A stretch of 64,000 nt of DNA from a bacterium (lineage in GTDB: Bacteria > SM23-31): the NCBI GenBank assembly GCA_028278455.1, contig JANQEH010000058.1, positions 1-64,000 on the forward strand, given 5' to 3'. The notes under the pieces were generated by a model. That model searched no databases. It was not told the origin of the DNA and worked only from the letters and a program-made list of their open reading frames with translations. How positions within the stretch are numbered: position 1 is the first letter of the stretch; each line of letters starts with the position of its first letter. Shown one piece after another: positions 1-64,000 of this stretch. A program made the translations under genes and the position numbers.

Positions 1-1625
1 TTTATTCAAGACGAGTGGGAAGAAAACCGCAGCTCGAACCGGATCTTGTCGATGATGAATTCGCTGATATTCCGGGAGTTACAACCGTACTGGGAGCGGC
101 AAAGATAACGGGAAAGACAATTAACGGCTGGTCCCTTGGATTTGTAGAAGCGCTGACACAGGAGGAAAACGCCGGTATCGATCATATCGGTATCCGGCGC
201 AGTACGACTGTTGAACCGTTGACAAACTATGCCGTGGGACGCCTGCAGAAAGACTGGGGAGGGGGAAACACCCAGTTCGGCGGAATGTTTACTGCCACAA
301 ACCGCAGGCTGTCAGATCAGAACAGGAGCTATCTTGCAGAGGGGGCATACACGGGAGGATTCGATTTCCTTCATCACTGGAAGGATAAAACCTATTTTTT
401 TAATGTCAAAACCGTGATGAGCAATGTCCGCGGTGACAAAGAATATATGGACCTGCTTCAGACATCATCCACACATTATTTCCAGCGTCCCGATACGGAC
501 CATCTCGATCACGATCCGGAAAGGACCTCGTTATCGGGGCATGGAGGTATCTTTCAATGGGGGAAAAAGGGTAATGGTAACGTGACATTCGCAGTTACGA
601 CTTACTGGAGGTCACCCGGACTCGAGTTGAATGATCTTGGCTACATGAAGGAAGCGGATGTGCTGATGCAGAAGGCCGAGGCGGAATATACATTCTGGAA
701 TCCTATAGGAGTTTTCAGGACACTGTCGTTCATGGCTAAAAAATATTACGGCTGGAATTTCGGCGGTGACAGGCTAAGAAATGGTATTCATGGTACATTC
801 AAAGCAACATTCCTTAACCAGTGGATCATAGATTTCGAAACAAGGCATGCCGCATCTGAACTGTCTACCAGGGACCTTAGAGGAGGCCCAATGCTGAAGA
901 TACCCTCACAGCACCACTACACATTCAAGTTCGAGACTGACGAGAGGAAAAAATTCCTCATGAAGTTCGAAGACAGGCTTATCAGCAGGGATGACGATTT
1001 CTCGAGGGATAATAATATCAGCCTCGACCTGGTATACAGGCCAGTTCCGCAGGTAATGATATCTGCAAAGCCGTTCTACCAGACCAATAAACAGAACCTG
1101 CAGTATGTTGCTACCATAGATAATGTCGGAGATATCAGGTACATCATGGGACGTCTCGACCAGGAGACCTTCGGAACAACGTTCCGCCTGAATTTAAGCC
1201 TGACACCCGACCTGACTATTCAGTACTACGGCCAGCCCTTCATTTCATCAGGGCGTTATGATCATTTTAAACGAATTACGGATTCAAGGGCGGCAGCTTA
1301 TGACAACAGGTTCTATGAATTTTCCGGTTCCCAGGTACTCTACGATCCGGGATTGAACAATTACTGGATTGATGAGAATTCTGACGGATTAATGGACTAC
1401 TCATTCGAAGATCCCGATTTCAATTTCCGTGAATTCAGGTCTAATCTTGTACTCCGCTGGGAATACAGGCCGGGATCGGTCGCTTATCTTGTATGGTCGC
1501 AGGAGAGGGCAGGCAGGTATCTGAACGGGGATTTTTCCATCAGGGACGACTTCGACCGCCTGTTCAGGATCCACCCCCGCAACGTCTTCCTGCTCAAACT
1601 CAGCTACTGGTTCAACGTGCAGTAA
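1..1625 (+). CDS. DUF5916-family outer-membrane protein, 5'-truncated
   Basis: The frame is open from base 3 (Tyr-Ser-Arg-Arg-Val-Gly-Arg) to the stop at 1623-1625, so the start lies outside the window; the GTG at 15 is internal. Proteins of this family (an N-terminal CBM9-like domain followed by a DUF5916 beta-barrel region) are usually 700-900 residues, so roughly the C-terminal two thirds is present. The visible features are the family's 'SRRVGR' segment, then 'ILGAAK-TGKT-GWS'-like text ('VLGAAKITGKTINGWSLG') and alternating aromatic strands ending in 'LKLSYWFNVQ', as expected for an outer-membrane barrel. The substrate is unknown. It faces the convergent minus-strand cyclodeaminase homologue. 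Confidence 0.8.
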   Translation, partial: YSRRVGRKPQLEPDLVDDEFADIPGVTTVLGAAKITGKTINGWSLGFVEALTQEENAGIDHIGIRRSTTVEPLTNYAVGRLQKDWGGGNTQFGGMFTATNRRLSDQNRSYLAEGAYTGGFDFLHHWKDKTYFFNVKTVMSNVRGDKEYMDLLQTSSTHYFQRPDTDHLDHDPERTSLSGHGGIFQWGKKGNGNVTFAVTTYWRSPGLELNDLGYMKEADVLMQKAEAEYTFWNPIGVFRTLSFMAKKYYGWNFGGDRLRNGIHGTFKATFLNQWIIDFETRHAASELSTRDLRGGPMLKIPSQHHYTFKFETDERKKFLMKFEDRLISRDDDFSRDNNISLDLVYRPVPQVMISAKPFYQTNKQNLQYVATIDNVGDIRYIMGRLDQETFGTTFRLNLSLTPDLTIQYYGQPFISSGRYDHFKRITDSRAAAYDNRFYEFSGSQVLYDPGLNNYWIDENSDGLMDYSFEDPDFNFREFRSNLVLRWEYRPGSVAYLVWSQERAGRYLNGDFSIRDDFDRLFRIHPRNVFLLKLSYWFNVQ

Positions 1626-1648
1626 TCAACTATGGACAATCTCCTGAA

Positions 1649-1668
1649 TCCCCCTTTCCTAAGGGGGA
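1649..1668. repeat. C5/G5 palindromic dispersed element, copy 1
   Basis: The 20-bp dyad TCCCCCTTTCCTAAGGGGGA lies between two convergent genes. Close variants occur at 41478-41497 and 50504-50521. It could form a hairpin but has no T-tract, so a dispersed intergenic repeat is more likely than a terminator. Confidence 0.55.
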
Positions 1669-1729
1669 CTGCGAAAATATAAGTATGAATTAGTTAACAG
1701 GCGTTAAGAATTATTCTATAGGTATAATA

Positions 1730-2704
1730 CTATAGCTCCAGTTCTTTGCCGATGCCCATGACAAGGGCTTTTTTGTAGATGAGGATGGCTGTTGCCATGT
1801 CGTCTAATGCAAGGCCGAGATTCATGCTCATTATCCTTTCCGAATCTGATTCCCTGCCCGGTTTCTTCCTGGCCGCTATTTCACCGAGATCGGCATAAGG
1901 TTCGGGAGTATCCCCGAAGTATCCTACAGTCCTGTAATACTCGAGCTGGGACTTGTCATCGGTTGCGAATCTATCCGCCTGGTTCATTGCTTCTCCCTGC
2001 CAGTAGGAATCGAAATCCAGCGGGCATGCAAAGCTTCCCTCGCTTAGCCAGTCTTTTTCTATCTCAGGTGAAGGATCCTTCAAAATCGGGCCGCTGGTTA
2101 CCACAAGGTCGGATCCTTTCACAGCTTCTTTTGCGCTGGAAACAACTTCAATATCCAATCCAAACTCTGTGCTCATCTCCGAGGCATATTTTTCAGCGGT
2201 ATCCTTATGGGTGTCGTATGCCTTGACTTTTTTAAGATCGAAAAGGCATGACAGCGCCTCCAGGTTGCTCCTGCCCTGGACTCCGCAGGCTACTATACCT
2301 GCCGTGGAGCTGTCTTTCCGGGCTAGGTATTTTGCTGCAACCGCAGTTGCCGCTCCAGTTCGTTTCGCGGTGATCCATGTACAGTCCATGACCGATATCG
2401 GGATCCCTGTTTCGGGATCGTTCAATATCAGCAGGCCGGATATATAGGGAAGATCTTTATCGAGGTTCTCGGGGTATCCGGACACCCATTTCATTCCGGC
2501 TGAACCTGCCCCGGGGATATAGGCGGGCATAGCATGGATGAACGAATCCGGGCGAGTGTGGATCCCGGGTTTCGGAGGCATTTCAACCTTTCCCTCGCCT
2601 TTTTCCCTGAACATATCGTCAAGGGCATTAATAATGTCCATCATTGGGATATTGATCTTTTCAACATCTGAACGGTTTAAGTATAGCATAGTGTTTTTTT
2701 TCAT
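1730..2704 (-). CDS. Ornithine cyclodeaminase / mu-crystallin family protein
   Basis: The 324-residue length is normal for the OCD/mu-crystallin family, which are NAD(P)-dependent Rossmann enzymes acting on amino or imino acids (ornithine cyclodeaminase, alanine dehydrogenase, ketimine reductase). Visible features are Lys72 in 'GMKWVSGYPEN', 'KRTGAAT' around Arg115, a nucleotide-binding turn 'VACGVQGR' (residues 139-145) and an acidic 'PLDFDS' near 230, all at family-typical positions. The start is supported by AGGAGA five bases upstream of the ATG. The exact substrate cannot be read from the sequence; amino-acid catabolism is plausible because HutH and FTCD lie 19 kb away. It is transcribed divergently from the response regulator. 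Confidence 0.85.
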   Translation of the reverse strand: MKKNTMLYLNRSDVEKINIPMMDIINALDDMFREKGEGKVEMPPKPGIHTRPDSFIHAMPAYIPGAGSAGMKWVSGYPENLDKDLPYISGLLILNDPETGIPISVMDCTWITAKRTGAATAVAAKYLARKDSSTAGIVACGVQGRSNLEALSCLFDLKKVKAYDTHKDTAEKYASEMSTEFGLDIEVVSSAKEAVKGSDLVVTSGPILKDPSPEIEKDWLSEGSFACPLDFDSYWQGEAMNQADRFATDDKSQLEYYRTVGYFGDTPEPYADLGEIAARKKPGRESDSERIMSMNLGLALDDMATAILIYKKALVMGIGKELEL

Positions 2705-2779
2705 GAATGTCTCCTGAAGTTTTGATGAAATTATGAAAATATTGACCCAATATCCACTAGATTTTTCGCAACAATATTA

Positions 2780-2808
2780 TTGAAATTCAAAAAATATTTT
2801 TGTATGCT
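2780..2808 (+). promoter_or_regulatory. Sigma-70-like promoter for the response regulator
   Basis: TTGAAA (2780-2785) and TATGCT (2803-2808) are separated by exactly 17 bp. A transcript would start near 2815, leaving a leader of about 25 nt that holds the GAGAGGA ribosome site before the ATG at 2840. Confidence 0.5.
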
Positions 2809-2839
2809 TAGCTCATAGAATGATTATGCAGAGAGGATA

Positions 2840-3229
2840 ATGATGGTAGAAAAAAAGGTGTTGATAGTCGAAGATGATGAACCGGTCCGGGATCTCTATG
2901 TCAGCGTGTTTTCTGAGAACGGATTCGAAACATACTTCGCCTCAACCGGAGAAGAAGCGCTTGAACTATTGAAGAATGAGGATATCCCGGTTATGTTTAT
3001 TGACATAAATATGCCGGGAATGAGCGGTTTTGAACTTGCGACGAAAATTTTCGAAATGAAGGATAATGTAATTCTGCATGCAGTAACGGGATATGAAAGC
3101 TCATATAACCAGGATGAATGTCTTGATGCGGGATTCGAGGAATTCTTTACTAAGCCTGTTGCCATGAATGAACTTATAATGTCGGCAAAACACTCGTTTG
3201 GTAAATTAAAGAACAATTCCGTGAGTTGA
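2840..3229 (+). CDS. Single-domain response regulator (CheY-like receiver)
   Basis: This 129-residue protein is a lone receiver domain with no output domain. The acidic pocket is Glu11-Asp12-Asp13, the phospho-acceptor is Asp55 in 'FIDINMPGMSG', the switch Thr is Thr83 and the conserved Lys is Lys105 in 'FTKP'. GAGAGGA precedes two consecutive ATG codons (2840 and 2843); either could start. It is close in sequence to the receiver protein at 25191-25565, sharing 'FIDI-(N/D)-(M/L)PGM-(S/N)G' and an 'AxTG...N-x-(D/E)EC...AGF...(T/K)KP' pattern. No histidine kinase is adjacent, so the partner is unknown. Confidence 0.9.
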   Translation: MMVEKKVLIVEDDEPVRDLYVSVFSENGFETYFASTGEEALELLKNEDIPVMFIDINMPGMSGFELATKIFEMKDNVILHAVTGYESSYNQDECLDAGFEEFFTKPVAMNELIMSAKHSFGKLKNNSVS

Positions 3230-3592
3230 GATTGGAAATCAGGTTATTCGAGATTCTATAGTTCGGAAAAATTGTTTTTCCGGTTACAAACCATTTAAAT
3301 TAAAAAAGCCCGGAGATCAGCCGGGCTTTTTCTTTGGGAGGTTGCAATGTATATGCAGGAGACGTGAATATGAGCTGTTTTTTAGATTTCGACTCTGTTA
3401 CAATACATCTATTAATATTAGAGGCAACTCGCATGCCATTTAGTACAGACAGAAGAAGCAGGCATTTTCTGAAAAATTTCGGGTATTATTGACCGGGAAG
3501 AATGAATTTGGTTATTATTCACCGTGTAATGCGGAAATCAGCAATTCTGGACATGTAATTAGGGTAAATCTGAATACACACGGGATTTCGGA
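3230..3592. other. Gene-free interval with one terminator
   Basis: Apart from the hairpin at 3303-3332, this stretch between two convergent genes shows no convincing coding frame, repeat or RNA. Confidence 0.5.
3303..3332 (+). terminator. Rho-independent terminator after response regulator
   Basis: AAAAGCCCGG and CCGGGCTTTT form a perfect stem around a short AGATCAG loop, followed by TCTTT. It sits about 75 bp after the receiver gene's stop; the A-rich left arm could also let it act on the opposite strand for the decarboxylase gene. Confidence 0.8.
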
Positions 3593-5029
3593 TCAGCGGT
3601 CGTGTATAAGTGTTTCTCCTATCAACCGGATCAGATCAATCAACTGGTCAATATCTTCCTGTGTAGTCCTGTGGTTGGCTATACAAATTCTTAGGCAGGC
3701 TTTGCCTCGCAACACAGCGGGTGTAAGAAACGCTTCGCCGCTTTGCTCAAGCTCTGCGAGTATTTCAAACTGAAGGGAGTTCAGTGAGTTTTCGTCCAAT
3801 TTCGTTTCCGGAATATATCTGAAACAAACGATAGACAGCTCGGAAGGTGAAACCAGCTCCCAGCATTCCTCGTTTTCGAGCCGGTTATAAAGACCGGATG
3901 CCAGTTCAAGGTTTCTGTCTATAATCTCCCCGATCCTTTTAAGTCCATAAGCACGAAATGCAAACCAGATCTTTAATGCTCTTGAGGCTCTTGTCAGCTG
4001 GAAACCATAGTCTTTATAATCTACAGAATCTTCATCCCCCAGGTATGAAGCGCTGCAGTTGAAGGCATTATACAGATGTTTGCTGTCCTTAACGATGGTC
4101 AGGCCTGCTTCCGCGGGGATAAAAAACCATTTATGAGGATCTGTGGCTATTGAATCCGCCATTTCAATACCTTTAAGGAGCACTTTTCTGTTTTTAGAAA
4201 GTACAGCGCCTCCACCGTATGAGGCATCGACATGAAACCAGATATTTTCCCGCTCACAGATCTCCGCCAGTTTATCGATTGGATCGATCGAGCCTGTATT
4301 TACTGCTCCTGCCTGAGCTACAACGCAAAATGGTTCAAAACCTGATGACCTGTCATTCAATATCTCCTCTTCGAGCAGTTCAGGTTTCATTCTATATTTC
4401 TCGTCGGTCGGGATCTTTCTTACCATATCTGCCCCGATCCCGAGCATTCCGGCAGATCTGTCTACCGAGATATGTCCCTGGTCTGATACATAAATTACAA
4501 AAGGTTTCTCAATATTCTGAATACCCGTTGTCGTAGCTCCCGGATATATTGCTTCTCTAGCTGCAGCCAGTGCAGTCAGGTTCGCCATGGTACCTCCGCT
4601 TACAAGAATACCCCCGGATTCATTATCGTATCCGAATAATTGGCAAAACCAACGGACAACGACATCTTCAAGAACTGTAGCTGCCTTTCCGCCCTTATAC
4701 AGCGCTGGCACCTGGTTCAGTCCAACATTGATCAATTCACCTAATGTACCGGCAGGAGAAGGACTTGTTATGATCCAGGAAAGAAAGCAAGGGTGACCGA
4801 TTTTTGTGCTGTATGGTACAATATTTTCAACAATATCATCGATAAGTGTACCAATGTTTTCACCCTGAAGAGGCAGATCGCTGTAAATACTTTTCCTGAG
4901 GTCGTCATAAGATCCGGGAGGTATTACAGGACAGTTATTAATATTGAGAATATATCCGTTTATAATATCAAAAGCGCTGATTAAATACTTTTCAAAATCT
5001 TCGATATCGAGGGTTCCGGAAGTGTTCAT
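3593..5029 (-). CDS. PLP-dependent group II amino-acid decarboxylase
   Basis: The 478-residue protein belongs to the aromatic-L-amino-acid/histidine/glutamate decarboxylase family (fold type I PLP enzyme). The Schiff-base lysine is Lys300 in 'TDPHKWFFIP', the pyridine-nitrogen Asp is Asp268 in 'HVDASYGG', and the cofactor-stacking His is His186 in 'SDQGHISVDRSAG'. The substrate cannot be assigned from these motifs; aromatic amino acids or histidine are likeliest. Its ATG overlaps the stop of the RDD gene by four bases (tcat on the plus strand, 5026-5029), so the two are translationally coupled. It is the last gene of the fur-znuACB-RDD operon. Confidence 0.88.
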   Translation of the reverse strand: MNTSGTLDIEDFEKYLISAFDIINGYILNINNCPVIPPGSYDDLRKSIYSDLPLQGENIGTLIDDIVENIVPYSTKIGHPCFLSWIITSPSPAGTLGELINVGLNQVPALYKGGKAATVLEDVVVRWFCQLFGYDNESGGILVSGGTMANLTALAAAREAIYPGATTTGIQNIEKPFVIYVSDQGHISVDRSAGMLGIGADMVRKIPTDEKYRMKPELLEEEILNDRSSGFEPFCVVAQAGAVNTGSIDPIDKLAEICERENIWFHVDASYGGGAVLSKNRKVLLKGIEMADSIATDPHKWFFIPAEAGLTIVKDSKHLYNAFNCSASYLGDEDSVDYKDYGFQLTRASRALKIWFAFRAYGLKRIGEIIDRNLELASGLYNRLENEECWELVSPSELSIVCFRYIPETKLDENSLNSLQFEILAELEQSGEAFLTPAVLRGKACLRICIANHRTTQEDIDQLIDLIRLIGETLIHDR

Positions 5030-5448
5030 TTCAGCTCCATTGCGGCTAGCGGGAGATCATCGGAATAAATTACAATTGAACCTGCGGCAAAATCATGTAT
5101 CGCTCTTTTTCCTTTTGTGAAAGGGATTGTGAAAAATGAGATCAAGCCAAGAGGGATCTTTATTAATAATCTAATATAAGCGGAGAGTATTGAGATCCTT
5201 TCCAGGCTGCCGGCCCTTCTTATACGCACACCTGTTAGCAGCTGGCCTGCAGTGCAAAACCTGCTTGTAAGAAGAGGTTCATAGATAAAGAGCATAGTAC
5301 CAGCCAGAAGAATCCTGAGCATCCTGGATGATTCATTCTGCTCCGGAATTAAATAGGCGGCAAACATGAACGCCGAAAGCACCAATAGTCCATCAATTAG
5401 TGTGGACAAATATCTTCTTGCAATGACTGGATATTCAAGGTTTTCCAT
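5026..5448 (-). CDS. RDD-family membrane protein
   Basis: The 140-residue protein has the RDD arrangement: an N-terminal 'ARRYLSTLIDG' with Arg and Asp at the first helix, two or three hydrophobic helices (about residues 15-35, 45-62 and 85-105) and a C-terminal 'AIHDFAAGS' with the second Asp. RDD proteins are small inner-membrane proteins, mostly of unknown function; some have been linked to ion or proton exchange. It starts 11 bp after znuB and overlaps the decarboxylase start, so it is an internal member of the zinc operon. Confidence 0.85.
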   Translation of the reverse strand: MENLEYPVIARRYLSTLIDGLLVLSAFMFAAYLIPEQNESSRMLRILLAGTMLFIYEPLLTSRFCTAGQLLTGVRIRRAGSLERISILSAYIRLLIKIPLGLISFFTIPFTKGKRAIHDFAAGSIVIYSDDLPLAAMELK

Positions 5449-5459
5449 ATTTCTACCTT

Positions 5460-6275
5460 TCAGGAATGATCGATTGATCCAACATAGATCTTGATCTGGT
5501 AAGCGATAAAGCAGATCCCCGCAACGAGTATGATCGAAGCTCCCGATGTTATATTCAAATAATAGGAAATAACAAGTCCTGTGAAAGTAAAAAGGGAGGC
5601 AAGAATGAATGACCAGAACATCATTTTACCAAGGGATGATGAAAATTTTTCAGATATATATGTCGGGATCGTCATCAAGGCTATTACAAGTATCAGGCCG
5701 ACCACTCTTATTGTCATGACAACAGTCAGTGCTACGAGGATAAGCATCATTATATACAGCAGTTTTACAGGTATTCCTCGCAGAGAGGCGAATTCCTCGT
5801 CATAAGACATTGCGAGCAGGTCTTTATAGTAGAAAACAACACACAGAATTATAATAATATCGAGCATCAGCATAAGAAAAAGATCTGATACGGGAACGGC
5901 GAGGATGCTTCCGAATAGATAGCTCAATAGGTCAACATTATATCCGGGAGTGAGATCGATCAGGAGGATACCCACTGCCATGCCAACAGCCCAGAGCACA
6001 CCTATTATAGTGTCTGACCTATGCTTGCTTTTCATAGTGATAATACCTATCAGAAAAGCGGCAAGAATGGAAAAAAATCCGGCTCCGATAAGCGGTGAGA
6101 ATCCGAAATATACTCCTAAGCCTATTCCTCCGAATGCGGAATGAGCAATCCCACCTGAAATAAAGACTATTCTGTTCACCACAACCAGGCTGCCGATCAA
6201 TCCGCATGCTATGCATGTAAGCAATCCCGCTAGAAGGGCGTTTCGAATGAATTCATATTGCAGAAGTTCCGGCAA
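5460..6275 (-). CDS. znuB: Zinc/manganese ABC transporter permease (ZnuB-like)
   Basis: The 271-residue polytopic membrane protein of the ABC-3 family forms the translocation channel for Zn2+ or Mn2+. Seven to eight hydrophobic helices are visible. Characteristic segments are 'VVVNRIVFISGGIAHSAFGGIGLG' near the N-terminus (given here by its family role) and 'LLLIDLTPGYNVDLLSYLFG' around residues 103-122. It follows the ATPase gene by 13 bp and precedes the RDD gene by 11 bp. The upstream metal-responsive regulator and the His-rich binding protein make zinc the most likely substrate. Confidence 0.9.
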   Translation of the reverse strand: MPELLQYEFIRNALLAGLLTCIACGLIGSLVVVNRIVFISGGIAHSAFGGIGLGVYFGFSPLIGAGFFSILAAFLIGIITMKSKHRSDTIIGVLWAVGMAVGILLIDLTPGYNVDLLSYLFGSILAVPVSDLFLMLMLDIIIILCVVFYYKDLLAMSYDEEFASLRGIPVKLLYIMMLILVALTVVMTIRVVGLILVIALMTIPTYISEKFSSSLGKMMFWSFILASLFTFTGLVISYYLNITSGASIILVAGICFIAYQIKIYVGSIDHS

Positions 6276-6288
6276 GTTAGATCTCCAA

Positions 6289-7068
6289 TTACTTCAGGTT
6301 CATACCATCTACAGGTGGACGTTCCGGAAATTCCTCGAGGGGACAGATATGTTCAAGTGAGAATCCGAAGGTTTTCCTGAGCATTTCGGAAGTTACATGG
6401 GGAGCTTCATGAAAGTACAGCTCCCTGTGTACACAGGCTATTTTATTGACATACTCCGTTAGTACATTGATATTATGACTTACGATAAGGATAGTCAGTT
6501 TTTTATTTAGTTCTTTCAATACATCAAAGAGTATCATCTGCCCCGGAGGATCGAGACTCGCTGTAGGTTCGTCAAGAATGATTATCTTCGGATCGGTCGC
6601 AAGCGCCCTGGCAATGAAAACTCTTTGTCTCTGCCCCATGGATAGATCGCCGATCCTTGCATCCCTGTTTTCCCACATCCCGACCTGCCTGAGGACCTCC
6701 CGCGTAATACCCGCGTCTTTTCTGGTGAATCTCCATCCTTCTCTCCTGCCGCCTATCCTCCCCATCATGGTAACATCCCTTACAGTAATAGGAAAATTTT
6801 CATTTATGGATGTATTCTGTGGGACATAACCGATAGAGCTGGACACCTGCGACGGTTTCCTCCCTAACACATTGACGGTTCCCTTCTGAGGTTCGATCAT
6901 ACCGAGAATCAGCTTCACCAATGTAGTTTTTCCGCTGCCGTTTGGTCCTATTATACCAATAAAATCCCTGTCATATACAGAAAATGTAACATCCTTCAAT
7001 GCAATTTCACCGTTGTAGGAGAAAGAGACATCTTTAAGTTCTATTTCAAGGTCGGACATTGCCTGCAA
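6289..7068 (-). CDS. znuC: Zinc/manganese ABC transporter ATP-binding protein (ZnuC-like)
   Basis: The 259-residue ABC ATPase energises import through the ZnuB-like permease. Walker A is 'GPNGSGKTTL' (about residues 42-51), the Q-loop is at 'GYVPQNTS', the signature is 'LSMGQRQRVFIARAL', Walker B is 'IIILDEPTASLD' and the switch histidine is in 'LIVSHN'. 'IGPNGSGKTTLVKLILG' and 'FPITVRDVTMMGR' are characteristic of the metal-chelate importer subfamily. It begins 3 bp after the binding-protein gene. Confidence 0.93.
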   Translation of the reverse strand: MQAMSDLEIELKDVSFSYNGEIALKDVTFSVYDRDFIGIIGPNGSGKTTLVKLILGMIEPQKGTVNVLGRKPSQVSSSIGYVPQNTSINENFPITVRDVTMMGRIGGRREGWRFTRKDAGITREVLRQVGMWENRDARIGDLSMGQRQRVFIARALATDPKIIILDEPTASLDPPGQMILFDVLKELNKKLTILIVSHNINVLTEYVNKIACVHRELYFHEAPHVTSEMLRKTFGFSLEHICPLEEFPERPPVDGMNLK

Positions 7069-7071
7069 TCC

Positions 7072-8013
7072 TTACTTCATGGAATCTCTGAATTTCTTTG
7101 CGACTATATTCATATTCTCAAGCCAGTTTTCAGCAAGGGGATCCGCTGTTATTACTTCACCACCTATCTCATTAGCTATCATTGAAACTGTCTGAGGGGA
7201 GATCTGCGGCTGTACAAAGATTATCCTGATTTTGTTAGTTTTCGCATAATCTATAAGTTTAATAAGATCTCTAGGTTTTGGTTCCTTACCTTCGATCTCG
7301 ACAGGTATCTGACGCAGGTCGTATGCCTTTGCGAAATACCCCCATGCAGGATGAAAAACGATAAATTCCTTCTTAATGTTCCCATCGCTGAACATATTCT
7401 TCAATTCGGTATCGAGAACATCGATCTCTTCTATAAATGCATCATAGTTTGTTCTGTATACATTTTCATTACCGGGATCAATCTGAATCAGGTTCTGCAG
7501 AATGATCTGCAGCTGCTCGGATACAAGTGGCGGGGAAAGCCATATATGAGGATCATGCCCACCTTCTTCTCCATGATGGTGATGTTCATGTCCACCCTCT
7601 TCACTATGATCGTGACCCTCATGTCCTCCTTCTTCTTTAGAGATCTCAAGCTCGACCTGCTGCATGGCGATCTTTTCAATATTCTCTCCAGTATGTATGA
7701 TCTTCATATCAGGATTAGCTGAGGAGAATCTTTCCAGCCATGAATGCTCAAAATCAATACCGATTGCGAAATACAGTTTCGACCGGGATAATTCTACCAT
7801 CTGCTGAGGCCTGGGTTCATATATATGAGGATCTCCACCGGGAGGGACCATAACCATAGCGTCCACAAGATCACCGCCGATCTTCTCAACGAAGAATTTC
7901 TGAGGCAGGATGCTTACCGAAACTTGCAGTTTACCTGATTCCGGGGTATTGCCGGTGCAAAAGACGGAAACCACAAAAATGCAAACTAATACAAGAATTA
8001 TTTTCCTCTTCAT
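7072..8013 (-). CDS. znuA: Periplasmic zinc-binding protein (ZnuA-like)
   Basis: This cluster A-I metal-binding protein delivers Zn2+ to the ZnuBC importer. I prefer the ATG at 8011-8013 (313 residues): it has AGGAAAG upstream, puts the signal peptide (MKRKIILVLV, hydrophobic to about residue 19) at the N-terminus and avoids a 23-bp overlap with fur that the upstream ATG at 8046 would cause. Cys19 may be lipidated, but 'SVFC' is an atypical lipobox. Metal ligands are visible in 'GGDPHIYEPRP', 'HDPHIWLSP', 'FHPAWGYF' and 'TADPLAENW'. A His/Glu/Gly loop with more than ten histidines lies between the first two, typical of zinc rather than manganese proteins. Confidence 0.93.
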   Translation of the reverse strand: MKRKIILVLVCIFVVSVFCTGNTPESGKLQVSVSILPQKFFVEKIGGDLVDAMVMVPPGGDPHIYEPRPQQMVELSRSKLYFAIGIDFEHSWLERFSSANPDMKIIHTGENIEKIAMQQVELEISKEEGGHEGHDHSEEGGHEHHHHGEEGGHDPHIWLSPPLVSEQLQIILQNLIQIDPGNENVYRTNYDAFIEEIDVLDTELKNMFSDGNIKKEFIVFHPAWGYFAKAYDLRQIPVEIEGKEPKPRDLIKLIDYAKTNKIRIIFVQPQISPQTVSMIANEIGGEVITADPLAENWLENMNIVAKKFRDSMK

Positions 8014-8023
8014 ATTCTTTCCT

Positions 8024-8443
8024 TTACTTACAATCAGGACATTCACCGCTCATTACAATTGATATGGTGCTTGTCCTGAATCCTTTAGCCATTTCTATTA
8101 ATATTTTTTTTCTCTCCTCATCTATATCAGGCAGGCAGAAATATCTTCCGCAGGAACTGCATTTAAAATGAGGATGAGAATTCGAATTATTTTTTAAAAT
8201 TTCATAGAAAGAGATCCCGGAGACATCATTTATCTCATGGACCAAATTAGTTTCCCTCAGTACTGCAAGCGTTCTATAAACGGTCGCAAGGTCAACACTT
8301 TTTCTGCTGTTTACCTGTCTGTAAAGCTGATAAGCATCTAACGGCTCATCACTAATTATGAGCTCTTCAATTATCGCGACTTTCTTTCTCGTCGGCCTGA
8401 TATTTGCGTTTTTAAGATGTTCCGGGATGTCTTTAAGTTTCAT
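8024..8443 (-). CDS. zur: Fur-family metalloregulator, probably Zur
   Basis: The 139-residue winged-helix repressor carries the recognition helix around residues 49-64 ('VDLATVYRTLAVLRE'). Two CxxC pairs (Cys95/Cys98 and Cys135/Cys138) form the structural zinc site, and 'SHPHFKC' (His90, His92) contributes to metal sensing. It is the first gene of the znuACB operon, which argues for zinc sensing; PerR or Fur remain possible by sequence alone. No Shine-Dalgarno sequence precedes the ATG, and a -10 box ends only seven bases before it, so the mRNA may be leaderless. A palindrome over the -35 box suggests autoregulation. Confidence 0.9.
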   Translation of the reverse strand: MKLKDIPEHLKNANIRPTRKKVAIIEELIISDEPLDAYQLYRQVNSRKSVDLATVYRTLAVLRETNLVHEINDVSGISFYEILKNNSNSHPHFKCSSCGRYFCLPDIDEERKKILIEMAKGFRTSTISIVMSGECPDCK

Positions 8444-8760
8444 AATTCAATTATACGAAATTTGCAAAAGATTTGCAATTCATTTGTTTTTCCGGGATCA
8501 TTGAAAAATACGCAAAATAATTATAGCCGATTCTTTAAGCAGTGCTTTAACAGCCTTTTTTAACTTATTGTATTATAAGCAAATTCATTTTCAGAAATTG
8601 AGCAATTAACTGAAAATTAATCCATAATTAATAATTAATTAACAAAAATATCGTAATTTACCGGTGTCCGAATTAGAGTATTATATGGTAGGATCTTTTA
8701 TACCAATAGTGCCTGTTCATATCGGTTTAATCTATCGACTGCTTAATCAAAGGAGAATAA
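8444..8760. other. Divergent intergenic region (zur / PHP-glycosyltransferase)
   Basis: This AT-rich interval contains the zur promoter/operator at 8450-8478. The remainder, up to the AGGAG ribosome site of the gene at 8761, shows no coding frame; promoter-like TATTATA stretches for the rightward gene cannot be placed with confidence. Confidence 0.5.
8450..8478 (-). promoter_or_regulatory. zur operon promoter with overlapping operator palindrome
   Basis: On the minus strand TTGCAA (8473-8478) and TATAAT (8450-8455) are spaced by exactly 17 bp. A perfect 7-3-7 dyad, TTGCAAA-AGA-TTTGCAA (8462-8478), covers the -35 box and half of the spacer. Its position and the downstream fur/zur gene make it the likely autoregulatory operator, though it does not match a Zur box I can name. 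Transcription would begin within a base or two of the zur ATG (8443). Confidence 0.65.
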
Positions 8761-10668
8761 ATGGCTAAGGTTGACCTTCATAATCATTCAAAATACTCTG
8801 ATCGTCCCTCTGAATGGTTTTTACAGAAGATCGGCGCGAGTGAGTGTTATTCTGAACCTGATTTTTTGTATACTGAGGCAAAAAGGCGGGGAATGGATTT
8901 CGCTACCGTTACTGATCATAACAAGATAGATGCATGTCTTCTGCTCAAAGAAAAGTACCCTGACAAAGTGTTTACCGGAGTAGAGGTGACAACGTATTTC
9001 CCGGAAAACAACTGCAAAGTTCATATCCTTGTTTACGGATTAATAGAGGAAGATTTTGAGACAATTCAAAGCATCAGGAAAAATATATATGAACTCAGGC
9101 TTTTTATTAAGGAAAGTGGATTGGCATATTCAGTTGCCCACCCAACCTACAGTATTAACAACAGGCTGAACGTTGAGCTGCTTGAGAAGCTGATTCTGAT
9201 GTTCGATGTGTTTGAAGTGATTAACGGTGCGAGGAGCAGGCTGCATAATGTTACTCTTTTTAAAGCGTTAAAGAGCCTGACTCCTAACAAGATAGATAAA
9301 CTATATGAAAAGTACAAAATAGAGCCAATAAGCTCTGATCCTTGGAAAAAAGGCTATACAGGCGGATCAGATGATCATGCCGGTATTTTCATTGGCAAGA
9401 CCTATACCTATGCGAAGGCGGACACTCCTGAAGAGTTTCTCGAGAAACTTAAGGATAAGTATTCGCTGGCATGCGGCAGACACAATGATTATAAATCGCT
9501 GACATTTACATTTTATAAGATCGCATATGAATTTTCAAAGCATAATTCATCCAGGATTCCTAAGTCGATCATGTCCGAGATAACGGAGTCTATTTTCGAG
9601 AATAAATCTCTCAGCCTGATCAACCTGGCAAAGATCTCGATCCCCAAGTCCCTATCGAAGAAGAACGGCAGCATGGCAAACGAGGCGCTTATCGATATAC
9701 TGGAGACTTTCAAAAAGAATGGAAAGATCAGAATTGAGGATAAGTTTGATATTTTGTATGATAAGATCACCGTAATTGCAGATGATCTTATGAAAATGTT
9801 TTTCAGCACTTTTGAAAAGGATATTACAAAGGGTGATATTTTCAACCTCGTTAAGAATATTTCATCAGCTTTGCCGGCATTCTTTCTTTCGGCGCCATTT
9901 TTCTCAACATTTTTCCACCTGTACAGAGGAAGAGAGCTGATAAAGCATCTCGAAGCGAATTACTTAGGTGAAATAAGTGATAAGAAAAGAAAGATACTCT
10001 GGTTCACAGATACTCTGGCAGATATTAACGGTGTCAGCGATACCCTGAAGAATATAGGATGGCTGGCGAAAGAGAAACATCTCGATATTACATTAGCTAC
10101 GTCTTTATGTGAAGATGAAAACAAAGAAGGACTTCCACCCAATGTAATGGATATCAAACATATTCATGAGTTTAACCTGCCCTATTATGAGCAGTTCAAG
10201 ATGAAGATCCCTTCAATTCTCGATGCGATAAAGATCATCGATGAATATGAACCCGACATGATTTATATTTCGACTCCCGGTCCGGTAGGTATGCTGGGCC
10301 TTCTTGCATCAAAGCTGTTGGATATAAAATGCATAGGAGTCTATCATATAGATTTTATGGGCCCGGCAGATGAAATTATCGGTAACGAGGGATTATCGGT
10401 TTTTCTCAGATCGGCAGAAAAGTGGTTGTATTCTTCCTTTGATGAGGTTTTGGTACCTGATAAAGAATATTTTGACCTGTTATGTGAACGGGGTATCAGC
10501 AACTCAAAACTGAAAATGTTTAAACAGGGTGTTTCCCTGAATGATCAATTATTAAATGAAAACGGAAAACATTTTAATATTAATGAGGCTGTCAGACGTA
10601 TAATATCCAAAAATCCTGACGAGACAAAAAACGTTACTGATAAATTTGATTCGGTAAATGCAGTATAA
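8761..10668 (+). CDS. PHP-domain protein fused to the N-terminal half of a GT-B glycosyltransferase
   Basis: The 635-residue protein begins with a PHP phosphoesterase-type domain (about 1-215; 'DLHNHSKYSD', 'TDHN', 'AHPTY', 'GSDDHAG' are metal-ligand motifs). A helical linker follows, then a GT4-type N-terminal Rossmann domain from about 410 ('ILWFTDTLADINGVSDTL', 'PDMIYISTPGPVG', 'YHIDFMGPADE'). Translation stops shortly after 'MFKQGVSL', where fused relatives normally continue into the nucleotide-sugar-binding half, so the donor-binding domain is missing. AGGAG lies eight bases before the ATG. A complete GT4 enzyme starts 17 bp downstream and may supply the missing function. The gene opens a probable glycolipid locus. 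Confidence 0.82.
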   Translation: MAKVDLHNHSKYSDRPSEWFLQKIGASECYSEPDFLYTEAKRRGMDFATVTDHNKIDACLLLKEKYPDKVFTGVEVTTYFPENNCKVHILVYGLIEEDFETIQSIRKNIYELRLFIKESGLAYSVAHPTYSINNRLNVELLEKLILMFDVFEVINGARSRLHNVTLFKALKSLTPNKIDKLYEKYKIEPISSDPWKKGYTGGSDDHAGIFIGKTYTYAKADTPEEFLEKLKDKYSLACGRHNDYKSLTFTFYKIAYEFSKHNSSRIPKSIMSEITESIFENKSLSLINLAKISIPKSLSKKNGSMANEALIDILETFKKNGKIRIEDKFDILYDKITVIADDLMKMFFSTFEKDITKGDIFNLVKNISSALPAFFLSAPFFSTFFHLYRGRELIKHLEANYLGEISDKKRKILWFTDTLADINGVSDTLKNIGWLAKEKHLDITLATSLCEDENKEGLPPNVMDIKHIHEFNLPYYEQFKMKIPSILDAIKIIDEYEPDMIYISTPGPVGMLGLLASKLLDIKCIGVYHIDFMGPADEIIGNEGLSVFLRSAEKWLYSSFDEVLVPDKEYFDLLCERGISNSKLKMFKQGVSLNDQLLNENGKHFNINEAVRRIISKNPDETKNVTDKFDSVNAV

Positions 10669-10685
10669 TCTAAGGCAGGCCTTAT

Positions 10686-11846
10686 ATGAAAATATGCGAT
10701 ATTACGCAGAGTTATACTCCAAGAAGCGGAGGCATAAAGACCTATCTTCATGAAAAGATTAATTTTATCAACAGGACCGGTGAAGATGAACATATACTTA
10801 TTATTCCAGGAGAGGAAGACCGGATTGATCAGAGGGAAAATTCGGTTAGATATACAGTTGAGTCAATACCGATACCTGGCTGTGAGCCTTACAGGTTTAT
10901 CCTGAATCTGAAGAAAGTCCTGTCACTTTTTAATAAGGAAAAGCCGGATATTATTGAATTCGGCAGTGCATACCTCCTGCCATATGCAGGATTTCTCCAT
11001 AGAAAAAAATATCCCTGTAAACTCGTTGGGTTTTATCATACAGATTTTCCAAAAGCTTATGTTGAGATACCTCTTAAAAACCATGTGAACAGCACGATCC
11101 TGAAAAAAATGATTTCCTTAACAGAAAACTATGCGAAATTCATCTACAACAGATTTGACATGACTGTTTCCTCCACAACCCGGATTTATGATAAACTCAG
11201 AAGGATCGGGATCGAGAAGATAAAGAATGTTTCACTGGGCATTGATTCAGAGTTGTTTCATCCGGCTAAAAGGAATGTTGAATTCAGGAACAGTCTAGGA
11301 ATACAGAATGGAGACAAGTTGTTGATCTATTCAGGGAGACTGGATAATGAAAAACGGATTGATCTGATTCTAAAAGCCTTTGTGATGATCTCGGATAATC
11401 TGAATGCCCGGCTGCTTTTTGTGGGTGACGGCCCTTTAAGAGGATTAACGGAAGAATACTGCAGAAAAAATGATAAAATAAAACTTATGCCTTATGAAAA
11501 TGACCGAGAAAACCTTGCAATGATGCTTGCATCGTCTGATATTTATATTACTGCAGGGCCATACGAGACTTTCGGGCTGTCAGTTCTTGAAGCCCAGGCC
11601 TGCGGGCTGCCGGTTCTTGGCGTCCGGTCAGGAGCTTTGCTTGAGCGTGTAGACGATACCACGGGAGTTCTCTGCCAGGTGGATTCCGTTATGGATATGG
11701 CAATGAATATATTGAATCTCTCATATAACGGGCATGTTGCAAAAGGTCTAAATGCCCGAAAGCTTGTTGAATCGAATTACTCCTGGGAAAAGACGTTCAC
11801 CGATCTGTATTCAATCTACAAGAAATTGCTGAATGAAGAAGAATAA
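10686..11846 (+). CDS. GT4-family glycosyltransferase
   Basis: The 386-residue GT-B enzyme has both Rossmann halves. The N-terminal acceptor half opens with 'ITQSYTPRSGGIKTYL'; the donor half shows 'YSGRLDNEKRIDLILKAF', 'LFVGDGPLRG' and the retaining-GT4 E-x7-E element in 'GPYETFGLSVLEAQACGLP'. Related enzymes transfer hexoses to lipids or polysaccharides (SqdX/PimB-like), but donor and acceptor cannot be read here. It sits 17 bp after the PHP/half-GT gene and overlaps the flippase-like gene by 14 bp, so the three are co-transcribed. Confidence 0.88.
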   Translation: MKICDITQSYTPRSGGIKTYLHEKINFINRTGEDEHILIIPGEEDRIDQRENSVRYTVESIPIPGCEPYRFILNLKKVLSLFNKEKPDIIEFGSAYLLPYAGFLHRKKYPCKLVGFYHTDFPKAYVEIPLKNHVNSTILKKMISLTENYAKFIYNRFDMTVSSTTRIYDKLRRIGIEKIKNVSLGIDSELFHPAKRNVEFRNSLGIQNGDKLLIYSGRLDNEKRIDLILKAFVMISDNLNARLLFVGDGPLRGLTEEYCRKNDKIKLMPYENDRENLAMMLASSDIYITAGPYETFGLSVLEAQACGLPVLGVRSGALLERVDDTTGVLCQVDSVMDMAMNILNLSYNGHVAKGLNARKLVESNYSWEKTFTDLYSIYKKLLNEEE

Positions 11847-12864
11847 AAAATCTATAGACAGGCTTTTTAAATATTTACTGTTTATCATACCGATCGGGAT
11901 TATCGGCAATATAGGATTCGGATTCATTTCATCCGGCAAGAATGTTTTGGATATCTTGTCTAATTTCAGCCCGTATATGCTGATTCTCGCTGTCTTTCTC
12001 AGCCTCGTTCCCTGGATCACAAATACAATAAGACTCTTTCTATGGTCTAAATTCTTTGACCTTAATCTGAGTTTCATCGAAGTGTTAAGGATCGTTATCG
12101 GTACTGAACTCGGATCATCTATTAGCCCGACAGCGATCGGAGGAGGATATGTAAAACTGGGTATTCTGATCCAGAAGGGGGTTAAACCGGGAAAAGCGGC
12201 ATCATTGATGAGTCTGAATACATTTGAGGATGGAATTTTCTTTGTGTTTGCGCTTCCGACAGCTCTATTTACTTCGACTATCCTACAATTTTCCACAGTT
12301 AGAAAACTGTTTTACCAGATAAATTTATCGTTCATTGAATTTCCGCTGATATTTCTTACCTCTGTTCTGTTAATAGGGGCAATTGTGTTTATTATAGTGA
12401 AAGGGAAGCCTGTAAATTTCTCTGAATCAACATTTGTCCAGTCCGTTATAATCAAGTTCAGGCGGGTATACAGTGATTTTATTTCGGTATACAAGGTTAT
12501 AGCCCGGAGGGGTAAATCAATATTACTTATCACACTTTCTTTTACGGCAATTCAGTGGATATGCAGGTATTCTGTAATTTCCGCGCTAATTGCATGCTGC
12601 AATCTACCGATACATCCGGTTACGTTCTTTTTCCTTCAATGGATTGCCTTTACACTTGCAACTTTTGTTCCAACTCCCGGTGGAGCTGTAGGAGCGGAGG
12701 CGGCTTTTTTCTTTCTTCATAAGACGATCATCCCTTTTGATATACTTGGAATTATAACTGTATTATGGAGATTCCTTACATTCTATCTTCTTCTCGGTCT
12801 CGGAAGCCTGATATTCACCTATCTGAATTTCAAGGTACAGCATGTCAAAAATAATTCCGGATAG
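11833..12864 (+). CDS. UPF0104 / LPG synthase TM-region family membrane protein
   Basis: The 343-residue polytopic protein has about eight hydrophobic helices and family landmarks 'GTELGSSISPTAIGGGYVKL' and 'TFVPTPGGAVGAEAAFFFL'. The family includes the flippase region of lysylphosphatidylglycerol synthase and many orphan proteins next to glycosyltransferases, where lipid or glycolipid translocation is inferred. Its ATG lies inside the end of the glycosyltransferase gene (14-bp overlap), so expression is coupled. No soluble aminoacyl-transferase domain is fused, so lysyl-lipid synthesis is not supported. Confidence 0.85.
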   Translation: MKKNKKSIDRLFKYLLFIIPIGIIGNIGFGFISSGKNVLDILSNFSPYMLILAVFLSLVPWITNTIRLFLWSKFFDLNLSFIEVLRIVIGTELGSSISPTAIGGGYVKLGILIQKGVKPGKAASLMSLNTFEDGIFFVFALPTALFTSTILQFSTVRKLFYQINLSFIEFPLIFLTSVLLIGAIVFIIVKGKPVNFSESTFVQSVIIKFRRVYSDFISVYKVIARRGKSILLITLSFTAIQWICRYSVISALIACCNLPIHPVTFFFLQWIAFTLATFVPTPGGAVGAEAAFFFLHKTIIPFDILGIITVLWRFLTFYLLLGLGSLIFTYLNFKVQHVKNNSG

Positions 12865-12991
12865 ATATCTAATTGCTTTTTTTTAATACTTATTTGATAT
12901 TAATTAAGTATATTGAGTTTCTGCTATTTCTAATTATTATTTATATCATCTATCGGAACATAGAGTATCCGGTTATTAATGAAAGTTTGTT

Positions 12992-14473
12992 ATGAAAGTA
13001 CTGCTTGTTTATCCGCAATATCCGCACACATTCTGGAGCTTTTCCTATGCATTGAGATTCATAGGCAAGAAAGCAGCGCTGCCGCCAATGGGTCTTCTTA
13101 CCGTTGCGTCACTTTTGCCTGAAGAGTGGGAGTTGAAGCTGATCGATCTTAATGTTGCTCCTCTAAAATGTGAAGATATCAAATGGGCCGATATTGTATT
13201 TATCGGTGCGATGAGCGTCCAGAGGGTGTCTGTAAATGCAATAATTAAAAAATGCAGAGAGCTTAACAGGAAGATCGTAGCTGGAGGACCGCTATTCACT
13301 TCAGAAAAGGAGTGTTTTCCTGAAGTTGATCATCTCGTATTGAATGAGGCTGAGCTCACAATGCCTGAATTTATTTCCGATCTGAACAGAGGAGATGCAA
13401 AAAGGATCTATGAAACATGCAGCTTTGCAGATGTGGCAGATACTCCGATACCCAGATGGGATCTGATAGATTTCAAGAATTATGTAACCATGTGTGTTCA
13501 GTATTCACGAGGTTGCCCTTATGACTGTGAATTCTGCGATATTACGGTTCTCTACGGACGAAAACCGCGTGTAAAATCAGCTGTGAAGATGATCGAGGAG
13601 CTTGATTTTCTATATAATAAAGGATGGAGGGGGAATATATTCTTTGTCGACGATAACTTTATTGGCAATAAGAGAATGCTAAAAAATGACTTAATGCCCG
13701 AGTTGGTGAAATGGATGAAGAAAAAGAAATTCCCGTTTACATTTCAAACACAGACATCGATAAACCTTGCAGACGATGACAGCCTTCTTAATAACATGAT
13801 AGAGGCAGGATTTGAAACGGTTTTTGTTGGGATAGAGACTCCCGATGAGACTAGTCTTCAGGAGTGTGGCAAAAATCATAACGTGGGAAGAGATCTTATT
13901 ACCAATGTTAAAAAGCTCCAGAATTCCGGACTGCAGGTTCAGGGCGGTTTCATTATCGGTTTCGATAACGATAAAAAAGATATTTTTTCCCGGGTAAGCA
14001 ATTTTATAAATGACAGCGGTATAGTAACTTCGATGGTTGGATTATTGAATGCTCTTCCGGGAACTAAACTATACAAGAGACTGAAAGAAGAAAACCGGAT
14101 ATGTGATGACACATCCGGGGATAATACTGATTGCTCGATGAATTTCCTGCCCAAGATGGACAGACAGACATTGATAGAAGGTTACCGAAGGCTCATAAAA
14201 GAAATTTATAAACCCGAGGTATACTACAAAAGGGTTAAAACCTTTCTGAAGAATTACAAATCCGGTAGACGAAAAAAATTCAGGCTGCCGAAAGGATATA
14301 TTCGAGCCCTGACGATGTCATTTTATAAACTCGGTTTACGAAAGGGTGTGAGAAGGCATTTCTGGAAGCTCATGTTTTGGACGCTCATAAGAAAACCTAA
14401 AATGCTTCCCCAGGCTATCACGATGGCGATCTACGGTGCAAACTTCATGAAGTATTTCGATATCACGAAATAA
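12992..14473 (+). CDS. B12-binding-domain radical SAM protein (DUF4070 type)
   Basis: The 493-residue class-B-like radical SAM protein has an N-terminal cobalamin-binding Rossmann domain (about 1-140, starting 'MKVLLVYPQYPHTFWSF'). The radical SAM core carries Cys175-x3-Cys179-x2-Cys182 ('RGCPYDCEFCDI') for the [4Fe-4S] cluster, and a C-terminal DUF4070-like extension follows ('LLNALPGTKLYKRL'). The N-terminus closely resembles the family containing the hopanoid methylase HpnP, so C-methylation or another radical modification of a lipid is plausible but not shown. The ATG has no good ribosome site and follows the flippase-like gene by 127 bp. Confidence 0.87.
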   Translation: MKVLLVYPQYPHTFWSFSYALRFIGKKAALPPMGLLTVASLLPEEWELKLIDLNVAPLKCEDIKWADIVFIGAMSVQRVSVNAIIKKCRELNRKIVAGGPLFTSEKECFPEVDHLVLNEAELTMPEFISDLNRGDAKRIYETCSFADVADTPIPRWDLIDFKNYVTMCVQYSRGCPYDCEFCDITVLYGRKPRVKSAVKMIEELDFLYNKGWRGNIFFVDDNFIGNKRMLKNDLMPELVKWMKKKKFPFTFQTQTSINLADDDSLLNNMIEAGFETVFVGIETPDETSLQECGKNHNVGRDLITNVKKLQNSGLQVQGGFIIGFDNDKKDIFSRVSNFINDSGIVTSMVGLLNALPGTKLYKRLKEENRICDDTSGDNTDCSMNFLPKMDRQTLIEGYRRLIKEIYKPEVYYKRVKTFLKNYKSGRRKKFRLPKGYIRALTMSFYKLGLRKGVRRHFWKLMFWTLIRKPKMLPQAITMAIYGANFMKYFDITK

Positions 14474-14494
14474 TAACACAATGCTTGATTCATG

Positions 14495-15472
14495 CTATTT
14501 ATTCAGCTGGGTAGAAGCGAGCCCCTTTAAAACTTCAGTACTTATCCAGCAAATATCAGATTCAAACGGATCTTCATATCGCTCGAAGAAAAGGTATTTA
14601 CCATCAGGTGTCAGCTTAGGAATTGCGTGAACATCGGAATCCGCTGCTTTTATAGTACTCCTCAGACTCACTGCTTTTGTCCATGAACCGTCACTTTTCC
14701 TAAAGCTGATATATAAGTATGAAAGTTCATTTTTTTCATCATAGGCGTCGACAATTATGTAGCTTTCATCAGGTGCAATGGCAGGATGCGCAACATTTTT
14801 GAGATAGTTTATCTCTTCAGGAAGGTTTCTTGGTTGAGTATACACTTCATTTGCGAATTCTGAGTACATTATTCCGCTTTGAGCGAGCCCTTCGAAATAT
14901 AGTGTCCCGGATTTTGCGAAGGACATATAAACCGGTAGATAAAGGCTTACCGGCGGATTCAACAATTCCGCCTCACCCCATCCGTCAGCCCCTCTGGTAA
15001 CTCTCCAGTTATTGAAGTTTCCGCTAACTGCTGTTCCTCCTGGCCTTGGCCTCATCGAAGCATAGTACAACCGTTTTCCATCAATCGACAGGCTTGGTGA
15101 TGTTTCATTACAGTCGAAAGCGAAACCGGGTGATTGAGGCAAGGAAAGTACACCGTCAGTTACGCTGCAGCACATAATGCGAAATTTCATAGTCGATGGA
15201 TCAACACGTGTGAAATAGAATTCGGTTCCGTCAGGAGATATTGTGCAGTTGAATTCTTTATATTGATCGGTAGAGACAATACCCGGAGCGAAAACCTCGA
15301 CATTCATACCGGGAGTTACCTGCCCGAGATAAAGACTGTTATCTGAAGATGAACATCCTGAGATAATGGATATTAAATATAATAATAGAACAATTGAGTA
15401 AGATGACCTGAATGCAGGTCTACTAATAAAAACAGATTCAGAGATTGATCTGAAAAATCCCCTTGTTTTCAT
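14495..15472 (-). CDS. WD40-like beta-propeller (PD40) lipoprotein
   Basis: The 325-residue exported protein has a long N-region, a hydrophobic stretch at about 26-38 and a lipobox 'IISGC' with Cys40, so it is probably a lipoprotein. The rest contains repeated PD40/TolB-like blades such as 'DQYKEFNCTISPDGTEFYFTR' (residues 57-77, named by role), 'ETSPSLSIDGKRLYYAS' and 'DSDVHAIPKLTPDGKYLFF'. Proteins of this type are widespread in FCB bacteria; ligands are unknown. AGGAG eight bases upstream supports the start. It converges on the radical SAM gene. Confidence 0.8.
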   Translation of the reverse strand: MKTRGFFRSISESVFISRPAFRSSYSIVLLLYLISIISGCSSSDNSLYLGQVTPGMNVEVFAPGIVSTDQYKEFNCTISPDGTEFYFTRVDPSTMKFRIMCCSVTDGVLSLPQSPGFAFDCNETSPSLSIDGKRLYYASMRPRPGGTAVSGNFNNWRVTRGADGWGEAELLNPPVSLYLPVYMSFAKSGTLYFEGLAQSGIMYSEFANEVYTQPRNLPEEINYLKNVAHPAIAPDESYIIVDAYDEKNELSYLYISFRKSDGSWTKAVSLRSTIKAADSDVHAIPKLTPDGKYLFFERYEDPFESDICWISTEVLKGLASTQLNK

Positions 15473-15511
15473 TTCATTGCTCCTGATTTTCAGGTTTGTA
15501 ATTAGAAGAAT

Positions 15512-16405
15512 TTATTTTCTGCTATCTATAAGATTCCTCATTTTTTGAATATGTTCCGGTGTGGTACCGCAGCAACCGCCGATTATCTCGACACCACATT
15601 CAATAAGTTCCGGCATCAGCTCTTCAAAGAAATCCGGTGATTCAGAATAATAAAGTTCTCCCCCCTTTGTTTCGGGGATACCGGCATTTGACTGGATGAT
15701 CACCGGTATAGAGGTGGCATTTTTGAATTCCTTTCCGATCTTCACCATCTTTTCAAGGCCGTTCCCGCAGTTGGATCCGACAATATCAGCGCCCGCTCCT
15801 GATAATCCTTCTACAGCCTGACCGATCGTGGTACCCATAATTGTATAAAAACCACGAGGAGTTTCATCAAATGTCATAGTTGCGATTATAGGTATGTTTA
15901 TACTGATTTCCCGGGCGGCTTTAATTCCAATCGTTATTTCATTCAGGTCTGTAAATGTTTCAAAGCTGAGAAGATCAGCTCCTTCTTCGACAATTATACT
16001 GCACTGCTCAAGGTATCCTTGATAAAGATCATCCGGATCTGCATCCCCGTAAGGTTTAAGGATCTTACCTGATGGACCTACAGAAGCAGAAATGAATGCC
16101 TTATTACCGACGACTTCCTTTATAATTTTCATACCTGCCCGGTTGATCTCTTCAGTCCTGTCCGATAATCCGAAATCGGATAGTTTCATAGGTGAAGCAC
16201 CGAAAACAAATGCATGGATAATCTCAGCCCCGGCATCGAGATACTGCCTGGCAATATCCCTGATCCAGTCTGGTTTGCTTATGTTCAGCATATCCGGGCA
16301 ATCACCAGGCTGCAAACCTCTCTGGATAAGCATTGAGCCGAATCCGCCTTCCGACAGCAGGATTTTTCTTTCTTTTAATTCCTTCAGAAAGCTGTATTCT
16401 TTCAT
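15512..16405 (-). CDS. Homocysteine S-methyltransferase (MetH N-terminal-like)
   Basis: The 297-residue TIM-barrel enzyme corresponds to the first module of cobalamin-dependent methionine synthase and to betaine-homocysteine methyltransferase. The zinc thiolates are visible as Cys213 ('GSNCGNG') and Cys278-Cys279 ('GGCCGTTPEHI'), with 'LLSEGGFGSMLIQRG' at the N-terminus. It should transfer a methyl group from the adjacent corrinoid protein to homocysteine, giving methionine. It starts 2 bp after the corrinoid-protein gene and is the last gene of the four-gene methyl-transfer operon. Confidence 0.88.
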   Translation of the reverse strand: MKEYSFLKELKERKILLSEGGFGSMLIQRGLQPGDCPDMLNISKPDWIRDIARQYLDAGAEIIHAFVFGASPMKLSDFGLSDRTEEINRAGMKIIKEVVGNKAFISASVGPSGKILKPYGDADPDDLYQGYLEQCSIIVEEGADLLSFETFTDLNEITIGIKAAREISINIPIIATMTFDETPRGFYTIMGTTIGQAVEGLSGAGADIVGSNCGNGLEKMVKIGKEFKNATSIPVIIQSNAGIPETKGGELYYSESPDFFEELMPELIECGVEIIGGCCGTTPEHIQKMRNLIDSRK

Positions 16406-16407
16406 AT

Positions 16408-17046
16408 CTACTTTTTCCCTGTCAATTCCTTAACCAGTTCTACAGCTTTACCCGCATCGAATCCGTAAGCATTTACACCTATCTCATCGGCGAAGTCTTC
16501 TGATGCTGGCGCACCACCTATAATGGTTTTAACTGCGTCCTCGAGTCCGTTCTCCTTAAGGAGTTCAACAACTTTTTTCATAACGGGCATTGTAGTTGTC
16601 AGCAGCGCAGACATTCCAATCACTCCGGCATCTTCGGTTTTTGCCGCTTCAACAAATTTTTCTGCCGGGACATCCTTACCGAGATCGATCACATCAAAAC
16701 CTGCGCCTTTCAGCATTATACCAACAAGGTTTTTCCCGAGATCGTGCAGGTCACCGTGAACAGTACCGATAACGACTTTACCCTGTGTAGGAACTTTTTC
16801 CTTGATGAAAAGCGGTTTCAGGAGGTCCATACCGGCATACATAGCTTTAGCAGCAAGTAAAACTTCCGGCAGGAATATCTCGTGTTTCCTGAACTGTTCT
16901 CCGATTACGTTCATTCCTGCGATCAGGCCGTTATCAAGGATATCCTGTGCAGGGATATTTTCGTCTATAGCCTGTTTTGTCAATTCGGCTACCTGTTCGT
17001 CTTCACCCTTTTGCAGTGTAGATGAAATCCGGTCTAATAATTCCAT
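16408..17046 (-). CDS. Methyltransferase corrinoid protein (MttC/MtbC/MetH-B12 type)
   Basis: The 212-residue protein has an N-terminal four-helix cap (about 1-85) and a B12-binding Rossmann domain with the base-off motif D-x-H-x2-G at Asp99-His101-Gly104 ('HGDLHDLGKNL'); His101 is the cobalt ligand. The later 'IGGAPASEDFADEIG' completes the fold. It shuttles the methyl group between the MttB-like and homocysteine methyltransferases. Spacing to its neighbours is 17 bp upstream and 2 bp downstream, so co-expression is near certain. Confidence 0.92.
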   Translation of the reverse strand: MELLDRISSTLQKGEDEQVAELTKQAIDENIPAQDILDNGLIAGMNVIGEQFRKHEIFLPEVLLAAKAMYAGMDLLKPLFIKEKVPTQGKVVIGTVHGDLHDLGKNLVGIMLKGAGFDVIDLGKDVPAEKFVEAAKTEDAGVIGMSALLTTTMPVMKKVVELLKENGLEDAVKTIIGGAPASEDFADEIGVNAYGFDAGKAVELVKELTGKK

Positions 17047-17063
17047 AGCATTTATCCTGTAGT

Positions 17064-17810
17064 TTAAATTGTCTGGATCCTTTTCATTCTATCTAAACAA
17101 GATTCGTGTTTACATTCTTTACAGTATTCGAAATTATTGTCAAATATATGTATTTCTTTGTTTCCCCCTACGAGAACACCGGAAACAGATTTCAGGGGCG
17201 TCATTAGATAACTATCGTTAAGAGTTACTCCTATCAGCCCGGGTTTCAGGCGATCGAACAGTTTTTTCTGGCCGCTTATATGCCACCCGCAGTACCCGGG
17301 GCTGTAGCTGAGTACGAATTCACCCGGGTTAAGCTTTTCTTCACTGTCGAGATAATCGCGATAAAACTCCTCAAAGACCTCAGAAGCCTTATCCGCAGCA
17401 AGTGAGGCTACGGCATCCAGCATCGAGCCAAGTGCATAATCTCCCTCATTGAACATCTTCTCAATCCGGGAGCTGACATCTTCTCCCATTGTCAGAACGT
17501 AAAGCGCCAAATGATCAGATTTCGGATATATTCTTTCGAGAATTACATCTCTAATGTTCTTTCCTTCACCAACAAAAGTGTTTTCAAACTGATTCAGGGA
17601 TACTTCTTCAATAACACCTTTTGGCTGAGCGGTTCTCCTGAATATGTCGACACCTTCAGCCAGAAGTACTCTTATCCTCTCAGGTACTTCTACACCTTTC
17701 GGAATACCCTGATGCAGAAGAACATCCCTGCCGTCAGGATTTATTTCCGCTATCTTAAAATCAATGATCTGCTTCAATTTATAACCTTTCCGGGAGTGTA
17801 TCCTGGCCAT
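17064..17810 (-). CDS. Stand-alone MetH-activation-domain-like protein
   Basis: The 248-residue protein resembles the C-terminal AdoMet-dependent reactivation domain of methionine synthase. 'YSPGYCGWHISGQKKLF' (169-185) corresponds to the MetH 'PGYP..PDH' element, and 'TLNDSYLMTPLKSVSG' to 'LTESFAMxPxxSVSG'. Stand-alone activators of this kind exist, for example beside the truncated MetH of Thermotoga. It should reductively remethylate inactive cob(II)alamin on the corrinoid protein. Unlike the MetH domain it ends with Cys230-x2-Cys233-x4-Cys238, a possible metal or Fe-S site. It overlaps the MttB-like gene by 32 bp. Confidence 0.82.
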   Translation of the reverse strand: MARIHSRKGYKLKQIIDFKIAEINPDGRDVLLHQGIPKGVEVPERIRVLLAEGVDIFRRTAQPKGVIEEVSLNQFENTFVGEGKNIRDVILERIYPKSDHLALYVLTMGEDVSSRIEKMFNEGDYALGSMLDAVASLAADKASEVFEEFYRDYLDSEEKLNPGEFVLSYSPGYCGWHISGQKKLFDRLKPGLIGVTLNDSYLMTPLKSVSGVLVGGNKEIHIFDNNFEYCKECKHESCLDRMKRIQTI

Positions 17811-19236
17811 ATCTCTTTGCTTCTGCCTCCATCAGTTTGACCAGTTCATTCCTAATATCATCGGATATTTCCGACGGAGTATATTCAGAAATAAGCCTTT
17901 TCACCTCATTATTTGCTCTGTCTTCCAGGAACAATGCACCTTCTTCCTGCCATCTCGCCCTGTTTGCCCTGTCGATAACCGTTCCGGGGAAATAATGCTC
18001 ATCCCGAAGGTACTTTCTTGAATGCTTTGAAATCAAGAGATGCTGTTCCTGCAGCAGCTCTTCGAAATGCGGCAGTGATGGAAAATCCTCTTTTGGTTCA
18101 ATTCCCTGAACAAGCCTTAGTGTCATACCGCAGATCTCGTTATCGACGATCAGCTTCTCGAGGCTCTGGCAGCTTTCGAAATCAAGCATACCCGGCCCTG
18201 AGAGGTTATTTATTCCTGCAAGAGCAGCAAGTGTAGCGCCTATTCCTGTTTCCAGACCTGCCTGTGCATCGAGTTGTTTTGAATCACTCAATGAAATATA
18301 TGCCTGAGTAGGAAGCCCGAGATATTTTCCAATCTCGTTATTTGCACAGTCTATCATCATTGTCTCTATAGCCCCCATAGGTGTTGTTTCGTATCGGACA
18401 TCAAAAATCGCAGGAGAACCGCCGTACAGCATCGGTGCGCCCGGATTTGTCAACTGGCTTATCACGATTCCGCTTAGAGTCTCAGCGGTATGCTGAATGA
18501 CTGTCCCGGTCAGAGTTACAGGAGCCATGAAACCTGATAGCGGCATGGAGATGAATTCGACCGGGATTCCGTATTTTGCGCAGTCGACAACATTCTGCGA
18601 GGTAACATCACTGAATTTTAAAGGTGAGGTCGGACAGCAGGAAAATATTGCCAAAGGTTTTTCTTTCAAAGCTTTTTCGGAACCCCTGACGGCAAGCTGA
18701 AAATCCTTCATTACCTCGAAAGACTCGATTGTAAAGGTGCCTGTGACAACAGGCTTTTCGCAGTATAGGAGACTCAGGAACATTCTATAACTATCGGATA
18801 TCTGCGCTGCAACATCAGATGGTATGAATGCTGTACTCTGGGATGCTATATAGGGAAGCTGATTCAATATTTTCGCATAATCTATATAATCCTGAGTCAG
18901 CGGTTTTCTAAGTTTTTTCGTTTCATGATCGAGGATATTCAGTGCTGCTGATCCCGGGGTAAAGTGGACATTATCTCCTGAGAAATCATGTGTCTGGTTC
19001 CCATGTATATCATATAATTTAAATTCACCCTCAGCCGATTTTAGAGCCTTGTTTATCACCTCTTCGGTGAAATTCACATGCATTTTTCCCATATCGACAT
19101 TGCATCCATGATCGGAGAGCATCTCCAGAACACTTTTATTATGAAGCTCTACACCCAGTTTGCATAAGATCTCAAATGCCTCAGCTAAAATGTCCATTAT
19201 GAGTTGTTCAGTGAGAAATTTAACTTTCGGGCGCAT
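17779..19236 (-). CDS. MttB-superfamily (non-pyrrolysine) methyltransferase
   Basis: The 485-residue protein belongs to the trimethylamine methyltransferase superfamily, TIM-barrel enzymes that move a methyl group from a quaternary or tertiary amine to a corrinoid protein. Family text includes 'HFTPGSAAL', 'YGGSPAIFDVRY', 'SLSDSKQLDAQAGLE' and 'LAALAGINNLSGPGML'. The frame runs without an in-frame amber codon, so this is a non-pyrrolysine member like glycine-betaine enzymes (MtgB), not a trimethylamine enzyme. The substrate is unknown; betaine, carnitine, proline betaine or similar compounds are candidates. GGAG eight bases before the ATG supports the start. It is the promoter-proximal gene of the operon. 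Confidence 0.9.
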   Translation of the reverse strand: MRPKVKFLTEQLIMDILAEAFEILCKLGVELHNKSVLEMLSDHGCNVDMGKMHVNFTEEVINKALKSAEGEFKLYDIHGNQTHDFSGDNVHFTPGSAALNILDHETKKLRKPLTQDYIDYAKILNQLPYIASQSTAFIPSDVAAQISDSYRMFLSLLYCEKPVVTGTFTIESFEVMKDFQLAVRGSEKALKEKPLAIFSCCPTSPLKFSDVTSQNVVDCAKYGIPVEFISMPLSGFMAPVTLTGTVIQHTAETLSGIVISQLTNPGAPMLYGGSPAIFDVRYETTPMGAIETMMIDCANNEIGKYLGLPTQAYISLSDSKQLDAQAGLETGIGATLAALAGINNLSGPGMLDFESCQSLEKLIVDNEICGMTLRLVQGIEPKEDFPSLPHFEELLQEQHLLISKHSRKYLRDEHYFPGTVIDRANRARWQEEGALFLEDRANNEVKRLISEYTPSEISDDIRNELVKLMEAEAKRYGQDTLPERL

Positions 19237-19567
19237 TGAGATACTCCTTTTGATATATATTATTTCAAAGTCTGATTTACACTATAGAGTTAATGACAGA
19301 AAATCCAAAATAAGAATTAAAAGAGGCAAAATAAAGAAGAAAACGGCAATTAGAAGTTTTAAGGTGAGATCAAATAGAATTCAGCTATGTTTTTGGCATA
19401 TTTTAGTTCCATAGTAAAAGCCTTGACGTTTGATAAATTATTTAATATTTTGTTTTATTCAAGCCGCAATTCTTAATTATTGTTCTCTTAACTTACAATT
19501 TTTATTCTATCTCAAAGAAATACACATTTATTGAAAAGAATGTTTTGTCAATCCGGTAGAGACCAGA
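19237..19567. other. Divergent intergenic region (methyl-transfer operon / YeiH-like)
   Basis: An AT-rich spacer between two divergent genes. A TTGACG at about 19421 could be a -35 element for the rightward gene, but no -10 box at good spacing is clear. I see no riboswitch-like structure and no coding frame. Confidence 0.4.
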
Positions 19568-21313
19568 ATGAGTGAAATAAACAAGGAATCCTATAAAGAG
19601 TATCAACCTGTTAAAAGTAGATTCTCAGAACTCTGGCTGCATGAGGATTACTGGTCTATCTGGCTCGGATTGATATTACTGATCATAAGTATGGTATTAT
19701 TCTTTCCACAGGGCCCGGAAGATTTGGAGGACCGGATCACTGAATCAAATATGATTCTAACATCAGAATCGGATAGAGCGCCATTTAAGACAACAGCGTG
19801 GTACAAGGCTGTTGATACAAAGGAAGGTCTCAAGGCAAGCAGCTCAGAAATTGGAAAAAAGATCAAGAAATTTTTAAATAAACCTCATGGCTGGACAACG
19901 GATCCTTCCAGGATAATGTATCTTGGTGACACAGATGCGGCGGTATTAAGGGAGAGTGCTGCAGATGATCTGGAGGCTGCTGAGGTCAAGGAAAATGAAC
20001 TGCTGGCAGCAGCAGTTGCAGCCGAAAACGTTGCTGAGGGAGCAGGATACGGCAATCAGATTCTAAACGATGCCGCGGTAGAAGCAATCGGTGAATGGAG
20101 GCTGAGCAGGCTGGAGACTAACAGCGTACAGAGGAAGGCAGAAATCAAGCCGTACAACCAGACAGGTTATCTAATCATTCTGATGCTCTCCCTCGGTATC
20201 TTCTTTGGAACCGGGATGAAGGTAATGGGGTATTCTTTCAGGAAATTTACAACCGGTTTTATTTTTATATTCATAGTGGCAGTTCTTGCTTACGGTGCAG
20301 CAAACCAGGCCACAATGAAACAGCTTGGGATCGGATATGCTGCGTGGGCAATACTATTTGGTCTGATTATAAGCAACACTATTGGAACACCGAAATGGGC
20401 AAAAACAGCAGTACAGACTGAATACTATATAAAAACCGGTCTTGTCCTTCTTGGGGCTGAGATTCTATTCGGAAAGATAATCGCTATCGGGATGCCGGGT
20501 ATGATCGTGGCCTGGGGAGTAACACCGCTTGTGCTCATTTCAGGTTTCATTTTTGGTGAGAAAGTACTGAAAATACCCTCGAAAACACTGAATGTAACTA
20601 TTTCTGCGGCATATTCAGTCTGCGGTGTATCGGCGGCAATAGCAACTGCTTCTGCATGCAAGGCAAAAAAGGAAGAACTGACTTTAGCTGTAGGTCTGTC
20701 GCTTATTTTTACATCACTGATGATGATATTGATGCCGCCATTTATCAAAGTAATGGGTATGGGACAGGTTCTCGGGGGCGCCTGGATGGGAGGAACTATT
20801 GATGCAACAGGAGCTGTTGCAGCAGCCGGCGCTTTTCTGGGAGATAAGGCTCTTTATGTATCTGCCACTATTAAAATGATACAAAATGTCCTTATCGGCA
20901 TTATCGCATTTTTTGTGGCGATCTACTGGAGCACCAGGATAGACAGGAACCATGGACAGAAGGTCGGGGCGATTGAGATCTGGCACCGCTTTCCAAAATT
21001 CATTCTCGGATTCGTTTCGGCATCAGTTCTTTTCTCGGTATTATATCAGGTTTTCGGCCCGGATGTCTCCTTCACGCTCATTGATAACGGTGCCATAAAG
21101 GGATTTTCAAGTGTGCTTCGCGGTTGGTTTTTCTGCCTTGCATTTGTAAGTATAGGGCTGGATACAAATTTCCGCGAGTTGAAAACTCATTTCAAGGGCG
21201 GCAAGCCGTTCACTTTATATTTTTTCGGCCAGTCTTTCAACCTGATTCTTACTCTGGTGATGGCATACATTGCATTCTATGTCGTTTTTCCAAATATTCT
21301 CGCTAAAATTTGA
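19568..21313 (+). CDS. YeiH/UPF0324-family putative sulfate (anion) exporter with extra-membrane insertion
   Basis: The C-terminal part (about 195-581) is a ten-helix YeiH-type transporter, with 'ILFGLIISNTIGTPKWAKT', 'YSVCGVSAAIATASACKAKKEE' and 'GGTIDATGAVAAAGAFLG' as family landmarks. Typical members have 330-360 residues. This one has 581 because about 145 residues, polar and rich in Ala and Glu (about 52-195), separate a first helix (33-49) from the transporter core. The inserted part has the look of helical coiled segments and should lie outside the membrane. The family is annotated as sulfate exporters largely by inference. The small gene at 21339 follows by 25 bp. Confidence 0.83.
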   Translation: MSEINKESYKEYQPVKSRFSELWLHEDYWSIWLGLILLIISMVLFFPQGPEDLEDRITESNMILTSESDRAPFKTTAWYKAVDTKEGLKASSSEIGKKIKKFLNKPHGWTTDPSRIMYLGDTDAAVLRESAADDLEAAEVKENELLAAAVAAENVAEGAGYGNQILNDAAVEAIGEWRLSRLETNSVQRKAEIKPYNQTGYLIILMLSLGIFFGTGMKVMGYSFRKFTTGFIFIFIVAVLAYGAANQATMKQLGIGYAAWAILFGLIISNTIGTPKWAKTAVQTEYYIKTGLVLLGAEILFGKIIAIGMPGMIVAWGVTPLVLISGFIFGEKVLKIPSKTLNVTISAAYSVCGVSAAIATASACKAKKEELTLAVGLSLIFTSLMMILMPPFIKVMGMGQVLGGAWMGGTIDATGAVAAAGAFLGDKALYVSATIKMIQNVLIGIIAFFVAIYWSTRIDRNHGQKVGAIEIWHRFPKFILGFVSASVLFSVLYQVFGPDVSFTLIDNGAIKGFSSVLRGWFFCLAFVSIGLDTNFRELKTHFKGGKPFTLYFFGQSFNLILTLVMAYIAFYVVFPNILAKI

Positions 21314-21338
21314 TAATTGAATAAATGAGACTGAAAAA

Positions 21339-21581
21339 GTGTTAAAAGTAAAGACAATAGAGATTCTGAAACTTGCATGGTGTATCATGACGGTTCTGAT
21401 TTTCATGTTTTTTATCGGCCCGTTAATAGAAAGAGCGCCTGTAGTAGATCATTTGATCAAAACAATCAAAGAGAGAAATATAGATACCGGTGCATATTAT
21501 TATACTGATATAAAAGAATTTTCGACTGCGGAGATCAACATCAGGAATTCTCTGGATTTTTCTCCGGAGAAATACAAGTAG
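21339..21581 (+). CDS. Small single-helix membrane protein, uncharacterised
   Basis: The 80-residue frame begins with GTG 25 bp after the YeiH-like gene and contains one hydrophobic helix (about residues 11-28) followed by a charged tail. No upstream ATG lies in frame and no strong ribosome site is visible, so the start is uncertain. I do not recognise the family. Its position suggests a small companion subunit of the transporter, which is an inference from adjacency only. Confidence 0.5.
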   Translation: MLKVKTIEILKLAWCIMTVLIFMFFIGPLIERAPVVDHLIKTIKERNIDTGAYYYTDIKEFSTAEINIRNSLDFSPEKYK

Positions 21582-21661
21582 GAATCCGGTTAAACGATTT
21601 ATACTTCAGATTTTAAACAGTATTTCGATTTATATAGTATCTTGGATGCAGGAGGTACGAG

Positions 21662-23185
21662 ATGGCGATAACACTGAATGGTTCATCGCTTACGGTAAAT
21701 AAAATAGTACAAATTGCCAGAAATAATGAAAAGGTGAAACTTGATGAAGATTCTCTGACCAGAATCAGGAAATGCCGAAAGGTGATCGAGAAGAAGATCG
21801 AGGCTGGTGAGATCATGTACGGCATAAATACCGGGATAGGAGAATTTTCTGAAGTGGTCCTTACGGATGAGCAGGTCAAAGAATTCCAGAAATACCTCAT
21901 ATATAACCATTCTGCGGGTATAGGCGATCCGGCGCCTGTTGAGTACGTCAGGGGAGCGATGGCAGGCCGGATAAATGTTCATGCGCACGGTATGTCCGGA
22001 TGCAGGCCGGAGATCACACAAACCCTGATTGATATGCTGAATAAAGGTGTAACCCCTGTAGTTTGCGAAAAGGGTTCTGTAGGAGCCTGCGGTGATCTGG
22101 CGCCGATGTCCCAGATTGCCCTGCTTCTTATGGGAGAGGGTGAAGCATTTCTTAACGGAGAGAGGCTTCCGGGAAAGACAGCAATGGAACAAGCCGGGAT
22201 ACCCATCCCGGGACTTAAGGCCAGAGACGGCCTTTCAACGATAAATGGCTCAAATCTGTTAACGGCCATGAGCGCAATACAGCTTTATGATATGAACAGG
22301 TGGCTAAAGCAGGCAGAGATCGCATGCGCTATGTCTCTTGAGGCGCTGTATGCTAATATGAAACCATATGATGAGAGGCTCCATAAAGTCCGCGGATTCA
22401 ATGGAGCCGTCAGGTCTGCCGGAGCGATCATGAAATGTATTGAGGGCAGCGATCTGCTTTCCGGTAAAGTCAAAACTAAGGTACAGGATGCTTATTCAAT
22501 GCGATCAACTCCTCAGGTTATAGGTGCTGCGCATGATTCGATAGCATTTGCCAGAACACAGGTTGAAACAGAATTGAATGGTGTTGGCGACAATCCTATT
22601 TTTTTCCCTGATGAAGACCTTACTCTGACAGGCGCTAATTTCCAGGGAACGCCTGTCTCACTTCCAATGGAAAATGCCGGTGCTTCGATAACTATGGTCA
22701 GTGTATTATCCGAACGGAGACTCAACAGGCTTACTAATCCGGCATTGAGTGTCGGCCTTCCCCCGTTTCTGACTAAAGGGGCGGGAATGTTCTCGGGTAT
22801 GATGCTTAGCCAGTATACGGCAGATATGCTGATAACTGAGCAGAGAATTTTATCGGCTCCTGCATCTACAATGTCAATACCGGCGGCGGCCGACCAGGAG
22901 GACTTCGTGTCAATGGGGATGAATACGGCCTTGAAAAACCATCAGATTCTGGATAATGCTTACGGTATACTCGGAATAGAATTCATGGCAGCAGCACAGG
23001 CTCTTGACATGAGGGATTTTAACACCGGAAAAGGGGTTGAAACTGCAAAACAAGTTATTCGAAAATACGTAGAATATCTTGATGAGGATCGTCCGCTATA
23101 TGTTGAGCATAACAGGATGAAAAAGCTTGTTAAATCCTGTGAGATACTAGACAAAGTGGAAAAAACAACCGGATACCTCGGGTGA
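21662..23185 (+). CDS. hutH: Histidine ammonia-lyase with Ala-Cys-Gly MIO triad
   Basis: The 507-residue aromatic amino-acid lyase has the usual HAL length and a perfect AGGAGGT ribosome site. Tyr53 in 'MYGINTGIG' and 'NPALSVGLPPFL'/'GAGMFSGMMLSQYTA' are family elements. The cofactor-forming triad sits at residues 142-144, the same numbers as in Pseudomonas HAL, but reads Ala-Cys-Gly rather than Ala-Ser-Gly ('GSVGACGDLAPMSQ'). Cysteine is known to replace serine in the Pseudomonas enzyme with activity retained. Deamination of histidine to urocanate is the most likely reaction because an FTCD gene follows, but phenylalanine or tyrosine cannot be excluded by sequence alone. Confidence 0.88.
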   Translation: MAITLNGSSLTVNKIVQIARNNEKVKLDEDSLTRIRKCRKVIEKKIEAGEIMYGINTGIGEFSEVVLTDEQVKEFQKYLIYNHSAGIGDPAPVEYVRGAMAGRINVHAHGMSGCRPEITQTLIDMLNKGVTPVVCEKGSVGACGDLAPMSQIALLLMGEGEAFLNGERLPGKTAMEQAGIPIPGLKARDGLSTINGSNLLTAMSAIQLYDMNRWLKQAEIACAMSLEALYANMKPYDERLHKVRGFNGAVRSAGAIMKCIEGSDLLSGKVKTKVQDAYSMRSTPQVIGAAHDSIAFARTQVETELNGVGDNPIFFPDEDLTLTGANFQGTPVSLPMENAGASITMVSVLSERRLNRLTNPALSVGLPPFLTKGAGMFSGMMLSQYTADMLITEQRILSAPASTMSIPAAADQEDFVSMGMNTALKNHQILDNAYGILGIEFMAAAQALDMRDFNTGKGVETAKQVIRKYVEYLDEDRPLYVEHNRMKKLVKSCEILDKVEKTTGYLG

Positions 23186-23312
23186 TAATGATTTCCTGAA
23201 GTTGATGATGTTTGACTTTTTTTTGATTAACTTTTTTTGTAAATTTACCGACCGGGATAGAATCTGTCCGGATTAAACAGTAATCGTTTCCGAAAACACA
23301 GCGGAGTAAGAT

Positions 23313-25145
23313 ATGAGTGACAAATTAGTTGAGTGCGTTCCGAATTTCTCTGAAGGCAGGGATAAGAATTTGATCAAACAGATCACTGATGTAATCGAGG
23401 CTGTTGATAATGTAAGGCTTCTGGATGTCGATCCCGGCCCCGATATGAACCGGACGGTAGTAACATTCGTAGCCCCTCCGGAGGAAGCGAAAGAAGCCGC
23501 ATTCAGGGCAATGAAAAAAGCCTCAGAACTGATAGATATGTCAAAACACCAGGGTTCCCACCCCAGGATGGGCGCAACGGATGTATGCCCTTTTATTCCC
23601 GTTAACGGTGTCTCAGAGGAGGAATGTATACAGATCTCGAAGGATGTGGCAAAAAGAGTCGGGGAAGAGTTGAAAATCCCTGTTTATCTCTATGAGAAAG
23701 CCGCGCAAAGCCCTGACAGAGAGAATCTCGCAATAATACGTGCTGGAGAGTACGAGGCATTGGCGGCGAAGCTGAAAGATCCGAAATGGAAACCTGATTT
23801 CGGACCGGCAAAATTCAATGCAAGAGCAGGCGCCACTGTGATCGGAGTAAGGGAGTTTTTGATCGCATATAATATCAGCCTTAATACAAGAGAACCGAAA
23901 TTTGCTACGGATATTGCATTTGAGCTACGGAAAAAGGGAAGATCAGCGAGATCGCCGCATCCGGATCACCCGGTTTATCTCTGGAGAACGAATATACTTA
24001 AATATAAAGAAGGTGATTATCCTTGTGGAAAATGCGATTTTACCGGAAAAACTATAAAAGAGACTATTGATCACTGTAAGAATGAGCATGGATACGATCT
24101 TGTCGAGATATTTCAGCTTAATGATATTGATCCTGAGCATCCGGAGGGAAATTCTGTAAAGATACCGGGTAAATTCGATTATTGTAAGTCGATAGGATGG
24201 ATGGTCAAGGAGTACGACAGGGCCCAGATATCGATCAATCTGACAAACTACAAGGTTACCTCAATGCATGATGTCCTTGAAGAGGCAAGGAAACTGGCGA
24301 TAGACCGGGGGATAGTGGTTACCGGTAGTGAAATTGTCGGTATGGTGCCTTACCAGGCTTTATATGAATCGGGGATGTTTTACCTGAAAAAGCAGAACCG
24401 GTCTGCCGGAGTACCTGTCAAAGATATCCTGAATACGGCAGTACAATCTCTGGGATTGAATGATGTCTCTGAGTTTAATATCAAAGAAAGAGTACTTGGA
24501 CTCCCCAGCCATGTTGAAGATGCTCTTGTAGAGATGAAGCTGAATGATTTTGTTGATGAAGTATCGAGAGAATCAGCTGCTCCGGGCGGTGGATCAATAG
24601 CTGCGCTTGCCGGAGCATTAGGAGCTTCACTTTCTTCAATGGTAAGCAACCTCACTGCAAATAAAAGAGGTAGCTCCGATGTTGATATAATATTAAATGA
24701 AGCTGCAGAGAAATGTCAGAAAATCATAATCGCACTGGTCAAGGGAATCGATGACGATACAAATGCGTTTAATGCTTATATGGATGCCCGCAGACTTCCA
24801 TCGAAAACTGATGAGGAAAAGAAGGCAAAATTTGATGCCGAGCAGAACGGATTGAAGGAAGCGGTTTACGTTCCGATGAAGACTGCAATGTTGAGCCTGC
24901 AGGCAATAGTAATAGCAGATACTGTTGCAAAGCATGGGAATCCAAACTCCATAACAGACGTCGGAGTTGGGGCTCAAATAGCGTTTACAGGGGTAAAGGG
25001 AGGCATTTATAACGTTCTGATAAACCTGAAGGATATCAAGGATGATAAATTCAATGAGCATATGAGAAAACAATGCTCTGACCTCGAAATAGACGCAAGA
25101 GAAAAACTTAAAGGGATCGAAGAATATATTGAATCAAGAATATGA
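23313..25145 (+). CDS. Fused glutamate formimidoyltransferase / formimino-THF cyclodeaminase
   Basis: This bifunctional enzyme of 610 residues passes the formimino group of N-formiminoglutamate to tetrahydrofolate and then deaminates it. The transferase part (1 to about 370) starts 'LVECVPNFSEGRD' and has the catalytic-type His83 in 'GSHPRMGATDV'; the cyclodeaminase part (about 405-610) starts 'LNDFVDEVSRES-APGGGS'. It is longer than the animal enzyme (about 541) because of an insertion at about 211-288. That insertion carries Cys238-x2-Cys241-x12-His254-x4-His259, a C2H2-finger-like arrangement. GGAG precedes the ATG. No HutU or HutI gene is present in the window. Confidence 0.9.
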   Translation: MSDKLVECVPNFSEGRDKNLIKQITDVIEAVDNVRLLDVDPGPDMNRTVVTFVAPPEEAKEAAFRAMKKASELIDMSKHQGSHPRMGATDVCPFIPVNGVSEEECIQISKDVAKRVGEELKIPVYLYEKAAQSPDRENLAIIRAGEYEALAAKLKDPKWKPDFGPAKFNARAGATVIGVREFLIAYNISLNTREPKFATDIAFELRKKGRSARSPHPDHPVYLWRTNILKYKEGDYPCGKCDFTGKTIKETIDHCKNEHGYDLVEIFQLNDIDPEHPEGNSVKIPGKFDYCKSIGWMVKEYDRAQISINLTNYKVTSMHDVLEEARKLAIDRGIVVTGSEIVGMVPYQALYESGMFYLKKQNRSAGVPVKDILNTAVQSLGLNDVSEFNIKERVLGLPSHVEDALVEMKLNDFVDEVSRESAAPGGGSIAALAGALGASLSSMVSNLTANKRGSSDVDIILNEAAEKCQKIIIALVKGIDDDTNAFNAYMDARRLPSKTDEEKKAKFDAEQNGLKEAVYVPMKTAMLSLQAIVIADTVAKHGNPNSITDVGVGAQIAFTGVKGGIYNVLINLKDIKDDKFNEHMRKQCSDLEIDAREKLKGIEEYIESRI

Positions 25146-25190
25146 TATGAAAATGTATGAAGATTTCTATGACTAAATCAGGAGAATGAT

Positions 25191-25565
25191 GTGTTAGAAG
25201 ACAGTATACTGATCGTCGATGATGATCTTACAATCAGGAATATGTTCGCATCGTTTTTTGGAAATGCAGGGTACAAGATCTATGTTGCAGAGTCTGCCGA
25301 GGAGGCTATACCTATAATGGAGCAGGCCTACTGTCACCTGATTTTCATTGATATCGATCTGCCGGGTATGAATGGTATAGAGCTCTGCAAGACAATAAGA
25401 AAAAGCAACTTGACTTCGGTCTTGACCGCTATTACGGGTTTCGGGCCACTTTATAATAAAGAAGAGTGCAAAGCGGCGGGATTTAACTATTATTTCAAAA
25501 AGCCTATCAGACTGGAGAAATTGCTGAAGCTCGCTAAACATGTATTCGAAGAAAAACCTCTTTGA
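25191..25565 (+). CDS. Single-domain response regulator
   Basis: The 124-residue receiver protein starts at a GTG with GGAG eight bases upstream, 45 bp after the FTCD gene. The acidic pocket is 'VDDD', the phospho-acceptor lies in 'FIDIDLPGMNG', the switch Thr in 'TAITGF' and the Lys in 'FKKP'. It is the closest relative in the window of the receiver protein at 2840-3229. No output domain or kinase is adjacent. Confidence 0.88.
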   Translation: MLEDSILIVDDDLTIRNMFASFFGNAGYKIYVAESAEEAIPIMEQAYCHLIFIDIDLPGMNGIELCKTIRKSNLTSVLTAITGFGPLYNKEECKAAGFNYYFKKPIRLEKLLKLAKHVFEEKPL

Positions 25566-25570
25566 GGAAT

Positions 25571-25590
25571 GATAAACTCCCCAGTTTATC
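25571..25590. terminator. Hairpin between convergent genes
   Basis: GATAAACT-CCCC-AGTTTATC is a perfect 8-4-8 dyad between the response regulator and the convergent phosphoesterase, overlapping the latter's stop codon. It lacks a long T-tract, so bidirectional termination is only suggested. Confidence 0.4.
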
Positions 25591-26338
25591 CCAGCGCTCT
25601 GCCGGTTTTCAGCCAGAGAGCCCATTCGTTTCTTCCGTTGTTCTCAGCGGTTTTTGAAGCTGTTTCCCAATCATAAGGTACGGTGACCTGCTCGATTACG
25701 GCATTTCCGCCGTCCATATGGGCTACAGAATACCTTGCATGGGGAGTTCCTGTTTCCATGACATGCGGATAAGGAGTGTCGTCCGAGTAAGCTTGCAGTC
25801 CGACACTTCCCGGATTAATAATCAGTCTACCATCCTTAAGCTGTGCCGAACCAGGTAAATGACTGTGCCCGCACAGTATCAGCTTCCGGTCTATACCCGA
25901 AAGGATACCCTTAAGCTCATTTTCACTTCTTCTTACAACACCTTTATCAGTTACAGCCTCGAGAAGATATTCACTGTCGCTCTGCGGTGTGCCGTGAAAT
26001 GCGCAGATATCTTCGAACGGGTAAATAACGGTTTGCAGAGCTTCCAGCCATTTCAACTGTTCATCAGTCAATTGTTCCTTCACGAACTGAATTGATTCTG
26101 AATCCGGATTAAGTTCTCCTGGTTCAATAATCTCCCTGTCCTGGTTACCGCAAACAGACGGTATATCTTCCTTTTTCAGGATATCGAAAGTACCAACCGG
26201 ATCCAGCTGTCCGTAAAGACTGTCACCCAGATTTATGATATTTCTGATTTTTCGGCCCTGAATATCCTCAAGGACAGCCTCCAGAGCCCATCTGTTTCCG
26301 TGAATATCTGATATTACTGCGATCTTCCGGCTGTTCAT
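25586..26338 (-). CDS. Calcineurin-like metallophosphoesterase (YfcE-like)
   Basis: The 250-residue protein has the metallophosphoesterase motif set: 'SDIHGN' (D-x-H), 'LGDSLYG' (GD), 'GNQDRE' (in place of the commoner GNH-E), 'CGHSH' and 'INPGSVG'. Two metal ions in the active site would hydrolyse a phosphomonoester or phosphodiester; the natural substrate is unknown. Its start lies 2 bp after the D-aminoacylase-like gene, so the two form an operon, with the aminoacylase gene upstream. Confidence 0.87.
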   Translation of the reverse strand: MNSRKIAVISDIHGNRWALEAVLEDIQGRKIRNIINLGDSLYGQLDPVGTFDILKKEDIPSVCGNQDREIIEPGELNPDSESIQFVKEQLTDEQLKWLEALQTVIYPFEDICAFHGTPQSDSEYLLEAVTDKGVVRRSENELKGILSGIDRKLILCGHSHLPGSAQLKDGRLIINPGSVGLQAYSDDTPYPHVMETGTPHARYSVAHMDGGNAVIEQVTVPYDWETASKTAENNGRNEWALWLKTGRALG

Positions 26339-26340
26339 CT

Positions 26341-27960
26341 TTAATTTATATCTTTTCCATTTTTACGCAGTGGTTTTCCTGCAAGAGTCTCGTTAAAAAC
26401 ATCATCTTCAATTACAAGCTGGCCGTTTACGAACAAAAACTTGATTCCCTTGCTATACTGGTGGGGATTTGTATATGTTGCCCTATCCCGTATGGTATTC
26501 GGATCGAAGATTACTATATCAGCTGCATAGTCTTCCCTGATGAGTCCGCGGTCGGTAAGTCCGAGCATATCGGCAGGAAGCCCTGTGGCCGCACGAATCG
26601 CATGTTCCATTGTAATCAGTCCTTTTTCCAGTACATAGTGGCTGATCTTCCTGGTAAAAGCTCCGTAATTTCTCGGATGGGGGAGGCCGGAATTGAATTC
26701 CAGATTCGATCCGTCCGAGCATGTCATCGTATAGGTTTTCTGCATATAAGTCTCTACATCTTCTTCTTTCATCATGAAGATGATAACACCGGGATCGTGC
26801 TCTCTGAGGATTTCTATTGCTGCATCGACCGGAGTCAGTTCCATCAGCGCGCTTATTTCGTTCAGGTTCTTTCCTTCATATTCTTTTTTGTCATTAAAAG
26901 AGGAAATCACAATCGCTTCCGGCCCGCCGTAACGGTCAACTCTTTCGTAAATATCCCGGCGAATCCTTCTGATCAGATCCCTGTCATCAAACCTGTCTAT
27001 CATTTTGTCCCTTCCTCCTTCCTGTATCCATCTCGGAAGGACGATCGGAGAAAGGCTTGTGCTGCCGGCCATATACGGATACTGGTCGGCATAAACCTTC
27101 ACACCTCTTGAATTGGCGTTCTCGATAATTTCAGTAACTTCCTTAGACTGTCCCCATGCTTCCTTTCCCGCGGCTTTAATATGCGCTATCTGTACAGGCA
27201 CCCCTGCTTCTTCCCCGATCCGGACGGCTTCCCTGACGGATTCCGGCAGCCCGATAGTGCCGTTAGCGCCTTCATCGCGTAAATGCGTTGCATAAATTCC
27301 GCCGTATTCTGCCACAACTTTCGCAAGTTCGATAACCTCTTCTGTCTTTGCATAACTTCCCGGGGCATAGAAAAGCCCTGATGAGATCCCGAAAGCTCCT
27401 TCCTTCATGGCTTTTTCGACAAGTTCCTTCATTTCCTCGAGTTCGTCCTCATCGGGATCCCTATCCTCCATTTTCATGACTTTATTTCTTACAGTGCCAT
27501 GGCCGACCAGTTCGATAACGTTGACACCGATGCCGATTTTCTCCATATGGCGAAGCATATCCCTGATCTCGTAACTACCTGCCCCACAGTTTCCTGATAC
27601 TACTGTCGTTACACCCTGGGTCAGGTAATTTTTTACAGCTTTAACCTCATCCCAGTCTATATCTATGTCTCCGGGATCATAGAGTTCATCCTCACTGAAG
27701 AATGCATGATTATGTATATCAATAAATCCGGGAGATATATACAAACCTGTAGCATCTATGATCCTTTCAGCATCCGGCTCCACCTCCCCGATCATAATGA
27801 TTTTTCCATCCTTTACGGCGATATCCGCCGTAATAGAGGGATTGCCGGTCCCGTCATAAATACTGCCGTTTTGAATTACATAGTCGTATGTTTTACCGCA
27901 GCTGAAAAATGCGGTAGATGAGAGTAAAATTATTACAATAAGTATGATTGATCTGTGCAT
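26341..27960 (-). CDS. N-acyl-D-amino-acid deacylase-like amidohydrolase, probable lipoprotein
   Basis: The 539-residue amidohydrolase-superfamily protein has a hydrophobic N-terminus and Cys21 ('STAFFSC'), suggesting lipidation although the lipobox is imperfect. Diagnostic D-aminoacylase features are 'PGFIDIHNHAFF' (H-x-H metal ligands), the bridging-Cys element 'VSGNCG', 'IQIAHIKAAG', 'YPYMAGST' and 'CSDGSNLEF' followed by 'HPRNYG'. Members hydrolyse N-acyl-D-amino acids or dipeptides. Export points to recovery of peptidoglycan or environmental D-amino-acid derivatives. It is not HutI, which lacks these elements. Confidence 0.85.
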   Translation of the reverse strand: MHRSIILIVIILLSSTAFFSCGKTYDYVIQNGSIYDGTGNPSITADIAVKDGKIIMIGEVEPDAERIIDATGLYISPGFIDIHNHAFFSEDELYDPGDIDIDWDEVKAVKNYLTQGVTTVVSGNCGAGSYEIRDMLRHMEKIGIGVNVIELVGHGTVRNKVMKMEDRDPDEDELEEMKELVEKAMKEGAFGISSGLFYAPGSYAKTEEVIELAKVVAEYGGIYATHLRDEGANGTIGLPESVREAVRIGEEAGVPVQIAHIKAAGKEAWGQSKEVTEIIENANSRGVKVYADQYPYMAGSTSLSPIVLPRWIQEGGRDKMIDRFDDRDLIRRIRRDIYERVDRYGGPEAIVISSFNDKKEYEGKNLNEISALMELTPVDAAIEILREHDPGVIIFMMKEEDVETYMQKTYTMTCSDGSNLEFNSGLPHPRNYGAFTRKISHYVLEKGLITMEHAIRAATGLPADMLGLTDRGLIREDYAADIVIFDPNTIRDRATYTNPHQYSKGIKFLFVNGQLVIEDDVFNETLAGKPLRKNGKDIN

Positions 27961-28089
27961 AGCTTTCCCCTAAATTTTTGTCTGGCTTAAACTGTAAGTA
28001 AATAAACAATAAATAATTGAAAAATAAAACAGGAAAAACGGTTTTTTCAAGATATTTGGAAATTACGTAAAAAATACGTTTTCTTTTCA

Positions 28090-28974
28090 ATGTGGAATTA
28101 TTACCTTTTTCCGGTTACACCTCAGAAAACAATTATGTTAGGATTTGCAGGACAAAAACTTGTATCCATTGCAATAGTGGTTGCAGTTGTATATCTTCTA
28201 CTCGTGATCCTGATGCTTCTGCTGCAGTCAAAATTCCTTTTCTTCCCATCAAAAGACCTGGATTATACTCCCGGACAGTTGGGGATGGCTTTTGAAGATG
28301 TATATTTTTCTTCTTCCGATGGAACAGGACTGCATGGTTGGTTCATTCCGGCTGAGAGTCGTATCGGTACCCTTTTATTCTGCCATGGGAATGCGGGAAA
28401 TATATCCCATCGTATAGAATCGGTAAGGATTTTTCACGATCTTGGGTTTGATGTTCTTATTTTCGATTACAGGGGATACGGCCAGAGCAGTGGTAGTATC
28501 TCAGAAAAAGGAACATATAGTGACGCTGAAGCGGCTTTAAAGCATTTAGTTGAAGTTAAAAATATAGATCAGTCGGAAATAATATACTTCGGGAGATCCC
28601 TTGGAGGATCAATTGCGGCATGGCTTGCTAAAGAACATACCCCGGGTGGATTGATTGTAGAATCTGCGTTTACGTCTGTCAATGATATTGCCGGAGATGT
28701 ATATCCATTCCTGCCTGTCAGGATGATCTCCCGGTTTAAATTCAATACCCGGGAATATTTACAAAATGTAAATTGTCCTGTTCTTGTGATCCACAGCAGG
28801 GAGGATGAGCTGATAAATTTCAAACACGGCCGGAAACTATTTGAAACCGCCGGAGAACCAAAAATGTTTCTTGAATTGGCCGGTTCCCATAACGAGGGAT
28901 TTTTTCTTTCCGGCCAGCATTACATCAATGGCTTAAAAGATTTTTTTGATCAACATGTCAATATGGAAAAATAA
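28090..28974 (+). CDS. Membrane-anchored alpha/beta hydrolase (ABHD13/BEM46-like)
   Basis: The 294-residue protein has one hydrophobic anchor (about 22-43) and an alpha/beta-hydrolase domain. The oxyanion text is 'LFCHGNAGNISHR', the nucleophile elbow 'YFGRSLGGS' (G-x-S-x-G), the acid Asp is in 'HSREDELI' and the catalytic His in 'AGSHNEGF'. The family contains serine esterases of unknown substrate. The ATG at 28090 has no good ribosome site; an in-frame ATG at 28135 just before the anchor is an alternative start. Confidence 0.83.
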   Translation: MWNYYLFPVTPQKTIMLGFAGQKLVSIAIVVAVVYLLLVILMLLLQSKFLFFPSKDLDYTPGQLGMAFEDVYFSSSDGTGLHGWFIPAESRIGTLLFCHGNAGNISHRIESVRIFHDLGFDVLIFDYRGYGQSSGSISEKGTYSDAEAALKHLVEVKNIDQSEIIYFGRSLGGSIAAWLAKEHTPGGLIVESAFTSVNDIAGDVYPFLPVRMISRFKFNTREYLQNVNCPVLVIHSREDELINFKHGRKLFETAGEPKMFLELAGSHNEGFFLSGQHYINGLKDFFDQHVNMEK

Positions 28975-28992
28975 AATGGAGATGCCGATATA

Positions 28993-29820
28993 ATGGAAGA
29001 AGGTTTAACAGCGTATTTACTCGGTCTGCACCCCGTACTGCAGGCATTTCTTGCAACGTGTTTTACTTGGTTCATGACGGCAGCCGGTGCCGGAATAGTA
29101 TTTACAACAAAGACAATGAACCAGAAACTGCTCGATTCTATGCTCGGTTTTGCGGCTGGAGTGATGATAGCGGCGAGTTTCTGGTCACTGCTTGCTCCTG
29201 CTATAGAGATGGCGGAAGAGACAACCTCGATGCCGTATATTCCTGCAGCGATCGGTTTTCTCTGCGGCGGAATTTTCATGAGGCTGATCGATAAAATGCT
29301 GCCGCATCTTCATTCGGGTTTCTCTATGGATAAGGCCGAGGGTGTCTCATCATCATGGAAAAGGACAACTCTCCTGGTGAGCGCTGTTACACTGCATAAT
29401 GCTCCGGAAGGCCTTGCTGTCGGGGTTGCTTTTGGTGCTGTGGCCGCAGGTGTTCCGTCGGCTACAATTGGCGGTGCGTTAGCCCTCGCGATCGGTATCG
29501 GTATTCAGAATTTCCCGGAAGGCACCGCAGTTTCGATGCCTATGAGAAGAGAAGGCAAAAGCCGCGGTAAGAGCTTCTTCTACGGCCAGATCTCGGGTTT
29601 TGTAGAGCCGATATTCGGTGTGCTGGGCGCAGCCTTCGTGTTGTCCATGCGCCAGGTTCTTCCTTATGCGTTGAGTTTCGCTGCTGGCGCAATGATTTTT
29701 GTGGTCGTTGAGCAGCTTATTCCCGAATCACAGAGAGATGAGAAACATATAGACATTGTCTCGCTTGCGACGATGCTCGGTTTCACAGTCATGATGGTGC
29801 TTGACGTCGCCCTTGGATAG
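28993..29820 (+). CDS. ZIP-family divalent metal transporter
   Basis: The 275-residue protein has about eight hydrophobic helices and the two signature metal-site helices 'HNAPEGLAVGVAFGA' (helix IV) and 'IQNFPEGTAVSMPM' (helix V). Bacterial members of the GufA/ZupT subfamily take up zinc and other divalent metals. It begins 18 bp after the hydrolase with GGAG upstream, so the two may be co-transcribed. It is a second probable zinc route beside ZnuABC, but no palindrome like the zur operator precedes it. Confidence 0.87.
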   Translation: MEEGLTAYLLGLHPVLQAFLATCFTWFMTAAGAGIVFTTKTMNQKLLDSMLGFAAGVMIAASFWSLLAPAIEMAEETTSMPYIPAAIGFLCGGIFMRLIDKMLPHLHSGFSMDKAEGVSSSWKRTTLLVSAVTLHNAPEGLAVGVAFGAVAAGVPSATIGGALALAIGIGIQNFPEGTAVSMPMRREGKSRGKSFFYGQISGFVEPIFGVLGAAFVLSMRQVLPYALSFAAGAMIFVVVEQLIPESQRDEKHIDIVSLATMLGFTVMMVLDVALG

Positions 29821-30091
29821 GATAAAACGGCAGTATCCGGGTAAATCCATTTAGCAGGTAAGAAGTCTTTTTTTATCTGTCATCCTCGCGAATGCGGGGA
29901 TCCATTTTTCAGTTAATTAATATTCTGTATCCCCCCTTTCGCGAGTATGACTTGGAATAGCAGATTATGATAATTAATGTAATGACATAAATGGTTGGAA
30001 TATTTTTTTATTATAATTGTAGAAAAAGAAGCCGCCATATTTTCCGGGCGGTTTGAGGTTGGTCTGCTAAATTAATCCATGAGGGACTGTC
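29821..30091. repeat. Intergenic region with dispersed-repeat remnants
   Basis: Contains 'CATCCTCGCGAATGCGGGGA' (29879-29898), a short palindromic unit of the kind scattered between genes in many FCB and proteobacterial genomes, followed by a partial second unit ('CCCCCCTTTCGCGAGTATGA'). At about 30031-30053 a CCGCC/GGCGG stem could form. No coding frame is seen. Confidence 0.5.
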
Positions 30092-30535
30092 ATGACCGGA
30101 TCAAAGAATGGTTTAAGGGTGGTACTCGGTATATTGTCTGCCGCTTTACTCTGCGCATTTATCGCTGTTGTAATTCCCTGGGAATTTCTGAGTAAATTCA
30201 TTTCGATCACCGGCTGGGATATTGCAGGTTTCCGTGGGATAGAAAAATATTTCATTCGTCTCGGTTTTGCCGGATTCGGTTTCATCGGGATGTTTTTTTT
30301 CATTCTTGCGAGAGATCCATATAAATACCCGGCAATGGTATCTCTTGGGGGATACGGCTTACTGGCGTTCGGTCTGTTCTGTCTCGGCTGGGGCTTTTAT
30401 TACGGTTTCCAGACCTGGCTGTGGTTCGGGGATGCAGCATTCTGCTGGATATTCGGCGGATTAATACTATTACTGAAAGATCCTGAAGATTTTCTTGAAA
30501 CAGCTAAGGAGACTCTGGAGAATGTAAATGTGTGA
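30092..30535 (+). CDS. Uncharacterised four-helix membrane protein
   Basis: The 147-residue protein has about four hydrophobic helices (about 10-27, 56-73, 81-101 and 108-128) and a short charged C-terminus. GAGGGAC precedes the ATG. I do not recognise the family. Its codon use resembles the neighbours and no domain or partner indicates a role. Confidence 0.65.
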   Translation: MTGSKNGLRVVLGILSAALLCAFIAVVIPWEFLSKFISITGWDIAGFRGIEKYFIRLGFAGFGFIGMFFFILARDPYKYPAMVSLGGYGLLAFGLFCLGWGFYYGFQTWLWFGDAAFCWIFGGLILLLKDPEDFLETAKETLENVNV

Positions 30536-30583
30536 TTAAAATTCATTGCGGGTAAGTATTTAATATTTAATCAGGAGGGTAAA

Positions 30584-31597
30584 ATGAAGACAAAAAATTT
30601 TTTTTATCTACTATTTTTCGTTTTCATGTTTTTGATCCAAAATTGTGCTGATCCGGTGTTAGATCCGGCTTATCAACAGCCTGAGTTCGGATTATATTTG
30701 TTTCGAAATGAAACAATAGAAACATCTGATATACAGGACGATCCTTTGGATTCAATGATCCTGCAGAATGAACCCTGGCTGTCACTGGAGGATATAGCAT
30801 TTTATGATTACTCAGCTCACTGTATTTACCTGAAGAAAGATAAAGAATCCTTTGAGCATGAATTCCTTCATAACAACGGTACCCCCTTTATACCGGTGGT
30901 GAACGGTGAAAAATGCTATTTAGGTTCATTCTGGTCAAATCTGTCTTCTTCGTCTATACCCCATTCAATTCCCAGGATCGAAGGCATGGAATGGTCCTCG
31001 ATGTATCCTGAAGATGTTATTCATATCAAAAGATCAATTGCCTGGGAATCAGACAATGTAGCAGATCTAAGATTTGATGAAAGTATAAAGAATGCATTGA
31101 TCGGATCGGGAAAATATTGCGGCGGTTTAAAAGTTGAACTGGTAAACGTCGTGGTACTGTCAAATTCCGATACTTCAGCTGTAAAATATACAGTTAAAAT
31201 ATCAAATAATGATCAGGATGATCTTTACGTACCTGATCCTGTAAAAATGGGCGGGTATTATTTTTATTATACGAATGGTCTTTGCATGAGGAGGCTTGAT
31301 CTCCAGGAAGGACAGGATTATCAATTAAGAAGTATTTATTCAAAAAGCCCTGATCCTTATGATTCCTGGGATTTCGAATGGTTTACACGAATTGAAAGTG
31401 GAGAGAGTATAACAAGGGAATATACTATATTAGTTGATGAATGTATCGAATCCGGAGAATATGAATGTAAATTATGGTATGAAGGCCCAACTAATATCGA
31501 TAAAGAAACCAGAACCAGACCTGATGGGAGGATATGGATCGGAAGGATCTGGTCTAGCTCATTCTATCTTGACACAAATAGCGGAAGAAAGAAGTAG
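30584..31597 (+). CDS. Uncharacterised lipoprotein
   Basis: The 337-residue protein begins with a typical lipoprotein signal ('MKTKNFFYLL...FLIQNC', Cys21) and AGGAGG upstream, so it should be anchored in a membrane facing the periplasm or cell surface. The mature part is rich in Asp, Tyr and Trp and looks all-beta, with no motif that I recognise. It lies 48 bp after the four-helix membrane protein. Confidence 0.7.
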   Translation: MKTKNFFYLLFFVFMFLIQNCADPVLDPAYQQPEFGLYLFRNETIETSDIQDDPLDSMILQNEPWLSLEDIAFYDYSAHCIYLKKDKESFEHEFLHNNGTPFIPVVNGEKCYLGSFWSNLSSSSIPHSIPRIEGMEWSSMYPEDVIHIKRSIAWESDNVADLRFDESIKNALIGSGKYCGGLKVELVNVVVLSNSDTSAVKYTVKISNNDQDDLYVPDPVKMGGYYFYYTNGLCMRRLDLQEGQDYQLRSIYSKSPDPYDSWDFEWFTRIESGESITREYTILVDECIESGEYECKLWYEGPTNIDKETRTRPDGRIWIGRIWSSSFYLDTNSGRKK

Positions 31598-31685
31598 CAA
31601 TACAAAATCATTGCGCGGGATTATTTTAATCATTAGATTATATCTGTTAGTCAGCTTTTGATGAAATGTTTAGAGGTAAAGTATT

Positions 31686-32057
31686 ATGCATAAAGCGCTG
31701 ATAGTTGATGATGATGAAATGACCCGCAATGCAGTAGGGGATCTGCTGGGAAGGGTGAATTTCAAGGTCGAATCCGCGGAGGACGGCAGGGAAGGGATAA
31801 GGAAGATCAATAAATCGAAATATGATCTGATCCTTCTGGATCTGAGGATGTCGGGTGTTGATGGGGAGCAGGTGCTGAAGATCCTGAAAAAGGATCACGA
31901 ATCTCTGCCGATCATAATTTTATCGGGTTATCTGACCAAAGACAAAATCATCAAGCTTAGCAAACTCGGTGTTAAGGGATTTCTCACAAAACCCCTCGAT
32001 ATCAAGAATTTCTACCAGGTCGTGAACCAGGTCTGCCCGATCAATATCGGGAAATGA
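31686..32057 (+). CDS. Single-domain response regulator
   Basis: The 123-residue receiver domain has acidic pocket 'VDDDE' (Asp8-Asp10), phospho-acceptor Asp52 in 'LILLDLRMSGVDG', switch Ser in 'IIILSGY' and Lys in 'FLTKPLD'. It is less similar to the other two receiver proteins than they are to each other. It converges on cheB, 10 bp apart; a shared phosphorelay is possible but no kinase is nearby. Confidence 0.88.
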   Translation: MHKALIVDDDEMTRNAVGDLLGRVNFKVESAEDGREGIRKINKSKYDLILLDLRMSGVDGEQVLKILKKDHESLPIIILSGYLTKDKIIKLSKLGVKGFLTKPLDIKNFYQVVNQVCPINIGK

Positions 32058-32066
32058 AAACCGGAT

Positions 32067-33182
32067 TTATTTATCAGTCCACGATTTATTGACAAGCCTT
32101 ATGATTTCGGGGACGATCATATCCAGCGGGCGGACTATATCCACGACACCCAGTTTTACAGCTTCTCCCGGCATTCCGAAAACGACACAGGTTTCCTCAT
32201 CCTGAGCTATCACAGCTGAACCTTTTGCTTTCATCAGTTTCAGCCCCCTGGCACCGTCACCTCCCATTCCGGTCATAATTACCCCGAGAGCCCTTGAACC
32301 ATAGAGATCGGCAACAGATCTGAACAGATAATCTGCTGCAGGTTTACAGAAATTCTCAGGCGGATCATCTGTTGTAATGAGCACCGGTTTTGATGAGTTT
32401 CTGTCTTTTATAAATTTCAGCTGTTTTTCTCCGGGGGCAATGTACACTGTCCCCGGAACAGGTACATCTCCTGTCTTTGCCTCTACTACTTTCAGCCTGC
32501 TCTTTGTATTCAAAGATTCTGCAAGTATATTTGTAAATGATTCGGGCATGTGCTGGACGATCACGACAGGTACCCTGAAGTCTGATGGTACTGTCGGAAT
32601 TATCCTGTGCAGTGCAGGAGGTCCGCCTGTTGAGATCCCTATCACCACGATATCTATCCGGGATTTGAGAATAATCGGTTTATCGGGGATTTTCGGCAGG
32701 ATTTTAACTCCCCTGGATGCAGTATTCTTTTCAGGCAGATCGATCATGCCGGTCACCGGAGTTCTCACGAAGGCCATTCCTGATATTTTCGTATATCCCT
32801 TAATTATTCTGGTAAGGTCGTTCTGGAGGTGCTCGAAGTTTTGTTTTATATCCCTGGAATCTTTAAGTGAAACAATATCCATTGCGCCGTGGGATAGGGC
32901 CTCCATGGCAATCCTGGCATTAGGACGGGAACCCGTACTCATCATTATGGCGCGGACTTGTGGATAATTTTTTCTGATATGGCGCAGAACAGTTATACCA
33001 TTTATAACAGGAAGATCGACATCTATAGTTATAATATCGGGATCGATCTCCTTGACTTTTTTGAGCGCTTCCTTGCCGTCGGATACCGATCCGGCTACGA
33101 ACGTCTCCGGGATCTGTACGAATATGTTCTTAAGAACACTGCGGTAAAGATCATTCTTTTCAGCAATGAGGATCTTGAGCAT
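32067..33182 (-). CDS. cheB: Protein-glutamate methylesterase CheB
   Basis: The 371-residue protein has a receiver domain (about 1-120, phospho-acceptor Asp54 in 'ITIDVDLPVING') and a C-terminal methylesterase domain. The catalytic Ser is in 'GISTGGPPAL', the His in 'VVQHMPESFT' and the Asp in 'MTGMGGDGARG'. It demethylates chemoreceptor glutamates or deamidates glutamines. No CheA, CheR, CheW or receptor gene is in the window, so it is an isolated copy here. Confidence 0.93.
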   Translation of the reverse strand: MLKILIAEKNDLYRSVLKNIFVQIPETFVAGSVSDGKEALKKVKEIDPDIITIDVDLPVINGITVLRHIRKNYPQVRAIMMSTGSRPNARIAMEALSHGAMDIVSLKDSRDIKQNFEHLQNDLTRIIKGYTKISGMAFVRTPVTGMIDLPEKNTASRGVKILPKIPDKPIILKSRIDIVVIGISTGGPPALHRIIPTVPSDFRVPVVIVQHMPESFTNILAESLNTKSRLKVVEAKTGDVPVPGTVYIAPGEKQLKFIKDRNSSKPVLITTDDPPENFCKPAADYLFRSVADLYGSRALGVIMTGMGGDGARGLKLMKAKGSAVIAQDEETCVVFGMPGEAVKLGVVDIVRPLDMIVPEIIRLVNKSWTDK

Positions 33183-33276
33183 TGTATTCAGATTTCCAAT
33201 TTTTCTCAGAAAGACAATATAATCCGAAAAAATATTTAAATCAAATTAATATAATTTCATTGATGAACTGATATTC

Positions 33277-33337
33277 TTTCACAAATTGTGAAACAACTAA
33301 CTGCTGCCCGGCGTATATTTTTTCATAATTTGTGAAA
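33277..33337. promoter_or_regulatory. Paired operator palindromes upstream of padR-1
   Basis: TTTCACAAATTGTGAAA (33277-33293) is a perfect 8-1-8 dyad. TTTCATAATTTGTGAAA (33321-33337) is the same element with one arm mismatch and a changed centre. Their starts are 44 bp apart, about four helical turns, and the second ends 53 bp before the padR-1 ATG. They are the natural candidates for autoregulation by PadR-1. Confidence 0.65.
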
Positions 33338-33390
33338 AAAAGTTAAACCTTATCACGATTTTTTAATCTATATAGGAAACAGTAATCAAG

Positions 33391-33717
33391 ATGATCACAA
33401 AATTAGAAGAGCAGATACTGCTGACAGTGGTGAATTTCAGAGATGAAGCTTACGGGATAAAAGTATATAACCATCTTGAAAAGATCACCGGTAAGAAAGT
33501 GGCGATCGGGGTCATTTATTTCACCCTTGACCGCATGACAAAAAGGGGGCTGCTCTCTTCATGGAAGGGAGAGCCGACTTCGGTCAGAGGAGGGATGAGG
33601 AAGAAGTTTTATAGAATTACCGAAATGGGAAAAAAGGAGCTGGAGAGAGCAAAGAAGATCAGCGATGCTCTCTGGGATGGCGCTGCAGAATTTGTATCGG
33701 GCGGAAGTCCGGATTAA
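33391..33717 (+). CDS. PadR-family transcriptional regulator 1
   Basis: The 108-residue winged-helix protein aligns along its length with the PadR proteins at 42613 and 47536 ('EEQILLTVVNFRDEAYGIKV...', 'VAIGVIYFTLDRMTKRGLL', 'RGGMRKKFYRITEMGKKEL'). It has the short form without a C-terminal dimerisation extension. Such regulators usually repress an adjacent transporter and themselves in response to a small molecule. The permease gene follows by 16 bp. Confidence 0.9.
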   Translation: MITKLEEQILLTVVNFRDEAYGIKVYNHLEKITGKKVAIGVIYFTLDRMTKRGLLSSWKGEPTSVRGGMRKKFYRITEMGKKELERAKKISDALWDGAAEFVSGGSPD

Positions 33718-33733
33718 TGTTATTGAGATAAAA

Positions 33734-36316
33734 ATGATAGATTCAAGAAAGAAAAGCCCGGCTGTGCTCAGAATGATCCTTAAAAAACTGGTCGACAGCC
33801 TGGAACACGATTCGCTGATTGGTGATTTCGATGAAATGTTTACTGTAATTAAGAAAGAAAAGGGGACCATACATGCAGTTTTCTGGTATATGGTTCAGAT
33901 ATTGAGATCTGTTCCCGTATTTTTTTCTTACAAAACCTTGAGGAGTATTGCAATGCTGATTAATTATCTAAAGATCTCTATTAGAAATATTCTGAGACAC
34001 AAAGGTTATTCATTCATAAATATATTCGGGCTTGCCCTGGGAATGGCATGCTGCGTTCTCATTACCCTGTGGGTTGTGGATGAGCTGAGTTACGACAAAT
34101 ACCATGAGAATGCGGATCTTTTGTACCGTGTGGAGCAGGACCAGGATTACTCCGGACAGACTTTTCATGTGAATGTTACACCATTCCCTCTCGGGCCGGC
34201 ATTAAAGGATAATATACCGGAAGTTGCTGATGCGGCAAGGTTTACATGGGCCGGCGAGATGCTTGTCAGATACGGGAACAGTGCATTTTATGATAACTGG
34301 ATATATTTTGTCGATCCTTCTTGTTTACAGATGTTCACTTATCCGGTAATTAAAGGCGACCACAGGGCCCCCCTGGATGATCCTAATTCGATAGTTATAA
34401 CCGAAGAAATGGCAGAAAAATACTTTCCGGGTGAAGAGCCCGTAGGCAAGATTCTTAATCTGAATAACACCTACGATCTGACTGTAACTGCAGTTTTGGA
34501 AAATATCCCTGATAATTCCTATACCGGATTCAATATGCTTATCCCTACAGCATTTGCCGAATCTAATCAGTTAATCAATACAAACTGGGGAAATAATTAT
34601 CTTCTTACATTTATTCAGCTTCAGGAAGGTGCGGATTTCGCTGAAGCTTCCCGTAAAGCAGATGCCCTGTTTGATGAACAGAGGAGGAGGGGATCAGTCA
34701 ACCTCATTCTCGCGCCATACACAGATATACATCTTCATGGTTATTCAGGATTCGGAAAATCCATGGGAGCTATCCAATATGTTTATATCTTCTCGGTCAT
34801 AGCTGTACTTGTTCTGCTGATCGCCTGTATAAATTTCATGAATCTTTCAACAGCCAGATCGGTCAACCGGGCGAAAGAGATCGGGATGAGAAAAGTATCA
34901 GGTGCATTGAAATCCAACATCGTTACCCAGTTCTTCGGCGAGTCGGTGCTGATGTCGCTGATTGCATTGGGAGCAGCCATTTTAATGGTAGCTCTGTCCA
35001 TGGATGTGTTCAACAATCTCTCAGGCAAGAACATTCCTATTAGTGTGCTTGTCCGCGGGAAGATCATCGGACTAATGGTATTAACTGCGCTTGTCACGGG
35101 TGTCCTGTCGGGAATCTATCCCTCATTTGTGCTTTCGGCTTTCAAGCCTGTCAAAGTCCTCAGCGGGCAGATGCGATCAGGATTGAAAGGTGTTATGTTC
35201 AGGAAAGGGATGGTTCTGGTCCAGTTCACACTATCGATATTTCTTATAGTAGGTACCCTGATAGTATACAATCAGCTTGATTATATGAGAAACAAGGATA
35301 TTGGATATGATAAGGAAAGTCTGATCTATATCCCTGTAAAAGGGGATGTCGGCACAAAGATCAAGATTTTGAAACAGGAATGGCTGAAAGATCCGAAAAT
35401 CCTGGGAGTTTCAGGTTCATGGCAGCTCCCGTCAAGCAACTCTGCAAATTCAGGTGGAGCCAGATGGGAAGGTATCGATCAGGACAGAACTTATCTCATA
35501 GGTATGAATTGGATCAATTATGATTTTATAGAGACAATGAAGATCGAAATGCTTGAAGGAAGATCATTTACAAAAGAGTTTCCGGCGGATACGGCTGAAG
35601 GATTCATTCTCAATGAAGAAGTTGTAAAACTGATGGGAGTTGAGGGATCACCGATAGGAAAATTCTTTTCGTTCCAGGGCAGGACCGGGAGTGTTATAGG
35701 AGTAATGAAAAATTATCACTACGTATCTGTCAAACACACTATTAAACCCCAGGTGCTGCTCTGGGCGCCGACTACCTCCATGCGGTATATTCTTATCAGA
35801 GTAGGTGAAGGAGATATTAACGAGTCTCTCGATTCGCTGGAATCAGCGTGGAATAAAATAGCAGCGGAATACCCGTTCGATTTCCGGTTTCTCGATGATC
35901 AGATCGACAGGGCATACAGGACTGAAGGCAGGCTTGCGGAGTTGTTGAAATATTTTTCTGGGCTTGCTATAATTATTGCCTCTCTCGGTGTTTTCGGGCT
36001 TGCATCCTTTACAGCCCAGCAGAGGACTCGCGAGATCGGAATCCGGAAGGTACTCGGTGCATCCGAGAGCAAGATCACGGGGCAGTTATGCGGTGAGTTC
36101 CTTATCCTGGTGTTGATAGCGAACGCCGCTGCATGGCCGCTTGCGTGGATATCGGGTAATAAATGGCTTCAGGATTTCGCATACCGCGCTGATATAGGTT
36201 TCATGGTATTCGTATTTGCGGGATCGATAGCTATAATAACCGCGCTGATATCGGTCGGTATACAGGCTGCGAAAGCGGCCTCCGCCAATCCGGTTACATC
36301 ATTGAAATATGAGTGA
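33734..36316 (+). CDS. MacB/FtsX-type ABC transporter permease 1
   Basis: I place the start at the ATG at 33734 (860 residues). The frame is open upstream into padR, but the homologous N-terminal prefix begins near here. An N-terminal helical prefix of about 95 residues ('LIGDFDEMF') is followed by two MacB-like periplasmic domains and two FtsX domains: helices near 115, 365, 410 and 455 for the first half, and near 500, 750, 800 and 835 for the second. Typical texts are 'SFINIFGLALGMACC', 'ACINFMNLSTARSVNRAKEIGMRK' (residues positioned near 380) and 'REIGIRKVLGAS'. No ATPase gene is adjacent. It probably moves an amphipathic or lipid-like substrate, by analogy with MacB and LolE. Confidence 0.87.
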   Translation: MIDSRKKSPAVLRMILKKLVDSLEHDSLIGDFDEMFTVIKKEKGTIHAVFWYMVQILRSVPVFFSYKTLRSIAMLINYLKISIRNILRHKGYSFINIFGLALGMACCVLITLWVVDELSYDKYHENADLLYRVEQDQDYSGQTFHVNVTPFPLGPALKDNIPEVADAARFTWAGEMLVRYGNSAFYDNWIYFVDPSCLQMFTYPVIKGDHRAPLDDPNSIVITEEMAEKYFPGEEPVGKILNLNNTYDLTVTAVLENIPDNSYTGFNMLIPTAFAESNQLINTNWGNNYLLTFIQLQEGADFAEASRKADALFDEQRRRGSVNLILAPYTDIHLHGYSGFGKSMGAIQYVYIFSVIAVLVLLIACINFMNLSTARSVNRAKEIGMRKVSGALKSNIVTQFFGESVLMSLIALGAAILMVALSMDVFNNLSGKNIPISVLVRGKIIGLMVLTALVTGVLSGIYPSFVLSAFKPVKVLSGQMRSGLKGVMFRKGMVLVQFTLSIFLIVGTLIVYNQLDYMRNKDIGYDKESLIYIPVKGDVGTKIKILKQEWLKDPKILGVSGSWQLPSSNSANSGGARWEGIDQDRTYLIGMNWINYDFIETMKIEMLEGRSFTKEFPADTAEGFILNEEVVKLMGVEGSPIGKFFSFQGRTGSVIGVMKNYHYVSVKHTIKPQVLLWAPTTSMRYILIRVGEGDINESLDSLESAWNKIAAEYPFDFRFLDDQIDRAYRTEGRLAELLKYFSGLAIIIASLGVFGLASFTAQQRTREIGIRKVLGASESKITGQLCGEFLILVLIANAAAWPLAWISGNKWLQDFAYRADIGFMVFVFAGSIAIITALISVGIQAAKAASANPVTSLKYE

Positions 36317-36364
36317 TAATCTATAATTCTCTCCGCGGTTGCGAGAACTTGTTGCTAAGATTCT

Positions 36365-36390
36365 GTTGGAGTAGGTTTCAAACCTGCTCC
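36365..36390. repeat. GGAGYAGG/CCTGYTCC palindromic repeat, copy 1
   Basis: The unit starts GTTGGAG-TAGG and ends CCTGCTCC around a TTTCAAA-type centre; the arms pair with one G-T mismatch. A second copy with compensatory-looking changes lies at 36744-36769. Confidence 0.55.
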
Positions 36391-36412
36391 TTCAAAAAAT
36401 TTTCTCCTGTAG

Positions 36413-36431
36413 GGGCGGGGTTTCCCCGCCC
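36413..36431 (+). terminator. GC-rich hairpin with T-tract (terminator-like repeat)
   Basis: GGGCGGGG-TTT-CCCCGCCC is a perfect 8-3-8 dyad followed by TTTTATTT, about 100 bp after the permease-1 stop. It could terminate that transcript, but its 'TGTAGGGGCGGGG' context is also that of a common dispersed intergenic repeat. Confidence 0.5.
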
Positions 36432-36515
36432 TTTTATTTGTTTCCAATCGGAAAAAAAGGAAATAAAAACAAATTTCAATCCCTGGCATTTCATACTAAA
36501 TCAATCTTCCTATCC

Positions 36516-36534
36516 GGGCGAGGGCACCTCGCCC
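36516..36534. repeat. GC-rich 8-3-8 palindrome
   Basis: GGGCGAGG-GCA-CCTCGCCC is a perfect dyad 100 bp after the previous hairpin, with no T-tract. It resembles the neighbouring GC-rich element in layout but not in exact sequence. Confidence 0.5.
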
Positions 36535-36743
36535 CTGCGACGGGTAAAATCTTATCCTAATATCAAAATACACGCAAGCTTACAGATATCGTATATCATG
36601 GCGCCTGCAAACTTGCCTGAGCCTTTCTTTTCGGTTTTTGAAGGTGTTAAGTGTTTATAAATTGTTGATAATATTCCATAAAATAAAAAACAAGTAATTT
36701 TTTTCTTGACATAAGTTCAATATATATATATATCTTATTAACA

Positions 36744-36769
36744 GTTGGAGCAGGTTTCGAGCCTGTTCC
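36744..36769. repeat. GGAGYAGG/CCTGYTCC palindromic repeat, copy 2
   Basis: Same layout as the unit at 36365-36390: GTTGGAGCAGG, a TTTCGAG centre, then CCTGTTCC. The sequence variation keeps most of the pairing. Confidence 0.55.
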
Positions 36770-37144
36770 TGCAAAAACAACCGGGAACACCGCAAAGGAA
36801 AGCGGGACAGGAAGGTCAGAATAAAACAGGGTCCGGATTCGTTGGGATTCCGGAGACAGGATAAAATGGGCAGACATTCATTCCCGGGTCGGATAATCCA
36901 GATTACAGATTTCATTGATTAATATCAAAATGTCAGTTCATGGTACATAGGCGTTATATATGTACATGAACTCAATTTAATAACCAATAGACCTTAAGAG
37001 AAAGGAGCCGGCTTCATGCGTCTAAAGAAGCGTTTTTGCCTGAACGGAATAAATGTTATTATAAGCGGTATCTTATGTTAAAGATGGGATTTATTTAAAA
37101 GTTAATGATTAGTTGTTTTAATTTCTTAAAAGGAGATAATATCC

Positions 37145-37837
37145 ATGAAAAACTATTGCTCATATAAAAAATATCTATGCTTATTCATAATGTTGTTATT
37201 TAGCACCACTAATATTCCAAACTCATATGGACAAGAAGATTTAATGCCATTAAATGACCTATGTATAATGTCATCAGATATAATAAAAGCAGAAGTCATT
37301 TCGGTTAGATCTAAAATAAAAGATATCAAAAGGGTGAAAGTAAACCGAGTAAAAGTTTTAGAAGTTTATAAAGGTTCATTCAATATTAATGAAGAATTTG
37401 AATTTAATACTCTTGAAGGTGGGGCAAAACAAGGTATTTCAATCCTTGTGGAAGCTCCAACACCAATACCAATATTTAAGGAAGGAGAACAGGCAATACT
37501 ATTCCTTTGTCGAATAAATGTTAGAAATCCTGATAATTCTATTAGAAGATCAATTTCATTAGCAGCTTTCTCAGAGAGTAAATTCAAAGTAGTAAAAGAC
37601 AAGTTTACTCAAGTGGAAGTAGTAAAAAGAGAGAAGATTATGGTACCATTAATTTTGCAGAATAACAAGAAGACATATTCTATGAGAGATCCACTAACAA
37701 AAGAAATGAAGATAATTAGATCAAAACCAAATTTACCTAATAACTTAAAAAAATGGGGCGATTCTATAAATATTTCAGTTGCGGATTCATTTCTCTTAGA
37801 AGACTTTATTGATCTGATTCAGTTTTTTATTAAATAA
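37145..37837 (+). CDS. Secreted protein of unknown family
   Basis: The 230-residue protein has a signal peptide (hydrophobic 11-22, likely cleavage after 'SYG' near residue 29). The mature part begins with 'DLCIMSSDIIKAEVISV' followed by 'VLEVYKGS...EEFEF', then 'PIFKEGEQAILFLCR'. The same order appears in the protein at 53378 ('ELIESSDHIVQTKVVS', 'ITDVYYGDLKPGQVIK', 'YLYVGENAFLFLS'), so the two are distant relatives. AGGAG lies upstream. Codon use is strikingly AT-rich compared with genes outside 36.7-39.4 kb. It stands 36 bp before the matrixin gene, so a joint secreted function such as inhibitor, chaperone or substrate is a guess from adjacency. Confidence 0.7.
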   Translation: MKNYCSYKKYLCLFIMLLFSTTNIPNSYGQEDLMPLNDLCIMSSDIIKAEVISVRSKIKDIKRVKVNRVKVLEVYKGSFNINEEFEFNTLEGGAKQGISILVEAPTPIPIFKEGEQAILFLCRINVRNPDNSIRRSISLAAFSESKFKVVKDKFTQVEVVKREKIMVPLILQNNKKTYSMRDPLTKEMKIIRSKPNLPNNLKKWGDSINISVADSFLLEDFIDLIQFFIK

Positions 37838-37873
37838 AACGAAAATACTGACCATATTTATGGAGACGTAAAA

Positions 37874-40201
37874 ATGAAAAAGAAATTGTTCTGGATAATA
37901 ATATTTTTTGTGCTTTCTGCAAAAGTTTCATTCTCCGCAAAATTTATAAGCACTAGTAGTAATGAATCTCCTATGGGTACATATCAAACTAAACGTTTTC
38001 CCGGTTCATCACCTACAATAGCTTGGGAATTTAACACGGCTAGAATTCCTACTTCAATTTCATCGACTGAAATGGAATCTGGTATAACAAATGCATATAC
38101 TATGTGGGATGCAGTAACTACTGCTGATATTGCATTTAGCAAAACGGGAACCAGTACAAGAGGTAGAAATTCAACAGATGGATATAATGTTCATTCTTGG
38201 AGTGTAGATGATGATGATTTGCATGAAGACTTAGGTGGTGTCTTAAAGTGGGTTGCATGTGCTATTCCTATAGCAAACGATGATGATAACAATGGGACAT
38301 GGGAAATTACTGACAGTGATATAGTATATAACAAAGAGCTTACAACCTATTGGGGGCAATATAATTTCAAGAGAATTGCAGCACACGAAATTGGTCATCA
38401 AATAGGTTTAGGTCATCCTGGATTTGATGGTACTATCATGAGTACAGATGGTGCCACTGTGAATAGATCTCTTCATACTGATGATATTGATGGGATATCT
38501 TTCCTTTACGGTGGTAAAATAATAAACGATCAAGTTATTGCACCTTCAACTGCGGTAGGGATTGAATGGGATTGGAATGTGCAGTCAAATGCAAAAATAA
38601 CAATATCTTCAAAACAAATTATTGTTGTTGAAAACAAAGTTCTCAATATATGGGGTGATTGCTATATTCACGGAAATGTAGTTAAAGGTCGAGGCGATGT
38701 TACTTGGAAAGGAATAAAACTATGGAATACACAGAACGCAATCTTAGATCATATAAAATATTGTAAAATTGAAGATGCTGAAATTGGAATTCGCCTTTAT
38801 GGTGCTTACAACACTAGAATTAATAATAATGAAATCAAAGATTGTATAAAAGGTATTGAAGTCTACAATGCATCAAATGTTAAAATTGATGATAACACAA
38901 TATATAATTGTTCTGATACCGGTATTAAGTTTACAGCCGCAAATAGTGTGTCTGCCGAGGATAATACAATATATAACTGTTATAAAGGAATCTATAGCGT
39001 TTCTGCCCCGTCTCCACCCTGGGGTAATATCGGGCCTGATAATCATATAAGGGATTCTCAGGTCAGTAATGTTGAAGTCGGCGGTTATTCTACGATGAAT
39101 ATCCGGGGTTCTATTTTAGAAAATAGTATTTCAGGTTATGACACTCAGTTTTGTTTCTATAATCAATTACAGGGTGAAGGTGACGTAGAAGAGTATAATG
39201 ATATTAATAGCGGAATAACAAATCAGTATCATGTTTATAATGACAATTCAAGTCACACAGTGGATGCTGAGAACAATTATTGGTACAATTCAGTAAATAA
39301 TGCTCCCGTGTTAGGAGGTCCAGGTGCGGTAGACTATAATCCTGGTACATTTTACAAGCAGAGTTCTTTTTTCGATAATGCCGCGAAAGAGCATTTCGCA
39401 CAGGCTGTTCAGCTGAAGAAGGACAATAACATCGATGCAGCTTTGGCGAAGTTCAAGACGATCGTTGATAATTATTCCGAGCACAAAATGGCTAAGCTCT
39501 CCCTTAACGATATTTCCGGTCTGCTGATGAGAAAGGAGAATCCTGCTGAAAAGGGTATTGGATATTTTAAGGATCTAAGAAACAGTTTAATCTCCTTCAA
39601 AAGCGGCAGCAGACTGCTCCCCCATGTAAACAGGCATCTGCTGTTCTGGCTGCAGAATGACAGGCAATATAAAGAGGCAGACAGGCTTTATTGCGAACTG
39701 ATCACAAGCGGGAAGGATTTCGAAAAGGTAGCCGATCTTGTATATAGAAGAGCGATAATGCTGAAGAATGACCTCGGCAGAGAGGAAGAAGCTATTGCCC
39801 TGCTTCAGGAAATGGTTAAGAAGGACTGCGCAATGGCAGATATTGCTGTTACCGATCTCAAGCTGCTGGGTGCGGACGTTCCCGAGCCGGAACCGCAGAA
39901 CAAGGAGGTTCCGGTACAGAGTGAATTGCTGGTACCGGATGATTTCGGACTGGAGCAGAACTTTCCGAACCCTTTCAACCCGGTTACGACTGTAAAATAT
40001 AACCTTCCAGAGGCATCTTTCGTTACATTGAAGGTTTATAATGTCTTAGGCCAGGAGATCGCAAACCTTGTCAGCTCAGACAAACCTGCAGGTTTTCATT
40101 CTGTGAAATGGGATGCATCTAAGATCGCTTCGGGAACTTATATCTATAAGATCACAGCAGGTGATTTCACGGCTGCCAGAAAGATGATATTGATCAAGTA
40201 A
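37874..40201 (+). CDS. Secreted matrixin-type metalloprotease / beta-helix protein with sorting tag
   Basis: The 775-residue protein has a signal peptide (1 to about 21), a metzincin protease domain with HExxHxxGxxH at His171-His175-His181 ('HEIGHQIGLGH') and Met-turn at Met189, and a parallel beta-helix region (about 250-480, NosD-like repeats such as 'NNEIKDCIKGIEVYNASNV'). A helical TPR-like stretch (about 495-680) and a C-terminal FlgD-like/type IX-style sorting domain (about 695-775, 'QNFPNPFNPVTT' to 'KMILIK') follow. Codons up to about 39360 are AT-rich and those after it resemble the host genes, so the protease/helix part looks imported and fused to a local tail. GGAG precedes the ATG. 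Confidence 0.85.
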   Translation: MKKKLFWIIIFFVLSAKVSFSAKFISTSSNESPMGTYQTKRFPGSSPTIAWEFNTARIPTSISSTEMESGITNAYTMWDAVTTADIAFSKTGTSTRGRNSTDGYNVHSWSVDDDDLHEDLGGVLKWVACAIPIANDDDNNGTWEITDSDIVYNKELTTYWGQYNFKRIAAHEIGHQIGLGHPGFDGTIMSTDGATVNRSLHTDDIDGISFLYGGKIINDQVIAPSTAVGIEWDWNVQSNAKITISSKQIIVVENKVLNIWGDCYIHGNVVKGRGDVTWKGIKLWNTQNAILDHIKYCKIEDAEIGIRLYGAYNTRINNNEIKDCIKGIEVYNASNVKIDDNTIYNCSDTGIKFTAANSVSAEDNTIYNCYKGIYSVSAPSPPWGNIGPDNHIRDSQVSNVEVGGYSTMNIRGSILENSISGYDTQFCFYNQLQGEGDVEEYNDINSGITNQYHVYNDNSSHTVDAENNYWYNSVNNAPVLGGPGAVDYNPGTFYKQSSFFDNAAKEHFAQAVQLKKDNNIDAALAKFKTIVDNYSEHKMAKLSLNDISGLLMRKENPAEKGIGYFKDLRNSLISFKSGSRLLPHVNRHLLFWLQNDRQYKEADRLYCELITSGKDFEKVADLVYRRAIMLKNDLGREEEAIALLQEMVKKDCAMADIAVTDLKLLGADVPEPEPQNKEVPVQSELLVPDDFGLEQNFPNPFNPVTTVKYNLPEASFVTLKVYNVLGQEIANLVSSDKPAGFHSVKWDASKIASGTYIYKITAGDFTAARKMILIK

Positions 40202-40219
40202 AAGTTGATCCTATTAAAT

Positions 40220-40257
40220 AAAAAGACCTCCGGGAACAGACACCGGAGGTCTTTTTT
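40220..40257. terminator. Bidirectional rho-independent terminator
   Basis: AGACCTCCGG (40224-40233) pairs with CCGGAGGTCT (40243-40252), flanked by AAAAA on the left and TTTTTTT on the right. It lies between two convergent genes and can terminate both. Confidence 0.88.
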
Positions 40258-40281
40258 TATATAATGTTCCGATAGATTCTG

Positions 40282-40983
40282 CTATTTCAGCTTGAAGTTG
40301 ATCGTCTGGACGATGCGGTAAGGTACCGGTTGTTCTCGCTGGGTAGCAGGTTTGTATCTCATCTGCTTCAAGGCAGTGACCGCCGCTTCATCACATACCT
40401 TGTGCAGTGACTTCAATATCGTGAATTCCGTCGGCACGCCTTCCTTTGTAATCAGCAGCTGGATAGCGACTGTTCCCTCGATCCCTGCCTGGATAGCCAT
40501 TTCCGGGTACTTCAGGATTTCATAGATCTTCGCCAGTCCGCCGATCAGCTTCGGCTGGTTCTGTATCGGGAGAAACGGCGGAACTTCATCTTCGTCCGAC
40601 TCTTCAACATTCGGAGGCGGGGGAAGCTCTTCGAATTCCATAAAATCTATATCGGTTTCATCGATTGTAATATCATCCAGCAGTTCCTCGTCTTCAGATT
40701 CTATCGGGACCGCGGGCGCTTCAGGAGGAGGCGGTGTTTTCACCTGCTCGGTTTCCGGTATATCCTGAATTTCGATCCTGGTTTCAACCTCAGAGAATAC
40801 TGCCGGCTCAATTTCCTGCTTCTGAAAGGCAAACGTCGTTGAGATCATTATTAAAAGAGAGACGATGACCGCAGAATGAAAATGATTTGAATCGCGCCTG
40901 TTATCATCGATGCTCGGATGTTTTGGCAGACGCTTAGAAACGCGGAATCGCTTCTCTAAAATATGTGGTTCTTCTTGCTGCAT
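40282..40983 (-). CDS. TonB-like energy-transducer protein 1
   Basis: The 233-residue protein has one N-terminal membrane helix (about 37-54), a Pro/Glu/Asp-rich periplasmic spacer ('TPPPPEAPAVP', 'ELPPPPN') and a TonB C-terminal domain ('AIQAGIEGTVAIQLLITKEG' to 'PVPYRIVQTINFKLK'). It would couple inner-membrane energy to outer-membrane receptors, but no ExbB/ExbD gene is nearby. Upstream, ATGTAATTACAT (41023-41034) and CTGAAT-N6-ATTCAG (41052-41069) are candidate regulatory dyads. Confidence 0.87.
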   Translation of the reverse strand: MQQEEPHILEKRFRVSKRLPKHPSIDDNRRDSNHFHSAVIVSLLIMISTTFAFQKQEIEPAVFSEVETRIEIQDIPETEQVKTPPPPEAPAVPIESEDEELLDDITIDETDIDFMEFEELPPPPNVEESDEDEVPPFLPIQNQPKLIGGLAKIYEILKYPEMAIQAGIEGTVAIQLLITKEGVPTEFTILKSLHKVCDEAAVTALKQMRYKPATQREQPVPYRIVQTINFKLK

Positions 40984-41209
40984 ATCTATAACTATTCCTG
41001 TTACAACTTATAATTATTATTCATGTAATTACATATTTTTTAATTTCAGTTCTGAATTTACATATTCAGTGTTAATTACGAATTAATTTTTAATTAAAAA
41101 TCCGTTAAATTATATACTATAATAAAACAAATTTATTTAATACTTGGTTCGTTTTATTTAGATTTTGTTCTGAAGCAGAAGACCAATGTTTATTTCAGGT
41201 TTCATTTCT

Positions 41210-41393
41210 GAGATTTCTAGGTTTGCCCCTTTCTGCGTTGCAGAATTGAGGCTGCGCTCGAAATGACAATAGAATGGAATTTTACTTTTGTCCAATTTTG
41301 AAAGACATGTAGAATTTTACATCAGTTTTTAAAGGTAATTGTCATTTCGATTGGAGTTTCCCGTAACAGCGGGAACGTAATGGAGAAATCTCG
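41210..41393. repeat. Imperfect inverted-repeat element (MITE-like, non-coding)
   Basis: The left end has GAGATTTCT followed by 'GCTCGAAATGACAAT'; the right end has ATTGTCATTTCGA followed by GAGAAATCTC, the reverse complement. The central part is unrelated and AT-rich. The end sequences resemble the 'GTCATTTCGA...GAGAAATC' repeats dispersed between genes in many FCB genomes, here as a back-to-back pair. No transposase is present. Confidence 0.5.
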
Positions 41394-41477
41394 ACGCTTA
41401 TAACCGGTGTTATCTATCAACAATATGAAAAGTCGTTAAGTTAAATAGTAAATGGACGACATAGACAACCCCCTTAG

Positions 41478-41497
41478 TCCCCCTTTATTAAGGGGGA
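41478..41497. repeat. C5/G5 palindromic dispersed element, copy 2
   Basis: TCCCCCTTTATTAAGGGGGA differs from the copy at 1649-1668 only in the centre. Confidence 0.55.
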
Positions 41498-41570
41498 ATA
41501 TTGTATAGAATATCTTTACCGGATAACCATAGCGGCATTCAATACAATGGGGAAACCAACATTGCCGGAT

Positions 41571-41614
41571 AAAAAAACCCCTTTCAGGAAATCCAACCGG
41601 TATTCCTGAAAGGG
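41571..41614 (-). terminator. Rho-independent terminator of TonB-like 2
   Basis: On the minus strand CCCTTTCAGGAA (41614-41603) pairs with TTCCTGAAAGGG (41590-41579), followed by GTTTTTTT. It lies 28 bp after the TonB-2 stop. Confidence 0.85.
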
Positions 41615-41641
41615 AATCTATATATCAAGACGTTATTCTGA

Positions 41642-42352
41642 TTATTTGTTGATCTTGAACCTTATCGGCTGCATGATCCTGTAGGGTACAGGTTTATCTC
41701 TTTGCTTCGCCGGGATGAACCTCATCGTTTTTAGCGCATCCATTGCGGCATTGTCACACAGCGTATGAAGGGATTTTACAACCTCGAATTCGGTCGGTAT
41801 ACCTTCCCTGCTGATCAGTATTCTGAACACCACAGTGCCTTCGATCCCTGCCTTAATTGCGATCTCCGGATAAACAAGTTTTTTGTAAAGCTCATCGAGC
41901 CCGCCGATTAGTTTCGGCTGGTTTTCTATCGGCAGGAACGGCGGGATCTCTTCGGCGTCAACTTCTTCGATATTCGGCGGGGGCGGAAGTTCCTCAAACG
42001 CCATGAAATCGATTTCTGTTTCATCGATCGTTATATCGTCAAGGAGTTCCTCGTCTTCTGATTCAATTGGGACAGCTGGTGCAGCCGGAGGAGGTGGAGC
42101 CTTTATCTGCTCAGTCTCGGGAATATTCTCGACCTTCAAAACAACTTCAGTCGTTTCCGTGAATACCGCTTCACTTTCGAATTTCTGAAAACCGAAAGCA
42201 AAAAGAATAGCAATTACCAGTGTAACGCTAACTGCTGCCTGCAGAAAGAGCGGTTCTCTTTTTCTATCGTCAATTTTCGGATTCTTCGGCGCTCTTCTGC
42301 CGATCCTGAAATAATTTTCTAATATGTGTTTATCTTCATCTTTAAACATCAT
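41642..42352 (-). CDS. TonB-like energy-transducer protein 2
   Basis: The 236-residue paralogue of the protein at 40282 has the same layout: membrane helix at about 38-55, spacer with 'PPPPAAPAVPIESEDEELLDD' (positions about 82-102, nearly identical in both) and the TonB domain ending 'PVPYRIMQPIRFKINK'. The start has a perfect AGGAGG site. It is divergent from padR-2, so the region 42353-42612 may control both. Confidence 0.88.
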   Translation of the reverse strand: MMFKDEDKHILENYFRIGRRAPKNPKIDDRKREPLFLQAAVSVTLVIAILFAFGFQKFESEAVFTETTEVVLKVENIPETEQIKAPPPPAAPAVPIESEDEELLDDITIDETEIDFMAFEELPPPPNIEEVDAEEIPPFLPIENQPKLIGGLDELYKKLVYPEIAIKAGIEGTVVFRILISREGIPTEFEVVKSLHTLCDNAAMDALKTMRFIPAKQRDKPVPYRIMQPIRFKINK

Positions 42353-42546
42353 ATACCTCCTGTATTTATAAGACTATCAAAAGCCTTAAAACGGTCAGTA
42401 TAGTTAACAAATATTTCTTCATGATGTATCCCTACAATATACCAACCTCAATTTCTTTCTTACCTGACTATACGGAAACCTTTGCAAAAATGATGCAATA
42501 TTTTGCACTTTTATTTTTACTTATTGTGCTTACACAAATATGCAAC

Positions 42547-42596
42547 ATTATTACGGAAAATCAGTATATATGTTTATACGGAAAATCCGTAATAAT
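42547..42596. promoter_or_regulatory. Paired operator palindromes upstream of padR-2
   Basis: TACGGAAAATCCGTA (42577-42591) is a perfect 6-3-6 dyad, and TACGGAAAATCAGTA (42552-42566) is the same element with one mismatch, 25 bp upstream. In addition ATTATTACGGA (42547-42557) and TCCGTAATAAT (42586-42596) form 11-bp perfect outer arms. The element ends 17-21 bp before the PadR-2 ATG and may also affect the divergent TonB-2 gene. Confidence 0.65.
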
Positions 42597-42612
42597 AAAA
42601 AATGAGGCATGT

Positions 42613-42942
42613 ATGAAAGTATTGACAATTCATGAGCAGATACTTTTACTGGCGATCTGGAGGCTGAAAGACAATGCTTACGGTGTCAGAATAAGACAAT
42701 CGGTTGCTGAAGAAACGGATATGGTCTACACCTACGGAACTCTTTACAGTTCACTGGAACAGCTGGTTAAAAAGGGTTATGTATCAAAGACCATTGGTGA
42801 AGCTACTGCTGAAAGGGGCGGCAGGAGAAAGATCTATTATAATGTATCGAAAGAGGGAATGACAGCTTTGAAAGAAGCAAAAGAGCTGCAGAACACTCTC
42901 TGGAACGGAATACCCGATATGATATTCAGTGAGGAAAAGTAG
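42613..42942 (+). CDS. PadR-family transcriptional regulator 2
   Basis: I place the start at the ATG at 42613 (109 residues), preceded by TGAGG five bases upstream. It then aligns end to end with the other two PadR proteins ('HEQILLLAIWRLKDNAYGVRI', 'GTLYSSLEQLVKKGYV', 'ERGGRRKIYYNVSKEG'). The longer frame from 42421 adds 64 residues without family similarity and reads through the operator palindromes. The permease gene follows after 3 bp. Confidence 0.9.
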   Translation: MKVLTIHEQILLLAIWRLKDNAYGVRIRQSVAEETDMVYTYGTLYSSLEQLVKKGYVSKTIGEATAERGGRRKIYYNVSKEGMTALKEAKELQNTLWNGIPDMIFSEEK

Positions 42943-42945
42943 GAA

Positions 42946-45561
42946 TTGGAAGGCAAGCTGAAAAAACCACCGAAAATACCTACCTGGATCCTCGGTTTAT
43001 TCTCAAATCCTGAAGTTGATTTTTCGATAGCCGGTGATTTCGAGGAAGAATATTACGAGATGGCTGACAGGAAGGGTGTTAATAAAGCCAGGCTTTGGTA
43101 CTGGCTTCACGTTGCAAATTCGGTCCCGACATTTATCAGGGATACCATCAACAGGAGCACGGCAATGTTTGGAAACTACATAAAAATCGCAATAAGAAAC
43201 CTGATGAAACAAAAAATCTATTCTGCAATCAATATTTTCGGTTTGTCTATCGGTCTGGCATGCAGTATTTTGATCTACCTTTTTGTCAGGGATGAGATGA
43301 AATTCGAGAGGTTTCATCAGGATGTCGACAAAATTTTTGAAGTCTATTCCGTAATCGATGCAGGCGCTTACAGGATCAATTTCCCTCCTCAGCTTCCAGT
43401 CGCAGATGTTCTCCAGAGAGATTTTCCCGAGATCATCTCTGCTACCAGAGTGGTTAAAATTATAACTCCGGTCAGAAAAGATGACAGAATCTTTTCAGAA
43501 AAAGTAATTGCCTCTTCCCAGGAATTTTTCGATATATTTACATTTCCCATGGCGCAGCAGCTTAATGACCGGCCTCTTGAGGATATAAACTCAGTAATAA
43601 TAACAGGGAGGATTGCAGAAAAGTATTTTGCTGAAGAGAATCCACTGGGAAAAACAATTACAATCAGTACAGAAAACAGAATGAATGAATTTATAATATC
43701 GGGTATACTTGAGGAACTCCCAACAAATTCCGGGCTCAAATTCGACCTGATAATAAATATAGAACGTTTATACGGAGATAAACTTAATGAATGGAAAGAG
43801 AACTCAGCTGGAGCAGTTATTAAGGTGAACGATCCGGAAGGTTACAGGCAGCTTGAAGAAAGGATATCTAACAATCTAAATGAGAAGTATAGCGATGCTC
43901 AATCGACATATCATCTCCAACCGTTCGCAGATTTTCACCTCAAGGGCGGATATTCTTATTTACTCGAATCAGCGAGCAGCAGCCGGTATTCATATATATT
44001 AACAGGCATAGCCCTGATAGTCCTGTTAATAGCCTGCTTTAACTTCATGAATCTTGCAATAGGCAGATCATCTATCAGGATCAAGGAAATCGGAATGAGA
44101 AAGGTTTTCGGAGCAAGGAGAAAGCAATTGTATAAACAATTCTGGTTTGAATCATACCTGATCAGTTTTATAGCCTTGATCGCGGGCGTTGTATTAACAT
44201 TGTTTTTTCTTCCCGCGTTCAGCCATTTTACCCAGAAAATCTTTTCAGCTTCAGATCTTTTCAGCCCGTTTTCAGTTGTAGTAATACTCGCTATAACGGT
44301 GTTTTCAGGATTTATCGCCGGGAGTTATCCGGCAGTTGTCCTTTCAGGTTTCAGACCGGTAGATCTCTTCAAAAATGAATTAAAATTTTCAAATAGAAAT
44401 CTTTTTACAAGGTCTCTGATATTTCTTCAGTTTTTCATAACAGTTATTTTAATATTATCCACAGTATTCATGTTCCTCCAATACAGGTATCTCGTGGGAA
44501 AGGATCTTGGATTCAATACAGATAATATGATAGTTATTTCATTGGAAGAGATCCCGGAAAATCTCAGGCAGAGCAGTGGATTTTATGAAGATCTCAGTGG
44601 AAGGATAAATCAGGTAAGCAATGTAACGGGAACAGGATTTTCCGGAAGCAAACTTACTTCTTCCGTGTTCGGGGCTACCTTTCCAAAACTTAGAACAACC
44701 TCCAATCAGGTATTGATAAGTTATACAAATGTCGACGAGAATTTTTTCGAGACGCTTGGGATTAAATTGCTTTCGGGCAGAAATTTTTCGCCGGGCGAAC
44801 AGAATGAAGCCGGTAGAAACGTTATTGTCAACAGTTCTTTTATCGAGAAGCTGGACCTGAACAACTCAATAGGCACTGAGTTTTCAGAAGTCTTCGTCAA
44901 TGATCAGGGATCAGATAATACATTCACATCGAAAAGTATTATCGGTGTAACGGAAGACTTCAATTATCATTCGCTGCATTATGAGGTATATCCCCTGTAT
45001 CTCGAGTATGCCCCTGAAAAGGGGTATGGGTATATTTATGTCCGGTTAAACGGTGAGAATACTGCTGAAGCCGTTTCAGATATCAAGGATCGATTTATGC
45101 AGATCGTTCCTGATACTCCTTTCATTTATACTTTCTTTGATGAGGAGATACAGAGTCAATATGCGCTGGAACAAAGATGGAGCAGTATTATAAATTATTC
45201 ATCGTTTTTCGCTGTGATCATTGCTTCATCCGGACTGTTCGGTGTCTCGTTGATGTCCGTAGTCAGGAAGACGCGAGAGATAAGTATCAGGAAAGTTCTG
45301 GGATCATCTGTTACGGGAATCATTAAATTGATTTCGAAAGATTTTATCGGTCTGGTCATACTTGCAAATATTGCAGCCTGGCCGGTATCATTTTTTATTG
45401 CAAGAACACTCCTGCAGAATTATGCTTTTACAATCACTATCGATTTCTGGATATTTGTTCTTACCGGAATGGCTGCTACAATTATTGCGGGATCTACAAT
45501 ATGTTTTCACGCTGTACGGGCAGCTTCGATGAATCCTGTGAATACACTTCGCTCAGAATAA
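42946..45561 (+). CDS. MacB/FtsX-type ABC transporter permease 2
   Basis: This 871-residue protein has the same architecture as the permeases at 33734 and 47858: an N-terminal prefix ('PPKIPTWILGLFSNPEVDFSIAGDF'-type text, residues 7-31), two MacB-like domains and eight predicted helices. Landmarks are 'INIFGLSIGLACSILIY', 'ACFNFMNLAIGRSSIR' and 'REISIRKVLGSSV'. Translation starts at TTG 42946, 3 bp after the padR-2 stop, with GAGGAAAAG upstream; no suitable ATG lies before the prefix. No ATPase is linked. The DUF4097 gene follows after 19 bp. Confidence 0.87.
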   Translation: MEGKLKKPPKIPTWILGLFSNPEVDFSIAGDFEEEYYEMADRKGVNKARLWYWLHVANSVPTFIRDTINRSTAMFGNYIKIAIRNLMKQKIYSAINIFGLSIGLACSILIYLFVRDEMKFERFHQDVDKIFEVYSVIDAGAYRINFPPQLPVADVLQRDFPEIISATRVVKIITPVRKDDRIFSEKVIASSQEFFDIFTFPMAQQLNDRPLEDINSVIITGRIAEKYFAEENPLGKTITISTENRMNEFIISGILEELPTNSGLKFDLIINIERLYGDKLNEWKENSAGAVIKVNDPEGYRQLEERISNNLNEKYSDAQSTYHLQPFADFHLKGGYSYLLESASSSRYSYILTGIALIVLLIACFNFMNLAIGRSSIRIKEIGMRKVFGARRKQLYKQFWFESYLISFIALIAGVVLTLFFLPAFSHFTQKIFSASDLFSPFSVVVILAITVFSGFIAGSYPAVVLSGFRPVDLFKNELKFSNRNLFTRSLIFLQFFITVILILSTVFMFLQYRYLVGKDLGFNTDNMIVISLEEIPENLRQSSGFYEDLSGRINQVSNVTGTGFSGSKLTSSVFGATFPKLRTTSNQVLISYTNVDENFFETLGIKLLSGRNFSPGEQNEAGRNVIVNSSFIEKLDLNNSIGTEFSEVFVNDQGSDNTFTSKSIIGVTEDFNYHSLHYEVYPLYLEYAPEKGYGYIYVRLNGENTAEAVSDIKDRFMQIVPDTPFIYTFFDEEIQSQYALEQRWSSIINYSSFFAVIIASSGLFGVSLMSVVRKTREISIRKVLGSSVTGIIKLISKDFIGLVILANIAAWPVSFFIARTLLQNYAFTITIDFWIFVLTGMAATIIAGSTICFHAVRAASMNPVNTLRSE

Positions 45562-45580
45562 TAAAATAATAGAGGTTAAA

Positions 45581-46795
45581 ATGAAAAAATGGATAGTCTT
45601 ATCGATTTTAACGGGCATTCTCTGCTCAAAGGCCATCGCCCAGGAGAAGATTATAGAACGCTATAATACATCAGGTTACGGATTGCTCGAAGTAATATCA
45701 AAATCGAATATCTCTTTACAGATTGAGGGATGGCAGAAGGATGAAATAGTTATAAGTACGGAATCTTTGAGTAATACAGTTACAAGCAAAGATATCAAGA
45801 TTGAAAAAACTGACAGGGGATTGAGGATGACTGTTGATCATGCTTATTCCGGCGGTGGATCATCAGAAAAGAGAAGAGGAAGACTTTTCATAAGCTTACC
45901 GGTTAATTTTGATCTGAATATTCAAGCCGGCAGCAGTTTGGATATCGAAGGTGTGAATGGATCGATTACCGGATTGACAGAAACAGGAGATCTCAGTTTA
46001 ACCGGGATTAACGGCACTGTTGATCTCAACACCGGAAAAGGTGATATTATAATATCGGATTCAGAAGTTGCGGGAAACGCCATAACGAAAAGAGGAAATC
46101 TAGAGATCAGAAACGTGAGAGGTAAACTTTTTGCATTTTCCCATGACAGTAATGTGGAGTTATTTAAGGACAGTGATGAGTGCTGGAAATTCACAAGTAA
46201 GAATAAAACGGCCTACAATTGGACTGAAGGTCGAAATGTTACAAAGCTTAAGAGACGTTCGGAAAAGACTATTAGACAAAGAATGACAGATAGTTATATT
46301 GAAAAATCTGATGGTATTGCTAAGGTAATCACCACCGGGGAGACAATAGGATCGGTAAAGATATTAACAGGTAATATCATTGTTGATAATCTTTCGACAT
46401 GGATTGAGGCAGTAACACTGGATGGTGAGATTGTAGTTGGATTGTCAGATGATCTGGAAATTGAATTTGCGGGTGATAAAATGGGTAGAAGGATAGGTCT
46501 TGAATCACTAAATGGAGATATTCATTTAACTTTCCCGGAAGATATTTCTATGGAAGTCGATTTAGCTGTAGAGTATACCAGGGATTCAGGGGTGATCCCT
46601 GAGATCGAGAGCGATTTTGATCTCGATATCGAAAAATCTGAAAAATGGGAAGTCTCCTGGCGCCACAGGGGAAGAAAACCGGGAGAGCAAAGGGTCAGGA
46701 GCAGATACGTAACAGGTAAGGGAAGTATAAATGGCGGGAAATTCAGAATATACCTCAGGACAGTCAACGGAAACATTTATCTGAAAAAGAAGTAA
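45581..46795 (+). CDS. Exported DUF4097-family beta-strand repeat protein
   Basis: The 404-residue protein has a signal peptide (1-20, 'SKAIAQE') and a right-handed beta-helix-like body of short repeats ('SGSSLDIEGVNGSITGL'-style units such as 'GDLSLTGINGTVDLNTGKGD'), typical of DUF4097. Such proteins often accompany PadR/PspC-like regulators and FtsX permeases and may sense or stabilise the envelope. It is the third gene of the PadR-2 operon. Confidence 0.83.
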   Translation: MKKWIVLSILTGILCSKAIAQEKIIERYNTSGYGLLEVISKSNISLQIEGWQKDEIVISTESLSNTVTSKDIKIEKTDRGLRMTVDHAYSGGGSSEKRRGRLFISLPVNFDLNIQAGSSLDIEGVNGSITGLTETGDLSLTGINGTVDLNTGKGDIIISDSEVAGNAITKRGNLEIRNVRGKLFAFSHDSNVELFKDSDECWKFTSKNKTAYNWTEGRNVTKLKRRSEKTIRQRMTDSYIEKSDGIAKVITTGETIGSVKILTGNIIVDNLSTWIEAVTLDGEIVVGLSDDLEIEFAGDKMGRRIGLESLNGDIHLTFPEDISMEVDLAVEYTRDSGVIPEIESDFDLDIEKSEKWEVSWRHRGRKPGEQRVRSRYVTGKGSINGGKFRIYLRTVNGNIYLKKK

Positions 46796-46838
46796 ACAAT
46801 ATTACCTGTTTTCAATTTTATTTCTTATCTTTATTCTT

Positions 46839-47408
46839 ATGGATATAGTGGACAAAAACATTCTCATGATAAACGGTTCCACCCGTGAAGGCGGGAACAC
46901 CGACAGAATTCTTACAGGAATGATAAAAGGCATAAAAGACCGCGAGGTAATGCAGGCAGTCTTGAGAGATATGGAGATCGGAAACTGTATTGGCTGTGCA
47001 AAATGCCGGGACGAGTCTGCCTGTTCACAGAATGATGATATGACGGGCTTAAGGAGATCTATCGAAAAATCAGATATCCTTATTTTCGCCTCGCCGGTAT
47101 ACTGGTGCGAAATTACAGGCCTGATGAAGACATTCATAGATAGGCTATATTTCTATCATCATACGAATAATGCCCACCTGGTTTCAGGTAAGAAGGGATT
47201 AGTGGTATCACCTTTGGGAGAGACTAATGTATTCTATGAAACAGAAATCCTGGTATCATTCTACAACAGACTTTTCTACTCGCTTGGGATCGAATTGATC
47301 GATATGCAGTTCTATCCCGGATTGATGGAAAAGGACGACCTGAAAAAGTACCCGGAAATGTTCGCAAAGGCGAAAAACTCCGGAGAATCACTCCTTAATA
47401 TTCACTAA
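46839..47408 (+). CDS. Iron-sulfur flavoprotein / NADPH-dependent FMN reductase family
   Basis: The 189-residue flavodoxin-fold protein binds FMN through 'INGSTREGGNTDRI' and 'FASPVYWCEITG'. The compact cysteine motif Cys50-x2-Cys53-x2-Cys56-x5-Cys62 ('NCIGCAKCRDESAC') is that of iron-sulfur flavoproteins and would hold a [4Fe-4S] cluster. It should act as a low-potential electron carrier or quinone/oxygen-stress reductase; the substrate is unknown. It lies 43 bp after the DUF4097 gene, and no good ribosome site precedes the ATG. Confidence 0.85.
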   Translation: MDIVDKNILMINGSTREGGNTDRILTGMIKGIKDREVMQAVLRDMEIGNCIGCAKCRDESACSQNDDMTGLRRSIEKSDILIFASPVYWCEITGLMKTFIDRLYFYHHTNNAHLVSGKKGLVVSPLGETNVFYETEILVSFYNRLFYSLGIELIDMQFYPGLMEKDDLKKYPEMFAKAKNSGESLLNIH

Positions 47409-47452
47409 AGTGTTCTGCCTGCAAATCGGTATTTGTCGTTTTTTTCTTATTT

Positions 47453-47513
47453 CTTTAAACTTTATAAAGAAATTTACGTCTAATATTAATAAGTTTCTTT
47501 ATAATTTATAAAG
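47453..47513. promoter_or_regulatory. Paired operator palindromes upstream of padR-3
   Basis: CTTTATAATTTATAAAG (47497-47513) is a perfect 8-1-8 dyad. CTTTAAACTTTATAAAG (47453-47469) matches it at 14 of 17 positions and contains the perfect core CTTTATAAAG (47460-47469). Their starts are 44 bp apart, the same spacing as the different palindrome pair of padR-1. The second copy ends 22 bp before the padR-3 ATG. Confidence 0.65.
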
Positions 47514-47535
47514 TTATTTGTCAAAAGAGTTAGAG

Positions 47536-47865
47536 ATGAAATTTTTTACAAAACAGGAAGAGCTATTGCTCCTGGCAATTTTCAGCATCAGGGAAGGGGC
47601 TTACCTTGTGAATATCAGGGAAATGCTGATAAATAATACCAACAAGGACTGGGCCTTCGGTTCACTATATCTGGCATTGGACAGGCTCAAAAAAGAAGGA
47701 TTCATTGAAACGTATCTGGGTGATCCTATGCCTACGCGAGGAGGAAAGGCGATCAAATATTATAAGCTGACAGAAAAAGCAGTAAAAGAACTGGCGGAGA
47801 ATAAGGCCATCCAGGATAAGATGTGGAGTGATTTTTCAGAGACTATATTAAAGACTAATGGATAA
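47536..47865 (+). CDS. PadR-family transcriptional regulator 3
   Basis: The 109-residue winged-helix protein starts best at ATG 47536, giving 'MKFFTKQEELLLLAIFSIREGAY' (23 residues, positions 1-23), which aligns with PadR-1 and PadR-2. A TTG at 47518 would add six residues that none of the paralogues have. 'GSLYLALDRLKKEGFI' and 'TRGGKAIKYYKLTEKAVKEL' are the recognition and wing region. It overlaps the permease gene by 8 bp. Confidence 0.9.
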   Translation: MKFFTKQEELLLLAIFSIREGAYLVNIREMLINNTNKDWAFGSLYLALDRLKKEGFIETYLGDPMPTRGGKAIKYYKLTEKAVKELAENKAIQDKMWSDFSETILKTNG

Positions 47866-50452
47866 AGAAAGAAAATCGAAAGAGATACCGGTAATAGTGA
47901 GATGGCTTTTCGGCAGGATCGTGAATTCTGCTGACAGGGGCTATTTTATCGAAGATCTTAAAGAGGCTTATTCTGAAATTACAAGGGATAAAGGTGCTAT
48001 AGCGGCATATTTTTGGATCTTTTCCCATCTGACAAGGTCTTTTCTACCATTCTTAAGGACAATCTATACCAGGGGTTTTGCTATGTTCAAAAACTACTTT
48101 AAAATTGCATTCAGAAACCTGACTCGTCACAAAGGATATTCTTTCATTAATATATCGGGACTTGCCATAGGTATGGCATGCTGTATTATGATTCTGTTAT
48201 GGGTTCAGGATGAATTGAATTATGACATGTTCCACGAAAATCTGGAAGATATATTCATTGCCTGGACTGTTAATGATATGGGTGATACTAAATGGCGAAC
48301 GGCCGGTACACCACCTGCAGTAGGACCTGCCCTGAAAGAGGATTATCCGGAAGTCATAAATTCGGCAAGACTTAACAATGGCAGCTTGAATGTCGTTCTT
48401 TCATATGGTGATAATAAGTATGATGAAGAATTACAGGCAGCTGATAATGCATTGTTCTCATTGTTTACCATCCCCTTTGTGATGGGAGATACCAAAAATG
48501 CTCTGACTGATCCTCATTCGATAGTTATGACCGAATCAATGGCCGAAAAATATTTTGGCAGCGAAAATCCGATAGGTAAGTTAATATCAATAAATCATCA
48601 ATATTCATTTACCGTAACCGGAGTATTGGAAAACTATCCGCACAATACAAGGTTCAGACATGATTTCTACGTTCCGCTTATCTTTCTGGAGGAATTTCAC
48701 AGTAGAAAAAACTATACAAGAACATGGTATAATCTTTCATTCCGTACATATATTCAGCTCAATAAAGGAACACAAGTCGAGAATTTTGGCGAAAGGATCA
48801 TTGACAGGATAAACAGAGAGCAGAACGGAGATGATTGTGAATTGCATATCAGGCCTTATTCAAAGCTGTATCTTCACTGGTTAGGCCAGGGTAACGGCAG
48901 GATCGACCAGGTGCGTATGTTCTCGATGATAGCTGTTTTCGTATTGCTGATAGCGTGCATCAATTTTATGAATCTTACTACAGCCAGGTCTGGCAACAGG
49001 TCTAAAGAGATCGGAATGCGGAAGGTTGCAGGGGCTTATAAACGGGATATTATCAAACAGTTCTTCGGAGAATCGATTATAGTATCATTTATTTCACTCC
49101 TGCTGGCATTGTTGATTGTATTGCTGTTACTACCGAGTTTCAGTGACCTTACAGGCAAACCGCTTTCTCTGAACCTGACAGGTAATCCGTTGCTGATCCT
49201 CATCTTCATCGGAATTGCCCTATTAACCGGATTGACAGCAGGTTCATATCCCGCGCTGTTCATGTCCTCTTTCAAACCTGTAAGCACGATAAAAGGTGCA
49301 CTTGTTTCCGGGAGAAGAGGAACGGTCTTCAGGAAAGCACTTGTAATCCTTCAATTCGCTCTATCGATCACCCTGATAATCCGGACGTTCGTTGTCTATG
49401 ATCAGATGAATTTCATCAGGGACAAAAATCTGGGATTCGACAAAGAGCATTTATTATATATCCGTGTAAATGGAGCATTAAAAGAACAATCGGATACTTT
49501 CAAAGAGGAGTTGTATAAAAATCCGAATATTCTTAAAGCATCAGTTACTTCACATTCCCCGGCGGGAGTATACTGGAATGGCGGCGGTTGGAACTGGGAA
49601 GGCAAGGATCCCAATATAGAACCGCTGGTAACGTATTTCAGTACGGATTACGACTTTGCCGAAACTTTCAAAGTCGAAATGGTAAAGGGTGAGTTTTACA
49701 CAAAAGAAAAAGTGTCAGAATCATCGTATAGTACAGGAAAAATGGTCATCAATGAAACATTTGCAAAAATGATCGGAAAAGAGGATATCATCGGATCTAC
49801 TATCTCACAGGGAACGCGCATAGTCACGATCATCGGAGTTATGAAGGATTTCAATTTCAAACCGCTGTACAATGAGATAGGACCGATAAACATATATCTA
49901 AATATACCAAGACGCAACAGGTTCGTTTTTCTAAGGCTTAAAGGTGATAATATTTCGGAAACTGTAAGCTATATAGAAGATGTCTACAAACAGTTCAACC
50001 CTGAATTTCCTTTCACTTACAGGTTTCTCGATGATGATTATGATATGATGTACCGGACTGAAGAAAGATCGGGAAAGATTATTAATTCATTTGCGGGTTT
50101 TACGATTTTCATTTCATGTCTCGGTTTATTCGGACTGGCATCATTTATGGCTGAGCAGAAAACAAAAGAGATAGGGATCCGCAAGGTCCTTGGAGCTTCG
50201 GTACCCACGATAATCAGACTTCTTTCAAAAGAGTTCATTATTCTGGTTTCTGCAGCAAACATCATAGCATGGCCTGCGGCGTATTTCTATTCACAGAAGT
50301 GGCTGGAGGATTTCTCGTACAGGATATCGCTGGGATGGTACGTGTTTATTATTTCCGGATTGACAGCCCTGATAATAGCAGTTTTGACCGTCAGCTTTCA
50401 GTCTGCAAAAGCCGCCCGTGCCAATCCTTCGAGTTCGCTGAAGTATGAGTAG
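47858..50452 (+). CDS. MacB/FtsX-type ABC transporter permease 3
   Basis: The 864-residue protein has the same architecture as permeases 1 and 2, and is closest to permease 1: 'SFINISGLAIGMACCIM', 'CINFMNLTTARSGNRSKEIGMRK' (near residues 370-392), 'YTKEKVSESSY' and 'KEIGIRKVLGAS'. It has a prefix domain, two MacB-like domains and about eight helices, and ends 'PSSSLKYE' (permease 1 ends 'PVTSLKYE'). The ATG overlaps the end of padR-3 by 8 bp, so translation is coupled. There is no linked ATPase. Confidence 0.87.
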   Translation: MDKERKSKEIPVIVRWLFGRIVNSADRGYFIEDLKEAYSEITRDKGAIAAYFWIFSHLTRSFLPFLRTIYTRGFAMFKNYFKIAFRNLTRHKGYSFINISGLAIGMACCIMILLWVQDELNYDMFHENLEDIFIAWTVNDMGDTKWRTAGTPPAVGPALKEDYPEVINSARLNNGSLNVVLSYGDNKYDEELQAADNALFSLFTIPFVMGDTKNALTDPHSIVMTESMAEKYFGSENPIGKLISINHQYSFTVTGVLENYPHNTRFRHDFYVPLIFLEEFHSRKNYTRTWYNLSFRTYIQLNKGTQVENFGERIIDRINREQNGDDCELHIRPYSKLYLHWLGQGNGRIDQVRMFSMIAVFVLLIACINFMNLTTARSGNRSKEIGMRKVAGAYKRDIIKQFFGESIIVSFISLLLALLIVLLLLPSFSDLTGKPLSLNLTGNPLLILIFIGIALLTGLTAGSYPALFMSSFKPVSTIKGALVSGRRGTVFRKALVILQFALSITLIIRTFVVYDQMNFIRDKNLGFDKEHLLYIRVNGALKEQSDTFKEELYKNPNILKASVTSHSPAGVYWNGGGWNWEGKDPNIEPLVTYFSTDYDFAETFKVEMVKGEFYTKEKVSESSYSTGKMVINETFAKMIGKEDIIGSTISQGTRIVTIIGVMKDFNFKPLYNEIGPINIYLNIPRRNRFVFLRLKGDNISETVSYIEDVYKQFNPEFPFTYRFLDDDYDMMYRTEERSGKIINSFAGFTIFISCLGLFGLASFMAEQKTKEIGIRKVLGASVPTIIRLLSKEFIILVSAANIIAWPAAYFYSQKWLEDFSYRISLGWYVFIISGLTALIIAVLTVSFQSAKAARANPSSSLKYE

Positions 50453-50737
50453 GGATTCTTATATCTTATTTTAATTATTAAGCCTGGATCGACAATGATA
50501 AGATCCCCCTTCGATGGGGGAATTAATGAGGGATGTGAAGAAATGGATTTCTGAAGCAGTAACTGTATAGAGTATGAGCGATAGTAAAACCAACCTGGAA
50601 TAAATGCATCTGCAGATAATTACCAAATTGCATTAATCGTTTTTCCCCAATTCAACCAAATAATTCTTGTCAATTAGATTATTCTTTACTATTTTGCCTC
50701 TCCAAACTTTGTCATCGAAACCAACCGGGGTAATAAT
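50453..50737. other. Intergenic region with C5/G5 palindrome
   Basis: Contains the dyad TCCCCCTTCGATGGGGGA (50504-50521), the shortest of three related copies, in an otherwise AT-rich spacer before the universal stress protein. No gene is seen. Confidence 0.5.
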
Positions 50738-51577
50738 ATGATAAAGAGAATATTGATCCCTCTTGACAATTCGAAATACTGTGATTCCGCTATAGCGACC
50801 GGCTGCTATATGGCAAGATATTACGGCGCTGAATTGACGGCTATAACTGTACTTGATATACCGGGAATTGAAAATTCAGTAGGTCCTGTTCCCATGGGCG
50901 GCTCGGCGTATGCCAAGGAGCTGCGTGAGCACAAGAAAAAAGCGGCTCATGAAACTCTTGAAGAGGTACTTGCGAAGTTCAAGGAAAAATGCAAGACGGA
51001 AAATGTTCAACACAGAGTTTTGCAGGAATCAGGTGAGCCGGCGGAAGAGATCGTTAGCCATGCGATCCTCTACGATCTTGTCGTTATGGGATTAAAAACA
51101 TTCTTTCATTTCGGAACAAGTGATGAACCGGGAGAGACGATCGATAAACTCCTTGAGCAAACCGTAACACCGGGAATAGCAGTGCCGGAGGACTTCCCGA
51201 TTACCGGGAAAGAAATGAATGTATTAATCGCATTTGACGGAAGCCTTCCCGCGGCGAGAGCCCTCAGACAGTTCGGCAGAAGGTTGGATCCTGAGATATG
51301 CAATATCAAGGTTATTAATGCCGGTGATGACCTTGAAAAATGTAAACATGTGCTTGAACGGGCGGAAAATTATCTTGTTGCTCATAACTTTAAGAAGATC
51401 GAGAAGATCTATACACCCGGAAAGATAATAAGCGTTATTGATGAGCAGCATCACGATTGGGCAGACCTGATAGTGGTGGGCCTGCATTCCAAGAAAGGAT
51501 TTTTCGATAAGTTCATCGGAAGCCTTTGCAGGCATCTTATCCAGAGAGCTGATAAAGCGCTCTTCCTCGGAGCATAG
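50738..51577 (+). CDS. Tandem-domain universal stress protein
   Basis: The 279-residue cytoplasmic protein has two UspA-like domains. The first (1 to about 145) starts 'MIKRILIPLDNSKYCDSAI' and has 'LVVMGLKTFFHFG'; the second (about 155-279) starts 'EMNVLIAFDGSLPAARAL' and ends with 'DLIVVGLHSKKGFFDKFIGSL'. The nucleotide-binding G-x2-G-x9-G(S/T) motif is only partly kept in the C-terminal half. It probably responds to stress or energy limitation; no partner is linked. Confidence 0.88.
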   Translation: MIKRILIPLDNSKYCDSAIATGCYMARYYGAELTAITVLDIPGIENSVGPVPMGGSAYAKELREHKKKAAHETLEEVLAKFKEKCKTENVQHRVLQESGEPAEEIVSHAILYDLVVMGLKTFFHFGTSDEPGETIDKLLEQTVTPGIAVPEDFPITGKEMNVLIAFDGSLPAARALRQFGRRLDPEICNIKVINAGDDLEKCKHVLERAENYLVAHNFKKIEKIYTPGKIISVIDEQHHDWADLIVVGLHSKKGFFDKFIGSLCRHLIQRADKALFLGA

Positions 51578-51899
51578 ATCGAATATTAAATAGATTATTC
51601 TTAGTCCCGCTGTTATGCGGGACTTTATTTTGATCATTAGGCCGATTTTGTTTTAAAATCGTATTTTTTCGTCTGCCTTTATCTGCTCAGTTCAATAAGG
51701 TATAAAGTTTTAGATATGGATTTTCAGTTTGACATCCCTCTTTTGTTCTTCACTCGAAGAGCCATTCTCACCACAGGCGTGAGGGAGTAATAAAACTATT
51801 ACCCATTAAGGTTGGTGATTGAACCTAATCTGCGCCTCTGAGAGGAGTAATTAGAAAATAGACTCCGGCTTTGAAATGGGATTTAATGGGGGTGTATAT
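51578..51899. other. Intergenic region between convergent genes
   Basis: Holds the terminator at 51603-51631. The remaining bases show no coding frame or clear repeat. Confidence 0.5.
51603..51631 (+). terminator. Rho-independent terminator of universal stress gene
   Basis: AGTCCCGC-TGTTAT-GCGGGACT forms an 8-bp perfect stem followed by TTATTTT, 26 bp after the stop. Confidence 0.85.
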
Positions 51900-53198
51900 T
51901 TATTTCATAACGAGCATCTTCTTAGTATACGTGAAACTGCCCGCTGTTATCCTGTAAATATACACTCCGCTGGACACTTTTGAAGCATCCCATTTAACAG
52001 AATGATAACCTGCAGGCAATTCAGATTCGACTATCTTCTCCACCTCCTGTCCCAGTATATTATAAACGGTTAATGTAACGTGTGTAGCAAAAGGCAGATG
52101 ATAGTTGATCTTTGTCTCGGGATTGAAAGGATTAGGATAATTCTGCCCGAGATTGAAATTTAGAGGAGTCTGGGTTGAACTTATGACAGATGTAGTTACA
52201 TCATTGTAGTATTTAATAATATTGCCATATCTTCCGACCGCCCAGCACAAATTTTTATCAAATGCAAAAATAGAATTTACGGTAGCAAGAGTTAAATACT
52301 GGCCAGATATCCCGGAATTATCCGTATAGCTAATATCATAACCCTGTACAAACCAGCCTGCCGTTCCCGATAGAGGGAACATAGAGTTGAAATTATCCAT
52401 CTGATTCCAGTTTATCCCGCCATCATAGGAAATTCCTGAGTAGTTATGGCCGTATGCCCACATAGTATCCTGGTCAATAAGTGTTGCGGTGAAGGCAGGT
52501 CCGGAGGTCTGCCCTATTTCCGACCAGGTTAAACCTCCATCAAATGTCCTGAATATGATTGTTGGATTGTCTTCAGAATCATATTTAGTTTCAAATAGCC
52601 AGCCATTTTCATTATCGACAAATACAACGTCATTAAAATATGAAATCCCTGAAACGGAGCCCTCATAAATCTTGTTCCAGGAATTACCTGCATCCACTGT
52701 TTTAAAAAGAATCGGGATAAGATTGTATGAATCTCTTCCGGATATCCATCCTGTATCCGAATTCAGAAAATGTATTCCTAATAATTGGAGGCTGTCACCA
52801 AGATTATCAACTGTCCAATTATTTCCACCGTCAGTAGTCAATAATAGTCGACTGCTTCCCGCATTATGTTCGTTAGGAAAAACATTTGTTAACCAACCAT
52901 CTTCACTATACTGCTTGCTGATAATGTAACCATGATCTTCGTCGGTAAACACTACTCGATATAATGCTGAATCTGTGGGAGTGTCCTGAATAGCCCAGGA
53001 AGCCCCACCATCAACTGTGTGTAAAACAATTCCCTCATCACCAACAACCCAGCCGGTTGTATAATTGATAAAAAAGATATCGGACAGATCAGCAGATACT
53101 CCACTGTTCAGTTCTGTCCATTGCCCATAAACTGGGATAATTGCGATGAAAAGAAGAATAAAAGTGTTGAAAACGAGTTGAAATAGTTTTTTTTTCAT
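51900..53198 (-). CDS. Secreted YCF48-like beta-propeller protein with sorting tag
   Basis: The 432-residue protein has a signal peptide (cleavage after 'VYG' near residue 25) and repeated YCF48/BNR-like blades ('DIFFINYTTGWVVGDEG', 'FLNSDTGWISGRD', 'FVDNENGWLFET'). The C-terminal tag (about 345-432) runs from 'LGQNYPNPFNPETK' to 'KKMLVMK'. It is expected on the cell surface or secreted by a type IX-like route. Its leader (53196-53326) is a near-copy of that of the LRR gene, and its tag DNA is a near-copy of that of the neighbour at 53378. Confidence 0.85.
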   Translation of the reverse strand: MKKKLFQLVFNTFILLFIAIIPVYGQWTELNSGVSADLSDIFFINYTTGWVVGDEGIVLHTVDGGASWAIQDTPTDSALYRVVFTDEDHGYIISKQYSEDGWLTNVFPNEHNAGSSRLLLTTDGGNNWTVDNLGDSLQLLGIHFLNSDTGWISGRDSYNLIPILFKTVDAGNSWNKIYEGSVSGISYFNDVVFVDNENGWLFETKYDSEDNPTIIFRTFDGGLTWSEIGQTSGPAFTATLIDQDTMWAYGHNYSGISYDGGINWNQMDNFNSMFPLSGTAGWFVQGYDISYTDNSGISGQYLTLATVNSIFAFDKNLCWAVGRYGNIIKYYNDVTTSVISSTQTPLNFNLGQNYPNPFNPETKINYHLPFATHVTLTVYNILGQEVEKIVESELPAGYHSVKWDASKVSSGVYIYRITAGSFTYTKKMLVMK

Positions 53199-53326
53199 GA
53201 CACCAACCTGTAGTAGTTAGACCGATATTAACCGGCGCCTCATAATATTATACAAAATTTAAATAAGAATATTCCCTACGGAATCATCTTTGCTTTAAAA
53301 AGGGGGGATTCCGCCAGAGGCAGATC
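53196..53326 (-). repeat. Duplicated leader/promoter segment, copy A
   Basis: About 130 bp immediately upstream of the YCF48-like gene matches 58311-58441 upstream of the LRR gene with only a handful of substitutions and two 1-base indels. It includes the start codon, a weak AGGTTGG ribosome site, an AT-rich promoter-like stretch and a G6 run. Confidence 0.85.
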
Positions 53327-53377
53327 TTCTTTTAGCAGAAGCATCCACTCCGAGCAGAACAAAGAGAGGATGTATTT

Positions 53378-54247
53378 TTATTTCAAAACAAGCATCTTCT
53401 TTGTATCCGTGAATCCACCCGCTGTTATCCTGTAAATATACACTCCGCTGGACACTTTTGAAGCATCCCATTTAACAGAATGATAACCTGCAGGCAATTC
53501 AGAATCGACTATCTTCTCCACCTCCTGTCCCAGGATGTTATATACTATAAGCCTGACACGAGCCGCAAGCGGTAGATGGTAATTGATCTGCGTAACGGGA
53601 TTGAAAGGATTAGGATAATTCTGCCCGAGATTGAAAAACCTCGGTATCCGGTCAGGTTCGGATACCGGATTAATAATCTCGTTCATATATACAAGAAAAT
53701 CTTTCAGCGGATAGGGATTATCACTGCCAACATTTATAATATGACCATTTTCTCGTATTTCAAGCTCAGGCATATCGTATTGTCTATAGATAACATTATT
53801 CCCGGTTACAGGATCAAATTTCGTTCTGAATCTGCCCTGAGCAGAATAAACTATATAATAGTTCGTTACAACATTATTATCCATCCTGTTACTCAGGAAT
53901 AGAAATGCGTTTTCTCCGACATATAAATAAGGATAACCGACAGCGAAAGTCGTGATACCGTCTAAAGTTCCTCCCAGTACGGTTCTTTTTATTACCTGAC
54001 CAGGTTTTAGATCTCCGTAATATACATCTGTTATTTCGATGTGCTCATCTGTAAATATATAATCCCTGTAATTATGATTTATATAACATCTCTTTGACAC
54101 GACCTTTGTCTGTACTATATGATCACTGCTCTCAATGAGCTCTTCAAGTGTTTTCATTACGTAATAATGCTTAACCGAATGGTCGGCAGGCGGCTGCTGC
54201 AATATCATTAATGACAACAAAGGTATTGATAAAAGTTTTAATAACAT
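53378..54247 (-). CDS. Secreted protein of unknown family with sorting tag
   Basis: The 289-residue protein has a short signal sequence (1 to about 17), a body of about 185 residues and the C-terminal sorting tag (about 205-289, 'LGQNYPNPFNPVTQ' to 'KKMLVLK'). The body shares an ordered set of motifs with the protein at 37145: 'SSDHIVQTKVVS', 'ITDVYYGDLKPGQVIK' and 'YLYVGENAFLFLS'. The tag DNA is almost identical to that of the YCF48-like gene. It starts 10 bp after the LRR gene's stop, so the two are one operon. Confidence 0.75.
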   Translation of the reverse strand: MLLKLLSIPLLSLMILQQPPADHSVKHYYVMKTLEELIESSDHIVQTKVVSKRCYINHNYRDYIFTDEHIEITDVYYGDLKPGQVIKRTVLGGTLDGITTFAVGYPYLYVGENAFLFLSNRMDNNVVTNYYIVYSAQGRFRTKFDPVTGNNVIYRQYDMPELEIRENGHIINVGSDNPYPLKDFLVYMNEIINPVSEPDRIPRFFNLGQNYPNPFNPVTQINYHLPLAARVRLIVYNILGQEVEKIVDSELPAGYHSVKWDASKVSSGVYIYRITAGGFTDTKKMLVLK

Positions 54248-54257
54248 ATTTCCCCCA

Positions 54258-57200
54258 CTATTTAATCAGAATCATTTTTCTGGTAATTGTTTTTCCACCG
54301 GACCTCATCCTGTAGAAGTACACACCTGTACTTACCCGAATTCCAGAACGGTCCTTCCCATCCCATAAGATTTTATACCTTCCGGCAGGAAAATTCTCGG
54401 ATATTAATTTTCTTATTTCACTTCCGGTTATATTGAAAACAGAGAGTTCAACAAAACTATCATACTTCAACGAGAATTCGATAGTAGTACTGGGATTAAA
54501 TGGATTGGGATAATTCTGCATCAATCGAAATACTTCCGGATAGACTATATCTCTGTCGTAGTACCGGCTGTCATGAGATTGAGCTTTACCGAGGTTTAGA
54601 AAGGAAAGATGATCGGTTATTATTGTAATAGTGTTGCTAAGTGTATCCAATATACCCGGTTCTGTTCTCCACTTATTCTCAGAAAAATCATATGAGTTTA
54701 TTGCCAGGTCTCTTTCACGGATAGATTTCGCCGCCAGCATTTCATCTGTATAAACAAGTGAAACTTCAACTTGATATTTTACAGAGGGCACAGTGAACTT
54801 AAAGTAATACAAAGTGGTATCTGTTTCAGGTATATTGGGGGATTCCGATAAATCGTTGAATCTTGTAACAGAAACAGGTCTGCCTGAGACATTACCGTTA
54901 AAAAACTTTAATGATATGGATGAACAGGAATCATATTCGAATGTAGATATAGAATTGTTGTCGGTTATAACCGCCGGTACGGTTTCTCCCTGTTCTCCGT
55001 AATATAATGTTTCCTGATCTTTCTTTTCATAAATTCTTATTCCTCTAGTCTGGATTTGCAGTTCCGGGACCAGAGGATTGCTTACGCTGACATAATACCT
55101 TCCGAACTGAGATGGTCTTTCCGGATTAAGGAAAAAACCGGATGAAGTAAAACCGGGTATCAATTTTCCGTCTTTATACCACCGGTATTCATTCTGAGAG
55201 CCTCCAATCTCACTATTTAAATTTATGGATTCTCCCCTGGATATCCTGAGTATCTTTTCTCTGCCGTAATTTTTCTGGGGTTGATAGATGAATATACCGG
55301 GAACAGTATTTATTATTGACTCTAAATCTGCAAAATCGAGTATATTTCTTTCAACATTCACTAAAATTAGGTTTGTCAATTGTGAAAGATCGGGAAGGTC
55401 AGTAAAATTATTATTTGATAGATCCAGTGATTTCAGGTTTTGAAAATTTGCGAAATCATCCGGTATCTTACCAGTCATTTTATTATTGGAAAGATCCATA
55501 TATTCCATGCTATGCAGGTTACAAATGCTCTCAGGGAGCGCTCCGGTTAGTCTGTTATTATTAAGTCTAAGGCTGGTTAAATTGCGCAGATCACCGATCT
55601 CTTCCGGGATGAAACCTGATATACCGGTATTGTATAGATAGAATCTCTCAAGACTATAGAGCTTTCCAATCTCAACTGGAATACTTCCGGCCAGATCATT
55701 ACCGTATAAGGATAATACTTCCAGTTCCGAAAGCCTGCCTAACTCAAAAGGGATTTCTCCTTCAAAATGATTATTATAAAGATATAACTTGTGTAATCCC
55801 CATAAATCGCCAAGTTCCGGGGGTATATTACCATTCAAGCCATTATCTCCGAGGGATACTTCCCTGACACGCCTGTTATAGGTTCTTACACCATACCAGT
55901 TATTCAAAGGTTCTTTGCTAAGCCAGTTTGTGTTATTCTTCCAGTTATCCCCACCGGTTGCGTTATATAGCTTAATAAGAGTTAAAGAATCCTGCTGGAG
56001 TTCTATATTCGGCGGAATTGAATCAGTAGATATTTTTACAGTCCTGCTGTAAAGAGTCAAACGGTGTACCAGGGGATTTGTTACCTGCAAACAATAGCTC
56101 CCTGTATCTGCGATCGTAAAGGCAGGAATTATGTATGTGTCTGAATTTATATCTTCAAAAGGTTGTCCGGATTTGAACCATTGATAAGCATTTGCTGATC
56201 CCCCAACCGGTATCGAAATCTCATAATATTCTCCATATGATAATGTAGTATCGATAAATGATCCTATGCTATCCTGTATAAAATAAGACCATCTGATAAC
56301 TGATGTATTGGGTTCCAGATCCTCGAAAGTCAATTTATTATTATTGCAATATAATCGAAGTCTGCTCAGAGAACTCAGGTCAGGCAGATCTTCTATCAGA
56401 TTGTCATCGATATTAAGGCTCCGTAGATTTTGAAGATTCTTAAAGCTGTTTGGGATAGATCCTGATAATTGATTATTTTCAAGATTTAAATCAATCAGAT
56501 GTGTACAGTTCCCAAGGTTCTGAGGGATATGACCCGTCAGAAGATTATCTGAGAGATTTATTCTTTTTAATTTCGATAGATTACCTGTTCCTGATGGAAT
56601 CGGGCCAGTTATCCTGTTTTTTTGTAATTCCAGATATAATAGATTTTCTAAATTACCAATTTCTTCGGAAATGGGTCCTTCGATACTATTCCTGAAGAGA
56701 AAGAGTTCCTGTAATTTTGTCAGATTTCCTATCTCCGCAGGGATAGGGCCTGTCAGCCGGTTATAATCGAGCCTGAGTGACGTAAGTTCAGTCAGATTTC
56801 CAATTTCAGGTGGAATTGAACCAGAAATCCGACAGGCTTGGATTTTCAAATCTTCCATTTTTGTGCAGTTTCCTATTTCTTTTGGAAGCGGGCCGTTTAT
56901 ATTATTCCTGCTTAAATTAAGGTGAGCAAGTTCAGTTAAATTTCCCAAAGCAGGTATTAGCCATCCCCCAAGGTTATTACTGCTCAGACTAAGTTTTTTT
57001 ACTCTGCCATCCTTTACCGAAATTCCGAACCACTCGGAAACCGGTTTTTCGCTCAGCCAGTTAGTATTGTCATACCAGTTATCACCGTTTGTGCTGTGAT
57101 ATAGGGCAACAAGAGCGAGCGAGTCGTGCTTCAAATCACTATACTGAATAAAGGTGTCGGATCGTACTATAACAGCTCTGCTGTGAAGAGTTAATTCGGG

Positions 57201-58313
57201 TACAGTTGAATTAGTTATTTTCAATGTGTAATAACCTGCATCTGATGGTGAAAACGAATCGATAGAATAAGCATCCGAGTCTGCACCCGGTATCTCGACA
57301 CCCCATTTATACCATTGATATGTATTAGCCGTACCTCCTGACGGAAATGATATATGATAGCTGTCCCCATAGGTCAAGGTAGTGTCGAGAAATGTTCCAA
57401 TGCTGTCCTGGTTTGAATACTTGAAGTCATAAACACTCATATTCGGTTCCAGGTCCTCGAATGTCAATTTGTTATTCTCAACGAATAAGTCGTGCAGATT
57501 TGTCAGCATACTGAGATCGGGGAGACCATCGATATTGTTATTCGATAGTCTTAGATAGCGAAGATTTTTCAGGCTTTGAAACTCGACCGGGACACTACCG
57601 GAGAAATAGTTGTTTTCGATTACAAAAAAAGACAGATTCTGAATATTCCCGATCGATGCCGGCAGCTCACCGGAAAAACTGTTATTACTTATATTGATTT
57701 GATATAACTGATTCAACCTTCCTATCTCGTCAGGTATACTCCCGGAAAGATTATTGTCATTAATATTAAAGACTTCCAGATTTACCAGATGGAAAAATTC
57801 ATTTGGTAAAGATCCGCTAAGTTTATTATTTTCTAACCGGATACTTCTCAAATTAACCAGATTACCGAATTCAGACGGTATAGAACCTGAAAGATGATTA
57901 TTATCTAACGACATTTTTGTAAGAGAAATAAGGTTTCCAAATTCGGGAGGGATAATACCGGATAATCTGTTTCTGTCGAGGATTAACCTGCTAAGCCTGG
58001 TCAGATTTCCGATCTCAGAAGGGATCGGCCCATCAAGATTATTATTATATAATTCAATTTCTGTAATCCTCCCCTCATTTACCGTTACACCGAACCACTC
58101 ATTAAGGGATTTCCCGCTCATCCAATTAGTGTTTCTTTTCCAGTTTTCGCCATTAGTACTGTTGAAGAGAGCGACGAGTGCGAGGGAATCTTGTGAAATG
58201 CTGCCTGTTGCGAATGTCTTCCGGAGTGATTGCTGGCTGAATGACAGTGACGCAGAGACCAGGATAATTAAAATAATGCTTATTAGCCTGATAAAAAAAT
58301 AGGTAATTCTCAT
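54258..58313 (-). CDS. Giant secreted leucine-rich-repeat protein with sorting tag
   Basis: The 1351-residue protein has a signal peptide (1-27) and three similar modules starting near residues 42, 392 and 772. Each opens with an LRR-cap text ('DSLALVALYHSTNGDNW', then 'NTNWLS-xP-xxW(F/Y)GV') and has eight to ten plant-type repeats of the form LxxNxLSGxIPxEIGNL (about 27 in all). Each closes with an Ig-like domain ('YQWYKWG...DAGYYTLKITN'). About 175 further residues precede a C-terminal sorting tag (about 1264-1351, 'MQNYPNPFNPSTT' to 'KMILIK') that differs from the other tags. A surface adhesion or recognition role is expected. It leads the operon with the gene at 53378. Confidence 0.9.
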   Translation of the reverse strand: MRITYFFIRLISIILIILVSASLSFSQQSLRKTFATGSISQDSLALVALFNSTNGENWKRNTNWMSGKSLNEWFGVTVNEGRITEIELYNNNLDGPIPSEIGNLTRLSRLILDRNRLSGIIPPEFGNLISLTKMSLDNNHLSGSIPSEFGNLVNLRSIRLENNKLSGSLPNEFFHLVNLEVFNINDNNLSGSIPDEIGRLNQLYQINISNNSFSGELPASIGNIQNLSFFVIENNYFSGSVPVEFQSLKNLRYLRLSNNNIDGLPDLSMLTNLHDLFVENNKLTFEDLEPNMSVYDFKYSNQDSIGTFLDTTLTYGDSYHISFPSGGTANTYQWYKWGVEIPGADSDAYSIDSFSPSDAGYYTLKITNSTVPELTLHSRAVIVRSDTFIQYSDLKHDSLALVALYHSTNGDNWYDNTNWLSEKPVSEWFGISVKDGRVKKLSLSSNNLGGWLIPALGNLTELAHLNLSRNNINGPLPKEIGNCTKMEDLKIQACRISGSIPPEIGNLTELTSLRLDYNRLTGPIPAEIGNLTKLQELFLFRNSIEGPISEEIGNLENLLYLELQKNRITGPIPSGTGNLSKLKRINLSDNLLTGHIPQNLGNCTHLIDLNLENNQLSGSIPNSFKNLQNLRSLNIDDNLIEDLPDLSSLSRLRLYCNNNKLTFEDLEPNTSVIRWSYFIQDSIGSFIDTTLSYGEYYEISIPVGGSANAYQWFKSGQPFEDINSDTYIIPAFTIADTGSYCLQVTNPLVHRLTLYSRTVKISTDSIPPNIELQQDSLTLIKLYNATGGDNWKNNTNWLSKEPLNNWYGVRTYNRRVREVSLGDNGLNGNIPPELGDLWGLHKLYLYNNHFEGEIPFELGRLSELEVLSLYGNDLAGSIPVEIGKLYSLERFYLYNTGISGFIPEEIGDLRNLTSLRLNNNRLTGALPESICNLHSMEYMDLSNNKMTGKIPDDFANFQNLKSLDLSNNNFTDLPDLSQLTNLILVNVERNILDFADLESIINTVPGIFIYQPQKNYGREKILRISRGESINLNSEIGGSQNEYRWYKDGKLIPGFTSSGFFLNPERPSQFGRYYVSVSNPLVPELQIQTRGIRIYEKKDQETLYYGEQGETVPAVITDNNSISTFEYDSCSSISLKFFNGNVSGRPVSVTRFNDLSESPNIPETDTTLYYFKFTVPSVKYQVEVSLVYTDEMLAAKSIRERDLAINSYDFSENKWRTEPGILDTLSNTITIITDHLSFLNLGKAQSHDSRYYDRDIVYPEVFRLMQNYPNPFNPSTTIEFSLKYDSFVELSVFNITGSEIRKLISENFPAGRYKILWDGKDRSGIRVSTGVYFYRMRSGGKTITRKMILIK

Positions 58314-58441
58314 GACACCAACCTGTAGTAGTTAGACCGATAATAACCGGCGCCTCATAATAATATACAAAATGTAAATAAGAATATTCCCTAATGGAAT
58401 CATCTTTGCTTAAAAAGGGGGGATTCCGCCAGAGGCGGGTC
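58311..58441 (-). repeat. Duplicated leader/promoter segment, copy B
   Basis: Near-identical to 53196-53326 (see copy A) and placed identically relative to the LRR start codon. On the minus strand it contains TTTACATTTTGTATATTATTATG, 23 bases in all, shown here only as an AT-rich promoter-like stretch at about 58354-58376. Confidence 0.85.
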
Positions 58442-58499
58442 TCTGCCACTGACGGAACAAGGGGATTATTAGCAATTTCGTTTTAATCTTAAGTTAACA

Positions 58500-58531
58500 G
58501 AAAAACTCCCCGGATTGTTCCTCCGGGGAGT
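58500..58531 (-). terminator. Rho-independent terminator of gene at 58597
   Basis: On the minus strand ACTCCCCGGA (58531-58522) pairs with TCCGGGGAGT (58514-58505), followed by TTTTTCTG. Confidence 0.85.
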
Positions 58532-58596
58532 CAGGTTTTCGGTATCACCATCCATCCGGCCTCCTGCTTCTCAGCATGAGGTAAAGGAAACCTGCA

Positions 58597-59208
58597 CTAC
58601 TGTTTATCAATGCCAACATTCATGAAATTGGAGATGTCCTCTCCCGCGGCAAACTTATCAAGAATATCCATTATTTTGTCGCGTGTCTGCAGGACTATCT
58701 CCGGCAGGTCTCCGGCTATTCCCTCGACATCAGAATACGCCTGGTTAATTATCTCTTTTGCCCGCTCAACAAATGCCTGTTTATCTTCACCTTCTTCATA
58801 CCGGGAAAAGTAAATGTTCAGAATTCTCCGGGCTGTATTCTCAACGTTGAAATACTCTGGTATCTCGCCTCGGCTTACCTGTTCTGCGGCTTCAGGATTC
58901 TCTATGAAAAATGCCCCCAGGGAATCCTTGACCTGCGCCATCACCTCCTTGTGGATAAGGTCTTTGAGCTTAGCTACATCGCTCACTCCGATTTCTTCTT
59001 TGTTTGATATCTGCTGAATCTGCTCCTGATTGGAGAGTCTGCCCTTTACGTCATAGAATGAATATTCAGCATTTATTTCCGTATGCTCAAATGAGACAGC
59101 TATAGAATGCTCAGGAGTTTCAAAGGTCAGCTCTGCGCTGAATCTCCTGACATCGACGGTACTGCCGTATAATGATTGATTCCGGTAACCGACACTTGTT
59201 ACTTCCAT
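58597..59208 (-). CDS. Uncharacterised protein, possibly DUF5610-like
   Basis: The 203-residue soluble protein has no signal peptide. The N-terminal half is charged and beta-like ('VDVRRFSAELTFETPEHSIAVSFE', residues about 18-41). The C-terminal half is helical with 'VENTARRILNIYFSRYEEG' and 'FVERAKEIINQAYSDVEG'. These resemble the DUF5610 family, whose function is unknown; the assignment is tentative. A terminator lies 66 bp downstream. Confidence 0.65.
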   Translation of the reverse strand: MEVTSVGYRNQSLYGSTVDVRRFSAELTFETPEHSIAVSFEHTEINAEYSFYDVKGRLSNQEQIQQISNKEEIGVSDVAKLKDLIHKEVMAQVKDSLGAFFIENPEAAEQVSRGEIPEYFNVENTARRILNIYFSRYEEGEDKQAFVERAKEIINQAYSDVEGIAGDLPEIVLQTRDKIMDILDKFAAGEDISNFMNVGIDKQ

Positions 59209-59712
59209 GTTATCCTCCCTGAAGACTATTTCCTTATGATAATTCAGGTGTTTTTCAAAGATGCTAAATGTTGGGAAGTATTCTGAGATGTTTGATTGAA
59301 GTTCGTTTTCCCGTTAGATGCAGAATATCATCCCTGGCCGCTGTTTAAGAGTTTCCTCTTAATATCTGTATCGTCAATCCGGAAAATAAAGTTTAAAATT
59401 CAGGAGATTTTTTTTAGATTTGATGTGGTTAGTTCCTGCCGCGATGCCTCCGGCAAGCAGTCGATACGCGAATACCGCCGTATTACCGTGACAGGTAAAT
59501 TCAGTATAATAGAAAATGATGTTCAAAGTTTTACAATATATAAAAATCCAAAAAAAAAATCTTGAATCAGGAATATAATTATGAATTAATTGTAAAAAAA
59601 TATAGGGATTAATTCGTTTTGCCCGTATAACTATATAGCATCGTATATGAAAACTATCTCTCCACAGGGATTGTACTTGATATATTTTGGAAGAATAACA
59701 TCCGGGGATAAC
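59209..59712. other. Gene-free interval upstream of STN protein
   Basis: AT-rich, with one GC-richer remnant around 59445-59490. Open frames here are short and have neither ribosome sites nor recognisable content. A TATAAC near 59627 could be promoter sequence for the gene at 59713. Confidence 0.4.
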
Positions 59713-61107
59713 ATGAGATCACCATTACGCAGGATGACTGTATTGATTCTGCTAATAATTGCATTCCTTTTATCATATTCGCCGGTGTCCCATGCCCAGG
59801 TCGGGGATATTTCAGGTATAAAAGTCAGTCTCGTCTTCAATAATGTCCCGCTCAGAGATGCGTTGTTGGGGATTGCTGAACAAACCGGAGTATCTATAAT
59901 ATTTTCTGACGATCTTGTCAAAGATAAAACTGTTGGGGCAGAATTCAGGGAAGCGGGACTGGAATTCGTATTGAGGAGACTTCTGAGAAGTAACGGACTG
60001 TATTTCACGGTGAGCACTAATTCCCAGGTAATAATTCATCAGCAGCCGTACCCGGGTTTGGAAAGCACGATAATCACGGGTAGAGTAGTGAACCGCAATA
60101 CCGGTGAACCTCTGGAGTTGGTTAATGTATATATAGCCAATACATTTCTCGGCGCTGCTACCGATAAGGACGGCCTTTATTCAATCACAAACATACCCGA
60201 AGGTAATCATACTCTAGTGGTTTCGATGGTTGGATACGAAACCGAAGAAAAGAAGATCAGGTATACTTTTCCTACATATGAGAGGATAGACTTTGCCGTG
60301 ACTGAAAAGGTCGATGTGCAGGATGAGGTGGTTGTTACAGCTACGTCGCCACAGAACTGGAAGAAATATTTCGCAGATTTCGAAAGGGCATTTATCGGAG
60401 AATCGAGAAACGCAAAAAAGACTGAAATACTGAATCCGGAGGTCCTTGAATTCGACTATAATGAAGAATACGATATTCTTACTGCGAAGGCTAATGAAGC
60501 ACTTGTCATCGAAAATGAATCTCTGGGCTACAGACTGTATTATACCCTGAAGGAATTTGTGATGACGGATAGATATCTTGCATACAAAGGGTATCCGAAA
60601 TTCATGAATCTCATACCGGATAATCTCACAGATGCTGTTGAATGGCGGGAGAACCGTGATAAGACCTATAAAGGCTCGATGCGGCATTTTCTCAGAATTC
60701 TGATTCATGGTGATGTGAATAGTACAGACTTTGACGTTCGGGAAGTGAAAATAGAAAAGGAAACCGACTCCCTCTATACTTTTAGGCATCGAAGATATTA
60801 CAACTACATTAAAAGCGGAGGAAGGATCAAGATAGTAAGGGAAGTCAGAAAATGGGGGAGGATAAATATCTCAGTGATCCCGGGTGAGATCGATTCAGAA
60901 TGGACACTGAAATTCAAGAATTATCTGAAGGTAATTTATAAGTACAGAACAAATAGCTCGGTTATCGGATTATGGGGTGATTCCGCACTGCTCCACGAGA
61001 AAGGTTATCTGTATGAACCGTATGATCTGCTTGTTACGGGAAAATGGGCCGAAAGCCGGATCTCCGACCTTTTACCGTTCGAATATGATCCCGAAAAGGG
61101 GAGATGA
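59713..61107 (+). CDS. STN / CarboxypepD_reg-like exported protein
   Basis: I prefer ATG 59713 (464 residues) because it places the signal peptide at the N-terminus (hydrophobic 8-24, cleavage after 'SHA' near 27). A short secretin/TonB-type STN domain follows ('NNVPLRDALLGIAEQTGVSI'), then a CarboxypepD_reg beta-sandwich ('GRVVNRNTGEPLELVNVYI'). The rest is a domain common in Bacteroidetes proteins ('FADFERAFIGESRNAKK', 'NPEVLEFDYNEE'). It looks like the front of a TonB-dependent receptor without plug or barrel. The upstream ATG at 59647 would add 22 residues without signal-like character. Confidence 0.8.
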   Translation: MRSPLRRMTVLILLIIAFLLSYSPVSHAQVGDISGIKVSLVFNNVPLRDALLGIAEQTGVSIIFSDDLVKDKTVGAEFREAGLEFVLRRLLRSNGLYFTVSTNSQVIIHQQPYPGLESTIITGRVVNRNTGEPLELVNVYIANTFLGAATDKDGLYSITNIPEGNHTLVVSMVGYETEEKKIRYTFPTYERIDFAVTEKVDVQDEVVVTATSPQNWKKYFADFERAFIGESRNAKKTEILNPEVLEFDYNEEYDILTAKANEALVIENESLGYRLYYTLKEFVMTDRYLAYKGYPKFMNLIPDNLTDAVEWRENRDKTYKGSMRHFLRILIHGDVNSTDFDVREVKIEKETDSLYTFRHRRYYNYIKSGGRIKIVREVRKWGRINISVIPGEIDSEWTLKFKNYLKVIYKYRTNSSVIGLWGDSALLHEKGYLYEPYDLLVTGKWAESRISDLLPFEYDPEKGR

Positions 61108-61229
61108 TATTCTGAACGTATGACGTAGAAGAGTACAGACCTGTATTAATAGAGAATACTGCAATAATCTGTATGAAATTGAGCCATCAAGTTCTTTATC
61201 CATTATGATTTTTACTTTGGAGGTACATC

Positions 61230-61977
61230 ATGAATTCGAAAAGGAATCAATATAAGGGAATACCTGTTCGGATTCTATCTGTGCTGATACTAATATCCTT
61301 ATCCGGCTTTTATTATCCTGCAGGAGCGCAGAGCTTCAGACCGGTAATGGCTATTGAAGACTTTCCCAGGAACTTTTCTCTTTATATCGGATCTAGGCCC
61401 AGCGGCCCTGCCGGAGATGTTGAACAGGCAATGAGGGATTCTGAATTCAACGATGTAACCTCACCCACCGGGTGCGGCAGGAATTTCCTAACTCAAAAAC
61501 CGGGATGGATGAATTCGGCTCCTTCCCCTGGCTGGTATCGATCCAGCGCTCGATCAATGAACAATTCAGCGCGGGATTGACGGTAAGCTGGAAAAGAATC
61601 GGGAAAGGGATGACTATTATTACCTTGCGGTTGAATACTCGGTTCTGAAGATCGCACCGGTTATGGAATTCAGGCTGAACAGATTTATAAGTGTTGGCTT
61701 AGGCACGGCGCTGTATATTGCTGAATTCAGCCAGGTAGAGCCGAATGATGAAGTATCATCAAGAAATCAGAATATCGGGTATATTGCGGATATCGGTTTA
61801 CTGCTGCCGTCGAAGGGAAGGTCATATTTCGAGGTTAAATGGCAGTTCCGTGGAGTAGGTGGGACAAATATCGGTCCTTATGATGTTACTATTCTGTCAG
61901 GCAGTGTGAATTTCACGGGAGCGAAAGCTTCTTTCAATCACAGCTACCTCGGTGTAGGATTCGGCTTCAGGTTTTAG
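61230..61977 (+). pseudogene. Outer-membrane beta-barrel protein gene broken by two frameshifts
   Basis: The gene starts with GGAGG and a clear signal peptide (1-34, 'PAGAQSF'), but three frames are needed to read a continuous protein. Frame 0 runs to about 61500 ('FLTQKPG'), frame 2 then gives 'MDEFGSFPWLVSIQRSINEQ' to 'SWKRIGKG', and from about 61610 frame 1 gives 'YYYLAVEYSVLKIAPVMEF' through 'YLGVGFGFRF' with the barrel-like C-terminal Phe. Each shift equals a single-base loss next to homopolymers (AAAAACCGGG and GGGAAAGGGA), so either mutation or a read/assembly error explains it. The intact product would be about 250 residues. Confidence 0.7.
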
Positions 61978-62130
61978 GTTGATTCCGGAGAAAAATGTCC
62001 CGGAAGGGACAATTGACAATAGCCCATCGATTTATCGATGCGTAATGAGTTAATACGTAATTGCGTCCTGAAGGGACGCTTGAAATTGTAAGGGATAGAT
62101 TCAACCCTCCCTTCAGGACGATATCAATAA
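61978..62130. repeat. Clustered GTCCYGAAGGGAC short palindromes
   Basis: GTCCCGGAAGGGAC (61996-62009), GCGTCCTGAAGGGACGC (62063-62079) and an inverted relative CCCTTCAGGACG (62109-62120) lie within 125 bp. They resemble short dispersed palindromic repeats, and they separate the broken barrel gene from the convergent gene at 62275. Confidence 0.55.
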
Positions 62131-62274
62131 GTTGGATTTACCCCGCAATAAATTCCAGGGCTATTTTCATACGATCCCCAGGAGAATGGCAATTGAAAAT
62201 GGATCCCACCCGCCATTTGCAGGACAGGAATACGAAATGTGAAGATTTTTGGAGGGAATGAATAACCGAAATAT

Positions 62275-62814
62275 TTATCCCTTCTGGCCTGTGAACCAGT
62301 CATCCCGGCTCTTGAAAAGGACATTGAATGTCGTAAGAGTACCGTATATCCTCGTGATATACTGCTGGAATTCGACTTTTTCCTCGTCTGTCAGCTTTCC
62401 ATTGGAATTGATCTTCTGTTCCATAACGCGTATCCGGTCGCGGATCATAACGATCTTATGAAAAAAAGCTTCGATGGGTACTTCCTTCGGCTGGAGGTCG
62501 TCCTGATTCGGGTAAAACACCATTTTACCACCGGTCCACCTGTCTCCGAGTTCTACTTCGCTTACGGGAAGCTCTTCGTTTAATACTTCCCGGATAGCGT
62601 CTTTAAGGTCTTCGTAATTGAATCCTTCGGAAGCAGACTTTATTTTACCCACAATTTTATCTTCGGTTACGGTTATCGCCTTTTTACCTTCATTCTCAAA
62701 ATCTACGAACCACTTGGGCTGAGGATCGGTTTCGAGTATTTTTACGATTCTGCCTTTACCGAATACACTGTGTTCAAAAGTGTCTCCGGCTCTGAATGAT
62801 CTCAAGTCTTCCAT
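62275..62814 (-). CDS. Uncharacterised protein with UvrD-C-terminal/Tudor-like N-terminus
   Basis: The 179-residue protein opens with 'FRAGDTFEHSVFGKGRIVKI' followed by 'WFVDFENEGKKAITV'. This resembles the small SH3/Tudor domain at the C-terminus of UvrD/PcrA helicases, which contacts RNA polymerase. The rest contains an acidic stretch and a C-terminal helical hairpin ('FFHKIVMIRDRIRVMEQKI', 'QQYITRIYGTLTTFNVLF'). The family is not one I recognise; a role at polymerase or nucleic acid is an inference from the N-terminus only. Confidence 0.65.
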   Translation of the reverse strand: MEDLRSFRAGDTFEHSVFGKGRIVKILETDPQPKWFVDFENEGKKAITVTEDKIVGKIKSASEGFNYEDLKDAIREVLNEELPVSEVELGDRWTGGKMVFYPNQDDLQPKEVPIEAFFHKIVMIRDRIRVMEQKINSNGKLTDEEKVEFQQYITRIYGTLTTFNVLFKSRDDWFTGQKG

Positions 62815-63009
62815 AAATAGTAGCTCCTGCTGATCTCCTGTGTTTTATACGTTATATAGAATAGCTATGATATATAATAAAGAATACGGGAAATAAAATC
62901 AATGGTGATTTATTTAAATTGATCTATAATCCCGGATTGATTGTTTAGGATTTATTTATTAACTTACAATTAGATATTTTTATGACATTATATAATAAGG
63001 ATAATTATA

Positions 63010-63273
63010 ATGGAAATCAGTTTTGCCGTAGAAGGAACAGAGATTAACATAGAAAACTTCGAGGATGATGAAACAAAGCAGGCCGCTTATGATTTCAAGG
63101 CTAAAATGGAGGCTATACTGAAAGACTTCAGGTGTCCTGAACACGATAAGTCCGGAAAAATCGTATTTAATATGACAGTGCCGGATGTGGAGAGTATTAA
63201 CGCTGTCGAGGTTTTCGGCTGTTGTACTGATTTTAAAATGGCAGTGATCGACAAAGTTACCGAAGAGGAATGA
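63010..63273 (+). CDS. Small uncharacterised protein
   Basis: The 87-residue acidic soluble protein has 'FRCPEHDKSGKIVFNMT' and 'VEVFGCCTDFKMAVIDKV'. The single Cys-x2-His followed by Cys-Cys could bind a metal, but spacing and number do not match a known motif. AAGGATAATTATA precedes the ATG. The family is not recognised. Confidence 0.6.
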   Translation: MEISFAVEGTEINIENFEDDETKQAAYDFKAKMEAILKDFRCPEHDKSGKIVFNMTVPDVESINAVEVFGCCTDFKMAVIDKVTEEE

Positions 63274-63297
63274 TCAGGGCGGGGATCATTTTTTCTT
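63270..63297 (+). terminator. Short hairpin with T-tract after gene at 63010
   Basis: ATGATC (63270-63275) pairs with GATCAT (63284-63289), followed by TTTTTTC. The stem overlaps the stop codon and is only six base pairs. Confidence 0.5.
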
Positions 63298-63561
63298 CTC
63301 TTCTTCCTGCTGAAAAAAATCCTTTGCCTGTTTTTTCAGGATTTTCAGATCCTCATAGACTGTAGTAAGCGCATACTCAAATTCCGCAAGTGTCTGGCAT
63401 TTTTCGGATAGAACAACGAGATTTTTTGTCCTGCCTTCCTTATTTCTGAAAGAACCCCTCTTTTCCTCAACGAGTCCGATTTGCGCTGTCCTCGGTTTAA
63501 TCTCGTCACCAACTATATTCTTATATATACTTTCCATGAATACCAGTTTCTTTGTCTCCAT
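63286..63561 (-). CDS. Small charged helical protein, uncharacterised
   Basis: The 91-residue protein is Lys/Glu-rich. It has a beta-like first half ('KLVFMESIYKNIVGDEIKP') and a C-terminal coiled-coil-like helix ('TVYEDLKILKKQAKDFFQQE'). No signal or membrane segment is present. It converges on the gene at 63010, 12 bp away. The family is not recognised. Confidence 0.55.
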   Translation of the reverse strand: METKKLVFMESIYKNIVGDEIKPRTAQIGLVEEKRGSFRNKEGRTKNLVVLSEKCQTLAEFEYALTTVYEDLKILKKQAKDFFQQEEEKKK

Positions 63562-63954
63562 TTGGATCTCCGGCTAAATAATATGATTTTGGGGTGCGTA
63601 ATTAAAAATATTTATTCTGTATCCAAAAGTAAAGTAAAATTTTTTGAAACCGAGATCCGTACTCTTATTCTAAGTCTATATCCAATGTATAAAAAAATAG
63701 TCAATCCCCAGAGTCCCACTTTTCTAACGGGATTTTTGTGATTACTTTTTCTGGATCTAACCGGGAAAACACTGCAAAATTTAAGCTGAAATTCAGAAAT
63801 TCCGATAATATTAACAGGACAGGAAAGTCCACTTTGAGCAGTAGACGGCAATTAATCGGCGGTTTTCGGAGAATAATCAGATACCGCAAGGATGCGCCGG
63901 ATGCTCTGGATGACCGTCGTAAACATTGATCAACGTATAAAGGGGGTGGTTAAT
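63562..63954. other. Gene-free interval near the right edge
   Basis: AT-rich at first, then mixed composition. Open frames are short with no ribosome site or recognisable content. Confidence 0.4.
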
Positions 63955-64000
63955 GTGTATGGCGAAGTTGACAATTATTACAGGATCAGGCCTGTAAATC
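63955..64000 (+). CDS. Possible start of a gene running out of the window
   Basis: A GTG at 63955 has AAGGGGG eight bases upstream and reads 'VYGEVDNYYRIRPVN' without a stop to the window edge. An in-frame GTG at 63946 is too close to that site. Only 15 codons are visible, so the call rests on the ribosome site alone. Confidence 0.35.
   Translation, partial: MYGEVDNYYRIRPVN

Follow-up and report, generated by a model that had tools for sequence, protein, structure and literature searches.

Four closely packed genes on one strand of the window, the 64,000-nucleotide stretch of bacterial DNA analysed here, probably encode a four-component, corrinoid-dependent and folate-free methionine synthase, in which an MttB-type donor step would serve homocysteine. 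In the proposed scheme, an MttB-like protein would methylate the Co(I) of a corrinoid protein at the expense of a small methylated compound, and a MetH-type zinc protein would pass the methyl group from the corrinoid protein to homocysteine, yielding methionine. A protein with the MetH activation fold would rescue corrinoid that has been oxidised to Co(II) by accident, presumably by redox chemistry, and would fill the role held by RamA in known MttB systems.

An MttB-like protein and three MetH-like modules encoded as separate genes

The locus (15512-19236) was confirmed as real, with the modules named in Table 1. The mttB-like and activation genes overlap by 32 bp, and gaps of 17 bp and 2 bp separate the activation gene from the corrinoid gene and the latter from hmt. 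Pfam matches, diagnostic residues and predicted folds bore out the module identities given in an initial annotation, made from the sequence alone. Its view that MttB takes the place of the MetH folate module was likewise upheld, the operon encoding a PF06253 protein and no pterin protein. At the level of sequence and predicted structure, we thus establish the module identities, the zinc and corrinoid residues, the loss of pyrrolysine and the wide conservation of the set. No riboswitch pointing to methionine or B12 control was found in the window and 29 scanned loci.

Table 1. Features of the four-gene locus (window positions)
Feature	Position	Strand	Description
mttB-like	17779..19236	-	485 aa, MttB-superfamily, non-pyrrolysine methyl-donor:corrinoid methyltransferase
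PYLIS_3 (Rfam) match inside mttB	18192..18291	-	43.4 bits
activation gene	17064..17810	-	248 aa, stand-alone corrinoid reactivation protein, MetH activation-domain fold
corrinoid protein gene	16408..17046	-	212 aa, MtgC/MttC-type
hmt	15512..16405	-	297 aa, MetH-type homocysteine S-methyltransferase (HMT)

The MttB-like protein falls within the MttB superfamily (PF06253, 247 bits against a cut-off of 25), and its TIGR02369 score of 366.8 bits, against a cut-off of 525, is below equivalog level for pyrrolysine MttB. Leu316 occupies the position of Pyl334 in M. barkeri MttB. A pyrrolysine reading of the gene was dropped, the frame being open, without in-frame stop and with leucine at the Pyl site. 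Since several further members of the family, which has open frames, also show the PYLIS_3 match, it was rejected as a functional element. The AlphaFold model aligned with MttB and MtgB structures at a TM of about 0.8 (best folds 7xcl, 2qne and 9yce); its mean pLDDT was only 79, with low-confidence loops, and no ligand was therefore deduced from it. Identity to MtgB was 29%. Ser96 and Ser346 replace MtgB Tyr95 and His346, which we take to be MtgB pocket residues, at sites equivalent to the MttB active-site residues Gly110 and Tyr364. An MtgB-type glycine betaine enzyme was set aside, the protein having MtgB residues at neither compared position. The donor is probably a small methylated compound, a quaternary or tertiary amine; it is from MttB family membership only that a methylated amine is taken as the putative donor.

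The corrinoid protein matched PF02607 (81 bits) and PF02310 (96 bits), its closest PDB match being 1y80, followed by MttC (7xcn), and carries the family-invariant DxHxxG motif as D99-x-H101-x-x-G104. HMT matched PF02574 (210 bits), its nearest PDB relative is the MetH Hcy domain of T. maritima, and its zinc cysteines C213 (SNC213G), C278 and C279 (GGC278C279G) are invariant in the family.

The four genes recur as a set

Among the 80 best MttB-like relatives in public genomes, 55 had enough flanking sequence to be evaluated. All four genes were present at 39 of these 55 loci, in the same order at 38, with median intergenic gaps of 12, 41 and 23 bp, so that the co-occurrence anticipated by the initial annotation is indeed conserved. 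At least 39 genomes carry the set; they span many phyla, mostly of uncultured bacteria. MttB-like relatives across phyla are 66-77% identical, and this subunit is the most conserved of the four. Distance matrices of the four proteins correlate (rho 0.29-0.53; 0/500 Mantel permutations each), indicating correlated evolution. Because the same four genes recur and their distances correlate, they are not neighbours by chance. Clustering of co-directional neighbours at the 80 loci revealed no further conserved neighbour beyond close kin, and no transporter or catabolic gene consistently linked that could hint at the donor. An amino-acid-permease-like protein adjoined 4 loci only.

A MetH-type activation protein with four invariant cysteines

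PF02965 matched the second half only of the activation protein (36 bits). Its AlphaFold model reached a pLDDT of 94.6, and all 19 significant Foldseek matches in the PDB were MetH activation domains, the closest being 1j6r (3.6e-12, TMt 0.84). AdoMet-dependent reactivation, as first proposed, is consistent with this fold. However, in RxxxGY, presumably the motif of the AdoMet-binding MetH activation domain, GY is kept and Arg is replaced by Ser in the window protein; Arg occurs in 28 of 59 family members, and this part of the proposal is uncertain. Four cysteines (C174, C230, C233 and C238) are invariant in 59/59 members, which suggests a metal or Fe-S site. It is conceivable, though doubtful, that the operon represents a widespread folate-independent synthase using one conserved cellular metabolite as donor, on which an MttB clade of unusual conservation acts, and reactivating its corrinoid via this four-cysteine (Fe-S) centre, instead of or besides AdoMet. 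Such an enzyme would be the sole route from homocysteine to methionine in carriers without MTHFR, MetH and MetE.

The earlier statement that no RamA-like activator is present could be extended to the window's own genome (G000), where no RamA/RACo protein (PF14574) was found in a draft that is 76% complete, and was examined in other carriers. A RamA-type protein was present in 6/12 genomes without an adjacent activation gene versus 1/32 with it (Fisher p 0.0008), an exchange spanning three separate lineages which, when only independent pairs are counted, comprises 3 pairs and is not significant. Genomes with mttB and no adjacent activation gene thus tend to have RamA instead. PF14574 matches of ~650 aa in G012, G032, G034 and G035 were not taken as RamA but set aside as probable Wood-Ljungdahl RACo, on the basis of length and, for G012, G032 and G034, of a nearby pterin protein. 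ORFs of CODH/ACS size were noted at locus L101.

Homocysteine as the probable methyl acceptor

The 76% draft of the window's genome contains a full-length MetH of 1229 aa as well as an HMT/MTHFR fusion; MetE was not found in it. This answers for MetH, and for MetE within the limits of the draft, whether a complete methionine synthase exists beside the operon, and a replacement of MetH by the operon does not hold in this organism. There, the operon adds a route and its necessity cannot be argued; as a second path to methionine, it would salvage methyl groups and save folate. The only PF00809 (pterin-binding) protein in the draft is MetH itself, with no separate PF00809 methyltransferase. The claim that a tetrahydrofolate (THF) methyltransferase partner is missing was therefore sustained across the draft, and it was sustained in other carriers. 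Single-contig chromosomes G007, G014 and G015 each encode one PF00809 protein with the size and score of dihydropteroate synthase, and so appear to hold no MtgA/MtqA-type acceptor; as judged by these searches, alternative acceptors of known type are absent genome-wide in the single-contig genomes.

Neither MetH, MetE nor MTHFR was found in single-contig G007 and G014. Scored with one Pfam model each, in genomes that are mostly drafts, MetH, MetE and an HMT-pterin split MetH were all lacking in 10/45 carrier genomes, 5 of which (G007, G014, G027, G030 and G037) also lacked MTHFR as defined by PF02219, a model that MTHFR types outside this family escape. In some other genomes, then, the operon is the only identifiable methionine-synthase route. 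Since separate folate acceptors were not found in the G000 draft or the three single-contig carriers, and alternative methionine synthases are missing from some carrier genomes, homocysteine is the best-supported acceptor. Outside the operon, at L006, a UroD-family MtaA-like protein was observed together with a corrinoid protein of its own.

Alternative readings of the operon

The operon might instead be catabolic, demethylating its substrate while THF is the true acceptor, in the manner of MtgB/MtgA or MtqA, HMT bleeding off some of the methyl groups like MtgE in Ruegeria. Characterised MttB-superfamily systems do deliver methyl groups to THF or CoM (PMC12155760, PMC12478193). At locus L104, moreover, the activation protein shares one operon with a corrinoid protein, a non-Pyl MtmB and a pterin methyltransferase; it is thus not confined to homocysteine systems and does not by itself specify homocysteine. 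Nevertheless, the conserved operon holds HMT rather than a pterin protein, and this, with the PF00809 results from the G000 draft and from G007, G014 and G015, makes THF an unlikely acceptor. HMT could also be a stand-alone betaine:homocysteine methyltransferase (BHMT), the other three genes forming an independent unit. PF02574 does take in BHMT, and HMT scored 200 bits with NCBIfam PRK07534 (betaine--homocysteine S-methyltransferase), below the 338 cut-off, but it is far closer to the MetH Hcy domain (5e-51) than to human BHMT (8e-17), and the linkage of hmt to the other three genes at 39/55 loci renders such independence very improbable.

A different possibility is that the MttB-like protein has turned into a folate module that draws on 5-methyl-THF, a tertiary amine by virtue of its N5-methyl group. 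A ubiquitous substrate would predict the strong conservation of this subunit (70% mean identity across phyla), and the TIM-barrel fold is common to MttB and pterin-binding domains. Yet the protein resembles MttB in sequence and fold, and DHPS-like pterin folds only weakly, the window's genome retains MetH alongside, and the five carriers without PF02219 MTHFR lack the usual source of methyl-THF; we regard this reading as improbable. Corrinoid methyl transfers can be reversible, and the pathway might run backwards, from methionine to an amine or towards synthesis of a methylated osmolyte. However, methylating an amine at the expense of methionine is uphill, known osmolyte synthesis uses SAM-dependent enzymes, and the gene neighbourhoods lend no support, so that reversal is the least probable of these alternatives. 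We therefore favour homocysteine methylation from an MttB-type donor.

Relation to known systems

Among open-licence papers, we found no description of this four-gene set. It shares with MetH of E. coli and T. thermophilus the homocysteine, cap/corrinoid and activation modules, including the zinc cysteines and DxHxxG. It differs in that the modules are separate proteins, an MttB-superfamily protein stands where MetH has its folate module, and the RxxxGY arginine is not conserved in the activation protein, which has four invariant cysteines. The MtgB-MtgC-MtgA system, and MtpB, MtcB, MtyB or MthB with MtqC-MtqA or MthC-MthA plus RamQ, in Desulfitobacterium and Eubacterium limosum, likewise pair a non-Pyl MttB donor enzyme with a cognate MtgC-type corrinoid protein; in these, THF accepts the methyl group and RamA/RamQ serves as an ATP-dependent activase (PMC12155760, PMC12478193), whereas neither a separate THF methyltransferase nor RamA/RamQ was found in our draft genome.

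In Ruegeria pomeroyi and other marine bacteria, MtgBCDE intertwines glycine betaine demethylation and split MetH, one corrinoid protein being proposed for both the MttB-type donor and the homocysteine acceptor; the pterin protein MtgD is required and mtgE often lies apart from mtgBCD (PMC12478193). By contrast, the window has one tight operon with a MetH-type activator and no pterin protein. Phaeobacter inhibens also carries MetH modules on separate genes, but retains a pterin-binding gene and has no PF02965 protein, reactivation in Phaeobacter being ascribed to two proteins, one RamA-like and one DUF1638 (PMC5764234). The core folate-independent methionine synthases MesA-MesD make methionine without methyl-folate, and MesA-C are predicted users of corrinoid-protein methyl groups; unlike the PF02574 enzyme and dedicated MttB-type donor here, they are MetE relatives, with MtrA or CoFeSP as predicted donors for MesA-C (PMC7857596). 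Type 1 mlp clusters also combine corrinoid methyl transfer without a clustered THF methyltransferase with a proposed link to methionine salvage, but use UroD-family Mlps and Ram/RACE; in the parts of that source consulted, MttB-type, PF02574 and PF02965 proteins are not described as core (PMC10418091).

If correct, our reading would add a further, previously undescribed folate-free way to methionine, with a catabolic-type methyltransferase wired into the methionine cycle. Metabolic reconstructions would change for uncultured lineages such as WOR-3, Zixibacteria, Neomarinimicrobiota and Planctomycetota, sparing some of them a call of methionine auxotrophy, and finding an MttB homolog there would not necessarily point to methylotrophic energy metabolism. 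With its four cysteines, the activation protein would connect MetH-type with RamA-type corrinoid reactivation in a way open to experiment.

Variant arrangements were also seen. At 5 of the 55 loci mttB stands alone, and for one of these (L085) HMTs sit elsewhere in the genome. At L137 a divergent MttB clusters with activation, corrinoid and HMT genes that are arranged differently. The phylum of the WOR-3 genome G024 also has a folate counterpart, in which the activation gene adjoins an HMT-pterin protein (L139, L142).

Four methyl-transfer genes form a conserved unit

Pfam and NCBIfam profiles concurred with the module identities that the initial annotation had read from motifs. The window belongs to contig C237 of a 5.28 Mb draft genome (318 contigs, 76% complete).

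Features of the operon, its surroundings and related loci
Feature	Position	Strand	Remark
MttB-like protein, 485 aa	first of four genes running 19236 to 15512	-	PF/NCBIfam profile matches
Small activation protein, 248 aa	second gene; start overlaps mttB end by 32 bp	-	weak MetH-activation match
Corrinoid protein, 212 aa	third gene; 17 bp gap after activation gene	-	
Homocysteine methyltransferase (HMT), 297 aa	fourth gene; 2 bp gap after corrinoid gene	-	
PYLIS_3 (Rfam)	18192-18291	-	above gathering score, inside MttB-like gene
B12-binding radical SAM protein with DUF4070 domain	12992-14473	+	
Histidine ammonia-lyase-like gene, then formiminotransferase-cyclodeaminase gene	21662-25145	+	opposite strand near operon; pair feeds one-carbon units to folate
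Operon of activation, corrinoid, MtmB-family (open 457-aa frame) and pterin-binding methyltransferase genes	L104 (G034:C162:13000-22959), 5831-9526	-	
Second corrinoid protein (220 aa) overlapping UroD-family MtaA-like protein (340 aa)	L006 (G000:C175:18920-22138)		own genome, unlinked

Scanning one genome per species, with the MttB pair (A1) as query, gave 334 relatives. The best 80 of these (66-77% identity) came from WOR-3, Zixibacteria, Neomarinimicrobiota, Cloacimonadota, Stahlbacteria, Planctomycetota, Acidobacteria, Aminicenantes, Fermentibacteria, Bacteroidota, Myxococcota and others, and 55 were evaluable, having at least 3.2 kb downstream. Co-occurrence of the four genes, a check named in the initial annotation, was found at 39 of these 55 loci, 38 of them in the window's gene order; the activation gene comes first at L047 and L049. 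Median intergenic gaps in relatives were 12, 41 and 23 bp, and comparison of flanks revealed no other recurrent neighbour beyond close kin. Distance matrices of the four proteins correlated pairwise (rho 0.29-0.53; 0/500 Mantel permutations each), which fits co-inheritance. Mean identity was highest for the MttB-like protein (70%), with 44% for the activation protein. The gene set is thus well supported as a conserved unit. On a single-contig WOR-3 chromosome (L075/L135, G010:C1 near 1673706), the activation gene keeps its first ~100 residues, which continue in frame into PriA-helicase-like sequence; the rest of the operon is absent, which looks like a deletion.

The MttB-like protein scored 367 bits against the pyrrolysine TMA-methyltransferase model, below the cut-off of 525, and its Leu316 aligned with Pyl334 of M. 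barkeri MttB, as does a Leu in MtgB. PYLIS_3 also matched above gathering score in MttB genes at L017, L023, L034, L035, L037, L054, L063, L089, L092 and L137. In the members from the window and L137, the codon at the pyrrolysine position is a sense codon; the model appears to pick up coding conservation in this family, and can mislead annotation.

The small protein adopts a MetH-type activation fold

With PF02965 (MetH activation) matching only its second half, the small protein was the least secure assignment behind the finding. We modelled it with AlphaFold from a 59-row alignment (mean pLDDT 94.6). All 19 significant PDB matches of the model were to MetH activation domains, with T. maritima TM0269 at the top (TM-score 0.84 on target). 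The protein is therefore predicted to be a full-length, stand-alone MetH-type activation fold. Two features qualify the AdoMet-dependent reactivation initially proposed: the Arg of the MetH RxxxGY motif (RPAPGY in the genome's own MetH versus SYSPGY here) occurs in only 28/59 rows, and four cysteines are invariant in 59/59 (C174 in a GYCGW loop; C230-x2-C233-x4-C238 at the C terminus). At L139, L141 and L142, where a stand-alone activation protein lies beside a folate-type HMT-pterin protein, the Arg is retained and the C-terminal cysteines are missing; Arg and cysteines occur together where the neighbour is a non-pyrrolysine MtmB (L104) or a UroD-family gene is nearby (L016). We infer a metal or Fe-S site that would go with the non-folate systems.

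Among 44 carriers (genomes with an MttB-like relative) with intact mttB loci, 12 had no adjacent activation gene. Six of these encode a RamA-type protein (500-590 aa), against 1/32 carriers having the gene (Fisher p 0.0008), although phylogenetically independent counting leaves three pairs only, too few for significance. The six span three separate MttB lineages, in Planctomycetota (L059, L062, L085), WOR-3 (L030, L032) and Neomarinimicrobiota (L022); in four of the other six (G035, G036, G039, G041) a short activation protein is encoded at another site in the genome. Such a pattern is expected if the MetH-fold protein functionally replaces RamA.

Homocysteine as the probable methyl acceptor

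We searched 45 carrier genomes, the own genome included, for MetH-activation, MetE, MTHFR, RACo/RamA, pterin-binding and homocysteine-methyltransferase families. The initially claimed absence of a THF methyltransferase and RamA held across the 76% complete draft, where no RACo/RamA was found and MetH was the only pterin-binding protein. As for other methionine synthases, the draft encodes both a full-length, 1229-aa MetH and a fusion of HMT with MTHFR; MetE was not found. Long MetH, MetE and HMT-pterin split MetH were all missing from 10/45 carriers (G007, G012, G014, G016, G027, G030, G032, G034, G037, G047), and MTHFR additionally from five (G007, G014, G027, G030, G037); among these five are the single-contig chromosomes G007 and G014. 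The sole pterin-binding protein of G007, G014 and G015 has in each case dihydropteroate synthase size and score, and therefore no THF methyltransferase of known type is predicted to take the methyl group. HMT is then, as judged from gene content, the only acceptor enzyme identified.

Proposed mechanism and relation to known systems

By analogy with MttB-superfamily enzymes, the MttB-like protein would most likely move a methyl group from the donor to the Co(I)-corrinoid protein, giving CH3-Co(III). As in MetH, the Zn-dependent HMT would then most likely convert CH3-Co(III) and homocysteine to methionine and Co(I), the activation protein rescuing stray Co(II). The substrates of characterised superfamily members are acidic quaternary amines (PMC12155760). 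The operon's family stands well apart from MtgB (29% identity); the protein here has Ser at the positions of both MtgB Tyr95 and MtgB His346.

Characterised non-pyrrolysine MttB systems pass the methyl group to THF (CoM in methanogens) and are activated by RamA/RamQ. In Ruegeria a single corrinoid protein works for MtgB and a homocysteine module, as proposed here, but a pterin module is required (PMC12478193). The split MetH of Phaeobacter has a pterin gene and a RamA-like protein, without a PF02965 protein (PMC5764234), and the folate-free synthases MesA-D are MetE relatives (PMC7857596). As open-licence papers yielded no description of the four-gene set, we consider the operon a variant of corrinoid-dependent methionine synthesis not previously described in that literature.

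The phylum to which WOR-3 genome G024 belongs also has a folate form, with the activation gene adjoining HMT-pterin proteins (L139, L142). At L137 a divergent MttB is clustered with genes for the activation protein, HMT and the corrinoid protein, in different order. The gene content of L104 indicates that an activator of this type also serves THF-linked systems. At L016 (G002:C31) activation, corrinoid and HMT genes are grouped without an MttB-like gene and adjoin a divergently oriented UroD-family gene; this trio perhaps works with another donor enzyme. The two proteins at L006 are apparently another methyl-transfer pair.
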